DNA of 45,783 bases from a virus: positions 1-45,783 of IMG/VR virus record IMGVR_UViG_3300044716_000327. The stretch is one strand, 5' to 3'. Within the stretch, counting starts at the first letter, position 1, and each line of letters begins with the position of its first letter. Position numbers and translations under genes: made by a program. Shown here in pieces: positions 1 to 45,783 of this stretch. The notes beneath the pieces were generated by a model. That model was given only the letters and a program-made list of their open reading frames with translations. It ran no database searches and had not been told where the DNA came from.

Positions 1-1
1 G

Positions 2-64
2 GAGCCGCATCGGTGGTATGCGTCCGTGGAGGTGAAGGACGGCCAGATCGTCAAGGTGAAGTGA
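2..64 (+). CDS. 3' end of a truncated gene, unknown product
   Basis: An open frame enters from the left edge and stops with TGA at 62-64. It encodes a 20-residue tail ending in ASVEVKDGQIVKVK. The alternating charged and hydrophobic residues look like a normal C-terminal beta strand, but this is too little to name a family. It runs in the same direction as the gene array that follows, so it is probably the last gene of an upstream unit. Confidence 0.5.
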   Translation, partial: EPHRWYASVEVKDGQIVKVK

Positions 65-78
65 CGACATCCGATCAC

Positions 79-136
79 GGGCAGGTGGATGCGGTAAACG
101 GGCGCTCGCCCAACTAAATCCGAATGCCATCTGCCC
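79..136 (+). promoter_or_regulatory. structured leader ahead of the left-arm genes
   Basis: The 117 bp between the truncated gene and the first complete gene hold a nested structure. GGGCAGGTGG (79-88) pairs with CCATCTGCCC (127-136), ten pairs with one G-T wobble, and encloses a small GGGCG/CGCCC hairpin (100-111). No U-run follows, so it is not a standard intrinsic terminator. It may be an RNA leader or a protein-binding site; the role is inference. Confidence 0.35.
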
Positions 137-181
137 GCGTTCCGGTGCCGTTGTGGTTCCGGTTTCTTTCAGGAGGTGCGT

Positions 182-1009
182 ATGGCAATTCGCCGTATAC
201 GTACCGCCAAGCCTCTGGGTGTCATTCTGCACCGGGGCGTGTCTCCTTATGACGGCTCTCCGTATGTGGTGATCATGCCACTGCGGAATTCCAAGAATAA
301 GAAGACCGGCTCAATGCTTCAGACCTATATCCTTAGGGCTGATATGCACCCAGTGGTCGCGGTACGTGAAGAGAAAGACGGGGCCATCTGTTTCAACTGC
401 CCCATGCGTGGTCTGGTCGGCTTTCCCAAGCGGACACCGGCCAATGCAAAGCGTAATCCCAAGCGTTGGCGTGCGTGTTATGTCAACGTCGGGCAGGGGC
501 CAGCAATGGTCTACGGTGCCTACATGCGTGGTCGGTACGTTGAATACGATCCGATCATGCATGACCAGTACATCCGTGATCGCAAGATCCGGTTCGGTAC
601 ATACGGGGAGCCGGTGCTTATACCGCTCGCCCTGGTGCAGCATCTGGCCGGTCTTTCAGACGGCTGGACGGGCTACACCCATGCGTGGAGCAACCTAACC
701 TACGCTCCATACAAGCAGTTCTTCATGGCCAGTGTTCATGGTCTTACGGGACCGTGGTCGCGGGAACATGCGAAGTCTCTCGGCTGGCGTACCTTCCGCA
801 CTATGCGGGGAGGTGAGCCTGCTGCTGATGAAGTCTTGTGCCCAGCATCTTTGGAGGCTGGCCATCGTCTCAGCTGCCTGACCTGCAGGCTGTGCGACGG
901 GGCCGGTGTCCGCAAGATCGGCTTGGCTATGCGTGATGTTTACATCCCCGGGCATGGTGGCAAGGCGATTATGACCGCTGTCGCCAACCTGCCCATTCTC
1001 CAAGCGTGA
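182..1009 (+). CDS. conserved phage protein with C-terminal cysteine cluster
   Basis: Encodes 275 residues. The ATG at 182 is preferred over an in-frame GTG at 176 because AGGAGG (171-176) lies 5 nt before it. The protein resembles a family common in phages and plasmids that carries a G(D/E)P..-P segment, a GWTGYTHAW motif, a GWRTFR motif and a C-terminal cluster of the form CPAS-EAG-C-C-LC-G followed by a short HGG segment; all are visible here. The cysteines probably bind a metal. I know of no established function and assign none. It opens the left-arm array and is followed 8 bp later by the next gene. Confidence 0.75.
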   Translation: MAIRRIRTAKPLGVILHRGVSPYDGSPYVVIMPLRNSKNKKTGSMLQTYILRADMHPVVAVREEKDGAICFNCPMRGLVGFPKRTPANAKRNPKRWRACYVNVGQGPAMVYGAYMRGRYVEYDPIMHDQYIRDRKIRFGTYGEPVLIPLALVQHLAGLSDGWTGYTHAWSNLTYAPYKQFFMASVHGLTGPWSREHAKSLGWRTFRTMRGGEPAADEVLCPASLEAGHRLSCLTCRLCDGAGVRKIGLAMRDVYIPGHGGKAIMTAVANLPILQA

Positions 1010-1017
1010 GGTGTGCG

Positions 1018-1236
1018 ATGAATGAGTTGATCTTTCAGAACGGATGCTATCGCGTGGAGCTACTGGTGCGCAACGACGGCACCATCTCCATCGGAACGAT
1101 GTGCGATGTGCGTAGGGGACCGATGGGCCATTACGTGGCCGTCACGCCGGAACAGGCCGTCAGCATCGTCCGGCACCTGTGCGATCACGTTCCGGGTGTG
1201 GCGGAAACGGTCCTTGGAAAACTTACGGAGCTGTGA
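1018..1236 (+). CDS. small hypothetical protein
   Basis: Encodes 72 residues from ATG 1018, behind a GAGGTG ribosome site that starts just before the previous stop codon. It has a strand-rich N-terminal half (NGCYRVELLVRNDGTISIG) and a helical C-terminus (TPEQAVSIVRHLCDHV). No family is recognised. It sits in a run of short cotranscribed genes with gaps below 15 bp. Confidence 0.6.
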   Translation: MNELIFQNGCYRVELLVRNDGTISIGTMCDVRRGPMGHYVAVTPEQAVSIVRHLCDHVPGVAETVLGKLTEL

Positions 1237-1238
1237 CC

Positions 1239-1367
1239 ATGGAATGTGATCAGTGTGGGTGCGGCGAGCAGGCGTGGAGCGGTGTCTTAGGTGACATGCT
1301 CCATGCGTGCTGCCGTTTGTGTGGCTGGGTATACTCTTGTCCAGTAGAGGAGGTGAGTGATGAGTGA
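1239..1367 (+). CDS. zinc-ribbon-like microprotein
   Basis: Encodes 42 residues starting at ATG 1239, two bases after the previous stop. It contains CDQCGCG, then CCRLCGW and a final YSC. Two CxxC pairs about 25 residues apart fit a small zinc ribbon. The last 8 bases overlap the next gene, whose GAGGAGGTGAG ribosome site encodes this protein's last residues. It could bind nucleic acid or a protein partner; the function is unknown. Confidence 0.55.
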   Translation: MECDQCGCGEQAWSGVLGDMLHACCRLCGWVYSCPVEEVSDE

Positions 1368-1695
1368 TGAGTGCAACGGGTGGCACAACTACGAAACGTG
1401 GGTTGTCAACCTGTGGATGGACAACGAACGCGGTCAGCAGGACTACTGGCTGGAGGAGGCAAGGCAGTGCTTTGACGAGGCTGCGGCCGATGGGCACCTG
1501 ACGCGGGCTGACTACGCAGCGATTGCGCTGGCCGACAGGATCAAAGACGAGCATGAGGATGCGGCTACGGAGATGCTGCAATCCTGCGTTTACGCACAGG
1601 GGCCGCTGGCCGACCTGCTGAACGGTGCCTTGGGTGCCGTCAACTGGGATGAAGTGGCACGCAGTTGGATCGATGCCCACTGCGGGGAGGAATGA
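1360..1695 (+). CDS. NYETW-motif conserved phage protein
   Basis: Encodes 111 residues from ATG 1360, behind GAGGAGGTGAG; an in-frame GTG one codon earlier is less likely. Near the N-terminus it reads NGWHNYETWVVNLWMDN. This is the hallmark of a small family common in phages and plasmids (proteins starting NGW-NYETW), followed by a helical region with W..EA and LA-R-KDEHE segments. The family has no experimentally established function that I know of. The length is normal for the family. Confidence 0.75.
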   Translation: MSDECNGWHNYETWVVNLWMDNERGQQDYWLEEARQCFDEAAADGHLTRADYAAIALADRIKDEHEDAATEMLQSCVYAQGPLADLLNGALGAVNWDEVARSWIDAHCGEE

Positions 1696-1696
1696 C

Positions 1697-1921
1697 ATGG
1701 AATACACACTGACAGACGCAAAATTGCGGTCGCTCAAGGCGGCTGTGACCAGGGCGAAGAACCGCAAAAACTGGACTGAGGTGATTGAGCGGTGCGAGCA
1801 GGCCGAGGCGGTGTTTGAACGACAAGGCTACCCGGACTGCTGGTCCGACTTTGAGCGCCATAAGCTAGACGCGCAGGTACAGCTGCGCCTTGGCGTGATG
1901 ATGGGCAACTTCTTGCGATAG
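1697..1921 (+). CDS. small helical hypothetical protein
   Basis: Encodes 74 residues from ATG 1697, one base after the previous TGA, with GGAGGAATGAC as the ribosome site. The sequence is strongly charged and helical (LTDAKLRSLKAAVTRAKNRK and VIERCEQAEAVFER). No family is recognised. It is part of the tightly packed left-arm array. Confidence 0.6.
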   Translation: MEYTLTDAKLRSLKAAVTRAKNRKNWTEVIERCEQAEAVFERQGYPDCWSDFERHKLDAQVQLRLGVMMGNFLR

Positions 1922-1931
1922 GAGAAGCGAC

Positions 1932-2171
1932 ATGGAATATCTGCACAAGCATCACCCGGATGCCACGTACCTGTTCCAGCCCTACAAGGGGTACAGCGGG
2001 TACACGCGCTCCGGGTACGGGAAGCGACTGCCTACGGATTGGGTGGTCAGGATTGGCAAGCGATTGCACCGTGTGCGGTGCATGTGCTGGAGCAACGCAG
2101 GCACCTTGTGGGTGCGTGTGCGTGGCCAGCAGTTGATCTTTGTGGACTGCTACCACCAGGAGGAGAAGTGA
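1932..2171 (+). CDS. small basic hypothetical protein
   Basis: Encodes 79 residues from ATG 1932 with an AGGAGAAGCGAC ribosome site. It is rich in Tyr, Arg and Trp (YKGYSGYTRSGYGKRLP, then WVVRIGKRLHRVRCMCW) and looks like a small beta-barrel-type domain that could bind nucleic acid. No family is recognised. Confidence 0.6.
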   Translation: MEYLHKHHPDATYLFQPYKGYSGYTRSGYGKRLPTDWVVRIGKRLHRVRCMCWSNAGTLWVRVRGQQLIFVDCYHQEEK

Positions 2172-2172
2172 C

Positions 2173-2301
2173 ATGTGGGCCGTGCGAACAACTCGCAAGT
2201 ATCTGGCGGTGTTCAATCACCGCTGGGAAGCCGAGCAGTGGTTGCGTGATTGGGTGTCCATCAATGGGCACAGAGCCTACCTAGCAAGGACGGAGGTCTG
2301 A
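2173..2301 (+). CDS. 42-residue hypothetical protein
   Basis: A short frame from ATG 2173 to TGA 2301, starting one base after the previous stop. The ribosome site GGAGGAGAAGTGAC lies in the end of the upstream gene. The peptide starts MWAVRTTRKYLAVFNHRW and is rich in Trp and Arg. The spacing and ribosome site support it; the function is unknown. Confidence 0.5.
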   Translation: MWAVRTTRKYLAVFNHRWEAEQWLRDWVSINGHRAYLARTEV

Positions 2302-2302
2302 C

Positions 2303-2497
2303 ATGGACTACGAGCGATTCATGCGCACATACCGCTGCTTGTTGCGCGTGCGCGACAGCTGGGACTCCCTGTTCTTTGCGCTCACGCTGGAGCAGATGGC
2401 TCAAGAACCAGACATCCCGTACTGCCTTACTCCAACCGGCATGGCAGCAACGGCACTTAGACAGGAGGCGCTACATGCGCAAGACCCCGGGCGCTAG
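2303..2497 (+). CDS. 64-residue hypothetical protein
   Basis: ATG 2303 lies one base after the preceding stop, with a CGGAGGTCTGAC ribosome site. It has an aromatic, arginine-rich N-terminus (MDYERFMRTYRCLLRVRDSW). Its last 23 bases overlap the next small gene, which has its own CAGGAGG site. No family is recognised. Confidence 0.5.
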   Translation: MDYERFMRTYRCLLRVRDSWDSLFFALTLEQMAQEPDIPYCLTPTGMAATALRQEALHAQDPGR

Positions 2498-2612
2498 CAA
2501 GGCGCATGGTAGCTGCGGCTACTGGAAACATCTGCGGAAGTTCGGCAAGCGGCTCGCCAACAAGGCGGGCCGTAAGTTTTTCCGGCGGGATTTGTCCCGC
2601 CTGAGTGAATAG
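2475..2612 (+). CDS. very basic 45-residue protein
   Basis: Runs from ATG 2475 to the TAG at 2610-2612, preceded by CAGGAGGCGCTAC. Over a quarter of its residues are Lys or Arg (YWKHLRKFGKRLANKAGRKF), so a nucleic-acid-binding or membrane-active role is possible. The last codons form a perfect hairpin, GGCGGGA/TCCCGCC with loop TTTG (2584-2601); it lacks a following T-run. Confidence 0.5.
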   Translation: MRKTPGASKAHGSCGYWKHLRKFGKRLANKAGRKFFRRDLSRLSE

Positions 2613-2649
2613 TAACAGTGTCGATTCACACAACGAAACGGAGTGTCAA

Positions 2650-3090
2650 ATGACTCTGCGGGAACGGTTTGATCGGTGGGTGCAGCATTATTTCGATGCG
2701 TGGGTGGAGGCAAAGGTGCGGAACTCCGTCGCCTTCTACCTGCCCAGCAATAGCGATCTGATGTGCGAGTTCATCCGGCGCATGGACATCCAGCCTCTGT
2801 CTGCGCTCGTCGCAGCGAGCCGTGACCTGCAGCGAGCAGTCGCGGAGCAGGTGGAGGATGGCGTTGATACCGACGAGATTGCGGAGCGGGTATCTAGCAG
2901 GATCGATGCGTCTGATGTGGCCTATCACATCGATGCCTCCGATGTTGCGTCGAACATGGACATCGATACGTGCGACATCGCCAGTCGCATCGCGGATGAC
3001 CTGGACATGTCCTCGCTGGCCGAGCAACTGGACTACGACAAGCTGGCAGAGGCGGTGGTTGGCAGGCTGAAGGAAGCGTTGACTCACTAA
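2650..3090 (+). CDS. acidic repeat-containing helical protein
   Basis: Encodes 146 residues from ATG 2650 (CGGAGTG ribosome site). The N-terminal 60 residues are mixed helix. From about residue 80 there is a degenerate tandem repeat of about 10 residues with the pattern (I/M)D-S/D-(V/I)A. It is seen twice almost exactly as IDASDVA and then in more divergent copies up to the C-terminus. The repeat would form an acidic amphipathic helix or solenoid, perhaps for oligomerisation or protein mimicry. The function is unknown. Confidence 0.6.
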   Translation: MTLRERFDRWVQHYFDAWVEAKVRNSVAFYLPSNSDLMCEFIRRMDIQPLSALVAASRDLQRAVAEQVEDGVDTDEIAERVSSRIDASDVAYHIDASDVASNMDIDTCDIASRIADDLDMSSLAEQLDYDKLAEAVVGRLKEALTH

Positions 3091-3109
3091 CAACAAAGGG
3101 GTGATGCGT

Positions 3110-3895
3110 ATGTGTCTAGCGATTTACAAAGCCTCTAAGGTGCGCCCTGACTGGGGTGCCTTGGAGGAGGGGTTCAAGTGCAACTCGCACGGTGCGGGGT
3201 TTGCCGTTGCAGTGGATGGCTCCATCCAAGTTCACAAAGGTTTCTTCACCTTTGCTGAGTTTGCCCGTGCCTATGAGCCGTTTGCCGACAAGCAGGCGCT
3301 CGTCCACTTCAGGCTGGCCACTCACGGTGCGCGTGATGCGGAGATGTGCCATCCGTTCATGGTGACAGACGAGATCGCCATGATTCACAACGGCATCCTG
3401 CCCATTAGCACGGACGATGACCAGTCCAAGTCAGACACCTGGCACTATGTGGAGTACATCCTCAAGCCTCTTGCAGAGAGGGACCGGGACTTCTACTCCG
3501 ACAATGCCATCAAGTTCTTGGGCGAGGCTGCGATCAGCGGCTCTAAGTTCTGCTTCCTGCGTGCCGATGGCGACTGGGCTATCTGGAATAGCGAGGACGG
3601 CCACTGGAAAGGCGAGACGTGGTACTCCAATCGGAGCTACGTCAAAAGCATCGGGTTCGCACGGTGGCCGAAAGAGGAAGCGGAAACGCCGGCGCTGATC
3701 GATGCGCATGTGTCCGACGATCCCGGCGAGAGCCGGTACTACGACACGCTGAGCAAGTCCGATCAGTGGGACTACGAAGACTGCTTGGAGGTTGGGTTTT
3801 CCGCGGAGGAACTGGACGAGTACATCGCCAACGACGGCGCGAGTGCCTTGCGTTATCTGGTACGGATGCACAAGTATGACGAGGAGAACGTATGA
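3110..3895 (+). CDS. class II glutamine amidotransferase (Ntn hydrolase)
   Basis: Encodes 261 residues. The start is fixed at ATG 3110 because the family needs Cys at position 2, and the protein begins MCLAIYK; an ATG two codons upstream would bury it. Family motifs follow: NSHGAGFA, HFRLATHG (substrate-binding Arg), HPFMVTDEIAMIHNG, and GSKFCFL-ADGDWAIWN with a later WYSNRSY. In this family Cys2 hydrolyses glutamine and hands ammonia to a partner enzyme. The partner is almost certainly the next gene, an amidoligase, whose ATG overlaps this stop codon (ATGA). The domain is of the stand-alone YafJ-like type, without a fused synthetase. The target amidated is not shown by the sequence. Confidence 0.85.
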   Translation: MCLAIYKASKVRPDWGALEEGFKCNSHGAGFAVAVDGSIQVHKGFFTFAEFARAYEPFADKQALVHFRLATHGARDAEMCHPFMVTDEIAMIHNGILPISTDDDQSKSDTWHYVEYILKPLAERDRDFYSDNAIKFLGEAAISGSKFCFLRADGDWAIWNSEDGHWKGETWYSNRSYVKSIGFARWPKEEAETPALIDAHVSDDPGESRYYDTLSKSDQWDYEDCLEVGFSAEELDEYIANDGASALRYLVRMHKYDEENV

Positions 3896-5058
3896 CCACA
3901 GCTAATACTGAGGAAGAAGTCCTTTGTGAGGACGGGGCAACCCGTCCTCTTTCTGTTTGTGTGCAGGATCATGCCGGCCGATGGCATGATGCCGAGGATT
4001 GCGTCGATGTCGATGGCACCATGTACAACATGCGCGATGCCCTCATCTGCTATGTGGAGACGCGCGAGGAATGGTATCTGCGGGACGATTGCATTCGGGT
4101 GGGCAGCCACTGGGAGCATGAGAACGATGCCTTCTACTGCCCCATGTGCAGTCGCGGATGCTCTGATGTAGACAGTTGCACCGATCCGAACGGCGACTCC
4201 ATCTGCGAGCGGTGCTATGACCACAACGTCTGCTCTTGCAATAACTGCGGCGAGCAGCAGTGGTGCGACGAGAGTACCCTGGACGAGGACGGTTACTGCA
4301 CGGAGTGTGCCGAGCCAGCCAGTCTAATCTCCGGGTACAGCGACAAGACAGCCAACCGCCTGAAGTCCGAGACAACGGACAAGCTGCGGTTCGGTGTGGA
4401 GTTGGAGGTGGAGGGGTACGACACTGCCGAGGAGGCTGCGGAGTACATCAGACAGCACCTGCCTGCCACCTACTGCACGCTCAAGCGTGACGGCAGTTTG
4501 GGTGAGGCTGGCGTGGAGATTGTGACCCGGCCGGACAGCATGGCCGTTCACAAACGCATGTTCGGTGCGATGTTCAAGGACTCCCCGGGCAGGGCACTGT
4601 CTAGCTGGACGAATGGCCGGTGCGGCATGCACGTTCACATCTCCAAGGCTGCGCTCTCGCAGTTGCAGATCGGCAAGATGTTGTGCTTCCTCAACGAACC
4701 TGCTGCGGTGAACTTCATCAGCAAGATCGCTGGACGCAAGCCGTGCAACTGGTGCAAGGTGCATAAGAAGAAGATCACGGACACGCGGCGAGAGCATGAC
4801 CGCTACACCGCGCTCAACGTGACCAATAACCACACCGTGGAGGTGCGCATCTTCAAAGGCACGCTGGCCGAGGCTGGGTTTATGAAGAACCTGGAGTTCG
4901 TCCAGGCACTTGTGGAGTTCACCGCACCTGCGAGCCGGTCAATCTCGCAGGCTACATCACACCGTGCGTTCTGCGAGTGGCTTCCCAAGAAAGCCTACCC
5001 GCATCTGCATGCGTTTCTGGTTGCCAAGGGTTTCATTCGTCGCCGCAATGCGGCATAA
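3892..5058 (+). CDS. amidoligase (COOH-NH2 ligase) with N-terminal zinc ribbons
   Basis: Encodes 388 residues; the start overlaps the glutamine amidotransferase stop as ATGA. The C-terminal domain carries the amidoligase signatures: FGVELEVE (about 167-174), KRDGSL and VEIVTRP (198-214), CGMHVHIS (244-251) and RYTALNVTN-TVEVRIFKGT (about 304-325). These acidic and His residues bind ATP and metal in this glutamine-synthetase-like fold. The N-terminal 140 residues are unusual, with many paired cysteines (CPMC, CERC, CNNC, CTEC) forming probable zinc ribbons. Enzymes of this family form amide or peptide bonds, and published comparative genomics links them with class II amidotransferases in peptide or cell-wall modification. 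A terminator-like hairpin sits at codons 13-20. Confidence 0.85.
   Translation: MTTANTEEEVLCEDGATRPLSVCVQDHAGRWHDAEDCVDVDGTMYNMRDALICYVETREEWYLRDDCIRVGSHWEHENDAFYCPMCSRGCSDVDSCTDPNGDSICERCYDHNVCSCNNCGEQQWCDESTLDEDGYCTECAEPASLISGYSDKTANRLKSETTDKLRFGVELEVEGYDTAEEAAEYIRQHLPATYCTLKRDGSLGEAGVEIVTRPDSMAVHKRMFGAMFKDSPGRALSSWTNGRCGMHVHISKAALSQLQIGKMLCFLNEPAAVNFISKIAGRKPCNWCKVHKKKITDTRREHDRYTALNVTNNHTVEVRIFKGTLAEAGFMKNLEFVQALVEFTAPASRSISQATSHRAFCEWLPKKAYPHLHAFLVAKGFIRRRNAA
3928..3960 (+). terminator. intrinsic-terminator-like hairpin inside the amidoligase start
   Basis: GAGGACGGG (3928-3936) pairs perfectly with CCCGTCCTC (3941-3949) around a GCAA tetraloop of the stable GNRA type. It is followed at once by TTTCTGTTTGT. 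This is a textbook Rho-independent terminator shape, but it begins 36 nt inside the amidoligase coding sequence. It could reduce transcription past the amidotransferase unless ribosomes mask it; that attenuation role is inference. Confidence 0.55.
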
Positions 5059-5073
5059 GCAAGGAGGTTGATC

Positions 5074-5364
5074 ATGGGCAAGGTAAATGAAGATCGTTTT
5101 CTCCGCACCATCACTCGTCACTGGATGGCAGGTAGCACCCTCACCGCCGCCGCCGCTGATCTAAACATCACGGTGGCGTCAGCCAGTTCACGGCTCAAGC
5201 ATCTCAGGATGCGAGGCGTGGCCAACGTCAGCGGCTGGGGTATACCGCGCCGGCAGAGGAAGGTGGCGGCTCGCAAGTCTGTCGCCAAGGTGGCCGTCGC
5301 CAAGGTGGCTAGGCCATCCGCCCAGGGGTGGGTCTTTTATGTGGGACATCCGGCGGCAGTGTAA
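5074..5364 (+). CDS. small HTH DNA-binding protein with basic tail
   Basis: Encodes 96 residues from ATG 5074, behind AAGGAGGTTGATC. Residues about 18-50 (STLTAAAADLNITVASASSR then LKHLRMRG) form a helix-turn-helix of the winged type that selects by alanine-rich helices. After it comes a lysine/valine tail with repeats of the type (S)VAKVAVAKVA, similar to histone-like tails. It probably binds DNA as a regulator or compacting protein. It is the last gene before a promoter-like motif at 5358. Confidence 0.6.
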   Translation: MGKVNEDRFLRTITRHWMAGSTLTAAAADLNITVASASSRLKHLRMRGVANVSGWGIPRRQRKVAARKSVAKVAVAKVARPSAQGWVFYVGHPAAV

Positions 5365-5375
5365 TTCTGTACACT
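5358..5375 (+). promoter_or_regulatory. palindromic promoter-like motif AGTGTA-N6-TACACT
   Basis: AGTGTA and TACACT form a perfect inverted repeat with a 6-nt spacer. Read forward, the core is GTGTAA-N4-GTACACT, and the same core in the same orientation to its gene lies ahead of the HNH gene (15764-15780). TACACT could serve as a -10 box for the gene at 5395, 19 nt downstream. No clear -35 box is present, so it may be an operator or a promoter for a non-host sigma factor. A weak CCCA/TGGG hairpin with TCTTTT (about 5323-5339) just upstream could end the preceding unit. Confidence 0.45.
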
Positions 5376-5394
5376 CTTACATCTGAGGTGAGCA

Positions 5395-5733
5395 ATGAGA
5401 CTGGGATCTGAAACCGGCAGCGCGATGAACCATGTGTACACCACCAGCGCCCAGCCAGAACCAGAGGTTGGCATGGGGGCGACGATGTGTTCATGGACTG
5501 ACCGACATGCAGGAACGATTGTCAAGGTCACGCCGTGTCAGGTGCATGTGCAAGCGGACGCGGCCAAGCGAACGGATGAGAACGGCATGAGCGAATGCCA
5601 GCGGTATGAGTACACCCCTAACCCGCATGCGCCTGTCACCATCTTTCGCCATACCAAGCGAGGCTGGCGCAGCAAGTGCGGCAAGGGTCTGATGATCGGC
5701 GTGCGCAAGGAATACTACGACTACTCTTTCTAA
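5395..5733 (+). CDS. conserved phage protein (SWTDR family)
   Basis: Encodes 112 residues from ATG 5395 with TGAGGTGAGCA as ribosome site. It contains GMGATMCSWTDRHAGTIVKV and later KRTDENGMSE-Q-YEYTPNP, motifs I recognise from a small widespread phage family of unknown function. The TDR and RTDxNGMSE segments are the conserved core. It is the first gene after the putative promoter at 5358. Confidence 0.6.
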   Translation: MRLGSETGSAMNHVYTTSAQPEPEVGMGATMCSWTDRHAGTIVKVTPCQVHVQADAAKRTDENGMSECQRYEYTPNPHAPVTIFRHTKRGWRSKCGKGLMIGVRKEYYDYSF

Positions 5734-5743
5734 GGGGTGAGAG

Positions 5744-5980
5744 ATGAGCAGGGAAGCAGCGTTCTGGTTTCACTACAACAAGCCCGAGGCGCAGAGGCGT
5801 GGGCATCCAGTGATGACCGTGCATTACAAGGGTGCGTGCCACATGGTGCGCGCCGTGTCTTGCGAGGTGCCGGTGGCAACGAGAGAGCGGACGAGCCAGC
5901 CGCGCGTGGTGATGGCTGGCCGGGGGGCAGTGGAGATTTGCGACGGCACTGCATACATCAAACGAGGAGGTGGTCAGTGA
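5744..5980 (+). CDS. small conserved phage protein
   Basis: Encodes 78 residues from ATG 5744 (AAGGGGTGAGAG ribosome site). It begins with a hydrophobic FWFHYNKP segment followed by VMTVHYKGACHMV, a QPRVVMAGRG motif and a terminal AYIKRGGG. It resembles a recurring small phage family of unknown function with the order YNKP, TVHYKG-CH and QPR-VMAG. Its stop overlaps the GTG start of the next gene as GTGA. Confidence 0.55.
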   Translation: MSREAAFWFHYNKPEAQRRGHPVMTVHYKGACHMVRAVSCEVPVATRERTSQPRVVMAGRGAVEICDGTAYIKRGGGQ

Positions 5981-6381
5981 ACTACGAGCAGATCGCGGAG
6001 ATGACGAGAGATCGGCTGCGCCGGGCGGGGGTTATCGCCCCTGTCTTGCATACCGATGAGAGCGATGACAGCGAGGGGTGCGTGGACATCGACGGCGTGT
6101 TGATTTACCGCGAGGTCTTGCCGGATGGGCAGATCGCATGGGGTGTGTCGGCGCAGGTGGTGGTCCCCGGTGTTCACACCATGCCCAATGGCGACCCGGG
6201 CTACCCTGACGAGGTTGATGTGGTGGACATTGCGCCGCCAGCCATTGAGGTGAGGACGATCTCTGGCACCAAGCAGGTGCCTCGCCCGTTAATGAATGCA
6301 GTTGTGGAAGCCATTAAGGCCGTGGTCGCAGATCGACTGCGGTGCTACGACGATTACCCAGAGGAGGCATTCGATGAGTGA
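5977..6381 (+). CDS. hypothetical protein, GTG start
   Basis: Encodes 134 residues. The GTG at 5977 is chosen because it overlaps the preceding stop (GTGA) and follows GAGGAGGTGG. The protein has an N-terminal helix (YEQIAEMTRDRLRRAGV), a middle strand-rich part with VDIDGVLIYREVLPDGQIAW, and a C-terminal helix. No family is recognised. Its end overlaps the next gene by 8 nt. Confidence 0.55.
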   Translation: MNYEQIAEMTRDRLRRAGVIAPVLHTDESDDSEGCVDIDGVLIYREVLPDGQIAWGVSAQVVVPGVHTMPNGDPGYPDEVDVVDIAPPAIEVRTISGTKQVPRPLMNAVVEAIKAVVADRLRCYDDYPEEAFDE

Positions 6382-6652
6382 GCATACGCCTGGACCGTGG
6401 ACACCCGTGGAGTGCGATGGAAATGCTGACGATATTGCAATCGCGGCGGACGACGGCGGCTATGTGTGTTATTCCGTGGCGACTGAAGCAGACGCTCTGC
6501 TTATTGCCGCTGCCCCTGACTTGCTGGCTGCCCTCAAGGAACTGATTGACCAGCTTGAGGGGATCGGCATACCCGATTGGCATGGGGCAGAGGGACTTTC
6601 CTTAGACCAAGCCCGTGCAGCAATCAACAAGGCAGAAGGGAGGGGTGAGTGA
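6374..6652 (+). CDS. HTPGPW family protein, first copy
   Basis: Encodes 92 residues from ATG 6374. It starts MSEHTPGPW and later has EADALLIAAAPDLLAALKEL. These two blocks define a small family very common in proteobacterial phages and prophages, with no known function. The conserved blocks and length fit the family. The next gene is a second member, so this is a tandem paralogous pair. Confidence 0.75.
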   Translation: MSEHTPGPWTPVECDGNADDIAIAADDGGYVCYSVATEADALLIAAAPDLLAALKELIDQLEGIGIPDWHGAEGLSLDQARAAINKAEGRGE

Positions 6653-6942
6653 TGAAACATACACCGGGACCGTGGAGTGTGGGCGAACACCGTGGCGTAT
6701 GGGTGGGGCCAGTGATCCGTGCAGATGGTGGCCATAAGGGGATAGCGTTTGTGGTCGGTGAGTCCGATGCGAACGCTCGCCTCATTGCCAGTGCCCCCGA
6801 TCTGCTGGCTGCGCTGAAGGTAGCTGACATGGCCTTGGACTTTGCCCAAGCGCAGGTCGATTCGGAGCGGGATGCCAACCAGCTGCGTGGCTGGAGGCGG
6901 GATGTTCAGAAGGCTATTGCCGAGGCAGAAGGGAGTGCGTGA
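6652..6942 (+). CDS. HTPGPW family protein, second copy
   Basis: Encodes 96 residues from ATG 6652, sharing an A with the previous stop (TGATG). It begins MKHTPGPWSVG and has SDANARLIASAPDLLAALKVA, matching the neighbouring gene. Between these blocks the two copies differ greatly, so the duplication is old or they were acquired separately. The function is unknown. Confidence 0.75.
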   Translation: MKHTPGPWSVGEHRGVWVGPVIRADGGHKGIAFVVGESDANARLIASAPDLLAALKVADMALDFAQAQVDSERDANQLRGWRRDVQKAIAEAEGSA

Positions 6943-7133
6943 TGAGCCGGTTCATTGTGGAGTTCGACCGCATCGACTGGAAGGAACTAAGCACGCAGAA
7001 AGAGCAGTTGTTCCTGCATGGTGGCGAGGCTTGGGCAGAGGGATTGATCAACTTATTGGACTACATCCAAGACTCTGCGGAGGAGCAGGGGCAACCAGTG
7101 GTGTGGCTAGATGAGGGAGACAAGGATGCCTAG
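6942..7133 (+). CDS. small acidic hypothetical protein
   Basis: Encodes 63 residues from ATG 6942, sharing one base with the upstream stop (TGATG). It is acidic and aromatic (FIVEFDRIDWKELS, then WAEGLINLLDYIQDSAEEQG). No family is recognised. Its last 8 nt overlap the next gene. Confidence 0.55.
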   Translation: MSRFIVEFDRIDWKELSTQKEQLFLHGGEAWAEGLINLLDYIQDSAEEQGQPVVWLDEGDKDA

Positions 7134-7350
7134 CTACCGGGTGCTTGGATACTACTTGGACAACGGACAAATCTACGACGGCGAAGCTGACGGCAATGAT
7201 GTGGACGAGGCCGTGCGCGACTTGCGCGATTCGATGTACGAGGTGGAGCGAGAGAACCTAATGGTGATCGCTGTACTGGATGATGCGGGCGACAACTTGC
7301 ACGGCAGCGACAAGGCTTTCCCAATTACGGAGTGGGAAACGGTTCCTTAA
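7126..7350 (+). CDS. small acidic hypothetical protein
   Basis: Encodes 74 residues from ATG 7126, overlapping the previous gene by 8 nt. It has a ferredoxin-like strand/helix pattern: YRVLGYYLDNGQIYDGEA, then DEAVRDLRDSM, then LMVIAVLDDAGDN. It is strongly acidic. The function is unknown. Confidence 0.55.
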   Translation: MPSYRVLGYYLDNGQIYDGEADGNDVDEAVRDLRDSMYEVERENLMVIAVLDDAGDNLHGSDKAFPITEWETVP

Positions 7351-7364
7351 CAAGGAGGACAGGT

Positions 7365-7520
7365 ATGTCTATGATTGACGCTTGGAAAGACGAGCAGATA
7401 GAGACTGCCATTCGCCTGCTGGTCTGCGCCGAGCGGTTGTTGGAACCGTTCAGGGACCAGGAGGGTGACTGGGGTAGGGTGTACGAGCAGATCAATAAGT
7501 TCCTGAAGGAGGAATGCTAA
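7365..7520 (+). CDS. 51-residue hypothetical protein
   Basis: ATG 7365 follows CAAGGAGGACAGGT, a very strong ribosome site that rules out the in-frame ATG upstream. The protein is helical and rich in Glu and Leu (ETAIRLLVCAERLLEPF). Its stop TAA shares one base with the next ATG (TAATG). Confidence 0.55.
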   Translation: MSMIDAWKDEQIETAIRLLVCAERLLEPFRDQEGDWGRVYEQINKFLKEEC

Positions 7521-7756
7521 TGGCTGAAGTCGAAGAAGTGCGGGCGCAAATCTCTGAGATGCTGCGTACCATACGGATCGAAGGCTGTTTGCCTACCGTG
7601 CGGAGCGCCTTACTCTTCTGGCGTGAGTACCTGACGCAGACACAGCCTTATGGGCTGTCGGTTGCGGACAAGCGGGGCTATGAGGATGAGCATAAGAGGT
7701 TAGTGTTCTTGTTGACAGAAGTATTTCCAGAGGAGGAGCATGGACAAGCTGATTGA
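7520..7756 (+). CDS. small helical hypothetical protein
   Basis: Encodes 78 residues. ATG 7520 is preferred over ATG 7514 because GGAGG (7507-7511) is 8 nt away rather than 2. It is helical (EVEEVRAQISEMLRTIRIEG) with a central aromatic segment (LLFWREYLTQTQPYG). It overlaps the next gene by 17 nt. No family is recognised. Confidence 0.55.
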   Translation: MAEVEEVRAQISEMLRTIRIEGCLPTVRSALLFWREYLTQTQPYGLSVADKRGYEDEHKRLVFLLTEVFPEEEHGQAD

Positions 7757-7922
7757 GTTGCGGGATGGTTTGCAGGAATACTCCTGCACTTGCATCGCCA
7801 ATGCGTATGCAGAGATGGGGCAGTACGGTGCTGAGTGGCGAGCGATCAAACATCTGTTCCGCGTACTGTGTGCGTGGGATGTTCTGGATCGGGAAGTGAC
7901 CAGGCTAGCGGAGGAAGAGTGA
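7740..7922 (+). CDS. 60-residue helical hypothetical protein
   Basis: ATG 7740 follows CAGAGGAGGAGC, part of the preceding gene. The protein looks like two helices (LIELRDGLQEYSCTCIANAY and HLFRVLCAWDVLDREVTRLA). The function is unknown. Its stop shares a base with the next start (TGATG). Confidence 0.55.
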   Translation: MDKLIELRDGLQEYSCTCIANAYAEMGQYGAEWRAIKHLFRVLCAWDVLDREVTRLAEEE

Positions 7923-8329
7923 TGACAGACACACAGATTTTGCAGGAGTTCTTTGACTCAATCGTCGTAGCTGGCAGGCTCAACAGCATCGTCAATGTGG
8001 AGGAGTTTCTTGCCGGTGTTCACGGGCTGCAGGACTACGGGCCGAAGGCTGACTCTGACCCAAGCAATGTGCTGGCATGTGTCCGGCGTGTCCATCGGGG
8101 CATTGGTTCGGAGTTGTTCGCTAAGTTCGTCAGCCTGGATGACAGCCATCCCGGCATTGGGCTGGACGATTGGTGGGCGAGGTGGTGCCCGTGCCCTGTC
8201 GAACTGCACAAGGCAGACTACCCAGCCGGGGCTATCCCGCTGTGGTCGAACGGAACTCACACGGTGTACTGCCGTGTAACCCGCGATGCAGGAGGCGCGC
8301 CGGTTGTTGACTTTGGAGTGACCGCTTAA
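7922..8329 (+). CDS. hypothetical protein with C-terminal beta region
   Basis: Encodes 135 residues from ATG 7922. It has a helical N-terminal half (TDTQILQEFFDSIVVAGRLN) and a Trp/Cys segment, DDWWARWCPCPVE. A strand-rich C-terminus follows (THTVYCRVTRDAGGAPVVDF). No family is recognised. An AGGAGGTGAC site for the next microgene follows the stop. Confidence 0.55.
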   Translation: MTDTQILQEFFDSIVVAGRLNSIVNVEEFLAGVHGLQDYGPKADSDPSNVLACVRRVHRGIGSELFAKFVSLDDSHPGIGLDDWWARWCPCPVELHKADYPAGAIPLWSNGTHTVYCRVTRDAGGAPVVDFGVTA

Positions 8330-8340
8330 CAGGAGGTGAC

Positions 8341-8448
8341 ATGTACAAGGATGTACTGAACGTGCTGCATGTTCTGGCGACTGCTATACTTATGTTGTTA
8401 GCGGGCCAGTTGAAGGAGATGTGTCTCAAGATAATGGGAGGTGAGTGA
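8341..8448 (+). CDS. 35-residue single-span membrane protein
   Basis: A short frame from ATG 8341 (ribosome site AGGAGGTGAC) to TGA 8448. Residues about 5-22 (VLNVLHVLATAILMLLAG) form one membrane helix, followed by a basic/acidic tail ending GGE. It shares one base with the next start (TGATG). Position and ribosome site make it a credible microgene; the function is unknown. Confidence 0.55.
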   Translation: MYKDVLNVLHVLATAILMLLAGQLKEMCLKIMGGE

Positions 8449-8762
8449 TGACTGACTGGCGCAATGATGCCGTGCAGGAGGCGGCGACCGGGAGAACGTG
8501 GCATATCCTGGAGCGTTACCTGCTGCCCGGTAAAGACACTGGCTTCGTCTTGGTATGCGAGGGGCGCGCCTGCTTCACGGCAATACGGGATATACGCACG
8601 CCCCTTGGCATGCTGCCCTCCGACATCTCTCCAGAGAACAGGCTGGCAGTAGTCCGATGGGCGCAGGCCGAGAGCGTGTGTAGGTACAAGGAGATTCTGC
8701 GTTGTGCCAATGCGGGCATTGCGCCGCCGCATCCGTTTTATAGAGACAAAGGAGGTGAGTGA
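8448..8762 (+). CDS. hypothetical protein
   Basis: Encodes 104 residues from ATG 8448, after GGGAGGTGAG. It contains a strand-rich region (DTGFVLVCEGRACFTAIRDI), an acidic turn (PSDISPEN) and a helical segment ending in PPHPFYRDKGGE. The final GGE is encoded by the next gene's ribosome site. No family is recognised. Confidence 0.55.
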   Translation: MTDWRNDAVQEAATGRTWHILERYLLPGKDTGFVLVCEGRACFTAIRDIRTPLGMLPSDISPENRLAVVRWAQAESVCRYKEILRCANAGIAPPHPFYRDKGGE

Positions 8763-9034
8763 TGGCTAAGAAGAAGGCGAAGAAGAAGTTGGTGTCGGGC
8801 ATGGTGTTCCATACCCTGACGCTGAACGAGCAAGACCTACGGCACTTGCGATGGATAGTGAAAGATTATTCCGAAGACCAGCAGTACCTTATGAACGCAC
8901 CCCCCACCAAGGGTCAGACTCCAGAGGGGAAGCTGGAGGACTGGGTTATTGCCCGGGATTTTATGGTGGATGCGCTGAAGATTGTTCAGATGATCGACAA
9001 GGTTTGCCCCAAGCTGGCACAGGAGGACAACTGA
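8762..9034 (+). CDS. small hypothetical protein with lysine-rich N-terminus
   Basis: Encodes 90 residues from ATG 8762 (AGGAGGTGAG). The N-terminus MAKKKAKKKLVSG is highly basic; the rest is a helical domain (LRHLRWIVKDYSEDQQYLM, then VIARDFMVDALKIVQMI). It could bind DNA or RNA through the basic arm. The function is unknown. Confidence 0.55.
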   Translation: MAKKKAKKKLVSGMVFHTLTLNEQDLRHLRWIVKDYSEDQQYLMNAPPTKGQTPEGKLEDWVIARDFMVDALKIVQMIDKVCPKLAQEDN

Positions 9035-9120
9035 TGTTCGCTATGAGTGAGACGATGGACTTTCTGATCGGTGGCACGGGCGTTCTGCTGCTGTTGTGGT
9101 GGACTTCAGGGAGTAGCTGA
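9034..9120 (+). CDS. 28-residue membrane microprotein
   Basis: ATG 9034 shares a base with the preceding stop (TGATG); GGAGGAC lies upstream. The peptide has a hydrophobic core (FLIGGTGVLLLLWW) long enough to span the membrane once. It is too short for a family call and is supported by position and ribosome site. Confidence 0.45.
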   Translation: MFAMSETMDFLIGGTGVLLLLWWTSGSS

Positions 9121-9122
9121 CC

Positions 9123-9335
9123 ATGCGCATACCAGACACTGTCAGGAAGCGACAGTTTCCCGCGACAGGGAAGTGGGTTGCTGTTGAGGTGTTCGATAGC
9201 AACTGGGATCGACAGGTGCAGGGGCTGGTAAACCCAGCCGGTGAACTGGATTGCGTGTGGGATGGCAACGCACCGTTTGGGTGGGCGCAGCAGCAAGCCG
9301 ATGTGCAGAACCGCAGAGCCAAGAAGGGGGACTGA
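9123..9335 (+). CDS. small hypothetical protein
   Basis: Encodes 70 residues from ATG 9123, two bases after the previous stop. It has a beta-type pattern (GKWVAVEVFDSNWDRQVQGL then ELDCVWDGNAPFGWAQ) and a basic end. No family is recognised. It directly precedes the serine recombinase. Confidence 0.5.
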   Translation: MRIPDTVRKRQFPATGKWVAVEVFDSNWDRQVQGLVNPAGELDCVWDGNAPFGWAQQQADVQNRRAKKGD

Positions 9336-9337
9336 CC

Positions 9338-10111
9338 ATGCTGTACGGATATGCCCGTGTGTCTACGGACAAGCAAGAGAACTCAGCTGATGCCCAGGCT
9401 ATCCGGCTGCGTGCGTACGCTGAGCAGTCGGGCTTGGAGTTTGGGGAGGTGTTCGTTGACGAGGATCAGTCGGCGTACAAGATCCCCTTGCACAAGCGCC
9501 GGCAGGGCAGGGTGCTATGGGACAAGCTGAAGGCCGGCGATGTGGTGGTGTTCTGCACCTTCGACCGTGTGTTCAGGTCGGTGCTGGATGCGGCGCAGAC
9601 CTTGGCTCAGTGCAAAGAGCTTGGCGTTCAGCTGAAGTTCTTGGACAACAGCCTGGATGTGATGACGATCCAAGGCGAGTTGAGCTACAACACCATGTCC
9701 GCGTTCGCCCAGTACAGCAGTCAGATTTCCGGGCAGCGACAGCGTGAGATCCATTCCTATCTCAACGCCCACTTCCGACCACGCGGTAAGCTGCGACCGC
9801 TTGGTTGGGTGGTGAAGAACAAGGCGTTCGTTCCCTACCAACCGGAGCGTGACATCGGCAGTCTGGTTGTGGACATGCGCGAGGAGGGGAAGTCCTTCTC
9901 CGCCATCTGCCTGCACCTATGCAAGAAGGAACTTCGCAAGCCGCCCAATCACAAGGGTGTCAGGGGCTACTATGGCCTGACTGACACAAGGAATCTGCAC
10001 CGGGCTGCGGTAGCTGGATACCCAAGGATTCCGCCAAGACTTTCGCCAGAGCAGTGGACCGCCGAGCAGCAGCGCGAAGCGAAATTTCATGCGACTCAGC
10101 CAGCGCTCTGA
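9338..10111 (+). CDS. serine recombinase (resolvase/invertase type)
   Basis: Encodes 257 residues from ATG 9338 (AAGGGGGACTGACC). It opens with MLYGYARVSTDKQENS, the resolvase catalytic box with nucleophile Ser9. It also has the active-site helix VVFCTFDRVFRS (Arg77 and Arg80 in the usual positions). The catalytic domain covers about 1-140; the remaining ~115 residues are longer than a simple resolvase HTH tail but much shorter than a large serine integrase. It would cut and rejoin DNA at a specific site, perhaps for inversion, dimer resolution or fibre switching. The last 152 bp are antisense to the sigma-like gene on the other strand. Confidence 0.85.
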   Translation: MLYGYARVSTDKQENSADAQAIRLRAYAEQSGLEFGEVFVDEDQSAYKIPLHKRRQGRVLWDKLKAGDVVVFCTFDRVFRSVLDAAQTLAQCKELGVQLKFLDNSLDVMTIQGELSYNTMSAFAQYSSQISGQRQREIHSYLNAHFRPRGKLRPLGWVVKNKAFVPYQPERDIGSLVVDMREEGKSFSAICLHLCKKELRKPPNHKGVRGYYGLTDTRNLHRAAVAGYPRIPPRLSPEQWTAEQQREAKFHATQPAL

Positions 10112-10547
10112 GTGTCCTGCCGTGGATGAACCTGTCAGTGGCTAGCTCTTGCTCCCACTCTGGGAGATCGGCTATCGCCAGTCTGATGTGATCCAAATGG
10201 TCGAACTCTGGCAGCAGGTCGGCCGCCTCTTCCAGCGTGATGCGTATGTCGCCAGGCTGACGGCTCAACTTCTTGATCTGCTTGTACATCGCATTGAGGC
10301 AGGCCCGTGCGAAGTACGCCTTTGGGTAGGGCAGTCGCTTGGGATCATAGGTGCGAGCCGCTTTGCAGATGGCGAGGTAGCCTTCGCTCTGCAGGTCTGC
10401 TACTAGCACGCCTCGCTGCCAGTGCGGGCGGTTCTGCAGGAAATACTTGGCCAGCATTTCTGCTAGCGGCATGTACTCAACGACCAGCGACTGACGCTTG
10501 GCCGAGAGCTTCAATCTTTTTGTCATGCTGATTGAGACGAACCTCAT
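9960..10547 (-). CDS. phage RNA polymerase sigma-70-like factor
   Basis: Encodes 195 residues. The region 2 pattern runs LVVEYMPLAEMLAKYF, then DLQSEGYLAICKAARTYDP and YPKAYFARACLNAMYKQIKK. The region 4-like helix-turn-helix reads LPEWEQELATDRFIHGRTLR followed by ALAESHEISLRAAARRS. The size and two-domain layout fit small phage or extracytoplasmic-type sigma factors that redirect host RNA polymerase. The start is uncertain: ATG 10547 has AGAGGAAC upstream, while ATG 10526 lacks a site; either overlaps the upstream gene. It is the last gene of the leftward operon. Its final 50 codons are antisense to the serine recombinase 3' end. Confidence 0.75.
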   Translation of the reverse strand: MRFVSISMTKRLKLSAKRQSLVVEYMPLAEMLAKYFLQNRPHWQRGVLVADLQSEGYLAICKAARTYDPKRLPYPKAYFARACLNAMYKQIKKLSRQPGDIRITLEEAADLLPEFDHLDHIRLAIADLPEWEQELATDRFIHGRTLRALAESHEISLRAAARRSTALAKVLAESLGIQLPQPGADSLCQSGHSSP

Positions 10548-10704
10548 GTTCCTCTATCGTCTGTCGCAGTTCGTCCAGCATGCGGGGCAAACTCTCCACG
10601 CTATTGGCGATGACCGCGACCTTGGCATGCAGGCTGAAAGCCCACGGGATGACGGCTGCGGCAACCGATATGCCGAGCATCCACAGTTCAGTTTCAGGAG
10701 ACAT
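10477..10704 (-). CDS. small membrane protein with coiled coil
   Basis: Encodes 75 residues from ATG 10704 (GAGGGGTAG). One membrane helix (about 7-24, LWMLGISVAAAVIPWAFSL) is followed by a charged coiled coil (LPRMLDELRQTIEEHEVRLN). This layout is seen in phage holin-like or spanin-like accessory proteins, but also in many unrelated small proteins. No classic lysin is nearby to settle it. It overlaps the sigma gene by about 70 nt. Confidence 0.6.
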   Translation of the reverse strand: MSPETELWMLGISVAAAVIPWAFSLHAKVAVIANSVESLPRMLDELRQTIEEHEVRLNQHDKKIEALGQASVAGR

Positions 10705-10933
10705 CTACCCCTCGCACCATTGAGATCAACATGAGTCCCGCATAGGGATGCAGCTGCCCTTCTTCCACATGCAGCTTGATCATGCGTGTGGCCTTGGAGG
10801 TTTCGCTTTCGGGGTACGTATACATGTGAGTGTGCCCGTCGTACCGGGCTATAACTTCAAAGCGGTATTCGCTTCCATCTTCAGATGATCCAGGCTTGCG
10901 GGGTGTTCGCTGAAAATCCATTTGGCTAGCCAT
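10694..10933 (-). CDS. small hypothetical protein
   Basis: Encodes 79 residues if it begins at ATG 10933; ATG 10921 is equally possible, and neither has a clear ribosome site. The sequence reads as a strand-rich domain (YRFEVIARYDGHTHMYTYPE) followed by a helix and a hydrophobic end (YAGLMLISMVRGV). It overlaps the upstream gene by 85 nt and the downstream one by 11 nt. No family is recognised. Confidence 0.5.
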   Translation of the reverse strand: MASQMDFQRTPRKPGSSEDGSEYRFEVIARYDGHTHMYTYPESETSKATRMIKLHVEEGQLHPYAGLMLISMVRGVDVS

Positions 10934-11154
10934 GCACTGATGAGGTTGATGATGACGGGCAGAAGGATCATCAGAAGGACCGACCCGCACTCAGGGTGGC
11001 GGGCACGGAACTCACTGCGGATCTGCTGCTTCCAAGCGCGCCGGTCGGGGTTGGCCGTGGCGATTGCGATCAGCGCGACCTCTTCGCTGTGCCTGGATAT
11101 GCGGCCGGCGCCCGTCTCTTGGGCGCAGCGCTGTGCTATTTGATTGGCAAGCAT
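10849..11154 (-). CDS. small membrane protein
   Basis: Encodes 101 residues from ATG 11154 with AAGGA 9 nt upstream. It has a charged helical N-terminal half and one membrane helix (about 58-78, SVLLMILLPVIINLISAWLA). A holin-like or anchor role is possible but unproven. It lies between the Cys-rich gene and a hypothetical gene in the protease operon. Confidence 0.55.
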   Translation of the reverse strand: MLANQIAQRCAQETGAGRISRHSEEVALIAIATANPDRRAWKQQIRSEFRARHPECGSVLLMILLPVIINLISAWLAKWIFSEHPASLDHLKMEANTALKL

Positions 11155-11369
11155 GTCTTGCAGTCCTTCTTAGTGCGGCACTTGCAGTCGGCAGGGCAGG
11201 GGCAGTCGGTCACATGCCCATCCCCGTGCGTGATCTTCCCGTTCTTGCAGGCGCCGCAGCACTTGGACTTGGGTGCGGTGTAGGTGGTGACAACGTACGC
11301 CGCCTCAACCGCTACCCTTTCAGGGAATGTGGGGACTGGAAAGAGCAGCGAGAAGATGAGACTGATCAT
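11136..11369 (-). CDS. cysteine-rich small protein with hydrophobic N-terminus
   Basis: Encodes 77 residues; the start overlaps the protease stop as ATGA. The N-terminus MISLIFSLLFPVPTF is hydrophobic. The second half is packed with cysteine (CCGACKNGKITHGDGH, then CPCPADCKCRTKKDC), nine in 35 residues, reminiscent of zinc-binding or disulfide-linked phage proteins with CCG-C-G-GK-GDG blocks. It is likely exported or metal-binding. It is coupled to the papain-like protease gene. Confidence 0.6.
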   Translation of the reverse strand: MISLIFSLLFPVPTFPERVAVEAAYVVTTYTAPKSKCCGACKNGKITHGDGHVTDCPCPADCKCRTKKDCKTCLPIK

Positions 11370-12298
11370 GTCTGCAGCAGTCCTACTGCGCCGTAGTCGG
11401 GCAGCTTTTGAGGGGGGAATCCATCCACGTTTCCGTAGGCCCAGGCATCACCATCAGTGACACACACAGCCCAGTCATCCGCCTTGGTGACGATCATGCC
11501 GGGCACCTGTTCAGGGTAGGACGCGGGCCAGTCCTTCACCGGCTGGTTCCACCCACCCCAAGAATTCTGGGTGAAGAAAACTGTGAACGGCCAGAACTCT
11601 TTGGTGTCATCGAAACCCACCGTAGCCATGTCATGGTTCCACCCGCCAGCCTGACGAGGGTGGATGTTCTGTGCGTTGGGTGAGCCCGCCCACTTGGCGT
11701 ACTGACCAGAGTGAATGCCGTACCCGTTGGCCAGTGCGTCCATCGCATCGCGCACGGTGGTGATCTGTCGGATGATGCCGACCTTCTGCTGCCTGCACAG
11801 GTCAGCCACATCGCTGGGCACGCCGGTCGATCCCCACTTGGCGCCCAGTGAGCCGTTGTATTTTGAAAGATCAACGGGGTCATACTTCTTACGGATCAAG
11901 AAGCCCACATCACGCTCAAAGGTCGATGCCCTTGCGGGGACCATTCCCTCGCCGCTATGACCACGCGCCCCGTAGGTGGGCTCCGTTGCACCGCGCAAGA
12001 TGAAAGACTCTGGCCGCTGCTCTAGGAGAACTTGGACCGCGCGCGTGCAATCCCGGGCGTTCCGACTGCCGTGTGCTACGCAGTCTCCTACGGTCTGAAC
12101 TTCAGTGAAGGCCAGCGGGTCCAGCTTGCGAACGTACTGCCACAGCAGGGCACGCTTGCCGTCGCCTGACCCCATGCTATTCGGCTCAGAGTAGATCGGC
12201 CGGGGCTGGGACTCCTGCCACAGGACGCGCTCGCGGGCGCTGTTGATCCAGCCCTGCAGACCATCGTCGTACGCCTTGAGCGGAACGAAGTCACTCAC
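11366..12298 (-). CDS. papain-like cysteine protease
   Basis: Encodes 310 residues if it begins at GTG 12298, which overlaps the end of the preceding gene; upstream ATGs would add an out-of-frame-looking arginine-rich tail. Papain-fold catalytic positions are visible: Gln68 and Cys73 in EVQTVGDCVAHGS, His222 in GGWNHDMATVGFD, and Asn245 in TQNSWGGWNQP. No signal peptide or long propeptide is seen, so it probably acts in the cytoplasm or virion. Family members hydrolyse peptide bonds, but in phages similar proteins are mostly uncharacterised. It shares an operon with a subtilisin-type protease. Confidence 0.75.
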   Translation of the reverse strand: MSDFVPLKAYDDGLQGWINSARERVLWQESQPRPIYSEPNSMGSGDGKRALLWQYVRKLDPLAFTEVQTVGDCVAHGSRNARDCTRAVQVLLEQRPESFILRGATEPTYGARGHSGEGMVPARASTFERDVGFLIRKKYDPVDLSKYNGSLGAKWGSTGVPSDVADLCRQQKVGIIRQITTVRDAMDALANGYGIHSGQYAKWAGSPNAQNIHPRQAGGWNHDMATVGFDDTKEFWPFTVFFTQNSWGGWNQPVKDWPASYPEQVPGMIVTKADDWAVCVTDGDAWAYGNVDGFPPQKLPDYGAVGLLQT

Positions 12299-12680
12299 TC
12301 TGCTTCGCGACCTCCTTGCATGCGGCAACGATCTTGGCAACTAGCGGTGCGCTCATGGCCACATCATCCAAGGGAAAGCTGTCGGCCATCACCTTCTCAA
12401 CCGCCAAGTCCAGGCCGGCGTACTTGCCACGCATGTCAGCAGCGGCCAGCTTCAGCGTGTTGATATGCAGCTGTCGCCACATGCCTACGGTGCTGATGAG
12501 TTTGCCGTTGTCCTTCTCAGTGACATCGGCCAGCGACAGGTAGATCCCCTTCAGGTGGGCGCGGTCAGATCGGCTGGCACTTGCCATCGCAGCTGCGACC
12601 GGGCCGTCCGCTTTCTTGGCGGCGGGCACAAAGGCCAGCGCCGCTACCACCACCGCTATGATCACGGGCAGATGCTTCAT
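12291..12680 (-). CDS. signal-anchored hypothetical protein
   Basis: Encodes 129 residues from ATG 12680, overlapping the previous stop as ATGA. A typical signal or anchor segment comes first (MKHLPVIIAVVVAALAFVPA, then AKKADG), followed by a helical soluble domain with LAAADMRGKYAGLDLAVEKV. It is probably in the periplasm or tethered to the inner membrane. No family is recognised. Its stop overlaps the papain-like protease start. Confidence 0.6.
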   Translation of the reverse strand: MKHLPVIIAVVVAALAFVPAAKKADGPVAAAMASASRSDRAHLKGIYLSLADVTEKDNGKLISTVGMWRQLHINTLKLAAADMRGKYAGLDLAVEKVMADSFPLDDVAMSAPLVAKIVAACKEVAKQSE

Positions 12681-12889
12681 GGCTTCACCTGGAGCAGGGC
12701 AGCGAGGAGGGTGTTGCATGCAGTAACCACTGGCTCGTCGGTGCGCGAGTCGCGGATGGCGACAACCGCTTCGATCTGCTTCAGCACAGACGGCTTGCCG
12801 GCCGGCAGCTTCAGGGTGTGGAGGGGCAGGTAGGTCAGGACTACGGCAACCAGCACGGCGACGAGGGCGAGGATCTGAACTGTGGTCAT
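12677..12889 (-). CDS. single-span membrane protein
   Basis: Encodes 70 residues from ATG 12889, overlapping the subtilase stop (ATGA). Residues 3-25 form a membrane helix (TVQILALVAVLVAVVLTYLP); the tail is soluble and includes VVAIRDSRTDEPVVTAC. The topology resembles small phage membrane proteins near lysis or protease genes. The function is unknown. Confidence 0.55.
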   Translation of the reverse strand: MTTVQILALVAVLVAVVLTYLPLHTLKLPAGKPSVLKQIEAVVAIRDSRTDEPVVTACNTLLAALLQVKP

Positions 12890-13827
12890 AGGATCTTGGC
12901 TCCGGGGATGAAGATTGTGACGCCGCCGATGTTCGCCTGCATGGTGAAGTTCAGCAGCTTGTGCGGATCGACCAAGCCCCAGCCGTAGACGTTGTCATGG
13001 CCTTGCTCGCCAACGTCCTTGCAGGTGGTGGACAGTGCCTTCATCACATCGGCATGGTTGACGGCGCGATCCAGCTTGTGCTGTGCGCTGATGTACAAGG
13101 CCAGCACACCGGAGACGAACGGCGCGGCCATGCTTGTACCGCTCACGGTGGCATAGCCATTGGCCAGCCATGTGCTGGTGATGTCCTGCCCTGGTGCTGC
13201 GACCGCGATCTCCTTCCCGCGGCTGGAGAACTCACAGGCATTGCCGTGGCTATCGACCGCGCCAACGGCCACCGTTTCTTGGTAGGCAGCAGGGTAGTTG
13301 ACCGAGCCACCGTCGTTTCCTGCAGCACAGACCACCACAATGCCGGCGGCGTACGCTTCTCGCAGGGCGGTATGCACCCCATCGTCCGTGCGGCTAGACC
13401 CCAAGGACATGGAGATGATCTGCACCTTGGCTTCGATGGCGTGACGCACGGCCTGCGCCACCCACTCGTTGCTTCCCATGCCGCTGTGCCCCAAGACCTT
13501 CAGCGACAGGATCTTGGAGGCGGGGGCAATCCCTTTGGCCAGCCCGCTGCGGGCGGCGATGATCCCACTCACATGCGTGCCATGACCGAGCGTGTCATGG
13601 GCATCGGAGTCGCTGGTGAAGTTGCGGTAGTCAACCACCGCATCGTCCAGGGCAGGGTGCTTGGCCACGCCACTGTCGATCACCGCCACCGTCACGCCTT
13701 CGCCCTGTGACTTCTGCCACAGAGAGGGGATCCCGTAGGAACAGACACCCCAGTCAACACCATGCTGGAGAGCGCGAGGGGCGTCTAGGTTGACCCGGTA
13801 GGGTGGGAGATGGACGAACCCGCTCAC
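12886..13827 (-). CDS. subtilisin-family (S8) serine protease
   Basis: Encodes 313 residues from GTG 13827, overlapping the previous stop as GTGA. The full catalytic triad is present: Asp51 in VAVIDSGVAKHP, His82 in GHGTHVSGI, and Ser232 in SGTSMAAPFVSG. The oxyanion Asn171 lies in CAAGNDGG. There is no signal peptide and almost no propeptide, so it resembles intracellular subtilisins and may be active as made. Possible roles are capsid or host-protein cleavage during infection; the sequence does not decide. It is in one operon with a papain-like protease and several small membrane proteins. Confidence 0.9.
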   Translation of the reverse strand: MSGFVHLPPYRVNLDAPRALQHGVDWGVCSYGIPSLWQKSQGEGVTVAVIDSGVAKHPALDDAVVDYRNFTSDSDAHDTLGHGTHVSGIIAARSGLAKGIAPASKILSLKVLGHSGMGSNEWVAQAVRHAIEAKVQIISMSLGSSRTDDGVHTALREAYAAGIVVVCAAGNDGGSVNYPAAYQETVAVGAVDSHGNACEFSSRGKEIAVAAPGQDITSTWLANGYATVSGTSMAAPFVSGVLALYISAQHKLDRAVNHADVMKALSTTCKDVGEQGHDNVYGWGLVDPHKLLNFTMQANIGGVTIFIPGAKIL

Positions 13828-14180
13828 TCTTCTTTGCCAGCGGCAAGTGCCTTGAGGATCGAAATAATAATGGGGATGATCACATCGATCAGCAACTTCC
13901 AGTCGATGCCGAGAGCGGCAAACTCCACGCCAGTGCTGAAGGCCAGGGCTTCGTAGTCAGTCTCTTCAAAGTCCTCATCATGGAAGCGGTGCTTCGACAG
14001 TGCCTTGGGCGACACGGCCTGCGCTTCCAGGATCGGGATCAGCACGCGGGCAATCGAATCGACCAGCGCCCACTGCTCCACGTAGGGCAGGTCTTTGCGC
14101 CAAGACTTGGCAATGGCAACCACCTGCAGGAGCGCAGCCTGGTTGGCCAGCAGGAACTTAATTACCTTCACGTTGAGCAT
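13824..14180 (-). CDS. hypothetical protein with C-terminal membrane segment
   Basis: Encodes 118 residues from ATG 14180 (GAGAGGATC). Helical throughout, it ends in a hydrophobic stretch (about 93-111, WKLLIDVIIPIIISILKALA). The central part is acidic (HDEDFEETDYEALAF). It may be a membrane-associated partner of the adjacent subtilase, whose GTG overlaps this stop. No family is recognised. Confidence 0.55.
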   Translation of the reverse strand: MLNVKVIKFLLANQAALLQVVAIAKSWRKDLPYVEQWALVDSIARVLIPILEAQAVSPKALSKHRFHDEDFEETDYEALAFSTGVEFAALGIDWKLLIDVIIPIIISILKALAAGKEE

Positions 14181-14559
14181 GATCCTCTCCCACGTTGTCA
14201 TTGATTGCGATTGCCACAATGGCATGGCCCGCGATGTCGGCCAGCGTTTCTCTAATAGCTAGTGTCCTGTCAGACCCGATCATCCCCCGGAGGCGGCGGC
14301 ACTTCTCCCCGATCCTGGCAAGCTGGTAAACCCACGGTTCGATGCCGTCCTCTGCAACGCCTAGCGCGTTCTCTAAGGGGCTTTCCTCCGCACACCCGTA
14401 GTACCCCCGCTTCCTGCTCAGGAGGCGCCATAGCTCAACGCAGATGGGTAGGTAGGGATCGTCGGGGGAGAGGGCCAGGGCCTCACCAAGTGCGCTCTCG
14501 GCAAGCCTTAACGATTCGGCCGAACTCGGCCCAGAAACTTGGATGGTGGTAGGGGTCAT
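14158..14559 (-). CDS. phage hypothetical protein (YYGCAEESPLENALG type)
   Basis: Encodes up to 133 residues from ATG 14559. The core reads RKRGYYGCAEESPLENALG, W-YQLARIGEKCRRLRG and IRETLADIAGHAIVAIAI. This resembles small phage proteins in which a YG-x-x-N helix is followed by a D-x-AGYA-type helix. No reaction is known to me. The first 77 nt overlap the upstream zincin-like gene, so the true start may lie further in. Confidence 0.5.
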   Translation of the reverse strand: MTPTTIQVSGPSSAESLRLAESALGEALALSPDDPYLPICVELWRLLSRKRGYYGCAEESPLENALGVAEDGIEPWVYQLARIGEKCRRLRGMIGSDRTLAIRETLADIAGHAIVAIAINDNVGEDHAQREGN

Positions 14560-14836
14560 CGTTGTCTAGTTCCTCCTCGTCACACAGAAATGCAGTGCGG
14601 GCGTGCGCCCACTCCTCCGCGAAAGTCTCAACCAGTGCGTCCCGATCTAGGCTGTCGCGCAGGGCGATCACCCCGCGGTCGGCATCGTCGCTCAGTGCGA
14701 AATACCCCAGGTGTTCCGGCATTCCCGCCGCCGGCCGGACGCACACCCTCACCGGGAACGTGCAGGGGAACCGCTCCTCCGCCCACACCTTCAGCTTGCG
14801 GGCCAGCTTGCGCCTCCAGCAGGAATCTCGGGGCAT
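14483..14836 (-). CDS. degenerate zincin-like (metallopeptidase-fold) protein
   Basis: Encodes 117 residues from ATG 14836, with GGAG 7 nt upstream. The segment LVETFAEEWAHARTAFL resembles the phage zincin helix (L-HEWAHA), and a later HHPSFWAEFGRI matches the downstream H-FWAE-GR block of those proteins. The first His of HExxH is Glu here (EEWAH), so zinc-dependent catalysis is doubtful. It may be an inactive peptidase-fold binding protein. The start lies inside the upstream nuclease frame. Confidence 0.55.
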   Translation of the reverse strand: MPRDSCWRRKLARKLKVWAEERFPCTFPVRVCVRPAAGMPEHLGYFALSDDADRGVIALRDSLDRDALVETFAEEWAHARTAFLCDEEELDNDDPYHHPSFWAEFGRIVKACRERTW

Positions 14837-15119
14837 CGGTCAACTCCATGATCAGAAGCCAGGGCTGGTTGTTTCGGCGGTGCAAGACAACAGGGCATTT
14901 ACCCTTGGCGTCTCGGGTCGCTTGGTACACCCAGTCATACGGGTTACCGCGCTCGCATCGCTTCACCTCTAGGTGAATGCCCGGGTAGTCGCTGACCACG
15001 TCCGGCGAGTCGTTTCCCCCGGCAAATTGCTGGCCCCGGCGCGCCTTCCCGCCCATGACATGCGCCCAAACTTTGGAGGCTTCCAGTTCCCCGCGGCAAC
15101 CTTTGGAACGTGAGTTCAT
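14628..15119 (-). CDS. Holliday-junction-resolvase-like nuclease (PD-(D/E)XK)
   Basis: Encodes 163 residues; ATG 15119 overlaps the preceding stop (ATGA). The N-terminal 95 residues carry an Hjc-like layout: KGCRGELEASKVW (Glu11), ARRGQQFAGGNDSPD (Asp40), and IHLEVKRCE (Glu51, Lys53), then VLHRRNNQPWLLI. These acidic residues and Lys form the metal site of archaeal Hjc-type resolvases and phage relatives that cut branched DNA. The last ~65 residues (Gly/Arg/Pro-rich) are read through the next gene's region and may be an accidental extension. Confidence 0.7.
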   Translation of the reverse strand: MNSRSKGCRGELEASKVWAHVMGGKARRGQQFAGGNDSPDVVSDYPGIHLEVKRCERGNPYDWVYQATRDAKGKCPVVLHRRNNQPWLLIMELTDAPRFLLEAQAGPQAEGVGGGAVPLHVPGEGVRPAGGGNAGTPGVFRTERRCRPRGDRPARQPRSGRTG

Positions 15120-15361
15120 TTCTGATACCTCGCGAGCAGGCCGTTGGAATGGCGGGCCTCAACCAGCGTGAGGCTGGGGAACTGTTCTGCCAGTAGCTTT
15201 ATGGCATCCATCCCGCACTTCAGTTTGTCGATGGCCTTCTCGTTCTGGCTGAGCCAGCGACCGACACGCCCGCCCATGTTGAGGTCGGTGTTCGCGCCCA
15301 TCGGTTCCCAATACAGCAGGAACGTGTAGCTCGCCGTGCGGAGCATGGTGCCTGTGATCAT
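15116..15361 (-). CDS. hypothetical protein
   Basis: Encodes 81 residues from ATG 15361, which overlaps the HNH stop (ATGA); an ATG 6 codons earlier is less likely. The C-terminal part reads MDAIKLLAEQFPSLTLVEAR and NGLLARY. It faintly matches the product of 17657-17950 (AEMLTKQFPRICAVEV, NGVIIY), so the two may be distant paralogues. The function is unknown. Confidence 0.55.
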   Translation of the reverse strand: MITGTMLRTASYTFLLYWEPMGANTDLNMGGRVGRWLSQNEKAIDKLKCGMDAIKLLAEQFPSLTLVEARHSNGLLARYQK

Positions 15362-15756
15362 GGTGATCGCGCCGTCCATGAGGTGAGGTTTCGCTGGCGT
15401 TCTTGGAGGTAGTAATCCGGCAGCGGTTCCGGGTCGTAGCCCAAATGTTTCTTGTGCTTGAGCGATGCAAGAAACACAGGGTCATAGTTATCCGGGTCGC
15501 ACTCTTGCTTAACGCCTAGAAGTGTAGCTTTGTTCAGGTCAGGCTGTCCACTGAAAATCTTTCCGCTGTGGTACACCCCGTGGCATCGGGAGCAGAGGCG
15601 CAGGTACTGTCTGATGTCATGCTTGCGACCAGCCCCACCGATGATGTGATGCACCTCCAAGCGGCGGCGACCATCACTCTCAGGCCACCAGCACACGGCG
15701 CAGCAGCGATGTAACTCAATCCACTCCAGTAGCGCGGCCTGCTCAGTCTTATTCAT
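15358..15756 (-). CDS. HNH endonuclease
   Basis: Encodes 132 residues. A zinc-bound HNH core is clear: CCAVCW (Cys19, Cys22), LEVHHIIGG (His36, His37), and LCSRCHGVYHSG (Cys55, Cys58, His59). Such proteins cut or nick DNA; in phages they serve packaging, homing or recombination. ATG 15756 has no ribosome site and lies only 7 nt after a TACACT box, so the mRNA may be leaderless. It is the first gene of the long leftward operon that ends with the sigma factor. Confidence 0.8.
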   Translation of the reverse strand: MNKTEQAALLEWIELHRCCAVCWWPESDGRRRLEVHHIIGGAGRKHDIRQYLRLCSRCHGVYHSGKIFSGQPDLNKATLLGVKQECDPDNYDPVFLASLKHKKHLGYDPEPLPDYYLQERQRNLTSWTARSP

Positions 15757-15763
15757 GGGCGGT

Positions 15764-15780
15764 AGTGTACTAACTTACAC
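15764..15780 (-). promoter_or_regulatory. GTGTAA-N4-GTACACT promoter-like motif
   Basis: On the minus strand this reads GTGTAAGTTAGTACACT and shares 13 of 17 bases, with the same orientation to its gene, with the motif at 5359-5375. The arms GTGTA and TACAC are inverted repeats. Taken as a -10 box, TACACT would place the transcript start near the HNH ATG. It may be a late or phage-sigma promoter or an operator half-site pair. Confidence 0.45.
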
Positions 15781-15794
15781 CGCATCGCGCCACA

Positions 15795-15861
15795 CCTTCA
15801 AACGGTGGTGGGGGTGCATAGCGACTCCCCAGAATCGGGAAGTCGCTAGCCCTTCAAACGG
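15795..15861. repeat. direct repeats CCTTCAAACGG flanking a palindrome
   Basis: CCTTCAAACGG occurs at 15795-15805 and 15851-15861, 56 bp apart start to start. Between them, TAGCGACT (15819-15826) pairs with AGTCGCTA (15841-15848), and CCC pairs with GGG around an AGAATC loop. No U-run follows on either strand. The layout suggests a protein-binding or recombination site, or a structured RNA upstream of the HNH operon. Confidence 0.5.
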
Positions 15862-16090
15862 CGGAGCCGGGTTGCAGGGAGCGGGCGTGCGTGTTGTTTT
15901 CGGGGTTCACGGCCTTGCGTCCTACGCCCCGTGCGGATCAGCACCTAGTGCCTTTACTGTCCCGGGTGGAGTCGGCAGCGCGCCGGGGTTATTCCGCAAG
16001 CTGCCCCCTCTTGTATCACCCATTCCATGGGCATGTCGGCGGGGGGCCGATCTTCAGGCCGTGTGCCCATCCGGGGCTATGTGTGCAGAG

Positions 16091-16237
16091 TTATTTACTA
16101 GCCATCATCCAGAGTCCAGCGTTCGCTACGGAATATGCACCGTAAGTGATTGCCATGCCTACGTTTCCGTGCAGTGCCTGCTCAATGGACACATACAAGT
16201 AGATCACACCAGTCACTATGATTAGTGTTCCGCTCAT
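16091..16237 (-). CDS. 48-residue membrane protein
   Basis: ATG 16237 overlaps the upstream stop (ATGA) and follows TGGAGAAGCG. It has two hydrophobic segments (GTLIIVTGVIYLYVSI and GMAITYGAYSVANAGLWMM) around a short polar loop, so probably two membrane helices. It is the last gene of this overlapping cluster. The function is unknown. Confidence 0.55.
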   Translation of the reverse strand: MSGTLIIVTGVIYLYVSIEQALHGNVGMAITYGAYSVANAGLWMMASK

Positions 16238-16515
16238 CGCTTCTCCAGTGCGGCCTTCAGTCGCGCGATGATATTCGATTGAACTTGGATTTTCCAAAGC
16301 AGTGCGGCAGATTTTTCTGACCACTCCTGGCCGTCAATGGCACGCCCCAGCATGGCTTGGCATTCGCCAACCAATACGCCAATGGACTCGCCGTCCAGCC
16401 TCCGCCCCTCTCGCAGCCGTTCGATCTCATCCGCTGCCTCCACCACCAGCCCCCTGGCCGCGTCCATCAGTGCGTAGCGCGAGGCTTCTCGCAGCCGGTC
16501 AACGATGTCGCTCAT
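16234..16515 (-). CDS. helical hypothetical protein
   Basis: Encodes 93 residues from ATG 16515 with GGGAG 8 nt upstream. It begins MSDIVDRLREASRYALMDAA and continues VEAADEIERLREGR, a pattern typical of short coiled-coil phage proteins (MSDIV-RL-EAADEIERLR). The C-terminus is also helical. No function is known. Confidence 0.6.
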   Translation of the reverse strand: MSDIVDRLREASRYALMDAARGLVVEAADEIERLREGRRLDGESIGVLVGECQAMLGRAIDGQEWSEKSAALLWKIQVQSNIIARLKAALEKR

Positions 16516-16595
16516 GCCAGTCGCTCCCATAGGACATAGGCCAGCATCGCGGCGCAGCCTAGATAGAACAGAGTGTGCATCTGGCGTTCAGTCAT
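16512..16595 (-). CDS. 27-residue membrane microprotein
   Basis: The start ATG 16595 overlaps the upstream stop (ATGA), and its stop overlaps the next start (ATGA). The peptide has one hydrophobic helix (TLFYLGCAAMLAYVLW). The chain of 4-nt overlaps on both sides is the main evidence. The function is unknown. Confidence 0.5.
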   Translation of the reverse strand: MTERQMHTLFYLGCAAMLAYVLWERLA

Positions 16596-16807
16596 TTGGT
16601 TCTCTTCAGCAGGTCGCGTATCGCAAGGACCGCCCGCCGCATCGACTCGTCTTCCGTGACGTTGTTGTCTGTCATCCATATACACATGGCCCCCACCGCC
16701 GTCTTAATCGCCTCTCGCTCATCGTCGGTGAGTGTCAGGCTGCGCGAGGTCCGTTCGCCAGCAGACTCTGCCGCGTACTCTCGCGCTTGTGCGTCTCGCT
16801 TAGTCAT
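16592..16807 (-). CDS. small helical hypothetical protein
   Basis: Encodes 71 residues from ATG 16807; the ribosome site is weak (GGATCCGAA). It is helical and charged (LTLTDDEREAIKTAVGAMCI, MRRAVLAIRDLLKRTK). It lies just downstream of a strong hairpin (16830-16890) and starts an ATGA-linked group of four genes. Confidence 0.5.
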   Translation of the reverse strand: MTKRDAQAREYAAESAGERTSRSLTLTDDEREAIKTAVGAMCIWMTDNNVTEDESMRRAVLAIRDLLKRTK

Positions 16808-16829
16808 GTTTCGGATCCAGAAAGTGGAA

Positions 16830-16890
16830 AGCCACCCGGCAGGTGTGGGCGACACGGTTTATCAGTCCGCTGCCGTCCTGCCGGGTGGCT
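16830..16890 (-). terminator. hairpin with 14-bp perfect stem
   Basis: AGCCACCCGGCAGG (16830-16843) is the exact reverse complement of 16877-16890, with a 33-nt loop. On the minus strand the stem is followed by TTTCCACTTTC, so it can act as an intrinsic terminator for the gene ending at 16896. The long loop leaves a regulatory role for the next gene open. Confidence 0.55.
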
Positions 16891-16895
16891 AGGTA

Positions 16896-17192
16896 TCACC
16901 AGTAGCGGACGCAAGCGAACCAGCCGCGCGAGCCGCGGGACACGGCAACTTCCTTCACCTTTCGCTGGCCCCAGTAGCATGATGCACGGCAGGCGGCGTC
17001 CCCGCTGACCGTGGAGAAGCCGATCCCCTCGTAGCCCTGGCCACCTCGGTGTCGGAGGATGCCGGTGCGGGCCATCTCATCCGCATCGGCTTGGGCGGAG
17101 CGGTAGACGGTGACCGTCCGCGTACGGTAGCTGCCGTCAGCGTGGGCGGTAGCGGCAGTCAAGAGCAGGGCAAGCAACACAAAGTAACGCAT
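16896..17192 (-). CDS. secreted small basic protein
   Basis: Encodes 98 residues from ATG 17192 (AAAGGATTCGT). A classic signal peptide comes first (MRYFVLLALLLTAATAHADG) with a cleavage site after AHA. The mature part is basic, with cysteines (CRASCYWGQRK and a later FACVRYW) that may form disulfides in the periplasm. A strong hairpin follows the gene. No family is recognised; a superinfection-exclusion or lysis-accessory role would be speculation. Confidence 0.6.
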   Translation of the reverse strand: MRYFVLLALLLTAATAHADGSYRTRTVTVYRSAQADADEMARTGILRHRGGQGYEGIGFSTVSGDAACRASCYWGQRKVKEVAVSRGSRGWFACVRYW

Positions 17193-17214
17193 ACGAATCC
17201 TTTCGTAACAGGGG

Positions 17215-17433
17215 TCAAGGCCGATCCCATGTCGGCCACTCAGTAGAGAACGTGTCTGGGCAAGCCCCAGCTGCACGCTCCATGTCATGCTCTGCAGGGA
17301 AATGTCTGAGACATCTCGCAGCAGTTTGTCTTACAGAGCGGGGCACGCGCGGGGTCTTGGCTGAGTCCAATAGGTCAGACAGGAACTCCCGCGTGATGCG
17401 AACCGCTCGGTATCGTTCGTAAGGCAGGGTCAT
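17215..17433 (-). CDS. BPSL0761-like phage protein
   Basis: Encodes 72 residues from ATG 17433. It begins MTLPYERYRAVRITREFLSD and continues LLDSAKTPRVPRSVRQTAAR, then LRHFP. This matches a small family found in proteobacterial prophages (PYERxRAV--TREFL-DLLDP--TPRVP--VR-A--LLRHYP). No function is established. Its start abuts the stop of the upstream gene. Confidence 0.7.
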   Translation of the reverse strand: MTLPYERYRAVRITREFLSDLLDSAKTPRVPRSVRQTAARCLRHFPAEHDMERAAGACPDTFSTEWPTWDRP

Positions 17434-17660
17434 CAGTTGTCACTGAACAATGGGCGACACTGGCCTCGGCAAATGTCTTCGACGGTTTGTAAATATCCGA
17501 TGATGCGCCGGACGGTCGCCTCTTCAGCACAGAGGCCAAGGTAGTCGGGATGATCGTCTTCAAAATCTTCCATCATTTCGACGTTAGCGTCGGACAAGAA
17601 CTCAAGCGCACTGAGAATCAACGTGAGGTCTGGTGCGGTAAGCTGGCAGGTAATAGTCAT
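17433..17660 (-). CDS. small acidic hypothetical protein
   Basis: Encodes 75 residues from ATG 17660, overlapping the previous stop (ATGA) with GAGGTGGAC before it. It is helical and acidic (LTLILSALEFLSDANVEMME and DFEDDHPDY). No family is recognised. Confidence 0.55.
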   Translation of the reverse strand: MTITCQLTAPDLTLILSALEFLSDANVEMMEDFEDDHPDYLGLCAEEATVRRIIGYLQTVEDICRGQCRPLFSDN

Positions 17661-17950
17661 GTCCACCTCGGGTAAATAATAACACCGTTAGTACGACTGC
17701 CGTTCATTACTTCCACGGCACAGATTCTTGGGAACTGCTTGGTCAGCATCTCAGCTGTGTCAATCATCGCTTGGCTATCAATCACCTGCCGGTTAGCCTG
17801 CACATAGGCGTTGATAGTAACAAAGTCCTCTTGGTCATTTGGGCCACGCCTGTCTCGCTCCACCCATGTGCGAATGTTGGTGCTGAGCGTGCGGAACGTA
17901 AGGATGTTTTCGTAGAGCCGCTGGGGTCTGGAGAACAGGAGAAAGCTCAT
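17657..17950 (-). CDS. hypothetical protein
   Basis: Encodes 97 residues from ATG 17950. A middle segment with many Arg/Asp residues (NIRTWVERDRRGPNDQED) is followed by AEMLTKQFPRICAVEVMNG and VIIYP. The end resembles the protein at 15116-15361, hinting at a shared fold. The function is unknown. Confidence 0.55.
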   Translation of the reverse strand: MSFLLFSRPQRLYENILTFRTLSTNIRTWVERDRRGPNDQEDFVTINAYVQANRQVIDSQAMIDTAEMLTKQFPRICAVEVMNGSRTNGVIIYPRWT

Positions 17951-18036
17951 GCTTCACCCCACATTCCGATCAGCTTTGCCTGGAGCCTTGCGACCTCGGC
18001 CTCTAGCAGCTGGATCCGTTTTATTAACTGCTTCAC
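17947..18036 (-). CDS. 29-residue leucine-zipper-like microprotein (overlapping gene)
   Basis: GTG 18036 follows AGGAGG at ideal spacing, and the stop overlaps the next ATG as ATGA. The peptide KQLIKRIQLLEAEVARLQAK is a near-perfect coiled coil with leucines in heptad register. It is read in a different frame from the end of the nuclease gene (17954-18565), whose matching tail (ARGRGRKAPGKADRN) looks far less protein-like. That contrast suggests the microprotein frame is the selected one here. Confidence 0.5.
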   Translation of the reverse strand: MKQLIKRIQLLEAEVARLQAKLIGMWGEA

Positions 18037-18565
18037 TTTCGCCTCCTCCTGAGATAAAGATTCCTGTGTCACCGTCTACGAACTCCAGCAGCTGATGTGG
18101 GTAAAGAAGTTTGGTCAATTCGTCCGCCGAACGCAAGCAACTTTTTGGCGCTACTAACATGGGAACGTCATGCTTTCGACCACGGTCAAACACCACCTGC
18201 TCTGTCCACTGATCGTCGCGATCTAAGGGTGTGATCCAGACCCACTTGCCGGTGGGCTTACTCTTGTAGATGTAGGCGAAATGTTTCAGCGTTTCCTTTG
18301 CCAGGCCGTGCATGTCATCTACGAAGACCGTCTCATAGGGATAGTCTTCCGGGCAAGTGAACGAGATGGATCGCTCCTTGATCTCCAGGCTCAACAGGAC
18401 AACTGCGTCGGGAGTCTCGCAGTGATCCTTGTTTTTGTTGTGCCCCTTTATCACCAGCTTCCGGCCATGTGCCGCCGACCGGCCGGCGGAGCGCAGGTCA
18501 TCGACCCACGCCCGCTCGGCCCGGTGCCCACTATTCAACGCTGATTGAAAAGAACGATGAAACAC
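17954..18565 (-). CDS. PD-(D/E)XK-like nuclease
   Basis: Encodes about 203 residues from GTG 18565, behind GGAGGGGCC, overlapping the upstream gene by 35 nt. The core reads GHRAERAWVDDLRSAGRSA, then ETPDAVVLLSLEIKERSISF and YPYETVFVDD. Asp of PDAVV plus E-x-K of LEIKER fits the nuclease metal site, and the FT-P-DYPYETVFVDD stretch recurs in phage nucleases of this type. A Trp-rich segment, GKWVWITPLDRDDQW, follows. The substrate is unknown. Confidence 0.6.
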   Translation of the reverse strand: MFHRSFQSALNSGHRAERAWVDDLRSAGRSAAHGRKLVIKGHNKNKDHCETPDAVVLLSLEIKERSISFTCPEDYPYETVFVDDMHGLAKETLKHFAYIYKSKPTGKWVWITPLDRDDQWTEQVVFDRGRKHDVPMLVAPKSCLRSADELTKLLYPHQLLEFVDGDTGIFISGGGESEAVNKTDPAARGRGRKAPGKADRNVG

Positions 18566-19049
18566 GGCCCCTCCATGTGTAAGCGCGAATCCCTGGCGAT
18601 GGCTGACGGTCCATCCCCCGGTAGCTGCGAACCTCCAAGGCACGCTGCAGGATCTCAGACGGCGTGGGGTCAAACGGCTTGAGCCCCTCGTCGTACCACT
18701 CCAGCTGTGGAAGGATGGGCTCGGCCTGCCGGATCAGCGAGGCGTCACGCCGCACGCTTGCTGACCATTCCGCCGTCCGGCCAAACACCTCACCGACATC
18801 CTTGTCGTTGTAGCCCGGGTCCAGCTGGCAGATGACGGCCAGTCTCTCTTGGCTTGGCACCCCTCCGACAGACTTCAGGATCCGCACCACGCCACGGCAG
18901 ACCTCGGGCTCAAGCCCCAGTTGCTTGGCCACCCGGGCCACCTGCTCCTGGTTGACGATTACCCGGTGCCACAGCTGACCGGCGAAAGCTAATGGGTGCG
19001 TTGAGGAAAGCCCACACTCGCCTCCAGAAACCAACTTTGCGAACAACAT
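18531..19049 (-). CDS. HTH-containing DNA-binding protein
   Basis: Encodes 172 residues from ATG 19049, with AGGAGG 5 nt upstream. Two helix-turn-helix-like parts are visible: EQVARVAKQLGLEPEVCRGV near residue 37, and PGYNDKDVGEVFGRTAEWSA followed by SVRRDASLIRQAEPI near residue 80. The second is a pattern I associate with phage HTH proteins that scan DNA (G-t-DKDVGE-FGRT). It may regulate the neighbouring genes or initiate replication. Confidence 0.55.
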   Translation of the reverse strand: MLFAKLVSGGECGLSSTHPLAFAGQLWHRVIVNQEQVARVAKQLGLEPEVCRGVVRILKSVGGVPSQERLAVICQLDPGYNDKDVGEVFGRTAEWSASVRRDASLIRQAEPILPQLEWYDEGLKPFDPTPSEILQRALEVRSYRGMDRQPSPGIRAYTWRGRVSSFFSISVE

Positions 19050-19161
19050 CCGAACCTCCTTGTTGAAAAGCATGCTCCGGTGGGAACGCATGCGTGACAT
19101 CGAACCTCCAAAGAATCTCCGACACCGTCTCATCGACTAACAAATCGTTCTTCTCTGCCAT
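18910..19161 (-). CDS. possible small overlapping gene
   Basis: ATG 19161 follows GGGGAGGAGAC, one of the best ribosome sites here. It would encode 83 residues beginning MAEKNDLLVDETVSEILWRF. The last 140 nt overlap the HTH gene in another frame, and that part (Pro/Gly-rich) looks incidental. Either a real N-terminal peptide with a random tail, or a remnant. The first 32 nt overlap the helicase end. Confidence 0.35.
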   Translation of the reverse strand: MAEKNDLLVDETVSEILWRFDVTHAFPPEHAFQQGGSDVVRKVGFWRRVWAFLNAPISFRRSAVAPGNRQPGAGGPGGQATGA

Positions 19162-20191
19162 GTCTCCTCCCCAGTTCCTTCCTGAACATTGACTTGATCC
19201 AGCCATTCAACTTGTCGTTGTGAGCCGCCCACTGCACGTAGTGATCGGGCAACTCACTGAGTTTGAATCCGGCGTACTTCCCCTTCAGGGGGTTGTTGTA
19301 AGTTCCGACTGAACGGACGCCCTTCCATGTGATGTCAACGTCTCGCCCGTGGATCCGGCCCTCTCCCCGGCCGTGCGTGTTGCGGCGCATCTCTTCGATG
19401 AGCTTGGCGCTGGCGATCTTCTCTGCCTTCTTCTGCGCCTCTGCCGCAGCCAAGGCATCTATCTCTTCCTGCGAGAGTGGAGACTGCGCCGCTGCTTTAC
19501 GCACCGCTTCTTTGACTTCCTCGTCTTCGCTGGTGCAGAACATGTCCACACTTGTGATGACTGTGTGATCCAGAGTTCCTGCTGTGCAGTCAACAATTTT
19601 GAAATGAGGCTTATCCGAACGCTGGATCGCAGTAATTCTGTCGGCAGGTGTGAGAAGACCCTCGCCGTCAACGACACCGGGGAGAGGGCGAGTGGCTCGG
19701 CCAACGCACTGAAGCCAGAAGGATCGGGAGCGGGTGGGTCTGGCAAGGATGAGGGTTGCTGTGGGTGGGTAGTCGAAGCCCACGGCAACCACTTGGCAAT
19801 TGACCAAGACCCTGGCTTGTCGGGACTTAAAGGCTGCGAGTGCATCGGCTCTCTCCTCATCGGGCATGGTGCCCCAGACACAGACGGCGGGGATCCCGTA
19901 GTTCCTGGTCAGGTACTCAGTCGCACCCTTGGCTGCGAACACGCTGCCGGTGAAGAGGACGGTCTGTCCCTCCATCTCTTCAGCGGTGATCATGCAGGCG
20001 CGGTGCAAGTTGGCTTCCTTGTTCAGTTCCGCTGCGAGCTTCGTCTGGTTGAAGTCGCCGCCGACAATGTTGACCTTGCTTAGATCCAGCGACTCCACCC
20101 GGCTCAGCTTGCAAACAGGCGGCACTGCCCAGCCGTTGGCGATGGCCCACTGGAGGTCGTAGTTACAGACTGACTCTTGATAGAACTGCAT
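19130..20191 (-). CDS. C-terminal half of SF2 DNA helicase (motifs IV-VI)
   Basis: Encodes 353 residues from ATG 20191 with AAGGAG 7 nt upstream, itself inside the upstream helicase frame. It contains motif IV (QTVLFTGSVFAAKGA), the motif V region (ARVLVNCQVVAVGFDYPPTA) and motif VI (FWLQCVGRATRPLPG). The C-terminus GKYAGFKLSELPDHYVQWAA resembles a small domain often fused to phage helicases. Joined to the product of 20104-20694 it makes one complete ATP-dependent helicase for replication or recombination; the junction needs a -1 frame change. Confidence 0.75.
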   Translation of the reverse strand: MQFYQESVCNYDLQWAIANGWAVPPVCKLSRVESLDLSKVNIVGGDFNQTKLAAELNKEANLHRACMITAEEMEGQTVLFTGSVFAAKGATEYLTRNYGIPAVCVWGTMPDEERADALAAFKSRQARVLVNCQVVAVGFDYPPTATLILARPTRSRSFWLQCVGRATRPLPGVVDGEGLLTPADRITAIQRSDKPHFKIVDCTAGTLDHTVITSVDMFCTSEDEEVKEAVRKAAAQSPLSQEEIDALAAAEAQKKAEKIASAKLIEEMRRNTHGRGEGRIHGRDVDITWKGVRSVGTYNNPLKGKYAGFKLSELPDHYVQWAAHNDKLNGWIKSMFRKELGRRHGREERFVSR

Positions 20192-20694
20192 GCGTCACTC
20201 CTTAGCATGGGCTTGCCGTCCATCCGAAACGGCGTGGCCGTGAATCCTGCGACCATTGCTCCTTGGTCTTGGAAGAACTTCAACATCTCTATGACAGGCT
20301 CGCTGCACTGCATGTGCGCCTCGTCTACGATGACGAGCGAGAACCCGTTGAATCGCTTGTATCGCTTCTCGCCCTGGCGGCTAGACAAGAGCGTCTGCTT
20401 GCTGGCGACCACCACCTTTGCCGGCCAGTAGTCGCGCTCGGCAACGTAATCGGCCATCTCAATGTCAGGGTCAGAGTCGGTGACCTGACGAACCTTGTCA
20501 GCGGCCTGCCAGACAAGCTCACGCATCGGGGCAATGATCAGCGTGCGTCCTTCGATGCGATCCGCGAGTGCAGTGAAGATCACAGTCTTGCCGGCGCCGG
20601 TGAACAGGCCAACGAGCGTGGACTTCACACCGCGGCGCATTGCATCCAGCAGCGATTCGATCACTTCCGTTTGGTAGTCGCGCAGTCTGAGCAT
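20104..20694 (-). CDS. N-terminal half of SF2 DNA helicase (motifs I-III)
   Basis: Encodes 196 residues from ATG 20694 (AAGGATGTTTTC). It holds the Q-like motif LRDYQTEVI, Walker A TGAGKT (32-37), motif II DEAH (124-127) and motif III TATPFR (152-157). After residue ~168 the frame becomes non-homologous Ser/Thr sequence and stops at 20104. The homologous continuation lies in the -1 frame at 20191. Either a split gene translated from an internal ribosome site, or an indel in this genome or its sequence. Confidence 0.75.
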   Translation of the reverse strand: MLRLRDYQTEVIESLLDAMRRGVKSTLVGLFTGAGKTVIFTALADRIEGRTLIIAPMRELVWQAADKVRQVTDSDPDIEMADYVAERDYWPAKVVVASKQTLLSSRQGEKRYKRFNGFSLVIVDEAHMQCSEPVIEMLKFFQDQGAMVAGFTATPFRMDGKPMLRSDACSSIKSQSVTTTSSGPSPTAGQCRLFAS

Positions 20695-20718
20695 GAAAAC
20701 ATCCTTGTTTTGAAAGAA

Positions 20719-20763
20719 GCCCGGGGGAGGGCCGGTCGGAGGGTCCGGCCCTCAACCCCGGGC
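20719..20763 (-). terminator. 17-bp GC-rich hairpin between SSB and helicase genes
   Basis: GCCCGGGG + GAGGGCCGG (20719-20735) pairs with CCGGCCCTC + AA bulge + CCCCGGGC (20745-20763). On the minus strand it is followed by TTCTTTC. It is likely a terminator or attenuator that separates the recombination operon from the helicase; the T-run is weak. Confidence 0.55.
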
Positions 20764-20786
20764 GGCGCGTGTAACCGCGCCAGCAA

Positions 20787-21146
20787 TCAACGGAACTCAG
20801 CGAACTCTTCTTCCTCCGCCTGCGCCTCCTGCCGCTTGCCGCCAAGCAGCTGGACACGCTGAACCTGAAGGACAACCTTCGACCGCTTCTGGCCGTCTTT
20901 CTCCCAGTGCTGCTGCTCAAGCTCACCTTCCACCAGCACCGTGGTGCCGCGGGTGAGGTAGCTCAGCACATTGCCGACACGCCAGTGGTCGCAGTCCAGG
21001 AACATCACATCCTGACTGCCGTCCTTGCGCTTGCGGCCGTTGATGGCGACCGCATACCGGGCAACTTCCGACTCGCCAACCATGCGAGACTCAGCGTCTC
21101 GGGTGAGGTTGCCAACACCGATGAACTTGTTAAACGAACTAGCCAT
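20787..21146 (-). CDS. ssb: single-stranded DNA-binding protein
   Basis: Encodes 119 residues from ATG 21146, with GGAGG upstream. The OB-fold order is typical: FNKFIGVGNLTRDAESR, ARYAVAINGRKRKDGS, VMFLDCDHWRVGNVLSYLTR, TTVLVEGELEQQHWEKDGQK. The acidic tail EEEEFAEFR is the usual partner-binding end. It is shorter than E. coli SSB (178), as is common in phages. It coats single-stranded DNA for the annealase and exonuclease encoded just upstream. It overlaps the ERF stop by 8 nt. Confidence 0.9.
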   Translation of the reverse strand: MASSFNKFIGVGNLTRDAESRMVGESEVARYAVAINGRKRKDGSQDVMFLDCDHWRVGNVLSYLTRGTTVLVEGELEQQHWEKDGQKRSKVVLQVQRVQLLGGKRQEAQAEEEEFAEFR

Positions 21147-21786
21147 GAGCAACGGCCTCCTTCTGCCAGTGGCGGACGAATTCCGCCTTGCACCTATCGA
21201 ACACGCTGCGGTCGATGGCCTTCTCGCGAAGACGCAACTCAACCTCAGACATCACCTTCCTCGCCGCAGCCTCGTCGGCCGCTTCAGCGATCTTCGACTT
21301 CCATGCCTGCTCGCGCTGCAGCCCTGCAGCGGAGTTCGCCGGTGCCGGCCGACTGGTGGCCTGCACGCGGGTGTCCTCGCCATCGTCATCGGGCTCACCA
21401 CTGAACCCGCCGGTCAGGCTCATCAGCAGGGTTCGCTTGGCGTAAGTCACCGCCGATCCGAACCCCTGCATGTCACCCTTGCCGTTCACCAGCGGGGCAA
21501 TCCCCGTGATGTACTGACCGCTGGAGTGACGCAACGTGCCGACCAGCACCCACTGAGTGCCGACCAAGCCGGGCCGGAAGTCCGGCAGGGCAAGGCCGTT
21601 CTTTGTCAGCGGGCCACGCAACGAATCACAGCAAGTCGCGTAGGACGAGAACCGGCTTTTGAAATGCGGGTTCGCGGCGTCCAGTTCGACGTGCTTGTAC
21701 TCCGCCTGTGCCTTTGCCAGCGCCTTGGTTAGCTCGCTGGTGTCGGGCGACGATGACGGTCCCAGGATGTTGTTGTTGTCAGTCAT
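21139..21786 (-). CDS. erf: ERF-family single-strand annealing protein
   Basis: Encodes 215 residues from ATG 21786, overlapping the exonuclease stop as ATGA. The ERF core is visible: LTKALAKAQAEYKHVELDAA, NPHFKSRFSSYATC-DSLRGPLTKNG, TLRHSSGQYITG, and AVTYAKRTLLMSLTGG, the Y-KR block typical of ERF. A helical tail follows. ERF proteins anneal complementary strands and work with a 5'-3' exonuclease, encoded upstream here, and SSB, encoded downstream. Confidence 0.9.
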   Translation of the reverse strand: MTDNNNILGPSSSPDTSELTKALAKAQAEYKHVELDAANPHFKSRFSSYATCCDSLRGPLTKNGLALPDFRPGLVGTQWVLVGTLRHSSGQYITGIAPLVNGKGDMQGFGSAVTYAKRTLLMSLTGGFSGEPDDDGEDTRVQATSRPAPANSAAGLQREQAWKSKIAEAADEAAARKVMSEVELRLREKAIDRSVFDRCKAEFVRHWQKEAVAHG

Positions 21787-22637
21787 ACAGTCACCACCTC
21801 CTCCTCCTTCTTGTTCGCCCAATTCGGGAACTGAAGCTCCGTGATCTCGCCCGCATCTGCGGACTCATAGACCCCCGTCTCCCGCCTCAGACGAACCTCC
21901 TCCATCACGCGGGTCATACGCAGGCCCGCCTCCTCAACGATCTCTGTCGGCAGATAGAAAACGTGGACACCGTACGGAGCCATCGTCTGGACGAAGACGA
22001 ACGGCATGCGGAAGTGCGGCAGGCCCACAGCCTTGGCACCTTGGCAGTAAAGCCATTCCTGCTCCGCGTACCCGAAGTCCATCGCACTGCGGTAGACCTT
22101 GTCCCAGGTGGACGAGGTGGTCTTCAGATCCCACCACAACGTCGGGGTGCAGCCGTCCGGTCGCACCTTGCAGCGGTGGCCGTTCAGTTCAAAGAACACC
22201 GACACCTGAGTCTCAGTGGTCTGCTCCACCAGAGCCTTGGCGGCAGGGTTCTCAAGGAGATGCGTCAGCATCACCTCCAGCTGCCATCCCTCTTCCGCGT
22301 TGCAGTCGATCAACCCCTTGGCCTCGGCCTGCGACTTCCACTCGTCGTAGGCTTTCCCCCGGCGGTGGCCGTTGCTGGCCAGCACCTCGGCGGGAGGGAT
22401 GGCGAGAACATCACTCAACTTCTTTCCCTCACAGACAGCCGTGACGATGGTGTCAAACTTGCTGCCCGTGCGGGTTCCGGCGTTCCCCCCAAAGAGGGAG
22501 TAGCCTTGATCCATCCACCGCTGCGCCTCGCCGCCGTACTTGGCGACAGAGTGCAGGTAGGACCGGCCAAGAAAATCGTTCTGAGAGTGGTAGTCGGCAT
22601 TGCTCATGCCCACAACCTTCCGTGGCAAACTAGTCAT
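21783..22637 (-). CDS. RecE/exodeoxyribonuclease VIII-like exonuclease
   Basis: Encodes 284 residues from ATG 22637 with AGGAGGTGTACAG. It has the early motif SNADYHSQNDFLGRSYLHSV, then the PD-(D/E)XK core: CKVRPDG (Asp) and LWWDLKTTSS (Asp-x-Lys), followed by AMDFGYAEQEWLY, the Q/Y block of RecE-type nucleases. It would resect double-stranded DNA ends to load the annealase. It is the first gene of the exo-erf-ssb operon. Confidence 0.85.
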   Translation of the reverse strand: MTSLPRKVVGMSNADYHSQNDFLGRSYLHSVAKYGGEAQRWMDQGYSLFGGNAGTRTGSKFDTIVTAVCEGKKLSDVLAIPPAEVLASNGHRRGKAYDEWKSQAEAKGLIDCNAEEGWQLEVMLTHLLENPAAKALVEQTTETQVSVFFELNGHRCKVRPDGCTPTLWWDLKTTSSTWDKVYRSAMDFGYAEQEWLYCQGAKAVGLPHFRMPFVFVQTMAPYGVHVFYLPTEIVEEAGLRMTRVMEEVRLRRETGVYESADAGEITELQFPNWANKKEEEVVTV

Positions 22638-22648
22638 CTGTACACCTC

Positions 22649-22882
22649 CTAGTAAGAAGCCCCCTCCGTGGGGCGAACCGAATCCCTCCGAAGACAACGG
22701 CGGAACAGAACCGCCGCCCGGCCCAACTGTCCGAGTGCGAGAAGGGTGAGCAGAGTGCCCACGCCATGCAGAAAAATGAGGAGGACTAGCGAAGCTAGGA
22801 CCGCCCCCCCTACAATTCGGGCGAGCCACCCACGCGGGGGGCTGCAGCGACCGACTCTATCCAATTGAGCTAGGGGTGCCAT
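22649..22882 (-). CDS. possible small membrane protein overlapping the tRNA-like sequence
   Basis: Encodes 77 residues from ATG 22882. The last half is clearly hydrophobic (AVLASLVLLIFLHGVGTLLT) with a basic end (LFRRCLRR), and its TAG lies inside the exonuclease AGGAGG site, as in real operons. But the first residues, MAPLAQLDRV, are just the translation of the tRNA-like D-arm, and no ribosome site precedes them. The real start may be an alternative codon further in. Confidence 0.35.
   Translation of the reverse strand: MAPLAQLDRVGRCSPPRGWLARIVGGAVLASLVLLIFLHGVGTLLTLLALGQLGRAAVLFRRCLRRDSVRPTEGASY
22659..22716 (-). other. two hairpins in the exonuclease leader
   Basis: GCCCC (22659-22663) pairs with GGGGC (22670-22674); on the minus strand it is followed by TTCTT, terminator-like. 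CGGCGG (22698-22703) pairs with CCGCCG (22711-22716) around AACAGAA. Both lie between the promoter at 22893-22920 and the exonuclease ribosome site, so they may attenuate the recombination operon. Confidence 0.4.
22803..22879 (-). tRNA. degenerate tRNA-like sequence, candidate attP core
   Basis: On the minus strand the 5' half is canonical: acceptor GCACCCC, TA, D-stem GCTC, loop AATTGGATA, then GAGT, as in Arg-type tRNAs. At 77 nt from the 5' G, GGGGGGC can close the acceptor with one mismatch. The anticodon arm (T33 then GCA) has only three of five pairs and no proper T-arm is visible. It is therefore probably not a working tRNA but a tRNA 5' half kept for integration next to the integrase. 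A host tRNA match would decide. Confidence 0.4.
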
Positions 22883-23797
22883 ATGCGAGCCGAGTATAGC
22901 AGGGGACTTGCTGGATCCAAAAGTGGGGGTAGTCTCACCCCCCTCAACCAGATCCACAAACTTGCCGAAAACAACATGACTCTCAGAGAGTTCGCGGAGG
23001 CTTACGCCCTCCAATCGGGGGCTTCTCCCGGCTACCGGGAGCAACTCATTGTGCTGACCAAGCGGCTCCCTTGGGGGGTGGCCGACTTGACCGTCAGCAA
23101 CATCGATGCGTACCTGACGAATGCCCTTGGTCATCTCGCCGCCTCCACGGTGAACAACCATCGCCGGATGCTTAGCACCCTGCGACGAGCCGCCCTCCGA
23201 GACGGCCTTGTGGTGGACGATTGTACACGGCCGATCCGCCGTGTCAAGCACACCTTGCCGATGGTCCGCGCTTGGACCCATGACGAGATGCGCCACCTGC
23301 TTGCGGTAGCCGCGGAGATGCCGGGGGGTACGCTCCATTGCCCACACCGAATCCTGCTTCCCGCGTGGATTCTGGTCGGCTACAGCAGCGGCCTGCGGCT
23401 GGGGGATCTGCTGGCCATTACCTACGATTCCCTTCGCGGGGATCGCTTGGCTACGGTTCTGCAGAAAACTCGCCAGCAACATGTCGTCGTCCTTGACGCA
23501 AATGCCTTGGAATCCATTCGCTCCCTGCCCCGTCGCGGCCCGAAGATTTTCGGGGGACTGGTCGGAAGGAGCCGGATCATAGTGGCCATGCGCGCACTTG
23601 TCAAACGTGCAGGTCTGACGGGGTCAGGCAAATACCTGCGTAGAAGCAGTGCAACTTACGCCCAATTAGCGGGAATGGACGCCACAGGACACTTAGGTCA
23701 TTTGACCCCAGGCATGAAAAGGCACTACCTAGATCCCGTGATTCTGTCGGATCTGAAGCGGGCTGTGCCTAGCCTAGAACTGGCTGGGCAGACCTAG
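22883..23797 (+). CDS. int: tyrosine recombinase / phage integrase
   Basis: Encodes 304 residues from ATG 22883 (AGGGGTGCC upstream); ATG 22976, giving MTLREFAEAY, is also possible. The N-terminal core-binding part (about 30-110) precedes the catalytic domain. Visible residues are Arg172 in SGLRLGDLL, Lys195 in LQKTR, a KxxR box (Lys250, Arg253 in KYLRRSSATY) in place of HxxR, His273 in LGHLTPG, and nucleophile Tyr282 in MKRHYLDP. It would integrate the phage at a tRNA-like attP lying directly upstream. Its end overlaps the converging large virion gene by 24 nt. Confidence 0.85.
   Translation: MRAEYSRGLAGSKSGGSLTPLNQIHKLAENNMTLREFAEAYALQSGASPGYREQLIVLTKRLPWGVADLTVSNIDAYLTNALGHLAASTVNNHRRMLSTLRRAALRDGLVVDDCTRPIRRVKHTLPMVRAWTHDEMRHLLAVAAEMPGGTLHCPHRILLPAWILVGYSSGLRLGDLLAITYDSLRGDRLATVLQKTRQQHVVVLDANALESIRSLPRRGPKIFGGLVGRSRIIVAMRALVKRAGLTGSGKYLRRSSATYAQLAGMDATGHLGHLTPGMKRHYLDPVILSDLKRAVPSLELAGQT
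22893..22920 (-). promoter_or_regulatory. sigma-70-like promoter ahead of the tRNA-like sequence
   Basis: On the minus strand TTGGAT (22920-22915) and TATACT (22898-22893) are 16 nt apart, giving a start near 22886, just before the tRNA-like 5' end (22879). It would also read into the exo-erf-ssb genes. It overlaps the first codons of the integrase on the other strand. Confidence 0.45.
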
Positions 23798-26700
23798 CAT
23801 CTGCATCGGGTCCATGCCTGCCTGCGCCTTCTTCTTATCCCGTGCCCGCTTGGCGGCTTCGGACTGGACGATCTTGTAGAGCAGGTACATGTCCCTCTGC
23901 TGCTTGGGCATGGAGCGCAGGACTTCGTCGGGGACGGTGACGTTTTCGTACGTGCGGACACCGGGGGTGGACTCAAGCATCTTGTTGAGCATCTGGCGCG
24001 CCGCCTGCTGCTTGGTTCTCTCTTGGTCGATGTCCTCAAAGGTCAGGCCGGTTCCAGCGTTGAAGAACACCTTGGGCAGGCGGTCTACAAAATTGGGGAT
24101 CCGGTCATCCAGCAGCTGCCGCGCGACACCCAGCAGGCGCGAGCCGCCGGGAGCGTTGGAGATAGCCTGCTCCGCCAATCGGCCAACTTGGCCCAATCCC
24201 GCTGGCGCCAGGGGTTGTTCCAGCATGGAGTACAAGTCGGACATCTCTCGGCCGGAATAGAACTGTCTGTTGGTCAGGACTTCCAGCGGGCCTTTGATGA
24301 GCGGGTTGCTCTGGCCCAGCACATTGAGCAACGTGTTCTTAATACCGCTACCTGCCTTGTCCAGCAAGCTGTTGCCAGTGCCAGAAGAAACTAGATTGAC
24401 GGGTCCGGCGTAAAACAAATCGATGTTGGACAGGTAACGTCGTAGCGGCGAGTCTGCTGGCAGCCCAAAGAAAGGAAGGTCTGATGGCCACGGGATGCTC
24501 GCCTTCTTCCGCATGTGTTCCGGCGTAAAGTTCTGCTCGGTCGCCTGCCCTCCGCGGTTCAGCGCCCGAATTGACTGCCCCATCATCCCGGCTGGATTGG
24601 TGGCAAGCTGGTCCGCAATGAGCGGCGTGATACCCTTGGTGTATGAATAGAACGGAAACGCGCGCTTCAGAACGTCGCGCTCAAAGTTCGTAAAAGCCTC
24701 GGGGCGGTAGTCCACCTGGGTCAGGTTGGCGATGCGTGCAGCTTCGTTTGGGGCGTAGCCTTTGCGGATGAGCGTCAGGTATGAGCCATGACGATTGCCA
24801 GCGTCAGTGAGCTGAGCCGCCCGATCGCCGGCCTCAAGGATGGGGTTGGTGTTGCCGCTGGCCGTTGAGATGGAGAACGGATTCAGCCAGTCTCTCCAAG
24901 TCGCACGCTTGGCGCGATCCAGTAGCGATTCGGTGTCTGGGGCGACGGCGCCCGGATACATGCCTCGCAGCCCGGCGTTGCCCGCACCGGACAGAAGTTC
25001 GTCGTTCGCCGTGGAGGTGCCAAGTCCTTCTGCACCCTGTTCGATCAGATACTGCCGCAGCTTGGCATCGTCGGTCGGCAGATCGCGGTAGCGGGGAAGG
25101 TCTTTGATCTTGCGAAGCAGGCCAGCGTAGTCGCCGTTGTTGATCTGGGTGCCAGTCAGCCAGTCGGATAGGCGGAACGCCTTTTTGGTGGCGGCAGAGA
25201 ACGCGCCAGAATACGCATCGCGCGAGTACCGCGACGGCCAAAGAAGTGCCAGTGCCTTAAAACGCTTGGTGTAGTTGTCGTACGCTTCCAATGCCGGCGA
25301 CAACTCTGGCGGAGTGCGCCCGCGCTCTAGCGTCTTCGACCAGTCATCGATGTACTTCTTGTTGAAGCTGATGTCATCCAGGCTGTTGACGCCAAGCGTC
25401 TCGCGCAGAACGTCGGGGGCGGTTTCGCCGGTCATGCCGAGTGCTTTCAGGGCATCGGCTGCGGTGTAGTTGACGCCGCCGGTCACCGCATCAGCTGCCG
25501 TGTTCTCGGCCTGTCGCTTCAGGATCTTCAGCATCTCTTGGGCGTTGACTTCGGTCCTGCCCCGGCCAAGCACGTAGCGAGAAAGCTCGTTGAAGGAGTT
25601 CTGCCCAAAGACAGGCAGGCCGGTAGCCGCGTGTTGCGGATCCATGCCGCGCACAAAATCGGCCAGCCGTGTGTGCAGCTTGTCTCTCCACACCTCGCGT
25701 TCAGCCAACGGGATCTGCTCGGATACGGCACTAAGCTGCGCACGCAACGATGATAAAAGATTCGGGTCGTTACTGCCGTGCGGGACAGCTTGCAGTTGTT
25801 CGCGTAACGACTGGGCCTGCTGGTTCAGCGGGTGGTTGGCAGGAAGTGGAGGGGCTTTGTAGAGATAGTTCCCCTCCTCGTCCATGGAATCCATCCAACC
25901 GTACAGGTCATTGCTTGGGCCAGACGCTTGGGACCAATCAACGCTCCCGTCCTCGCGCTGAATGAAGTCATCCAGCGAGGCGTCACGCATCCGCGGCGGC
26001 GCGTTGTTCTGCGGGTCGGCAAACCATCGCTCCAAGATGCCGCGGACATCCTCGTTCTTGGCACCTCGCAGTGCCTGCTGCAAGTCAGCGTCCAAGGACA
26101 TGCGGTTGAGCGTGTCTGTCTGCCCCATCACGTCGTACGCTTCATCTCGCCCGCGCGATAGATTGTCATCGAACGCTATCGGCTTAGAGCCGCGCGTCTG
26201 TTGTCTCTTGAGGCGTTCCGGCGGTACGGTTCCTTCGGGCCATTGGGGGAGTTGCGGCTTGTCAAACGCCAGCTGCTGACGCGGGAACCAGTCGCCTCCC
26301 GTGCGAGAACGGAACTCCTCTAGCGGCAAGCCCAGTTTCTTGGCCTGCTCAACAGCCTCGTCGCGATAGCCGCTAACGTAATTCATCAGCGTCTGGACGG
26401 CGGGCAACTCCAAATACTGCGAGAGACTGCTTGGCGCCTCGCCGCCTTCCGCAACGACACGCAGGGAATCCGACAAGTCGGTTTCGCTGAGTGACGAGCC
26501 AGCCTGCCGGAGTGCTTGGTTCGCGTCGTACTGCAAGCCGGACAAAGCCAAGCGATCCGCGCGCTCGCGCTGCTTGCGCGCCGCCATAATCGTCTGCGCA
26601 TCCAACTGCTTGTCGCGGTCAACGAACCCCATGACAGATGGGTCGAAAGCGGCCTGCACGCCGCGGGCAATGCGACCCGTGTATGGGTTGGTCATCATGC

Positions 26701-27496
26701 TTTCGCCAAGAGCGTCACCCGCCTTCGCCGCCCAGTCGCCCACAGTCTTGCCGTACAGGTCCGTGGCGTCGGACGAGAAGCCCGGGAGGCTGATGCGATT
26801 CATTCTGGCGAGAGGCTGATCCATCATGGCCTCGGTGCCACCGGCGCCCAAGAAGTCGCGCATGGCCGCATCTCGCGCCGCACCCTCTGGAACGGACCCT
26901 AACACCGAACGCGCCGTAGCTTCACGCAACGCTTCGCGTTCTCCCTTGCCAAGCACGTTGCGAGCATGCACGCCAAAATCATCCAGCAGGCCAGCGTTCT
27001 GCACAATGTTACCGGCTGCGGTTTTGGCACCCTTGCCCACAATCTGATTGAGCCCAAGTGAGGCGTACGTGAGCGGATCCAAAAGGAGTTCAGCCGCCAG
27101 CCCGCCCCCGAAGTTTCCCCAATTATCTTGGTCGCCAACCATGCCGTACTGTCGCAAAAGCTCACGGCCGTCTACGCGCTCGTCTGTGGTGTCCCACAGA
27201 GCGGACAGGGCTTTGCCTGGACCGCCAGACAAGCCGCCGCGAACCACGGCGCCGGGCGTATCAAGCAACCACCCCAGCCCCGCAAGGCCAGACGATCCGG
27301 CGGAAGCCAGCGTCTGAAGCATGCCCCGCTTCTCCTCCTCGGGCATGAGGTCGGAGAGTTGCGGCTTGCGTCTGCCGAGCGGGGCGATGCCTAGAGGATC
27401 AAGCTCTTCGTCATTGCTGGGCAGTAATCCCAGCTGGGCCTGCTGCTGCAGGAGGCCATCGGGATCATAAAGATCAAAGAGTGGGGACCGTGGCAT
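23774..27496 (-). CDS. very large internal virion (ejection-type) protein
   Basis: Encodes 1240 residues from ATG 27496 (GAGAGGTAAGG). There is no enzymatic motif. An N-terminal region has hydrophobic Gly-rich stretches (SSGLAGLGWLLDTPGAVVRG and later AAELLLDPLTYASLGL). The C-terminal third has a phage signature (LTQVDYRPEAFTNFERDVLK, then RAFPFYSYTKG) seen in giant phage structural proteins. Position at the end of the virion operon and size fit podovirus proteins ejected with DNA into the host. The exact role is inferred. Confidence 0.6.
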   Translation of the reverse strand: MPRSPLFDLYDPDGLLQQQAQLGLLPSNDEELDPLGIAPLGRRKPQLSDLMPEEEKRGMLQTLASAGSSGLAGLGWLLDTPGAVVRGGLSGGPGKALSALWDTTDERVDGRELLRQYGMVGDQDNWGNFGGGLAAELLLDPLTYASLGLNQIVGKGAKTAAGNIVQNAGLLDDFGVHARNVLGKGEREALREATARSVLGSVPEGAARDAAMRDFLGAGGTEAMMDQPLARMNRISLPGFSSDATDLYGKTVGDWAAKAGDALGESMMTNPYTGRIARGVQAAFDPSVMGFVDRDKQLDAQTIMAARKQRERADRLALSGLQYDANQALRQAGSSLSETDLSDSLRVVAEGGEAPSSLSQYLELPAVQTLMNYVSGYRDEAVEQAKKLGLPLEEFRSRTGGDWFPRQQLAFDKPQLPQWPEGTVPPERLKRQQTRGSKPIAFDDNLSRGRDEAYDVMGQTDTLNRMSLDADLQQALRGAKNEDVRGILERWFADPQNNAPPRMRDASLDDFIQREDGSVDWSQASGPSNDLYGWMDSMDEEGNYLYKAPPLPANHPLNQQAQSLREQLQAVPHGSNDPNLLSSLRAQLSAVSEQIPLAEREVWRDKLHTRLADFVRGMDPQHAATGLPVFGQNSFNELSRYVLGRGRTEVNAQEMLKILKRQAENTAADAVTGGVNYTAADALKALGMTGETAPDVLRETLGVNSLDDISFNKKYIDDWSKTLERGRTPPELSPALEAYDNYTKRFKALALLWPSRYSRDAYSGAFSAATKKAFRLSDWLTGTQINNGDYAGLLRKIKDLPRYRDLPTDDAKLRQYLIEQGAEGLGTSTANDELLSGAGNAGLRGMYPGAVAPDTESLLDRAKRATWRDWLNPFSISTASGNTNPILEAGDRAAQLTDAGNRHGSYLTLIRKGYAPNEAARIANLTQVDYRPEAFTNFERDVLKRAFPFYSYTKGITPLIADQLATNPAGMMGQSIRALNRGGQATEQNFTPEHMRKKASIPWPSDLPFFGLPADSPLRRYLSNIDLFYAGPVNLVSSGTGNSLLDKAGSGIKNTLLNVLGQSNPLIKGPLEVLTNRQFYSGREMSDLYSMLEQPLAPAGLGQVGRLAEQAISNAPGGSRLLGVARQLLDDRIPNFVDRLPKVFFNAGTGLTFEDIDQERTKQQAARQMLNKMLESTPGVRTYENVTVPDEVLRSMPKQQRDMYLLYKIVQSEAAKRARDKKKAQAGMDPMQMLGLPSQF

Positions 27497-27509
27497 TAAG
27501 CCTTACCTC

Positions 27510-29141
27510 TCAGCCCCAGCCATCCGGCGCCCGGCCAGGGTCGTTATAGTCGGGGGGCAGGGGGAGCGGTTCTTCGTCCGGCAGTGCGGACACGGCTGCG
27601 TCACCGTGGCCGGGGAACTCAGCTTCAATGCGATTGCGAATGCGCTTTTTGACTTCGGGCCGCACTGCACCTTGGCTGTTGCCAAGTTTCCGCGCTAGCT
27701 CTTCGGCCTTCACAACTGCCTCGGCACGCTTCTTATCTTGGTACATCTGCTGCGCAGCCGCTTGGGGGCCGCCCAATGCACCCGCAGCCCCCAAGTTAAT
27801 TCCGTTCAGCAACCGCATGGCGTTCTGCGCACCCATCGCATCGACGGTCAGCGGGGTGGTGTTGTCCATGTCAGGACGCAGACTATTGGCCAAGACGGCC
27901 CGCTGCCAGTCGTTGGTGTTGGGATCGTTCAGCGCGTTGTAGGCATTGACGGCGTTCTTTGCTGGATTGCGTCCGGCCAGCATCATCTGCGAACGCCAAG
28001 AGTCTTCGCGCTTCTGCGCATCAGCTTGTCGGGCAGCTTGCACTTCCATGCGTGCGCCCACGCCAGAGCGCACCAGCTGCTTCTTCGCGCCCCCCTGCGC
28101 GGCAGGGGCACCCTGCTGGGCGATGAACTGACCTTGGCCGGCGCCTTGCGTTTGGCCGGGACCAACGGGAACCTCCAAGTCGGTGAACAACTCCGGGTGC
28201 TTCGCCCTGAATTCGGCGGGCGTCATGTTCGCCGCAGCGGCCATGCGGTAAAGCTGACGCTCGGAGTTGTATGCAGCCTGCCGCCGCTTCGCCAAGTCGG
28301 TCTGCTTATAGACCACATTGTTCTGCGAGATTGGGCCGGGCAACACGTCTGTATTGAACTTAGCGACTGGCTGACCGTCTGGGCCGATGATGCGATTGCC
28401 TGTTTCATCCAGCATCGGAGCTTCCATGTCATGCCGCTGCCCCGCGCGGCCGGGGGCGCCAGGAAGACCGTCAACCCCACCAGTGGGCGAAAGCCGATAC
28501 GCGACCGTCCCATCGGGATTGGTAACCGGACGATAGCCTCGGGCCTCCATGTCCCTGTCTCGTCCAGACCGCGTGTACATGCCGTCACCAACGGGCGTAC
28601 GAATGTTGTAATCGCGGGCTTCGCGCTCGGTGTACAACGGCTGCGGAGGTGCAACGCGAGAACCGTCAGGCATGCGGACTCCCGGCTCTCGCATGGGGTT
28701 GTAGCCCTTGGCGCGCAACTGCTCTGGCGTCAGCGGGATATCGTCGGGCGCCAATGCCGGCGGCGCGATGTCGGGCCCCACCGGCGCGCCAGTAGCCTCG
28801 TTGTAGTCGGACTCAAACCGCGCCTGCCGGTCCTTCGCACGCTTGTCGCCTTGCACGCGCTGCGCCAATGCGGCGTTGCCTTCGGGCGTGTTGTCCTGGT
28901 CGTACAGGCCACGCGGACGGTCACCACTGCGGGCCAACTCCTCGTCCGCCAACCGCTCGGCGTCTTCCTGAGAAAGCCCCGCAGCCACATACCGTCGCAC
29001 CATCTCGTCGCGAGTCACATTCCCACGCACAGTCCAGCCGCGCCCCGGAGCGGTGCTGGTTCTCACCACCGGATCGGGCGTGATCGGCGTGGCGGAAGCT
29101 TCAAGCGGATCGACGGTGCTGGGCCTGAGATCAATGGACAT
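27510..29141 (-). CDS. virion-associated protein, unknown
   Basis: Encodes 543 residues from ATG 29141 (ATAGGAGATACG). It is hydrophilic and low in predicted fold: acidic-basic helices (DEMVRRYVAAGLSQEDAERL), Asp/Arg/Pro-rich linkers such as RPSTVDPLEASATPITPDP, and Ala/Gln-rich helices. Glycine-rich turns surround TGGVDGLPGAPGRAGQ. It lies between two putative ejection proteins and is likely carried in the virion. Confidence 0.5.
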   Translation of the reverse strand: MSIDLRPSTVDPLEASATPITPDPVVRTSTAPGRGWTVRGNVTRDEMVRRYVAAGLSQEDAERLADEELARSGDRPRGLYDQDNTPEGNAALAQRVQGDKRAKDRQARFESDYNEATGAPVGPDIAPPALAPDDIPLTPEQLRAKGYNPMREPGVRMPDGSRVAPPQPLYTEREARDYNIRTPVGDGMYTRSGRDRDMEARGYRPVTNPDGTVAYRLSPTGGVDGLPGAPGRAGQRHDMEAPMLDETGNRIIGPDGQPVAKFNTDVLPGPISQNNVVYKQTDLAKRRQAAYNSERQLYRMAAAANMTPAEFRAKHPELFTDLEVPVGPGQTQGAGQGQFIAQQGAPAAQGGAKKQLVRSGVGARMEVQAARQADAQKREDSWRSQMMLAGRNPAKNAVNAYNALNDPNTNDWQRAVLANSLRPDMDNTTPLTVDAMGAQNAMRLLNGINLGAAGALGGPQAAAQQMYQDKKRAEAVVKAEELARKLGNSQGAVRPEVKKRIRNRIEAEFPGHGDAAVSALPDEEPLPLPPDYNDPGRAPDGWG

Positions 29142-29149
29142 CGTATCTC

Positions 29150-30181
29150 CTATCGGGTCTGTGCTGCGTTGCGTTGCTGGTCGCCCATAGCCTGAAGCCT
29201 TCGCACTTCAGCCATGATCTGTTGGGCCTGCGGAACTTCACCGCCCGCCTTGCGGCGCATATCGTTCAACTGAGCGATGAGAGCCTGGGCTTGGCTGTGC
29301 GGATCGCTGGCCCCCTGCTGCGGAGGCGTGGCGTTGCGCTTCTGATTGCCGAGAGCCAACAGCCGGTTGATCTCCGCCATCATCTGCTTGGCTTCTGGCA
29401 CCTCGCCGCCCGCCTGCCGCCGCATCTGGTTCAGCTGAGCGATCAGTTCTTGGGCCTGCTCGCGCGGGTCGGTGGAAGACTGCACTGCAGGTGCCGGGCG
29501 AGCCTCGCTAGCAAGGTCTGCCGTTCCTTCCGTGGAGGTCAGCGGCTCGTCGCCTGCGGGCTTGGGGGGCGCGGCAGTAGGCTTCGGCGCCGCGGCGGGT
29601 GGCGCAGCCTTGGGTGGAGTGGCTGCGGCTTCCGGCGTACCGCTAGAACTAGACAGGGCAAGCGCACCGGCCCCTAGCGCACCAGCCCCGGCCACACCGG
29701 CACCAATAAGGCCAGCATCCTGCATGAGTTCGCCGCGCTGGGCGGACGCCTCCATGGCAGCACGCATCTTGGAGGAGTTGGCATTGGCCTCTTGGATTGC
29801 ATCCTGGGCGGGCTTGGCGAACGGCTGGTTGCGAAGGTTTGCAGTGCGCCCCTTCAGGAGGTTGTCGTATGCGGTGGCCCGCTGATCCATCTGATTCCAG
29901 AGCGGCGAGCCAAGAGACATGTCGGGCCCGGCGGGGGCAGCGTGGCCAAGCCCAGCGGCCAGGCTGGGGTCGGACAGCGGGATGGCATTGTCGGGAAGCA
30001 CATGCACGTTGCTGAAGTCAGGATCAGCCTGCCTTGCGGCGCGGGCGGCAATGGCCGGGTCGATAACCACTTCGGCGGCGGCTCGCGCGGCACCAGGAGG
30101 AGGAAGAACAACTCCGCTATTAGACAGCAGGCGTCGAATGCCATCGGCAACGTCATCCGCGTAGCGCGCAGGATTCGGCAT
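29150..30181 (-). CDS. putative ejection protein with glycine zipper and tandem repeat
   Basis: Encodes 343 residues; ATG 30181 shares a base with the previous stop (TAATG). A glycine-zipper membrane segment lies near residues 155-176 (GLIGAGVAGAGALGAGALAL). A Pro/Ala-rich linker follows. The C-terminus has two near-identical copies of a ~50-residue helix block, AQ-LIAQLN-MRR-AGGEVP followed by A-Q-MAE--RL-A-G-Q-RNA. Such zippers occur in proteins that insert into host membranes during DNA ejection. Confidence 0.55.
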   Translation of the reverse strand: MPNPARYADDVADGIRRLLSNSGVVLPPPGAARAAAEVVIDPAIAARAARQADPDFSNVHVLPDNAIPLSDPSLAAGLGHAAPAGPDMSLGSPLWNQMDQRATAYDNLLKGRTANLRNQPFAKPAQDAIQEANANSSKMRAAMEASAQRGELMQDAGLIGAGVAGAGALGAGALALSSSSGTPEAAATPPKAAPPAAAPKPTAAPPKPAGDEPLTSTEGTADLASEARPAPAVQSSTDPREQAQELIAQLNQMRRQAGGEVPEAKQMMAEINRLLALGNQKRNATPPQQGASDPHSQAQALIAQLNDMRRKAGGEVPQAQQIMAEVRRLQAMGDQQRNAAQTR

Positions 30182-30462
30182 TACTTCTTCCCCTTCTTCT
30201 TCGGAATCTCGGGCATCTCTTCGCCGTCCAGCGGGCCGTCATCGTCTTCGACCATCGGTGTGTTTGGCTTGCCGTGCATCTCGTCATGGAGATCGGCCAA
30301 GTCGTTCTTCGGCTTCTCGTCTTTCTCTTCTGAGGCGTTGTGCTTGCCCAGCTTGGCGACGATCTTCTTTTCCTCTTCGTCGCTGGCGGCGAGCAGCTGC
30401 TTCACCAGCCTCTTCAGGCCAGCCTGCGTCAGGTCATCCAGATCAAAGTCGATGCGGGCCAT
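30181..30462 (-). CDS. small charged hypothetical protein
   Basis: Encodes 93 residues; the start shares a base with the upstream stop (TAATG). An N-terminal helix (DDLTQAGLKRLVKQLLAASD) precedes a charged tail with Asp/Glu and a KKKGKK end. It may be a scaffold or small virion protein. No family is recognised. Confidence 0.5.
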   Translation of the reverse strand: MARIDFDLDDLTQAGLKRLVKQLLAASDEEEKKIVAKLGKHNASEEKDEKPKNDLADLHDEMHGKPNTPMVEDDDGPLDGEEMPEIPKKKGKK

Positions 30463-30881
30463 TAGTTAAGCAAGCCTCCAAGAAGCGAATTGACGAAGCT
30501 CATCTGCTGCTGCTGTCGTTGCAGTGCCATCATGGCGTTGTCGTTGTTTTGTTGTTGCTGAAGCGCGCCGAGTTGCTGGGCGTACTGCTGCTGTTGCTGC
30601 TGACCCTGCAGTTGCGTGTTTGCGTTGGCTGTGGCATCGCCGGCCTTTTGGCTGTACGCCTCGGCAATCCCAGACGCCAGTTTCTGCGAGGCATCAATGC
30701 CCGCTTGGCCCCACTGCCCACCACCGCGCGACATCCCGCCGCGGTCATACTGCTTCACGTTGAAGCGAGGGTCGCCCGCTGCCATCGCATTGGCGTAGTT
30801 GTTGTTAAATACCGACTGCGTGGTCTGCGGCGTGAATCCGGCAGGGCGCGGCTGGTTGACGGTGACGCTGTTCTGGTTCAT
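30462..30881 (-). CDS. glutamine-rich virion-associated protein
   Basis: Encodes 139 residues; ATG 30881 overlaps the upstream stop (ATGA). Long Gln tracts (QGQQQQQQYAQQLG and LQRQQQQMSF) form likely coiled coil, and it ends VNSLLGGLLN. Similar Gln-rich small proteins accompany ejection proteins in podoviruses. The role is inferred from context. Confidence 0.5.
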   Translation of the reverse strand: MNQNSVTVNQPRPAGFTPQTTQSVFNNNYANAMAAGDPRFNVKQYDRGGMSRGGGQWGQAGIDASQKLASGIAEAYSQKAGDATANANTQLQGQQQQQQYAQQLGALQQQQNNDNAMMALQRQQQQMSFVNSLLGGLLN

Positions 30882-31222
30882 CCAAAGAGTCCTGAGAGCA
30901 AGCCGCTATAGGCATTCATAGCCGCCCCGGCGCGCGAGGTTGCCAGTTGTCTCTGCTGCTGTTGGGCAGATGCCATCTGCTGCAGGCCAGCAAGAGACAG
31001 GTCGTTCTGCGCCCGCTGCTGCTGAAGGCCGTAGTCGGTATTGGCCTTCTCTGCAGAGTGCCGCAGCTGCGCCATGTTCTCCTGGCCACGCGCACTAAGA
31101 ATGTCTTGGTGCGAACCGGGGTAAGCGTAGGGCGACTTCCGAAGCATGTCAGTCTTCGCTGAAGACAGGAGCGCCTCGGTGATCGGCGGCGCATTCTGCA
31201 GGCCGCTGTTGTATGTAATCAT
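30878..31222 (-). CDS. helical virion-associated protein
   Basis: Encodes 114 residues from ATG 31222 (TGATG junction). Helical and Gln/Ala-rich (LAGLQQMASAQQQQRQLATS), it ends AYSGLLSGLFG, much like the end of the next protein (SLLGGLLN). This points to related helical-bundle proteins made by duplication. The role is unknown. Confidence 0.5.
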   Translation of the reverse strand: MITYNSGLQNAPPITEALLSSAKTDMLRKSPYAYPGSHQDILSARGQENMAQLRHSAEKANTDYGLQQQRAQNDLSLAGLQQMASAQQQQRQLATSRAGAAMNAYSGLLSGLFG

Positions 31223-32565
31223 CAAACAGCCTTAAAAGAAGAGCCGAATGCCGTGTTAGGCGCGTCTTGGTTGTGTCTAAGCTGTGCGAGACGCTGCTCC
31301 ACCATCTGTAGCGTCCGCGCAGCAGTCGGGTCACCGGAGTAACCGGCATTGGAGTAGTCTGCCATGCGCTGGTACAATGAGGATCGCATACGCTCCAAGT
31401 CTTCAATGACAGCGCTTTGCCCACCCCACAAAGAAGACTTGGCGACGGTATTATTGAAAATGCTGTCGATGGCCTTACTGGAGTCTCCGTAGGCAGACTT
31501 AGCGTCGTTCCACCCGGAGCCCATCTGGCCCTGCACGCCACCAAGCCGGTTCGCGGAGTCGCCGTAGCCATAGGTCAGGCCAGACAAAACGTCCGTGACG
31601 TTGATGTTCTGCGGGTCGCGCGGGCGGGTCTGGTTGGCGTAGTAGTCCTGCATGCCCCGTTCTGAAGCATCCAGGTTCAGTGCATTCATGCCATAGAGCC
31701 CGCTCAACGCTTGGCCCATCATCTGCGACGGCATGCCGCGCGAGGACATGTGCTGGCCGGTAAGCGTGTTGACGCCGCCGGCATAGTTGCGATCCAGTCG
31801 GTCGGCAATGTCCGTGGAGTTCAGGTCGCCTCGCACGGAATCCAGCCCGGCCATGGTGCGATCCAGCATGCCACTCAAAGCACCATTCGTCTGGGGCGCC
31901 GCGGGAGCGTCAGACCCATACGTGCCAGAGGCCAAGGAGCCTTCCGGCCCAGTGGCCTGGAATCCACCACCACCGCCGCCGCCACCACCACCGAACAGGC
32001 CGGGGAGCGAACTGGCGATGCCGAACCCAAGGCCAGCCTTGGCGTAGGAGTTCCCCAAAGATCCGATGGCGTTGTTTCTGCTCTGGCCCAGCTGACTCAG
32101 GCCGGTCTGATTGGCCGCACCCAGATCCGACATCGCCTTGTTGTAAGCGGCTTGGTTCTGCGCCCACGCCTGCATGGCGGAACTAGTGGCGGAACCGGCT
32201 GCGCCAAGAGCCGCGGAGCCGATGTTGCCGATGGCGCCCTGCTGAGCAGCAGCTGCCATGGAGTTGTAGCCGTTCTGGGCGTTCTGGTTATTCAGCGCGT
32301 TAGCCTGCGCCTGGGCGACATTGCCAAGCCCGGCGGCATAGGCCCCATAGTTGCTGGCATAGGAGTTGCCAAGGCCAGCCAAGGCCTGCATGTAGCCGTT
32401 CTGTCCCTGGACGAAATTGCCGTAGTTCTTCTGCCGCTGATCGGCAAAGGCTGCGGGCTGTGCTGCCAGAACCTGCTGTGTCTTGTAGACCTCTGGGAGC
32501 GCCGCCGCCCCCACGCCGGCATTAACCGACCCCCAGGTCTTATCAAAGTTTCCAAAAGCAGCCAT
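31222..32565 (-). CDS. Ala/Gly/Asn-rich internal virion-type protein
   Basis: Encodes 447 residues. Low-complexity Ala/Gln/Asn helices (LAGLGNSYASNYGAYAAGLG and AQANALNNQNAQNG) are followed by a run of ten glycines and a polar C-terminal half. No catalytic motif. The composition and place in the virion operon resemble podovirus internal proteins. The two small genes after it share the AxQQQ helix style. Confidence 0.5.
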   Translation of the reverse strand: MAAFGNFDKTWGSVNAGVGAAALPEVYKTQQVLAAQPAAFADQRQKNYGNFVQGQNGYMQALAGLGNSYASNYGAYAAGLGNVAQAQANALNNQNAQNGYNSMAAAAQQGAIGNIGSAALGAAGSATSSAMQAWAQNQAAYNKAMSDLGAANQTGLSQLGQSRNNAIGSLGNSYAKAGLGFGIASSLPGLFGGGGGGGGGGFQATGPEGSLASGTYGSDAPAAPQTNGALSGMLDRTMAGLDSVRGDLNSTDIADRLDRNYAGGVNTLTGQHMSSRGMPSQMMGQALSGLYGMNALNLDASERGMQDYYANQTRPRDPQNINVTDVLSGLTYGYGDSANRLGGVQGQMGSGWNDAKSAYGDSSKAIDSIFNNTVAKSSLWGGQSAVIEDLERMRSSLYQRMADYSNAGYSGDPTAARTLQMVEQRLAQLRHNQDAPNTAFGSSFKAV

Positions 32566-32574
32566 GGTGTTCTC

Positions 32575-33189
32575 CTACTTGTTATTGTCCTTCTGGGCAG
32601 CTTTCTTTCGCGCATTGGAAATTGCCCGTCGAACAAGCACTTTTGCGCCCATTCGGACGAAGGGAAGCCCCCTGGCATCGGCCTGTTCCTTCAGCCAATC
32701 CAAGATGGTTTCGATGTTTTCCGCACACCATCCGGGGGTTTCCGCTTCCCGGCGATCCATCTCTGCGGCACGGGCGTTACAAGAACAATTGGGGGTGGCG
32801 ACAATTCCGATGTACTTCAGCAGGGCTTTGAGTTCCGTGCCTGGGCCAAAGTCAACGCGGACAGGTGTTTTGCGTGCCCGCAAATCCAGAAACCACTGGG
32901 GCACAATGTGTCGGTTTTCTGCAGGCGGGCCTTTACCCACAGCCAAAACAGTGACATCTCCAAAATCCCAATCATTAAGCACGCTCTCAATGGCGTTGCG
33001 ATCCTCTAGAGAGGAATGCTGCAACAGCCACTGCACGGCCTCCTCCCGCCGCGCCCACCACTGCTCTCGCTGATCGGGAATTTGCAGTGCCGCAAGAAGA
33101 CTAGACAGCGTGTCTGGTCGGCCAGTGCGCAGCCCACGTACGACCACCATAATCTTATATTCTAACTCTTCAGCTAGTCGGGTATACAT
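32575..33189 (-). CDS. conserved phage protein with CxC-MD motif
   Basis: Encodes 204 residues from ATG 33189, overlapping the previous gene by 16 nt. The C-terminal half has GTELKALLKYIGIVATPNCS, then CNARAAEMDRRE and WCAENIETILDWLKEQADAR, GLPF and LVRRAISNARKK. This C-x-C...MD...WC--NI-TI--WL--EA--RGLPF pattern recurs in uncharacterised phage proteins. It may be a helical Cys-binding or adaptor domain. The function is unknown. Confidence 0.55.
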   Translation of the reverse strand: MYTRLAEELEYKIMVVVRGLRTGRPDTLSSLLAALQIPDQREQWWARREEAVQWLLQHSSLEDRNAIESVLNDWDFGDVTVLAVGKGPPAENRHIVPQWFLDLRARKTPVRVDFGPGTELKALLKYIGIVATPNCSCNARAAEMDRREAETPGWCAENIETILDWLKEQADARGLPFVRMGAKVLVRRAISNARKKAAQKDNNK

Positions 33190-33911
33190 ATGCAACCTAG
33201 ATCGCAGTCGGGCGTGGGGGCGAAACCGCTAGGGCAGCAGCAAGGTGCATCAGGACAGTCGCCACCTGTCTCTGTGGGATTGCACCGGCACGGGAATGTC
33301 TCGTAGCCGCACACTCCGCAGGTACCAGAACAGCACCGGCCGCCAACACATTTCTCATTGGCTGCGCAGCAAACGTCATTGCAGCACTGGCTGGCGCTGC
33401 ATCGATTGACGCAAACGCCGTTCACGCAATCCTGGCATGCGCCGCACGGTGGGTCGCAGGGCGCCGGATCTGGGTCCGGCGGCGGGTCTGGGTCGGTGTT
33501 CGCCCTGCAGCTGCTGACGCACGCTTCCATCGACCTGAACCGCCGCCGCCCGTCTGAGCAGAACCCGGCATTCTCCTGATAGCACATGCCGCTCTGACTA
33601 TCGCAGCAGTAAGACTGAACAGGCCCCGGGTCTTCTGGCGGCGGAGGGGGAGGGGGTGGTGGTGGTGGGCCAGAGCCATCTCCTGGGCAAGTGGTGGCGG
33701 CTCCTGCAAATTCACCGCCCCGGTACACGCAGTCGCATGGGTTGGTTTGGATGCAGGAGTAAACGCCGTCCGCGTTCAGCCAACAGGCACCGTCCCTGCA
33801 ATCATTGTCTGATGACCAAGACAGGCCGCTGCATGCCTTGCAGTTGCACCGGGCCACTCCGGTTGTGCAGTCCGCGCGGTTGCAGCACCGGCCGGGATTA
33901 GTACACGTCAT
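33174..33911 (-). CDS. extremely cysteine-rich virion-region protein with poly-proline
   Basis: Encodes 245 residues; the start overlaps the upstream stop (ATGA). I count 43 cysteines (about 18%), an 11-proline run (~82-92) and a second PDPPPDPDPAPCDPP linker. Cysteine spacing (CC, CxxC, CNxC) is like disulfide-rich EB/EGF-type or chitin-binding modules of secreted eukaryotic proteins. No signal peptide is seen. Located among virion genes, it could be an extracellular tail component folded after lysis. No family is assigned. Confidence 0.6.
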   Translation of the reverse strand: MTCTNPGRCCNRADCTTGVARCNCKACSGLSWSSDNDCRDGACWLNADGVYSCIQTNPCDCVYRGGEFAGAATTCPGDGSGPPPPPPPPPPPEDPGPVQSYCCDSQSGMCYQENAGFCSDGRRRFRSMEACVSSCRANTDPDPPPDPDPAPCDPPCGACQDCVNGVCVNRCSASQCCNDVCCAANEKCVGGRCCSGTCGVCGYETFPCRCNPTETGGDCPDAPCCCPSGFAPTPDCDLGCICIPD

Positions 33912-34675
33912 GGGGCCAAGTAGTCGATGGCGTCGGTCGGAGCGTCGGTGGCCAGATCAACAGACAGCGTCAAATCCTGCTCCCAGAGTTTGATAGTGCA
34001 GTCATCGTTCACCGTCGCCTTAAACACATACGGGAGGGTCAGGGATCCCTGAACGTCCACTCGCGTCACAAATTTCTTGCGGGCGCGCCGCCCCTGGGCT
34101 CCCTGCCGAGACAGGCGCATGTCGTAGAAGTTGGATTCGTAGTTTTCCGTGTATTCGCCAACTTGGCTCGGAGAGAAGAACGGCGAGGGCAGGGGGGCGT
34201 TGTTGATTGTGGTGGCGTTGATGTTCTGCGCCGTCACGTTGTTGGTGGTCAGGTTCTGGTAGGTGGCGTTGTTAGCGGAGGTGTTGTCGAAAAAGCTGTT
34301 CCCGCCCACGTTGAAGGTCGGCCCGCCGTAGTAGCTGTTGGCCGCAAACTCTTGGCTCGTCGGAAAGGAGAACTGCGCGCCGTTGTAGTTGGTGCTGTAC
34401 CAGTCCCCGTTGGTGTAGCCGCCGATGTTGGGGGCTTCGTAGTAATACTGAGACGAGTTCTGCGGGAACACGTACTGGTATTGCTGGGGGTTCCACGTTC
34501 CTCCGACAGCCACCCCGTTGTTGTTGGGTGGCTGTGGCGCAGACAGCGTGACCGGCCCGCGGTGCGTGAGCGGTTGCTGGCAATTGCCCAGCGCCTGAAC
34601 GACGGCTTGCGCCGCCACGGCCGGCAGGACTCCGCTGAGAGCGTTGAACAGTGATGGAGCGGATTGTGTGTACAT
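33908..34675 (-). CDS. virion protein with Asn/Tyr-rich middle
   Basis: Encodes 255 residues; ATG 34675 shares a base with the previous stop (TGATG). A helical N-terminus is followed by an Asn/Tyr/Gly-rich region (residues 50-160, e.g. QYYYEAPNIGGYTNGDWY) with beta-helix-like NNAT-QNLTTNNVTAQNIN repeats. A C-terminal beta part (VDVQGSLTLPYVFKATVNDD) follows. This looks like a trimeric tail or appendage protein. It directly follows the nozzle-like gene. Confidence 0.5.
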   Translation of the reverse strand: MYTQSAPSLFNALSGVLPAVAAQAVVQALGNCQQPLTHRGPVTLSAPQPPNNNGVAVGGTWNPQQYQYVFPQNSSQYYYEAPNIGGYTNGDWYSTNYNGAQFSFPTSQEFAANSYYGGPTFNVGGNSFFDNTSANNATYQNLTTNNVTAQNINATTINNAPLPSPFFSPSQVGEYTENYESNFYDMRLSRQGAQGRRARKKFVTRVDVQGSLTLPYVFKATVNDDCTIKLWEQDLTLSVDLATDAPTDAIDYLAP

Positions 34676-37290
34676 CAGCTGACGCCTTCGATGGTGAGTC
34701 CGTACAACCGAACAACGTCACCGGCCACCGTGCTTGCCTGCGTGCCGGCGACAGCCACCGCCACATGCCGGTCGCCGCCGACACTGCGCTCGTCCCTGTG
34801 GCCTGAGAAGTACGCTTTTGCAAACCCGTTGGACGGACCAAGAGACGAGCGCGCAGATCGGAGATCCAGCACTGCGGCCGTGGAGCCTGCCGCGGAAGCA
34901 AACCCACCCCGGTCTGTGGAGATTGCTGCTGGGCGCGGGGAAGGGGAGTTGTTGTAGTGCAGTCGCACTTGCATCTGCGAGCTATTGACGGTCGGGCTGT
35001 ACAGGACGCCAATCGACCTGCTGCCGCCGTCCGTTTGCGCTTCGCCCAGAGGCATGTTGCCAGTGCGGAACTCATACGGGATCGGGGTGCCTTGGAGGTC
35101 GGTGTAGCCGCCGCTGTAGGCAAATGCCCCAGAGCCAGTTCCCCACAGGGTGTCCTGCCGACCAGCGATCACTCCTTCTGTGGAGGCCGTGACGGCCGTC
35201 GCGAACACCTCTTCCCACCATGTCTTGGTAGCTATGCAATAGCAGAGGGCGCGCGTGGGAAGGGACTCGCCGGTCCTGCAGTAGAAAAACCGAATCACCT
35301 GGGCGCCATGATCGGCGCGGACGTGAAAGGCTGCGGAAGCCTGGAAGTTTATGACGCGCTCTCGCCAGTAGTTGTCCACCGGGATCGATACCGGCTCCGC
35401 CTGCTGGCCGTCGAATGCGTAGAGTCCATAGCTATCTACGATGTATGCGATTCCGCCCAGAACGTCCCAGCAATTCTGACTGAGTATGCCGCGATAGGCC
35501 ACCAGCGTTATAGACGCATCAAGCACCGGCTGGGCCACGTACTGCAGGCGATACAAGTGGCGAGACTGGCACACCGCAAGCAGCGACCCCAGTGGGACTA
35601 GGGCTACGATTGCATCGGGGTCCGCCACACTCTCCTGCAGGACAAGCTCGTTGCTTTCCGGCACGGATTCCGGCTCGTCAACCTCACTGTACAGGAGCGA
35701 GTTGGGCCTGTCCCCGGAGGTGTCCACGGCATACCACGCCCGATCTTGGAACATGGTGGCCACGCCGTAGTTCCCGGGAGGCGCCTGGAATCGGCGGGCG
35801 TTAATCTGTCCGTTTGGCAGCGTGACAGGCATGAGCCCGTACTGCTCGCGATCAGTGTCGCGCAAATCATCGTCCGACAACGTGTCTGTGTACGAACCAA
35901 AAAAGCTGGGGGAGGAGCGCTGGATGGTCGCCACGCGGAATAGCACCACGGACTGATCGGCGGTGGTGCGCCATAGTTCCATGGCGGTGACGCGATCCTC
36001 CAGGCCACTGTGGGTGAATGCCCACGTCAACGATCCAGAGCCATTGGGGATGTCCACTTCCTCTAGATCGGAAATGGAAGACGGTATTGGGCCACCGCGA
36101 CTTTCAGGCGTGGAGTCTAGATAGCGAATGCAGCACTTGTACGTGCCGCTCATGGGCGCGGTGAGTGTGGCAGTGGCCTTGGCGGTGGAGTCAATGACAA
36201 AGGCAGAGGGAATGGCTGAATACTGACCACCGGCATACACGGTCGCAGCAGTGAGGCTTCCGCCGCTAATGACTGCCGTAGCAGCGGCGCCGCCACCAAC
36301 CGGATCTTCCGGTGCGGCGCGGAACGTAATGACCGGAGCCGACCGATAGCCAGTCCCCCCGGCGCTCACGGTCAGCGCGCTGACGCGGTACACCATATCC
36401 ACCGACACTTGCGCGCCCGTGCCCCCGCCGACCAGCATGGCCGTCACGCCGCTGGTGGTTGCGCCGGTCCCAGCAGACAGGAGGCGAAGGGCCGTCACCT
36501 TGCCGCCCGCCACCGTCACGCTCGCCGCAGCGCGAGTCAGGCCCTGCGCCGTGGAGAAGACGAGGTCTGGCGCGGCTGTGTACCCCGTGCCTTGGGAGGC
36601 GATCGAAAGGGAATCAACTTGGCCAACGACGCCAACAGACAGCGTAGCCCCGCCCGCCAAGCCGCCGGACAGAGTGACCGTAGGAGTGTCTTGGTATCCC
36701 GCCCCGCCATCGGTGACATCAACGCGCGTCACGCGACCGTTTGTCAGCGTGGCCTTTGCGACCGCATCGCGACCAGGCGTGCCGCCAGAGAACACCACGG
36801 ACGGCACGTTGTTGTAGCCCGCCCCGGCATTCACTAGCTGGACGGCGCTGACATACCGATTGCCGGCGGACGAACTCGCCGTTACGGCAGGCGCGGTGGC
36901 TGGCTTGGAAATGCCAATGACTTCGACTGTGGCGCTGTCGCCCGTCCACCGCAGACCGCGGCCCATGCCGTCCACACCGTACATGTCATTACCACGCCCC
37001 TTAAAGAAGCATGTCGGACGCAACGGGCCGGTGTACGCAAACGCCGTGGCTGCAGCCCCCGAGCCGCTGCCGCCGGAAAACTGGATCTGCGGAGAGCCCG
37101 TGTAGCCAGTCCCGCCAGCGGTCAGAACGACAGACTCCACGGCCGTCCCTGCCATGTGCGCCACCGCGGCGGCGCCCGTGCCACCGCCGCCGATCACCGC
37201 TACCGTTGGAGGCGATGCGTAGCCCGAGCCACCCGTCAGCACAGACACGGTGACCACAGAGCCAGATTGACGAGTCGCGATGATGGACAT
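34675..37290 (-). CDS. tail nozzle/stabilisation-like protein, second part
   Basis: Encodes 871 residues. ATG 37290 shares a base with the upstream TAA (TAATG) and gives MSIIATRQ; a longer frame is open but overlaps. Residues about 18-370 hold eight degenerate copies of a GGxGYxxxPxVxxxGG-GAxAxA unit. The rest resembles the beta-propeller of podovirus nozzle proteins (LLYSEVDEPESVPESNEL, LLAVCQSRHLYRLQYV, GGIAYIVDSYGLYAFDG). It probably forms the tail tip that opens to eject DNA. Its expected N-terminus is found in the gene upstream. Confidence 0.6.
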   Translation of the reverse strand: MSIIATRQSGSVVTVSVLTGGSGYASPPTVAVIGGGGTGAAAVAHMAGTAVESVVLTAGGTGYTGSPQIQFSGGSGSGAAATAFAYTGPLRPTCFFKGRGNDMYGVDGMGRGLRWTGDSATVEVIGISKPATAPAVTASSSAGNRYVSAVQLVNAGAGYNNVPSVVFSGGTPGRDAVAKATLTNGRVTRVDVTDGGAGYQDTPTVTLSGGLAGGATLSVGVVGQVDSLSIASQGTGYTAAPDLVFSTAQGLTRAAASVTVAGGKVTALRLLSAGTGATTSGVTAMLVGGGTGAQVSVDMVYRVSALTVSAGGTGYRSAPVITFRAAPEDPVGGGAAATAVISGGSLTAATVYAGGQYSAIPSAFVIDSTAKATATLTAPMSGTYKCCIRYLDSTPESRGGPIPSSISDLEEVDIPNGSGSLTWAFTHSGLEDRVTAMELWRTTADQSVVLFRVATIQRSSPSFFGSYTDTLSDDDLRDTDREQYGLMPVTLPNGQINARRFQAPPGNYGVATMFQDRAWYAVDTSGDRPNSLLYSEVDEPESVPESNELVLQESVADPDAIVALVPLGSLLAVCQSRHLYRLQYVAQPVLDASITLVAYRGILSQNCWDVLGGIAYIVDSYGLYAFDGQQAEPVSIPVDNYWRERVINFQASAAFHVRADHGAQVIRFFYCRTGESLPTRALCYCIATKTWWEEVFATAVTASTEGVIAGRQDTLWGTGSGAFAYSGGYTDLQGTPIPYEFRTGNMPLGEAQTDGGSRSIGVLYSPTVNSSQMQVRLHYNNSPSPRPAAISTDRGGFASAAGSTAAVLDLRSARSSLGPSNGFAKAYFSGHRDERSVGGDRHVAVAVAGTQASTVAGDVVRLYGLTIEGVS

Positions 37291-40200
37291 TATGGATGCC
37301 AGAAGGGGAGCGTTGGCGCTTGGAGACGATCCAGATATCGCCCCCACGCCGTAATTCGCAGGGATTCGACGTTGGGGGTTATGTACACGTAATCGCCGTC
37401 TGGAAGCGCAAACCCCGCTGTCGTAGTGCTGGTGGTTGTTGAGGAGCGACTGCCATGACCGTTGATAAACAACGCCCACCCGCTATTTGTAAACTCAAAA
37501 GAAAAGTGAACCCATTGGCCTGCGAGAGATGACACTGTCGCCAAGGTGCTTGTACTTTGACCAGACCCCTGCACGCGAGTCAAAGACACTACGGCCGCGC
37601 CGTTGGTGAAGGCCACGTCCAGTCTCGCGGAATGAGTAACGGTGCCCGTGGTGGTGATAATGTTTTGCCCAGCCTGCAAGACCGGATCGGTAAGTGTCAC
37701 CCCCGCGGCCGGCATCTTCATCCACCATTCGGTGCAGTTAGCCGGTTGCCACGTTTGCGATTCGATGTCGCTTGGCTTGGCTAGGTTGTAGGACACAAAG
37801 TTGCCGGACACATTCGCTGCTACTAAGGGTCCAAACCGTCCGGTGCCGTTCGCACTGGAGCTAGTGGCCTGCTGAGACGCTGTCATGGTGGCTTGCGATC
37901 TCACAAACCGCTGGCCGGTATTCGCATCCCACAGAAAGGATACGCGATCCCACAGTGGGTCACTGTTTGCCGGCGATGTGATTGGTGAGGTGACTACATA
38001 TTGAGATCCGCTTACAGCCACGCCGGAACTGCTCGCCACTCGCGAGCGAATAACAAACGGCGACGACGGGACTGGCGCTATCCAGTATTTGCTACGGCCG
38101 CTCCCGCGGTACGGATCACTGATGACGCCGGAGGTTACAGTGGGGTACGCAGCCACTGACGCCGCGCGCTGGGTCACGGCCGTCCACGTTGACCCTTCAT
38201 CTGTGCTGTAGTCGCATGCGAGCGTGGAGGTGTCGGCAATACACCCGCGAGCCGGCCACAAGACATCCAAGACGCAGGCGCCGCCGGCGAATCCAACTGT
38301 CGTGGTGTGGTCGCTAGCCACCGGCCCGTCCGACACGGACACGGTGTTGGAAGCGCCATAGTCGCCAGCGCCTGCCAAGTTAGAAAGCGCCAAGTTGTAA
38401 CGTGCGAACGCACCATCGGCCGTGCAGCATGGCACCACAGCGGTGCGCGCAGCAAGATCCACAGAGGCGTTCAGCACTGCGCCATCAAGGGTGTTGCCGC
38501 TGACAGTCGATGAAGTAGCTCCACGCTGTTCGTACAGCTTGTAGCCGGTAATAGCTGCGCCGTTTTCGGCAACGGCGGGCCATGTAAGGGTGACATAGCC
38601 CGCGGCGGCAGTGGCGGTGATCGTTGGAATTCCGGGCGCCTGCGCGATACGAACGACAAGTGGCGTTGTGGTGGGGGGCCCGGCCCCAACGGTCGATACC
38701 GCATAGACGCGATAGTAGTAGGTGGTCAGCGCCTGAATGCCCGCGAACGTAGCAGTGGTGGAAGAACTGGCAGAGTCCGCAAGCACTGTCCAGGGCCCGC
38801 TGGATGCCGTGCTGGTCTGAATCACATAGTCGGTAATGATCGATCCATACGCATTCGGGGCAGTCCAAGAAAGCGTGAGCGTAGTGTCGGTGGTGGCGTT
38901 GTTGGCAAACCTGCTGGTCATCGTCAGGCCACTGACCGCCACGGGAACCTGACCAACCACTACGCTGGCGGACTCCGCGCTGTAGGCTCCGGTTCCGGCT
39001 GCGTTGACAGCGGCCACGCGGAAGAAGTACGTGAACCCGTTGGTGAGGCCCGAGACCGTATACTCCAGCACCGCATCCACCGTCCCATAGGTAGTCCATG
39101 TGGTGGTTGTGCTGCGGCGATACTGAAGCACGTAGCCGGTGATCGGCGTGCCGCCCGTGGACGTGGGTTGCGTCCAACTGGCGAACATCTGAGTGTTGCC
39201 GCCGCTGATCGCAGCGTTGGTCGGCGCACCCGGAGGCCCGATGGGAATAAATGCGGAGCTAGGAGTGCTGTAGTTTCCCGTGCCTACCGCACTCACGGCC
39301 GCGACCCGGAACGTGTAAGAAATTCCATTGGTCAGTCCGGCGACAGTTGTCTGCAGGACGGTAGACGTGCCATCAGAAACGGTTGTCCAAGACGTGCCGT
39401 CCGTGGAATACTGAATCAGATAGTCTGTGATGACGCTTCCGCCCGAATCGGTCGGCGCCGACCAGCGCACTGTCACAGAGCCGTTGCCTACTGTGCCGGC
39501 GACATTGGTTGGGGCCAAAGGAACCGTCTGCGGCGTCACTGAGGACGAAGTCACATACGCGCTGGCACCCTCTGAGTTGACGGTGGCAACGCGATAGGTG
39601 TAAGCGGTCCCATTGGTCAGGCCGGTAGCGGTGTAGGACGTTGCAGTGCTAGCGCTCTTGGTGACGGTAGAATATGCCCCGCCAGCCACAGACACTTGGA
39701 TCTGATAGTCGGTGATTGCCGCCCCGCCGTTGCTGGCTGGGGCGGTCCATGACAGGGCGATCTGAGAATTCCCGGGCGTGGCCGTCAGGCCGGTGGGGGC
39801 TCCCGGGAGTGTTCTTGGGGTCACATTGCCTGTGGAAGCGGAGTATGGTCCCGCCCCCACGGAGTTGACTGCCGACACACGGAACTGATAGGCCGTGCCG
39901 TTGGTCAGCTGCGTGACAAAGTAGGAGGTGTCTGTGTTTGTGCCGTCCGACAGCGTAGACCACGTCGCCCCTGAATCCGTAGATCGCTGAATGACATAGT
40001 CTGTGATTCCGCCGACGTTGTTGGCAGAGGGTGCCTGCCACTGCAATGTCACCTGCGCGTTGCCGTGGGTCGCGGTCAGGCTGGCCACTTGGTCGGGCAC
40101 GCCAATGGGATACACAGGGGTCATGTATGTGGCGTAGTCGCTCGTCCCAACTGCGTTGCGAGCCGCCACGCGAAACACGTATGCCTGACCGTTCGTTAAG

Positions 40201-40970
40201 CCCGTAACGGTGGCGGAGGTGCTAGTGGAGGTGCCGTCCGCAAAGACCGTCCACGCCTGACCGGCATTGGCGCTGTACTCAACCGCATAGTCGGTGAGGA
40301 CTGATCCGCCATTGTTGGTGGGCGCAGACCATGTCAGCGAAGCACCGGAGTTGGCAGCGGTCGCCAAGAGATTGGTCGGTGATGCCGGCGCACCAACCGG
40401 AGTGGCTGACGCAGATGCCGCGCTGTAGGGCCCAATTCCGTAGTTGTTCGTCGCCGCCACGCGGAACACATATGCCTGACCGTTCGTCAGGCCAGCAGCA
40501 GTGGCAGCACTGGCAGTGGCGGAGAGCGCGTAGCTCCACACGGTCCCGCCGTCCAGCGACACCTGCACAGTGTAGCCCGTGATGTCGCTGCCCCCAGTGA
40601 CGGCCGGCGGATCCCAGTCCAGGGCCACGGACGAGGTCTGAGGAACCGCCGTCACGTTGAGCGGCGCGCTGGGGACGCCGGTCAGCGATGGTGCGCCGTC
40701 CGAAGCCGTAGACCTTCCAGAGAAGATAGTGCCTACAGCGTCTTGGTAGACAATCACGCTGCCGCCCGCATGCTGAAAAGAAAACGACGCCACCACAGGA
40801 CGAGTGGCAGACACCGTGCTAGACAGCGTGTACGCCTGCATGCCAGGGCGCACGCTCAGCTGGCCGGGAGACAGGCACTGCACGTTGACTTGCGTGACGG
40901 CTGCGCCGGGAGGCAGTGAGTACGGAGACGCATTGGTGACCAGCCCAGCGAATTTTTCGATGTTGATCAC
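37290..40970 (-). CDS. nozzle N-terminus fused to eight FN3 domains and a lectin-like domain
   Basis: Encodes 1226 residues from GTG 40970, which overlaps the neck stop as GTGA; ATG 41015 would overlap by 49 nt. The N-terminus INIEKFAGLVTNASPYSLPP, then QLSVRPGMQ, resembles podovirus nozzle starts. From ~99 to ~850 eight fibronectin III domains follow (units opening -P-AP-NL-A--GN--v-LSW-AP, with NG-AY-FRVAAVN). The last ~330 residues have a LamG/concanavalin-like pattern (WVHFSFEFTNSGWALFINGH). It may display carbohydrate-binding modules on the tail. Confidence 0.7.
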   Translation of the reverse strand: MINIEKFAGLVTNASPYSLPPGAAVTQVNVQCLSPGQLSVRPGMQAYTLSSTVSATRPVVASFSFQHAGGSVIVYQDAVGTIFSGRSTASDGAPSLTGVPSAPLNVTAVPQTSSVALDWDPPAVTGGSDITGYTVQVSLDGGTVWSYALSATASAATAAGLTNGQAYVFRVAATNNYGIGPYSAASASATPVGAPASPTNLLATAANSGASLTWSAPTNNGGSVLTDYAVEYSANAGQAWTVFADGTSTSTSATVTGLTNGQAYVFRVAARNAVGTSDYATYMTPVYPIGVPDQVASLTATHGNAQVTLQWQAPSANNVGGITDYVIQRSTDSGATWSTLSDGTNTDTSYFVTQLTNGTAYQFRVSAVNSVGAGPYSASTGNVTPRTLPGAPTGLTATPGNSQIALSWTAPASNGGAAITDYQIQVSVAGGAYSTVTKSASTATSYTATGLTNGTAYTYRVATVNSEGASAYVTSSSVTPQTVPLAPTNVAGTVGNGSVTVRWSAPTDSGGSVITDYLIQYSTDGTSWTTVSDGTSTVLQTTVAGLTNGISYTFRVAAVSAVGTGNYSTPSSAFIPIGPPGAPTNAAISGGNTQMFASWTQPTSTGGTPITGYVLQYRRSTTTTWTTYGTVDAVLEYTVSGLTNGFTYFFRVAAVNAAGTGAYSAESASVVVGQVPVAVSGLTMTSRFANNATTDTTLTLSWTAPNAYGSIITDYVIQTSTASSGPWTVLADSASSSTTATFAGIQALTTYYYRVYAVSTVGAGPPTTTPLVVRIAQAPGIPTITATAAAGYVTLTWPAVAENGAAITGYKLYEQRGATSSTVSGNTLDGAVLNASVDLAARTAVVPCCTADGAFARYNLALSNLAGAGDYGASNTVSVSDGPVASDHTTTVGFAGGACVLDVLWPARGCIADTSTLACDYSTDEGSTWTAVTQRAASVAAYPTVTSGVISDPYRGSGRSKYWIAPVPSSPFVIRSRVASSSGVAVSGSQYVVTSPITSPANSDPLWDRVSFLWDANTGQRFVRSQATMTASQQATSSSANGTGRFGPLVAANVSGNFVSYNLAKPSDIESQTWQPANCTEWWMKMPAAGVTLTDPVLQAGQNIITTTGTVTHSARLDVAFTNGAAVVSLTRVQGSGQSTSTLATVSSLAGQWVHFSFEFTNSGWALFINGHGSRSSTTTSTTTAGFALPDGDYVYITPNVESLRITAWGRYLDRLQAPTLPFWHP

Positions 40971-42103
40971 GGGTTGCCACCGTCGAAGTTGTCGGACTGC
41001 AAGGGTGTCCGCCATGCCATGGCGTCAAAGATGACTCGCTGCGGTTGCTGGAATGGCGTCAGCGCGTCCGACTCCATGGCCAGACGAAGGTCGCGCTGGT
41101 ACATGGCGAAGGCGTTGTCAGGCTTGGCGTTCCGCGTGCGAGCCAGCCAGTACGCTGAGCAGGACAGGAACCCGTTGTGCATTCCGGTGGGCATGTCCAC
41201 TATGTCGGTAATGAGGTACTTAACCCCCGTGGCCGTGAGGGGCGTGGCCAGAGTGCAAGACGTGGCGCTAGACACAGCCGCAATGACGGCCTCTCCTTGG
41301 TAGGGCGCCATGGAGCCGTCGCTTCCAGGGAAGTCCGCGGACGTTCCCAGGCGAAGCACAGACCCCACCATAGCCGCCGAGAACGCCGTGCCAGTTCCCG
41401 TGACCTCCACCCCAGACACAGTGACAGTGCCTTGCCGCGAACTAGCCTCATGCCCAGAGATCCTCAACCGCCGCGGAAGGCGCCGGTAGGTGAAGTCCAG
41501 ATTAGAGTTTGCCACCGGATAGCCGATGACCTTAATCGCCCACCCCGTTCCCTGCGGATCCTTGATCACCGTCCACGCATGAGGAGGGCCCGCGAGGTTG
41601 TTCGCATTCTCCAGCTTCATCGCTTGGTCGGCCGACACGTAGATGAATCGCGTCCATGCCACATGGTCAATGGGCGAATCCAAGGACCGGAAATCCGACG
41701 GCAGTGGGAAGGTGTCCTGGTACAGCGTTGCCGCGGTCGGGCTTACCAGATCGCTAGATGGCGTGAGGATCGGGTCGCACAGCAGGCGGGTGCTGCTTAC
41801 GCGGGTGGCAATCTTGGCGACCGTGTTGTTGAGGCGCATGCGACACAACACCGAATTATTCGGAAATGCGTCACCAGATGCCAAGTCAAAGAACCTTGTG
41901 TTCTGGCTGTAGGTGACGGTTCCATTCCAGTTGATGGAGAACTTGATGCGCCCGTGGGTCTGGTAGTAGTTCCAGTCACGGAGCGTGGAGATTTCGCTAT
42001 ACGCTCGCTGGATGGACGTGCGAATGTCGGCCTGCTCTGCGTCCTGCGGACCACCAAAGCTGCTGGTGATCAAATGCTCAACGGCGTCGAAGTAGGTCAG
42101 CAT
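40967..42103 (-). CDS. neck / head-tail adaptor-like protein
   Basis: Encodes 378 residues from ATG 42103. The N-terminus YFDAVEHLITSSFGGPQDAE then RTSIQRAYSEISTLRDWNYY resembles a phage neck/adaptor-type family (FDAVEHLIT-GG-QDAE-DI--AIQRAY-EI---RDW-YY). A C-terminal segment has PDNAFAMYQRDLRLAMESDA, typical of subunits that bridge portal and tail tube. A large insert in the middle (GTVTVSGVEVTGTGTAFSAA) is an Ig-like or beta insertion. It precedes the nozzle-like gene in the expected order. Confidence 0.6.
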   Translation of the reverse strand: MLTYFDAVEHLITSSFGGPQDAEQADIRTSIQRAYSEISTLRDWNYYQTHGRIKFSINWNGTVTYSQNTRFFDLASGDAFPNNSVLCRMRLNNTVAKIATRVSSTRLLCDPILTPSSDLVSPTAATLYQDTFPLPSDFRSLDSPIDHVAWTRFIYVSADQAMKLENANNLAGPPHAWTVIKDPQGTGWAIKVIGYPVANSNLDFTYRRLPRRLRISGHEASSRQGTVTVSGVEVTGTGTAFSAAMVGSVLRLGTSADFPGSDGSMAPYQGEAVIAAVSSATSCTLATPLTATGVKYLITDIVDMPTGMHNGFLSCSAYWLARTRNAKPDNAFAMYQRDLRLAMESDALTPFQQPQRVIFDAMAWRTPLQSDNFDGGNP

Positions 42104-42132
42104 GTTTCACCCGTGTGTTGATAATCGCTCGT

Positions 42133-42486
42133 TCATGCCACCTCCACCCACGCCAGCGTCGGCTCATCCCAGCGATACAGCTTGTCATCGGCCGGCATCG
42201 GTGTCGGCGGTTGCCAGTCATGGCTGGCATCTAGCGTCCATGAGGGGAATGGCTGCGGCGAGATAAACACGTCCGCGTCCGCGTCGTAGCGGTAGCCGAT
42301 GCCAGCGAATCGCCTGCGGATGCTGTTGTTGTAGCTCGTCTGCACCCAGCGACCACCCAGCAGGCTCTCGCAGAACGCGATGCCCTTGGCTTCGCTCTCA
42401 ACGCCGTTGTCGATCAACTCGGCGTTGGCGACGACGATGACCTGAGTAACGACGTTGCTTTCGTTTAGCTGTGCGAAGTGTGCCAT
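42133..42486 (-). CDS. MAHFA-type tail-associated protein, copy 1
   Basis: Encodes 117 residues; ATG 42486 shares a base with the fibre stop (TGATG). It has MAHFAQLNESNVVTQVIVV, GRWVQTSYNNSIRRRFAGIG, YRYD, and a WTLDASHDWQPP end. This family is common in aquatic phages beside tail-fibre genes and may assist fibre assembly or attach to it. A related copy lies at 44138-44434. Confidence 0.65.
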   Translation of the reverse strand: MAHFAQLNESNVVTQVIVVANAELIDNGVESEAKGIAFCESLLGGRWVQTSYNNSIRRRFAGIGYRYDADADVFISPQPFPSWTLDASHDWQPPTPMPADDKLYRWDEPTLAWVEVA

Positions 42487-43841
42487 CAGAACGTGATGCT
42501 CCCGGTGCCAGTGAACGTGTAGATGACGCTGCCGCCGCTGTTGGTTACCACGGGGCTTCCAGTTGTCGCAGTTGCAGCGGACTGCGACTTGATGATCACC
42601 ACGCCGCTGCCGCCAGCAGCGCCGGAGTCGCCGCCTGCGCCCTGCCCAGAGTTTGCCGTGCCAGCAGCCCCAACCGAGTTAGCGCCGTTAACTGGCGTGA
42701 CCTGATCCGCCCCCACCGAGATGCCAGCACCGCCGCCGGAAAAATACCGCGTGCCAGAGTAGAGGACGCCGACGCTAGCCGCTGCCGCGAGCGTGCTGTA
42801 CGAGCCAACACCGTCGCCGCCAGCGCCAGCGGTGCCGCCGGATGCGTTTCCGCCAGCACTCGCCGCACCACCGCCGCCGCCAGAGCCACCAGAGCCGAAC
42901 GGCCCCGTACCGTTGCCACCGCTAAATCCTTGACCGCTTGTCCCGCTGCCGCCATACGATCTCTGGTCCGTGGTAAATCCGCAGCCGCCGCCGCCGCAGC
43001 CTCCGTCTTTGCCGAAGTAGTTACCTCCAAACGATCCGCCGCCACCACCGCCAACGGCAGCGGCCAGAAGGCTGGCGAACGAGGAGTTTGTGCCGCTTGT
43101 GCCGGGAGAGTTTGAGCCAACGCTCGCGCCACCGCCGCCCACGGTCACGGTGTACTGCACGCCCGAGGTGAATGCCACTTGCGACGAGTAGACCACACCG
43201 CCGCCACCGCCAGCGCCACCGACAGACGTGCCAGACCCGCCGCCGCCAGCCACGACGAGAACCTCCAGAACGCTACCAGGCATGACGGAACTACTCGCCG
43301 CCGAATACGCCCCCGTGCCCACGCCATTCACCGCTGCCACGCGAAAGGTGTACGCGGTGCCGTTGGTCAGGCCGGTGACAGCGGCGGAGGTAGCCGTTGA
43401 CGTGCCATCCGAGACCGTAGTCCACGTTGAGCCGCTGTTGCTGCTGTATTGCAAGACGTAATCTAAGACGGGAGCCTGTGCGATCACACCAGTGGGAGCC
43501 GTCCATGACAGCAATGCTTGACCATTCCCCGCTGTGGCTGTGACGCCGGTTGGCGCGGGCGGGACAAACAACGCACGCAGCACAGCGTCAGCCCCGCCAG
43601 TCGCGGACAAGACGCCGTCAGCGATTGACAGGCCCGAGCCGACCTTCACTCCGCCTAGCGTTGACTCCGAAGCAGTCGGCAGCTGGAACGAGCCGCCAAA
43701 TTCCCTAATGGTCCCTGCGGAGTCCTTGTAGTACAGCTTGCCACCAGACGAGTGATAGTTGAGTGCAACTTCCCCAAGTTCCAAGGCCGTTGGCGCGGCA
43801 CCCTGGACGGCAGATCGCTTTAGTTTGATGATGTCGCTCAT
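42486..43841 (-). CDS. tail fibre/adhesin: N-terminal module, FN3, glycine-rich tip
   Basis: Encodes 451 residues; ATG 43841 follows GTGAA and is ATGA-linked to the upstream gene's end region. The N-terminus IKLKRSAVQGAAPTALELGE, then VALNYHSSGGKLYYKD, is a typical fibre start; a GGVKVGSGLSIADGVLSATG module follows. One FN3 domain (~95-185) precedes a glycine-rich domain (~200-425) with polyglycine runs, like adhesin tips that use polyglycine helices. It probably binds the host receptor. Confidence 0.65.
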   Translation of the reverse strand: MSDIIKLKRSAVQGAAPTALELGEVALNYHSSGGKLYYKDSAGTIREFGGSFQLPTASESTLGGVKVGSGLSIADGVLSATGGADAVLRALFVPPAPTGVTATAGNGQALLSWTAPTGVIAQAPVLDYVLQYSSNSGSTWTTVSDGTSTATSAAVTGLTNGTAYTFRVAAVNGVGTGAYSAASSSVMPGSVLEVLVVAGGGGSGTSVGGAGGGGGVVYSSQVAFTSGVQYTVTVGGGGASVGSNSPGTSGTNSSFASLLAAAVGGGGGGSFGGNYFGKDGGCGGGGCGFTTDQRSYGGSGTSGQGFSGGNGTGPFGSGGSGGGGGAASAGGNASGGTAGAGGDGVGSYSTLAAAASVGVLYSGTRYFSGGGAGISVGADQVTPVNGANSVGAAGTANSGQGAGGDSGAAGGSGVVIIKSQSAATATTGSPVVTNSGGSVIYTFTGTGSITF

Positions 43842-44110
43842 GCGTACACGCCCCCATCCAAGGTTCTGCCGTCAGCCACTACCGAAAGAACACCGTCTGG
43901 CGCGGTCAACCCAGAGCCGACCTTAATCCCGCCGAGAACGCTGGAGGTCGCGGTTGGGATGGCCCCCCCACCCGCCAAAGCCGCCACGCCACCCGCAGCC
44001 GTCCGGTAGAACAGGCGACCGTCCGCCTGGTTCACGGCCACCTCCCCGTCCTCCAGCGAGGCGGGAACGGCGTTTGCGGTATTGCTACGTTTCAGTCGGG
44101 GGGGCGGCAT
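43838..44110 (-). CDS. short fibre N-terminal module
   Basis: Encodes 90 residues. It has the same start module as the next fibre (LKRSNTANAVPASLEDGEVA, VNQADGRLFYR, then GGIKVGSGLTAPDGVLSV) but stops before FN3 or a glycine-rich tip. It may be a truncated fibre left by module exchange, or a small attachment subunit. The next gene overlaps its stop (ATGA). Confidence 0.6.
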   Translation of the reverse strand: MPPPRLKRSNTANAVPASLEDGEVAVNQADGRLFYRTAAGGVAALAGGGAIPTATSSVLGGIKVGSGLTAPDGVLSVVADGRTLDGGVYA

Positions 44111-44137
44111 GAAAGTCCTGCGAAATGGGCCTAAAGA

Positions 44138-44434
44138 CTATTGTCCCTCAACCCATGTCCCCGTCGCCTCGTTGAGCGTCCAGCCATCGCCGGGGCATGG
44201 CGGAATGAACGCATCAAGGTCATCACTGTAGGAGTAGCCGATGCCTGCGTAGTTCAAACGAAACGGCACGCCACCGTTGAGATGCACACCGCCGCGAGTG
44301 TGGTAGCTCGTCCGCAAGCACCGCTGCCCCCGCACGGCTGCGTAGAACGTCTCCCAATCGCCAGTAGTCTCGTCGTTGCCGACGATCACCTCACAGACGA
44401 TGGACTGCTCATCAATGAAGGCGTAATGCGCCAT
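44138..44434 (-). CDS. MAHYA-type tail-associated protein, copy 2
   Basis: Encodes 98 residues from ATG 44434, 2 nt after the previous stop. It has MAHYAFIDEQSIVCEVIVGN, CLRTSYHTRGG, and FRLNYAGIGYSYSDDLDAFI followed by GWTLNEATGTWVE. It is the same family as 42133-42486, but each copy lies beside its own glycine-rich gene. This suggests fibre/chaperone pairs that were duplicated together. Confidence 0.65.
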   Translation of the reverse strand: MAHYAFIDEQSIVCEVIVGNDETTGDWETFYAAVRGQRCLRTSYHTRGGVHLNGGVPFRLNYAGIGYSYSDDLDAFIPPCPGDGWTLNEATGTWVEGQ

Positions 44435-44436
44435 GA

Positions 44437-45327
44437 TTAACTCCAAGTGACGGTGCCGGTGCCTGCGGTGATGGTCAGCACCGCGTCTGTGCCAACTGTG
44501 GTGCGCGTGGCAGTCAATCCAGCCGAGAGCGTGGCGACTGCCTGCGAGGCGTTCCATCGCAGGATGACGACACCGCTGCCGCCGTTTCCGCCATTGCTGG
44601 ACGCGGTTCCATTGCAAGCTGCACCGCCGCCGCCGCCGCCAGTACCCGCCGCGCCAGCCGTCCCTGCGACAGCAAGGTCAGAGGAACCTGCGCCGCCGCC
44701 TGTCAGCCCGCCTGAGCCAGCCGTCGATGTGCCAACGTATCCACCGCCGCCACCACCGGCCCCGTAGAAAATGGTTGTGCCGGTGATCGCGGACGATCTG
44801 CCGATTCCACCGTTACCAGACGCCGACGCCGTGGAGTCTGCACCGGCGGCACCCGCACCGCCGCCACCACCGGAAGAGGTTGCAGCACTGACGCCCTGAC
44901 CTCCGGTGTTGCCTTGGAGCGAGATCAATGACGACATCCGAGTAAGGAAGGAATTGCCAGCACCAGAAGCACCAGTGGCGCCGATAGATCCACCCGTGTT
45001 TGAACCGCTGCCACCGAGCGCAACGATTGAGCCAAACACTGATAGTCCGCCGTTGGCCCCTGCGTTGTTCGCGGCTGTGGCACCTGCTCCACCTGCACCG
45101 ATCTGTACAGAGTAGTTCGTCATAAGCGTGATGCCGATGCTTTGCTCAACAAAGCCGCCACCACCGCCGCCGCCGGCAGCCCTATCGTTGCGCCTAGCCG
45201 CACCGCCACCACCAGCGACGATAAGTGCCTGCACGGCCAGCAACTTCCTCGCATCGGCAGTGCCACTAAACGGCCCCTGTACGGGCGTGACGATCTGCCC
45301 GCCTAGTCCGTAGATTCCTTGGTTCAC
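44437..45327 (-). CDS. glycine-rich adhesin
   Basis: Encodes 296 residues from GTG 45327, overlapping the previous stop as GTGA; ATG 45393 would add an out-of-place tail. Long glycine runs (AGGGGGGGF, GAGGGGGGYVG, TGGGGGGAACNG) alternate with Ser/Ala/Thr strands. The end GSGVVILRWN is close to the end of the other adhesin (GSGVVIIKSQ). It is likely a receptor-binding tip built of polyglycine helices, as in some known phage adhesins; this is inference. Confidence 0.6.
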   Translation of the reverse strand: MNQGIYGLGGQIVTPVQGPFSGTADARKLLAVQALIVAGGGGAARRNDRAAGGGGGGGFVEQSIGITLMTNYSVQIGAGGAGATAANNAGANGGLSVFGSIVALGGSGSNTGGSIGATGASGAGNSFLTRMSSLISLQGNTGGQGVSAATSSGGGGGAGAAGADSTASASGNGGIGRSSAITGTTIFYGAGGGGGGYVGTSTAGSGGLTGGGAGSSDLAVAGTAGAAGTGGGGGGAACNGTASSNGGNGGSGVVILRWNASQAVATLSAGLTATRTTVGTDAVLTITAGTGTVTWS

Positions 45328-45707
45328 AGGTCGGCCCCTAGGGCCGTGACGTGCGTGGTCTGTGCCACGGATGTTGTCACGCGGATCGACCAAGACGCGG
45401 ACGGCAGAATCAGGTTGTTGTAGCTAGTGCTGACGCGGGTCTGCTGCACAGTGCTAGAGCCGGTCGCAGCCGCCACAGTGATTTCGTCAAAGTGCCAGTA
45501 CGTTGTGCCGTCGTACAGAAACACGCGGACGATAGCCGCCGCGCTCGTCGCTGCCAGCTTCACAACGATTTCAGCAATGCGGGTGCCAGTGCTTGCACCC
45601 GTGATGAGCGTGCCTACGTTCGTCGGTGCGGTGTAGCTAGATTCCGCCGTGGCGATGCTGACTGCACCGATGCGGGGCGTGACTGCGAATACTGGATCGG
45701 CTGCCAT
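45324..45707 (-). CDS. beta-rich virion protein
   Basis: Encodes 127 residues from ATG 45707 (AGGAGCATCTC). The sequence is a small beta sandwich type (ATAESSYTAPTNVGTLITGA, then IAEIVVKLAATSAAAIVRVF, LYDGTTYWHF, NLILPSASWSIRVTTS), seen in phage appendage proteins next to fibres. No catalytic residues. It is coupled to the glycine-rich adhesin. Confidence 0.55.
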   Translation of the reverse strand: MAADPVFAVTPRIGAVSIATAESSYTAPTNVGTLITGASTGTRIAEIVVKLAATSAAAIVRVFLYDGTTYWHFDEITVAAATGSSTVQQTRVSTSYNNLILPSASWSIRVTTSVAQTTHVTALGADL

Positions 45708-45716
45708 GAGATGCTC

Positions 45717-45783
45717 CTATCGAAAGTTTGCCCACAAATAAAGTCTGGTCGCCGCGTGCTTGTGAGTCGTTGCCGCTGCGCCG
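45717..45783 (-). CDS. 3' end of a gene continuing past the right edge
   Basis: An open frame enters from the right edge and ends at TAG 45719-45717, inside the next gene's AGGAG site. It encodes a 21-residue tail (AAATTHKHAATRLYLWANFR). The stop/ribosome-site overlap is the operon style of this region. Only a C-terminus is seen, so no name is given. Confidence 0.4.
   Translation of the reverse strand, partial: GAAATTHKHAATRLYLWANFR

Follow-up and report, generated by a model that had tools for sequence, protein, structure and literature searches.

The same two genes that are described here, one encoding a class-II glutamine amidotransferase (GAT) and the other an amidoligase (AL), have been reported in phiEco32, LUZ24, RIO-1, Marvin and OM43 phages (PMC5498523, PMC10580990, PMC3890496). 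A "peptidoglycan modification cassette" is reported for phiEco32, LUZ24, tf, UFV-P2, RIO-1 and PSA-HP1 (Iyer et al. 2009 and Hardies et al. 2013, as cited in later work), and papers that cite Iyer et al. 2009 proposed peptidoglycan modification together with superinfection exclusion (PMC5498523, PMC10580990, PMC6256558, PMC11318856). The phiEco32-type cassette resembles our locus in that its early genes include those for a class-II GATase and an amidoligase (PMC5498523, PMC3890496). A closer likeness was found in mycobacteriophage Marvin (gp105/gp106), the Methylophilales phages (MEP401/402) and the Manatee Spring podovirus MW202733, in which both proteins are encoded next to each other on one strand. 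The proteins of these three pairs share 25-40% identity with ours and have the same catalytic residues; however, their genes run AL then GAT, whereas the clade studied here has GAT then AL, and the N-terminal part of AL differs in length. The kind of pair is already known; in the present member its arrangement is order-reversed and appears to be a minimal, two-gene one.

The window, that is, the whole stretch of DNA analyzed, comprises 45,783 bases and is a whole record; it may nevertheless be a fragment, because its close relatives are approximately 60 kb long. The pair lies in the left arm of this temperate, tailed-phage-like contig, which also encodes a serine integrase, Erf, a RecE-like exonuclease and lambda-J-like tail proteins. 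The features of the locus are as follows, with positions numbered from the first base of the window.

2605 to 3090, + strand: open reading frame of 161 aa with no assigned function, kept with the pair in the closest relatives only (46% and 27% identity).
3096 to 3102, + strand: Shine-Dalgarno-like AAAGGGG, 7 nt before the ATG at 3110 (sequence).
3110 to 3895, + strand: GAT, a predicted class-II (Ntn) glutamine amidotransferase of 261 aa beginning MCLAIYK (sequence, alignment, profile, predicted fold); nucleophile Cys2 and glutamine-site residues R68, N94-G95 and D109 (alignment); C-terminal extension of predicted helices beyond about residue 205.
3892 to 3895, + strand: ATGA overlap of the GAT stop with the AL start (sequence).
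3892 to 5058, + strand: AL, a predicted Amidoligase_2 / glutamine-synthetase-fold ATP-dependent carboxylate-amine ligase of 388 aa.
3892 to 4311, + strand: N-terminal region of AL, residues 1-140, with short β-hairpin repeats ending in CxxC zinc-ribbon-like pairs (C83/C86, C105/C108, C116/C119, C136/C139; alignment, predicted model).
4381 to 4962, + strand: AL catalytic domain, approximately residues 164-357, with the motifs FGxExE (E170, E172), D200/E209, GxHxH (H247, H249), R282, RYxxxN (R304, N309) and TxExR (E317, R319) (motifs and alignment).
5068 to 5364, + strand: open reading frame of about 97 aa with no assigned function, kept in the closest relatives only.
9251 to 10111, + strand: serine recombinase/integrase, the only other arm gene that several of the more distant relatives retain alongside the pair.

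An earlier note on this DNA had described an amidoligase and an Ntn glutamine amidotransferase as adjacent genes with an ATGA overlap, placed in a phage arm and carrying intact catalytic motifs. The gene structure (3110-3895 and 3892-5058) and the position in the left arm bear this description out, as do the motifs themselves: GAT has Cys2, and the AL sequence contains FGVELEVE, KRDGSL, CGMHVHIS and the RFK-type motif (VEVRIFKG). An in-frame GTG at 3101 offers an alternative start for GAT, but a cysteine at position 2 is obtained solely with the start at 3110. The ATG at 3110 was therefore taken as the start, given the AAAGGGG 7 nt upstream and the requirement for Cys2.

Alignment of GAT with 41 relatives revealed that C2, H66, R68, G73, P82, H93, N94 and G95 were invariant in all of them, and D109 was kept in 40. 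We take C2, R68, N94, G95 and D109 to be the counterparts of the GlmS nucleophile, the α-carboxylate and oxyanion contacts and the α-amino contact. These residues fit a glutaminase, as judged from the alignment, but a γ-glutamyl amidohydrolase such as EgtC would need the same ones. As a single sequence, GAT scored under the Pfam cut-offs, with 20.9 bits against GATase_6 (cut-off 27) and 18 bits against GATase_4 (cut-off 23). In contrast, the family profile built from the 41 relatives matched the GlmS glutaminase with an E-value of 2e-9 and PurF with 4e-9. The predicted model (pLDDT 89.4) had GlmS (1xff) as its top fold match and EgtC as the second, with a modest whole-chain TM-score of about 0.49. 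GAT was placed among the class-II GATases because of this family profile and predicted fold; the N-terminal cysteine that follows Met1, the glutamine-site R, N-G and D residues and the match to an Ntn fold are those of the class. As all of the catalytic features are present, the sub-threshold Pfam scores appear to reflect divergence.

AL matched the Pfam family Amidoligase_2 (PF12224) with 29.7 bits against a cut-off of 22, although the aligned stretch covered just residues 287-341, and PHROG families annotated as "amidoligase enzyme" matched it as well. The check proposed in the earlier note, a search of both proteins against Pfam amidoligase and GATase_6-type profiles, gave a match above the cut-off for AL and not for GAT. 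Among 35 viral relatives, E170, D200, E209, P214, G245, H247, R282, E317 and R319 of AL were kept in every sequence, and E172, G168, S202, H249, T315 and F321 in 34. The ordered signature GxExE - D/E..E - GxHxH - TxExR was present both in AL and in Escherichia coli GlnA; it was found in 157 of the 162 AL relatives versus none of the 705 other open reading frames of at least 250 aa. The AL model (mean pLDDT 89.6) matched YbdK best, followed by glutamine synthetases, γ-glutamylmethylamide synthetase and PafA, with modest whole-chain TM-scores of about 0.3 (about 0.33). AL therefore resembles glutamine synthetase and YbdK (GCS2) in its fold match, and its ordered metal-ligand motifs are common to E. 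coli GlnA, but it differs from them in having no significant full-length sequence match, a cysteine-rich N-terminus and a separate glutaminase partner. Three lines, namely the curated profile with a score above its cut-off, the ordered metal and ATP motifs of the catalytic site and the predicted GS/GCS fold, agree in placing AL as a putative GS/GCS-type ligase of the Amidoligase_2 family. A search of PDB sequences with AL returned nothing significant and weak zinc-finger matches at most, and against an anti-phage defence library GAT gave no match and AL one weak match at chance level.

The cysteine-rich N-terminus of AL had been regarded as an unusual fusion. We rejected this view, since the cysteines are near-universal among the relatives, including those of the two CxxC pairs that adjoin the catalytic domain (C116/C119 and C136/C139): across 35 diverse sequences, C116 was kept in 34, C119 in 33, C136 in 31 and C139 and C83 in 30 each. 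Judged from the alignment, the region belongs to the common makeup of this AL subfamily, and many relatives have much longer CxxC arrays than the window does. Its most likely role is to help in holding either the target or the other subunit. In one relative (L072:326-1828), approximately 20 CxxC motifs spaced about 28 residues apart form a long zinc-ribbon-like array before the catalytic domain.

The earlier note had proposed looking for the same pair in related phages, and it does occur there. In a GAT-seeded search, 80 viral loci were collected; AL was on the same strand within 2 kb in all 80 and within about 150 bp in 78. Conversely, GAT adjoined AL in 78 of 80 AL-seeded viral loci, and the two exceptions (L120 and L149) end at a contig edge just past AL. 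These counts include near-copies, and the independent evidence amounts to approximately 22 lineages at 50% GAT identity. The pairing of GAT and AL is close to obligate. AL usually precedes GAT; the reverse was observed in the window's clade (loci L001, L002, L003, L011 and the more distant L094), while L093, which is as distant as L094, has AL then GAT. Adjacency and tight coupling were kept through this reversal, which points to a physical or functional partnership. Protein distances of GAT and AL were correlated, with an r of 0.93 over all 72 loci and an r of 0.31 (permutation fraction 0.0024) over 25 divergent loci. Both genes are under purifying selection (dN/dS of approximately 0.19 for each) and remain conserved in dozens of viral lineages, with identities as low as about 25-30%. 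Relatives in cellular genomes numbered four, all of them in metagenome-assembled genomes and none close. Two loci have other layouts: in L077:5037-8920, the sole locus with the pair clearly apart, GAT is followed by a RimK/R2K-like ATP-grasp protein and AL lies 1.8 kb downstream, and in L069:4441-8741 the order AL, GAT, AL, GAT suggests a duplicated pair.

The GAT score under the Pfam cut-off might be read as a sign that the pair is a non-functional remnant or a chance resemblance. Against this stand the intact catalytic residues, the low dN/dS of both genes, the confidence of both models and the near-obligate pairing; we consider such a reading extremely improbable and rejected degenerate or chance open reading frames as an explanation. 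The pair is real and intact, and very probably functional.

The data support the gene structure, the fold class and the intact state of the catalytic residues, along with purifying selection and a pairing that is close to obligate. In our favored model, which we consider probable, GAT and AL together form a single glutamine-dependent amidating enzyme, each contributing one subunit. After removal of Met1, the N-terminal cysteine of GAT would hydrolyze glutamine and free ammonia. AL would bind ATP and metal and convert a target carboxylate into an acyl phosphate, which the ammonia from GAT would attack to give a primary amide. Carried as cargo in the integration arm, the pair would thus alter a host or phage molecule during infection or lysogeny. 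Within this model, we infer complex formation, ammonia transfer, a target and a benefit. That the benefit is steady is suggested by the recurrence of the pair in many unrelated phages, where it was kept together through divergence and order reversal. If the model is right, a functional parallel is MurT/GatD of Staphylococcus, a ligase and a glutaminase that amidate a carboxylate (PMC3267633). However, the folds of MurT, a Mur ligase, and of GatD are unrelated to those of AL and GAT, and MurT/GatD is not a member of this family. GatD is a class-I GATase.

A different division of labor is known from ergothioneine synthesis, in which EgtA and EgtC take part. EgtC has the Ntn class-II fold, as the fold match to GAT indicates, and stands beside a GCS-type ligase. 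By analogy, AL would join an amine to a γ-carboxylate to give a γ-glutamyl-type conjugate, and GAT would act afterwards as an amidohydrolase, taking the glutamyl group off or trimming it, with no ammonia passed between them. EgtC as the second-best fold match of GAT, the glutamate-cysteine ligase type of YbdK as the top match of AL, and the second GAT-like protein and further ligases in some larger cassettes are all in keeping with this alternative. Nevertheless, the best match of GAT in both profile and fold is the GlmS glutaminase, and synthetase and glutaminase subunits typically show just such one-to-one, nearly obligate pairing with overlapping starts. No other ergothioneine gene was seen among the arm proteins scanned, and the relation to EgtC/EgtA is one of fold alone. 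We consider this alternative unlikely.

Returning to the two-subunit enzyme, we compared the window with the larger cassettes. The phiEco32-type cassette is reported to have approximately seven genes, including those for ATP-grasp, COOH-NH2 ligase and γ-glutamylcyclotransferase proteins. Neither the window nor the relatives of about 60 kb yielded a match to any of the three, although the COOH-NH2 ligase profile (PF14395) gave no signal in control genomes either. Profiles for RimK-type ATP-grasp and for γ-glutamylcyclotransferase (GGACT/AIG2) gave no match in the window and six relatives, with positive results in control genomes. Because RimK-type ATP-grasp, GGACT and COOH-NH2 ligase matches are absent from the relatives of about 60 kb, the pair appears to be self-sufficient in its two-gene form, and the window's clade looks like the minimal two-gene form of the larger cassettes. 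As this smallest natural version appears to lack the cassette ligases and the cyclotransferase, assays of the core reaction should be easier with it. Some other phages encode further proteins beside the pair, namely RimK- or R2K-like ATP-grasp proteins, a COOH-NH2 ligase (PF14395, 152 bits) and a second GAT, and such larger loci match the published cassettes of UFV-P2 (PMC3890496) and PSA-HP1/RIO-1 (PMC5498523). L041:5745-12425, L022 and L023, for example, encode a short AL-like open reading frame, AL, GAT, a COOH-NH2 ligase (PF14395), an unknown protein of 151 aa, a second GAT and an unknown protein of 296 aa. Conversely, the Clostridioides difficile phage AR1086-1 has a PF12224 protein with no GAT recognized beside it, and Arthrobacter cluster AL phages likewise have PF12224 proteins without a recognized adjacent GAT (PMC5513430); therefore, not every ligase of the broad family needs a glutaminase.

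The earlier note had left the target of the pair open, and we found no experiment on the target or substrate, or on the enzymes, of such pairs in the literature searched. Host peptidoglycan, which that note had named among the possible targets, agrees with the published proposal for phiEco32, RIO-1 and PSA-HP1 (PMC5498523, PMC10580990, PMC6256558), which is based on comparative genomics. In this reading, which concerns the target and is compatible with the two-subunit model, the pair would amidate or relink stem-peptide carboxylates (iso-D-Glu, meso-DAP) of host wall precursors and thereby block superinfection, acting much as MurT/GatD does when it amidates the peptidoglycan glutamate of S. 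aureus (PMC3267633). The RimK-type ATP-grasp and cyclotransferase components behind the cassette proposal were, however, not found in the window's clade. Murein is present in the bacterial hosts of the known pairs, but a similar arrangement was found in viruses and plasmids from three genera of archaea that to our knowledge lack murein (Halobacterium, Natrialba and Natronosalvus). The loci are the following.

L169:3923-5576: Halobacterium phage ChaoS9, whose host is a haloarchaeon.
L177:2027-4020: candidate haloarchaeal pair locus with the same order and a wider gap.
L178:2501-4115: candidate haloarchaeal pair locus.

In ChaoS9, PhiCh1 and a Natronosalvus plasmid, a class-II GAT directly follows an uncharacterized protein (ChaoS9_220 and its homologues); the two genes are separated by 4 bp in ChaoS9 and by 13 bp in the plasmid. 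ChaoS9_220 and its homologues strictly conserve HGMExEQF, D..E, GSHVHL and TxELR. The protein fits the ordered GS-type signature, which one of 20,000 shuffles of it also fits. An hhalign comparison with AL was weak (P 0.012), with the motifs in register over 151 columns, and that with GlnA was not significant. By its ordered motif signature, the protein looks like a ligase and, with its GAT, seems to form an archaeal counterpart of the phage pair. If these equivalents are true, peptidoglycan cannot be the general target, although the pairs of bacterial phages may still act on it; overall, we regard a peptidoglycan target as possible but doubtful.

A broader reading is that the tailed viruses of bacteria and those of archaea have in common a glutamine-fed amidating enzyme with two subunits and a GS fold. 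Its target would be not peptidoglycan but a carboxylate that occurs in both domains, for instance that of a conserved protein or of a cofactor-like metabolite; in the bacterial versions, the zinc-ribbon array would serve as the substrate reader. We put this forward tentatively, as a rather improbable suggestion. Auxiliary nitrogen metabolism, in which the pair would help the host to assimilate nitrogen, was proposed for Phage-ZRK32, whose genes include those for an amidoligase, a glutamine amidotransferase, glutathione synthase and γ-glutamylcyclotransferase, but that proposal rests on the growth of phage-treated cells and not on the enzymes (PMC10945688). Moreover, a glutaminase and an amidoligase would move nitrogen that is already in glutamine, with no assimilation, and we consider this role very unlikely.

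Clustering of the neighboring genes revealed no third partner gene across lineages. The exceptions were ATP-grasp/COOH-NH2 genes, which recurred in some lineages, and replication genes, which did so in a single podovirus lineage. The serine integrase stays near the pair in relatives whose remaining arm genes have turned over. Elsewhere in the window, a subtilase-family serine protease (Peptidase_S8, 189 bits), an unusual phage cargo, is encoded at 12889-13827 on the - strand.
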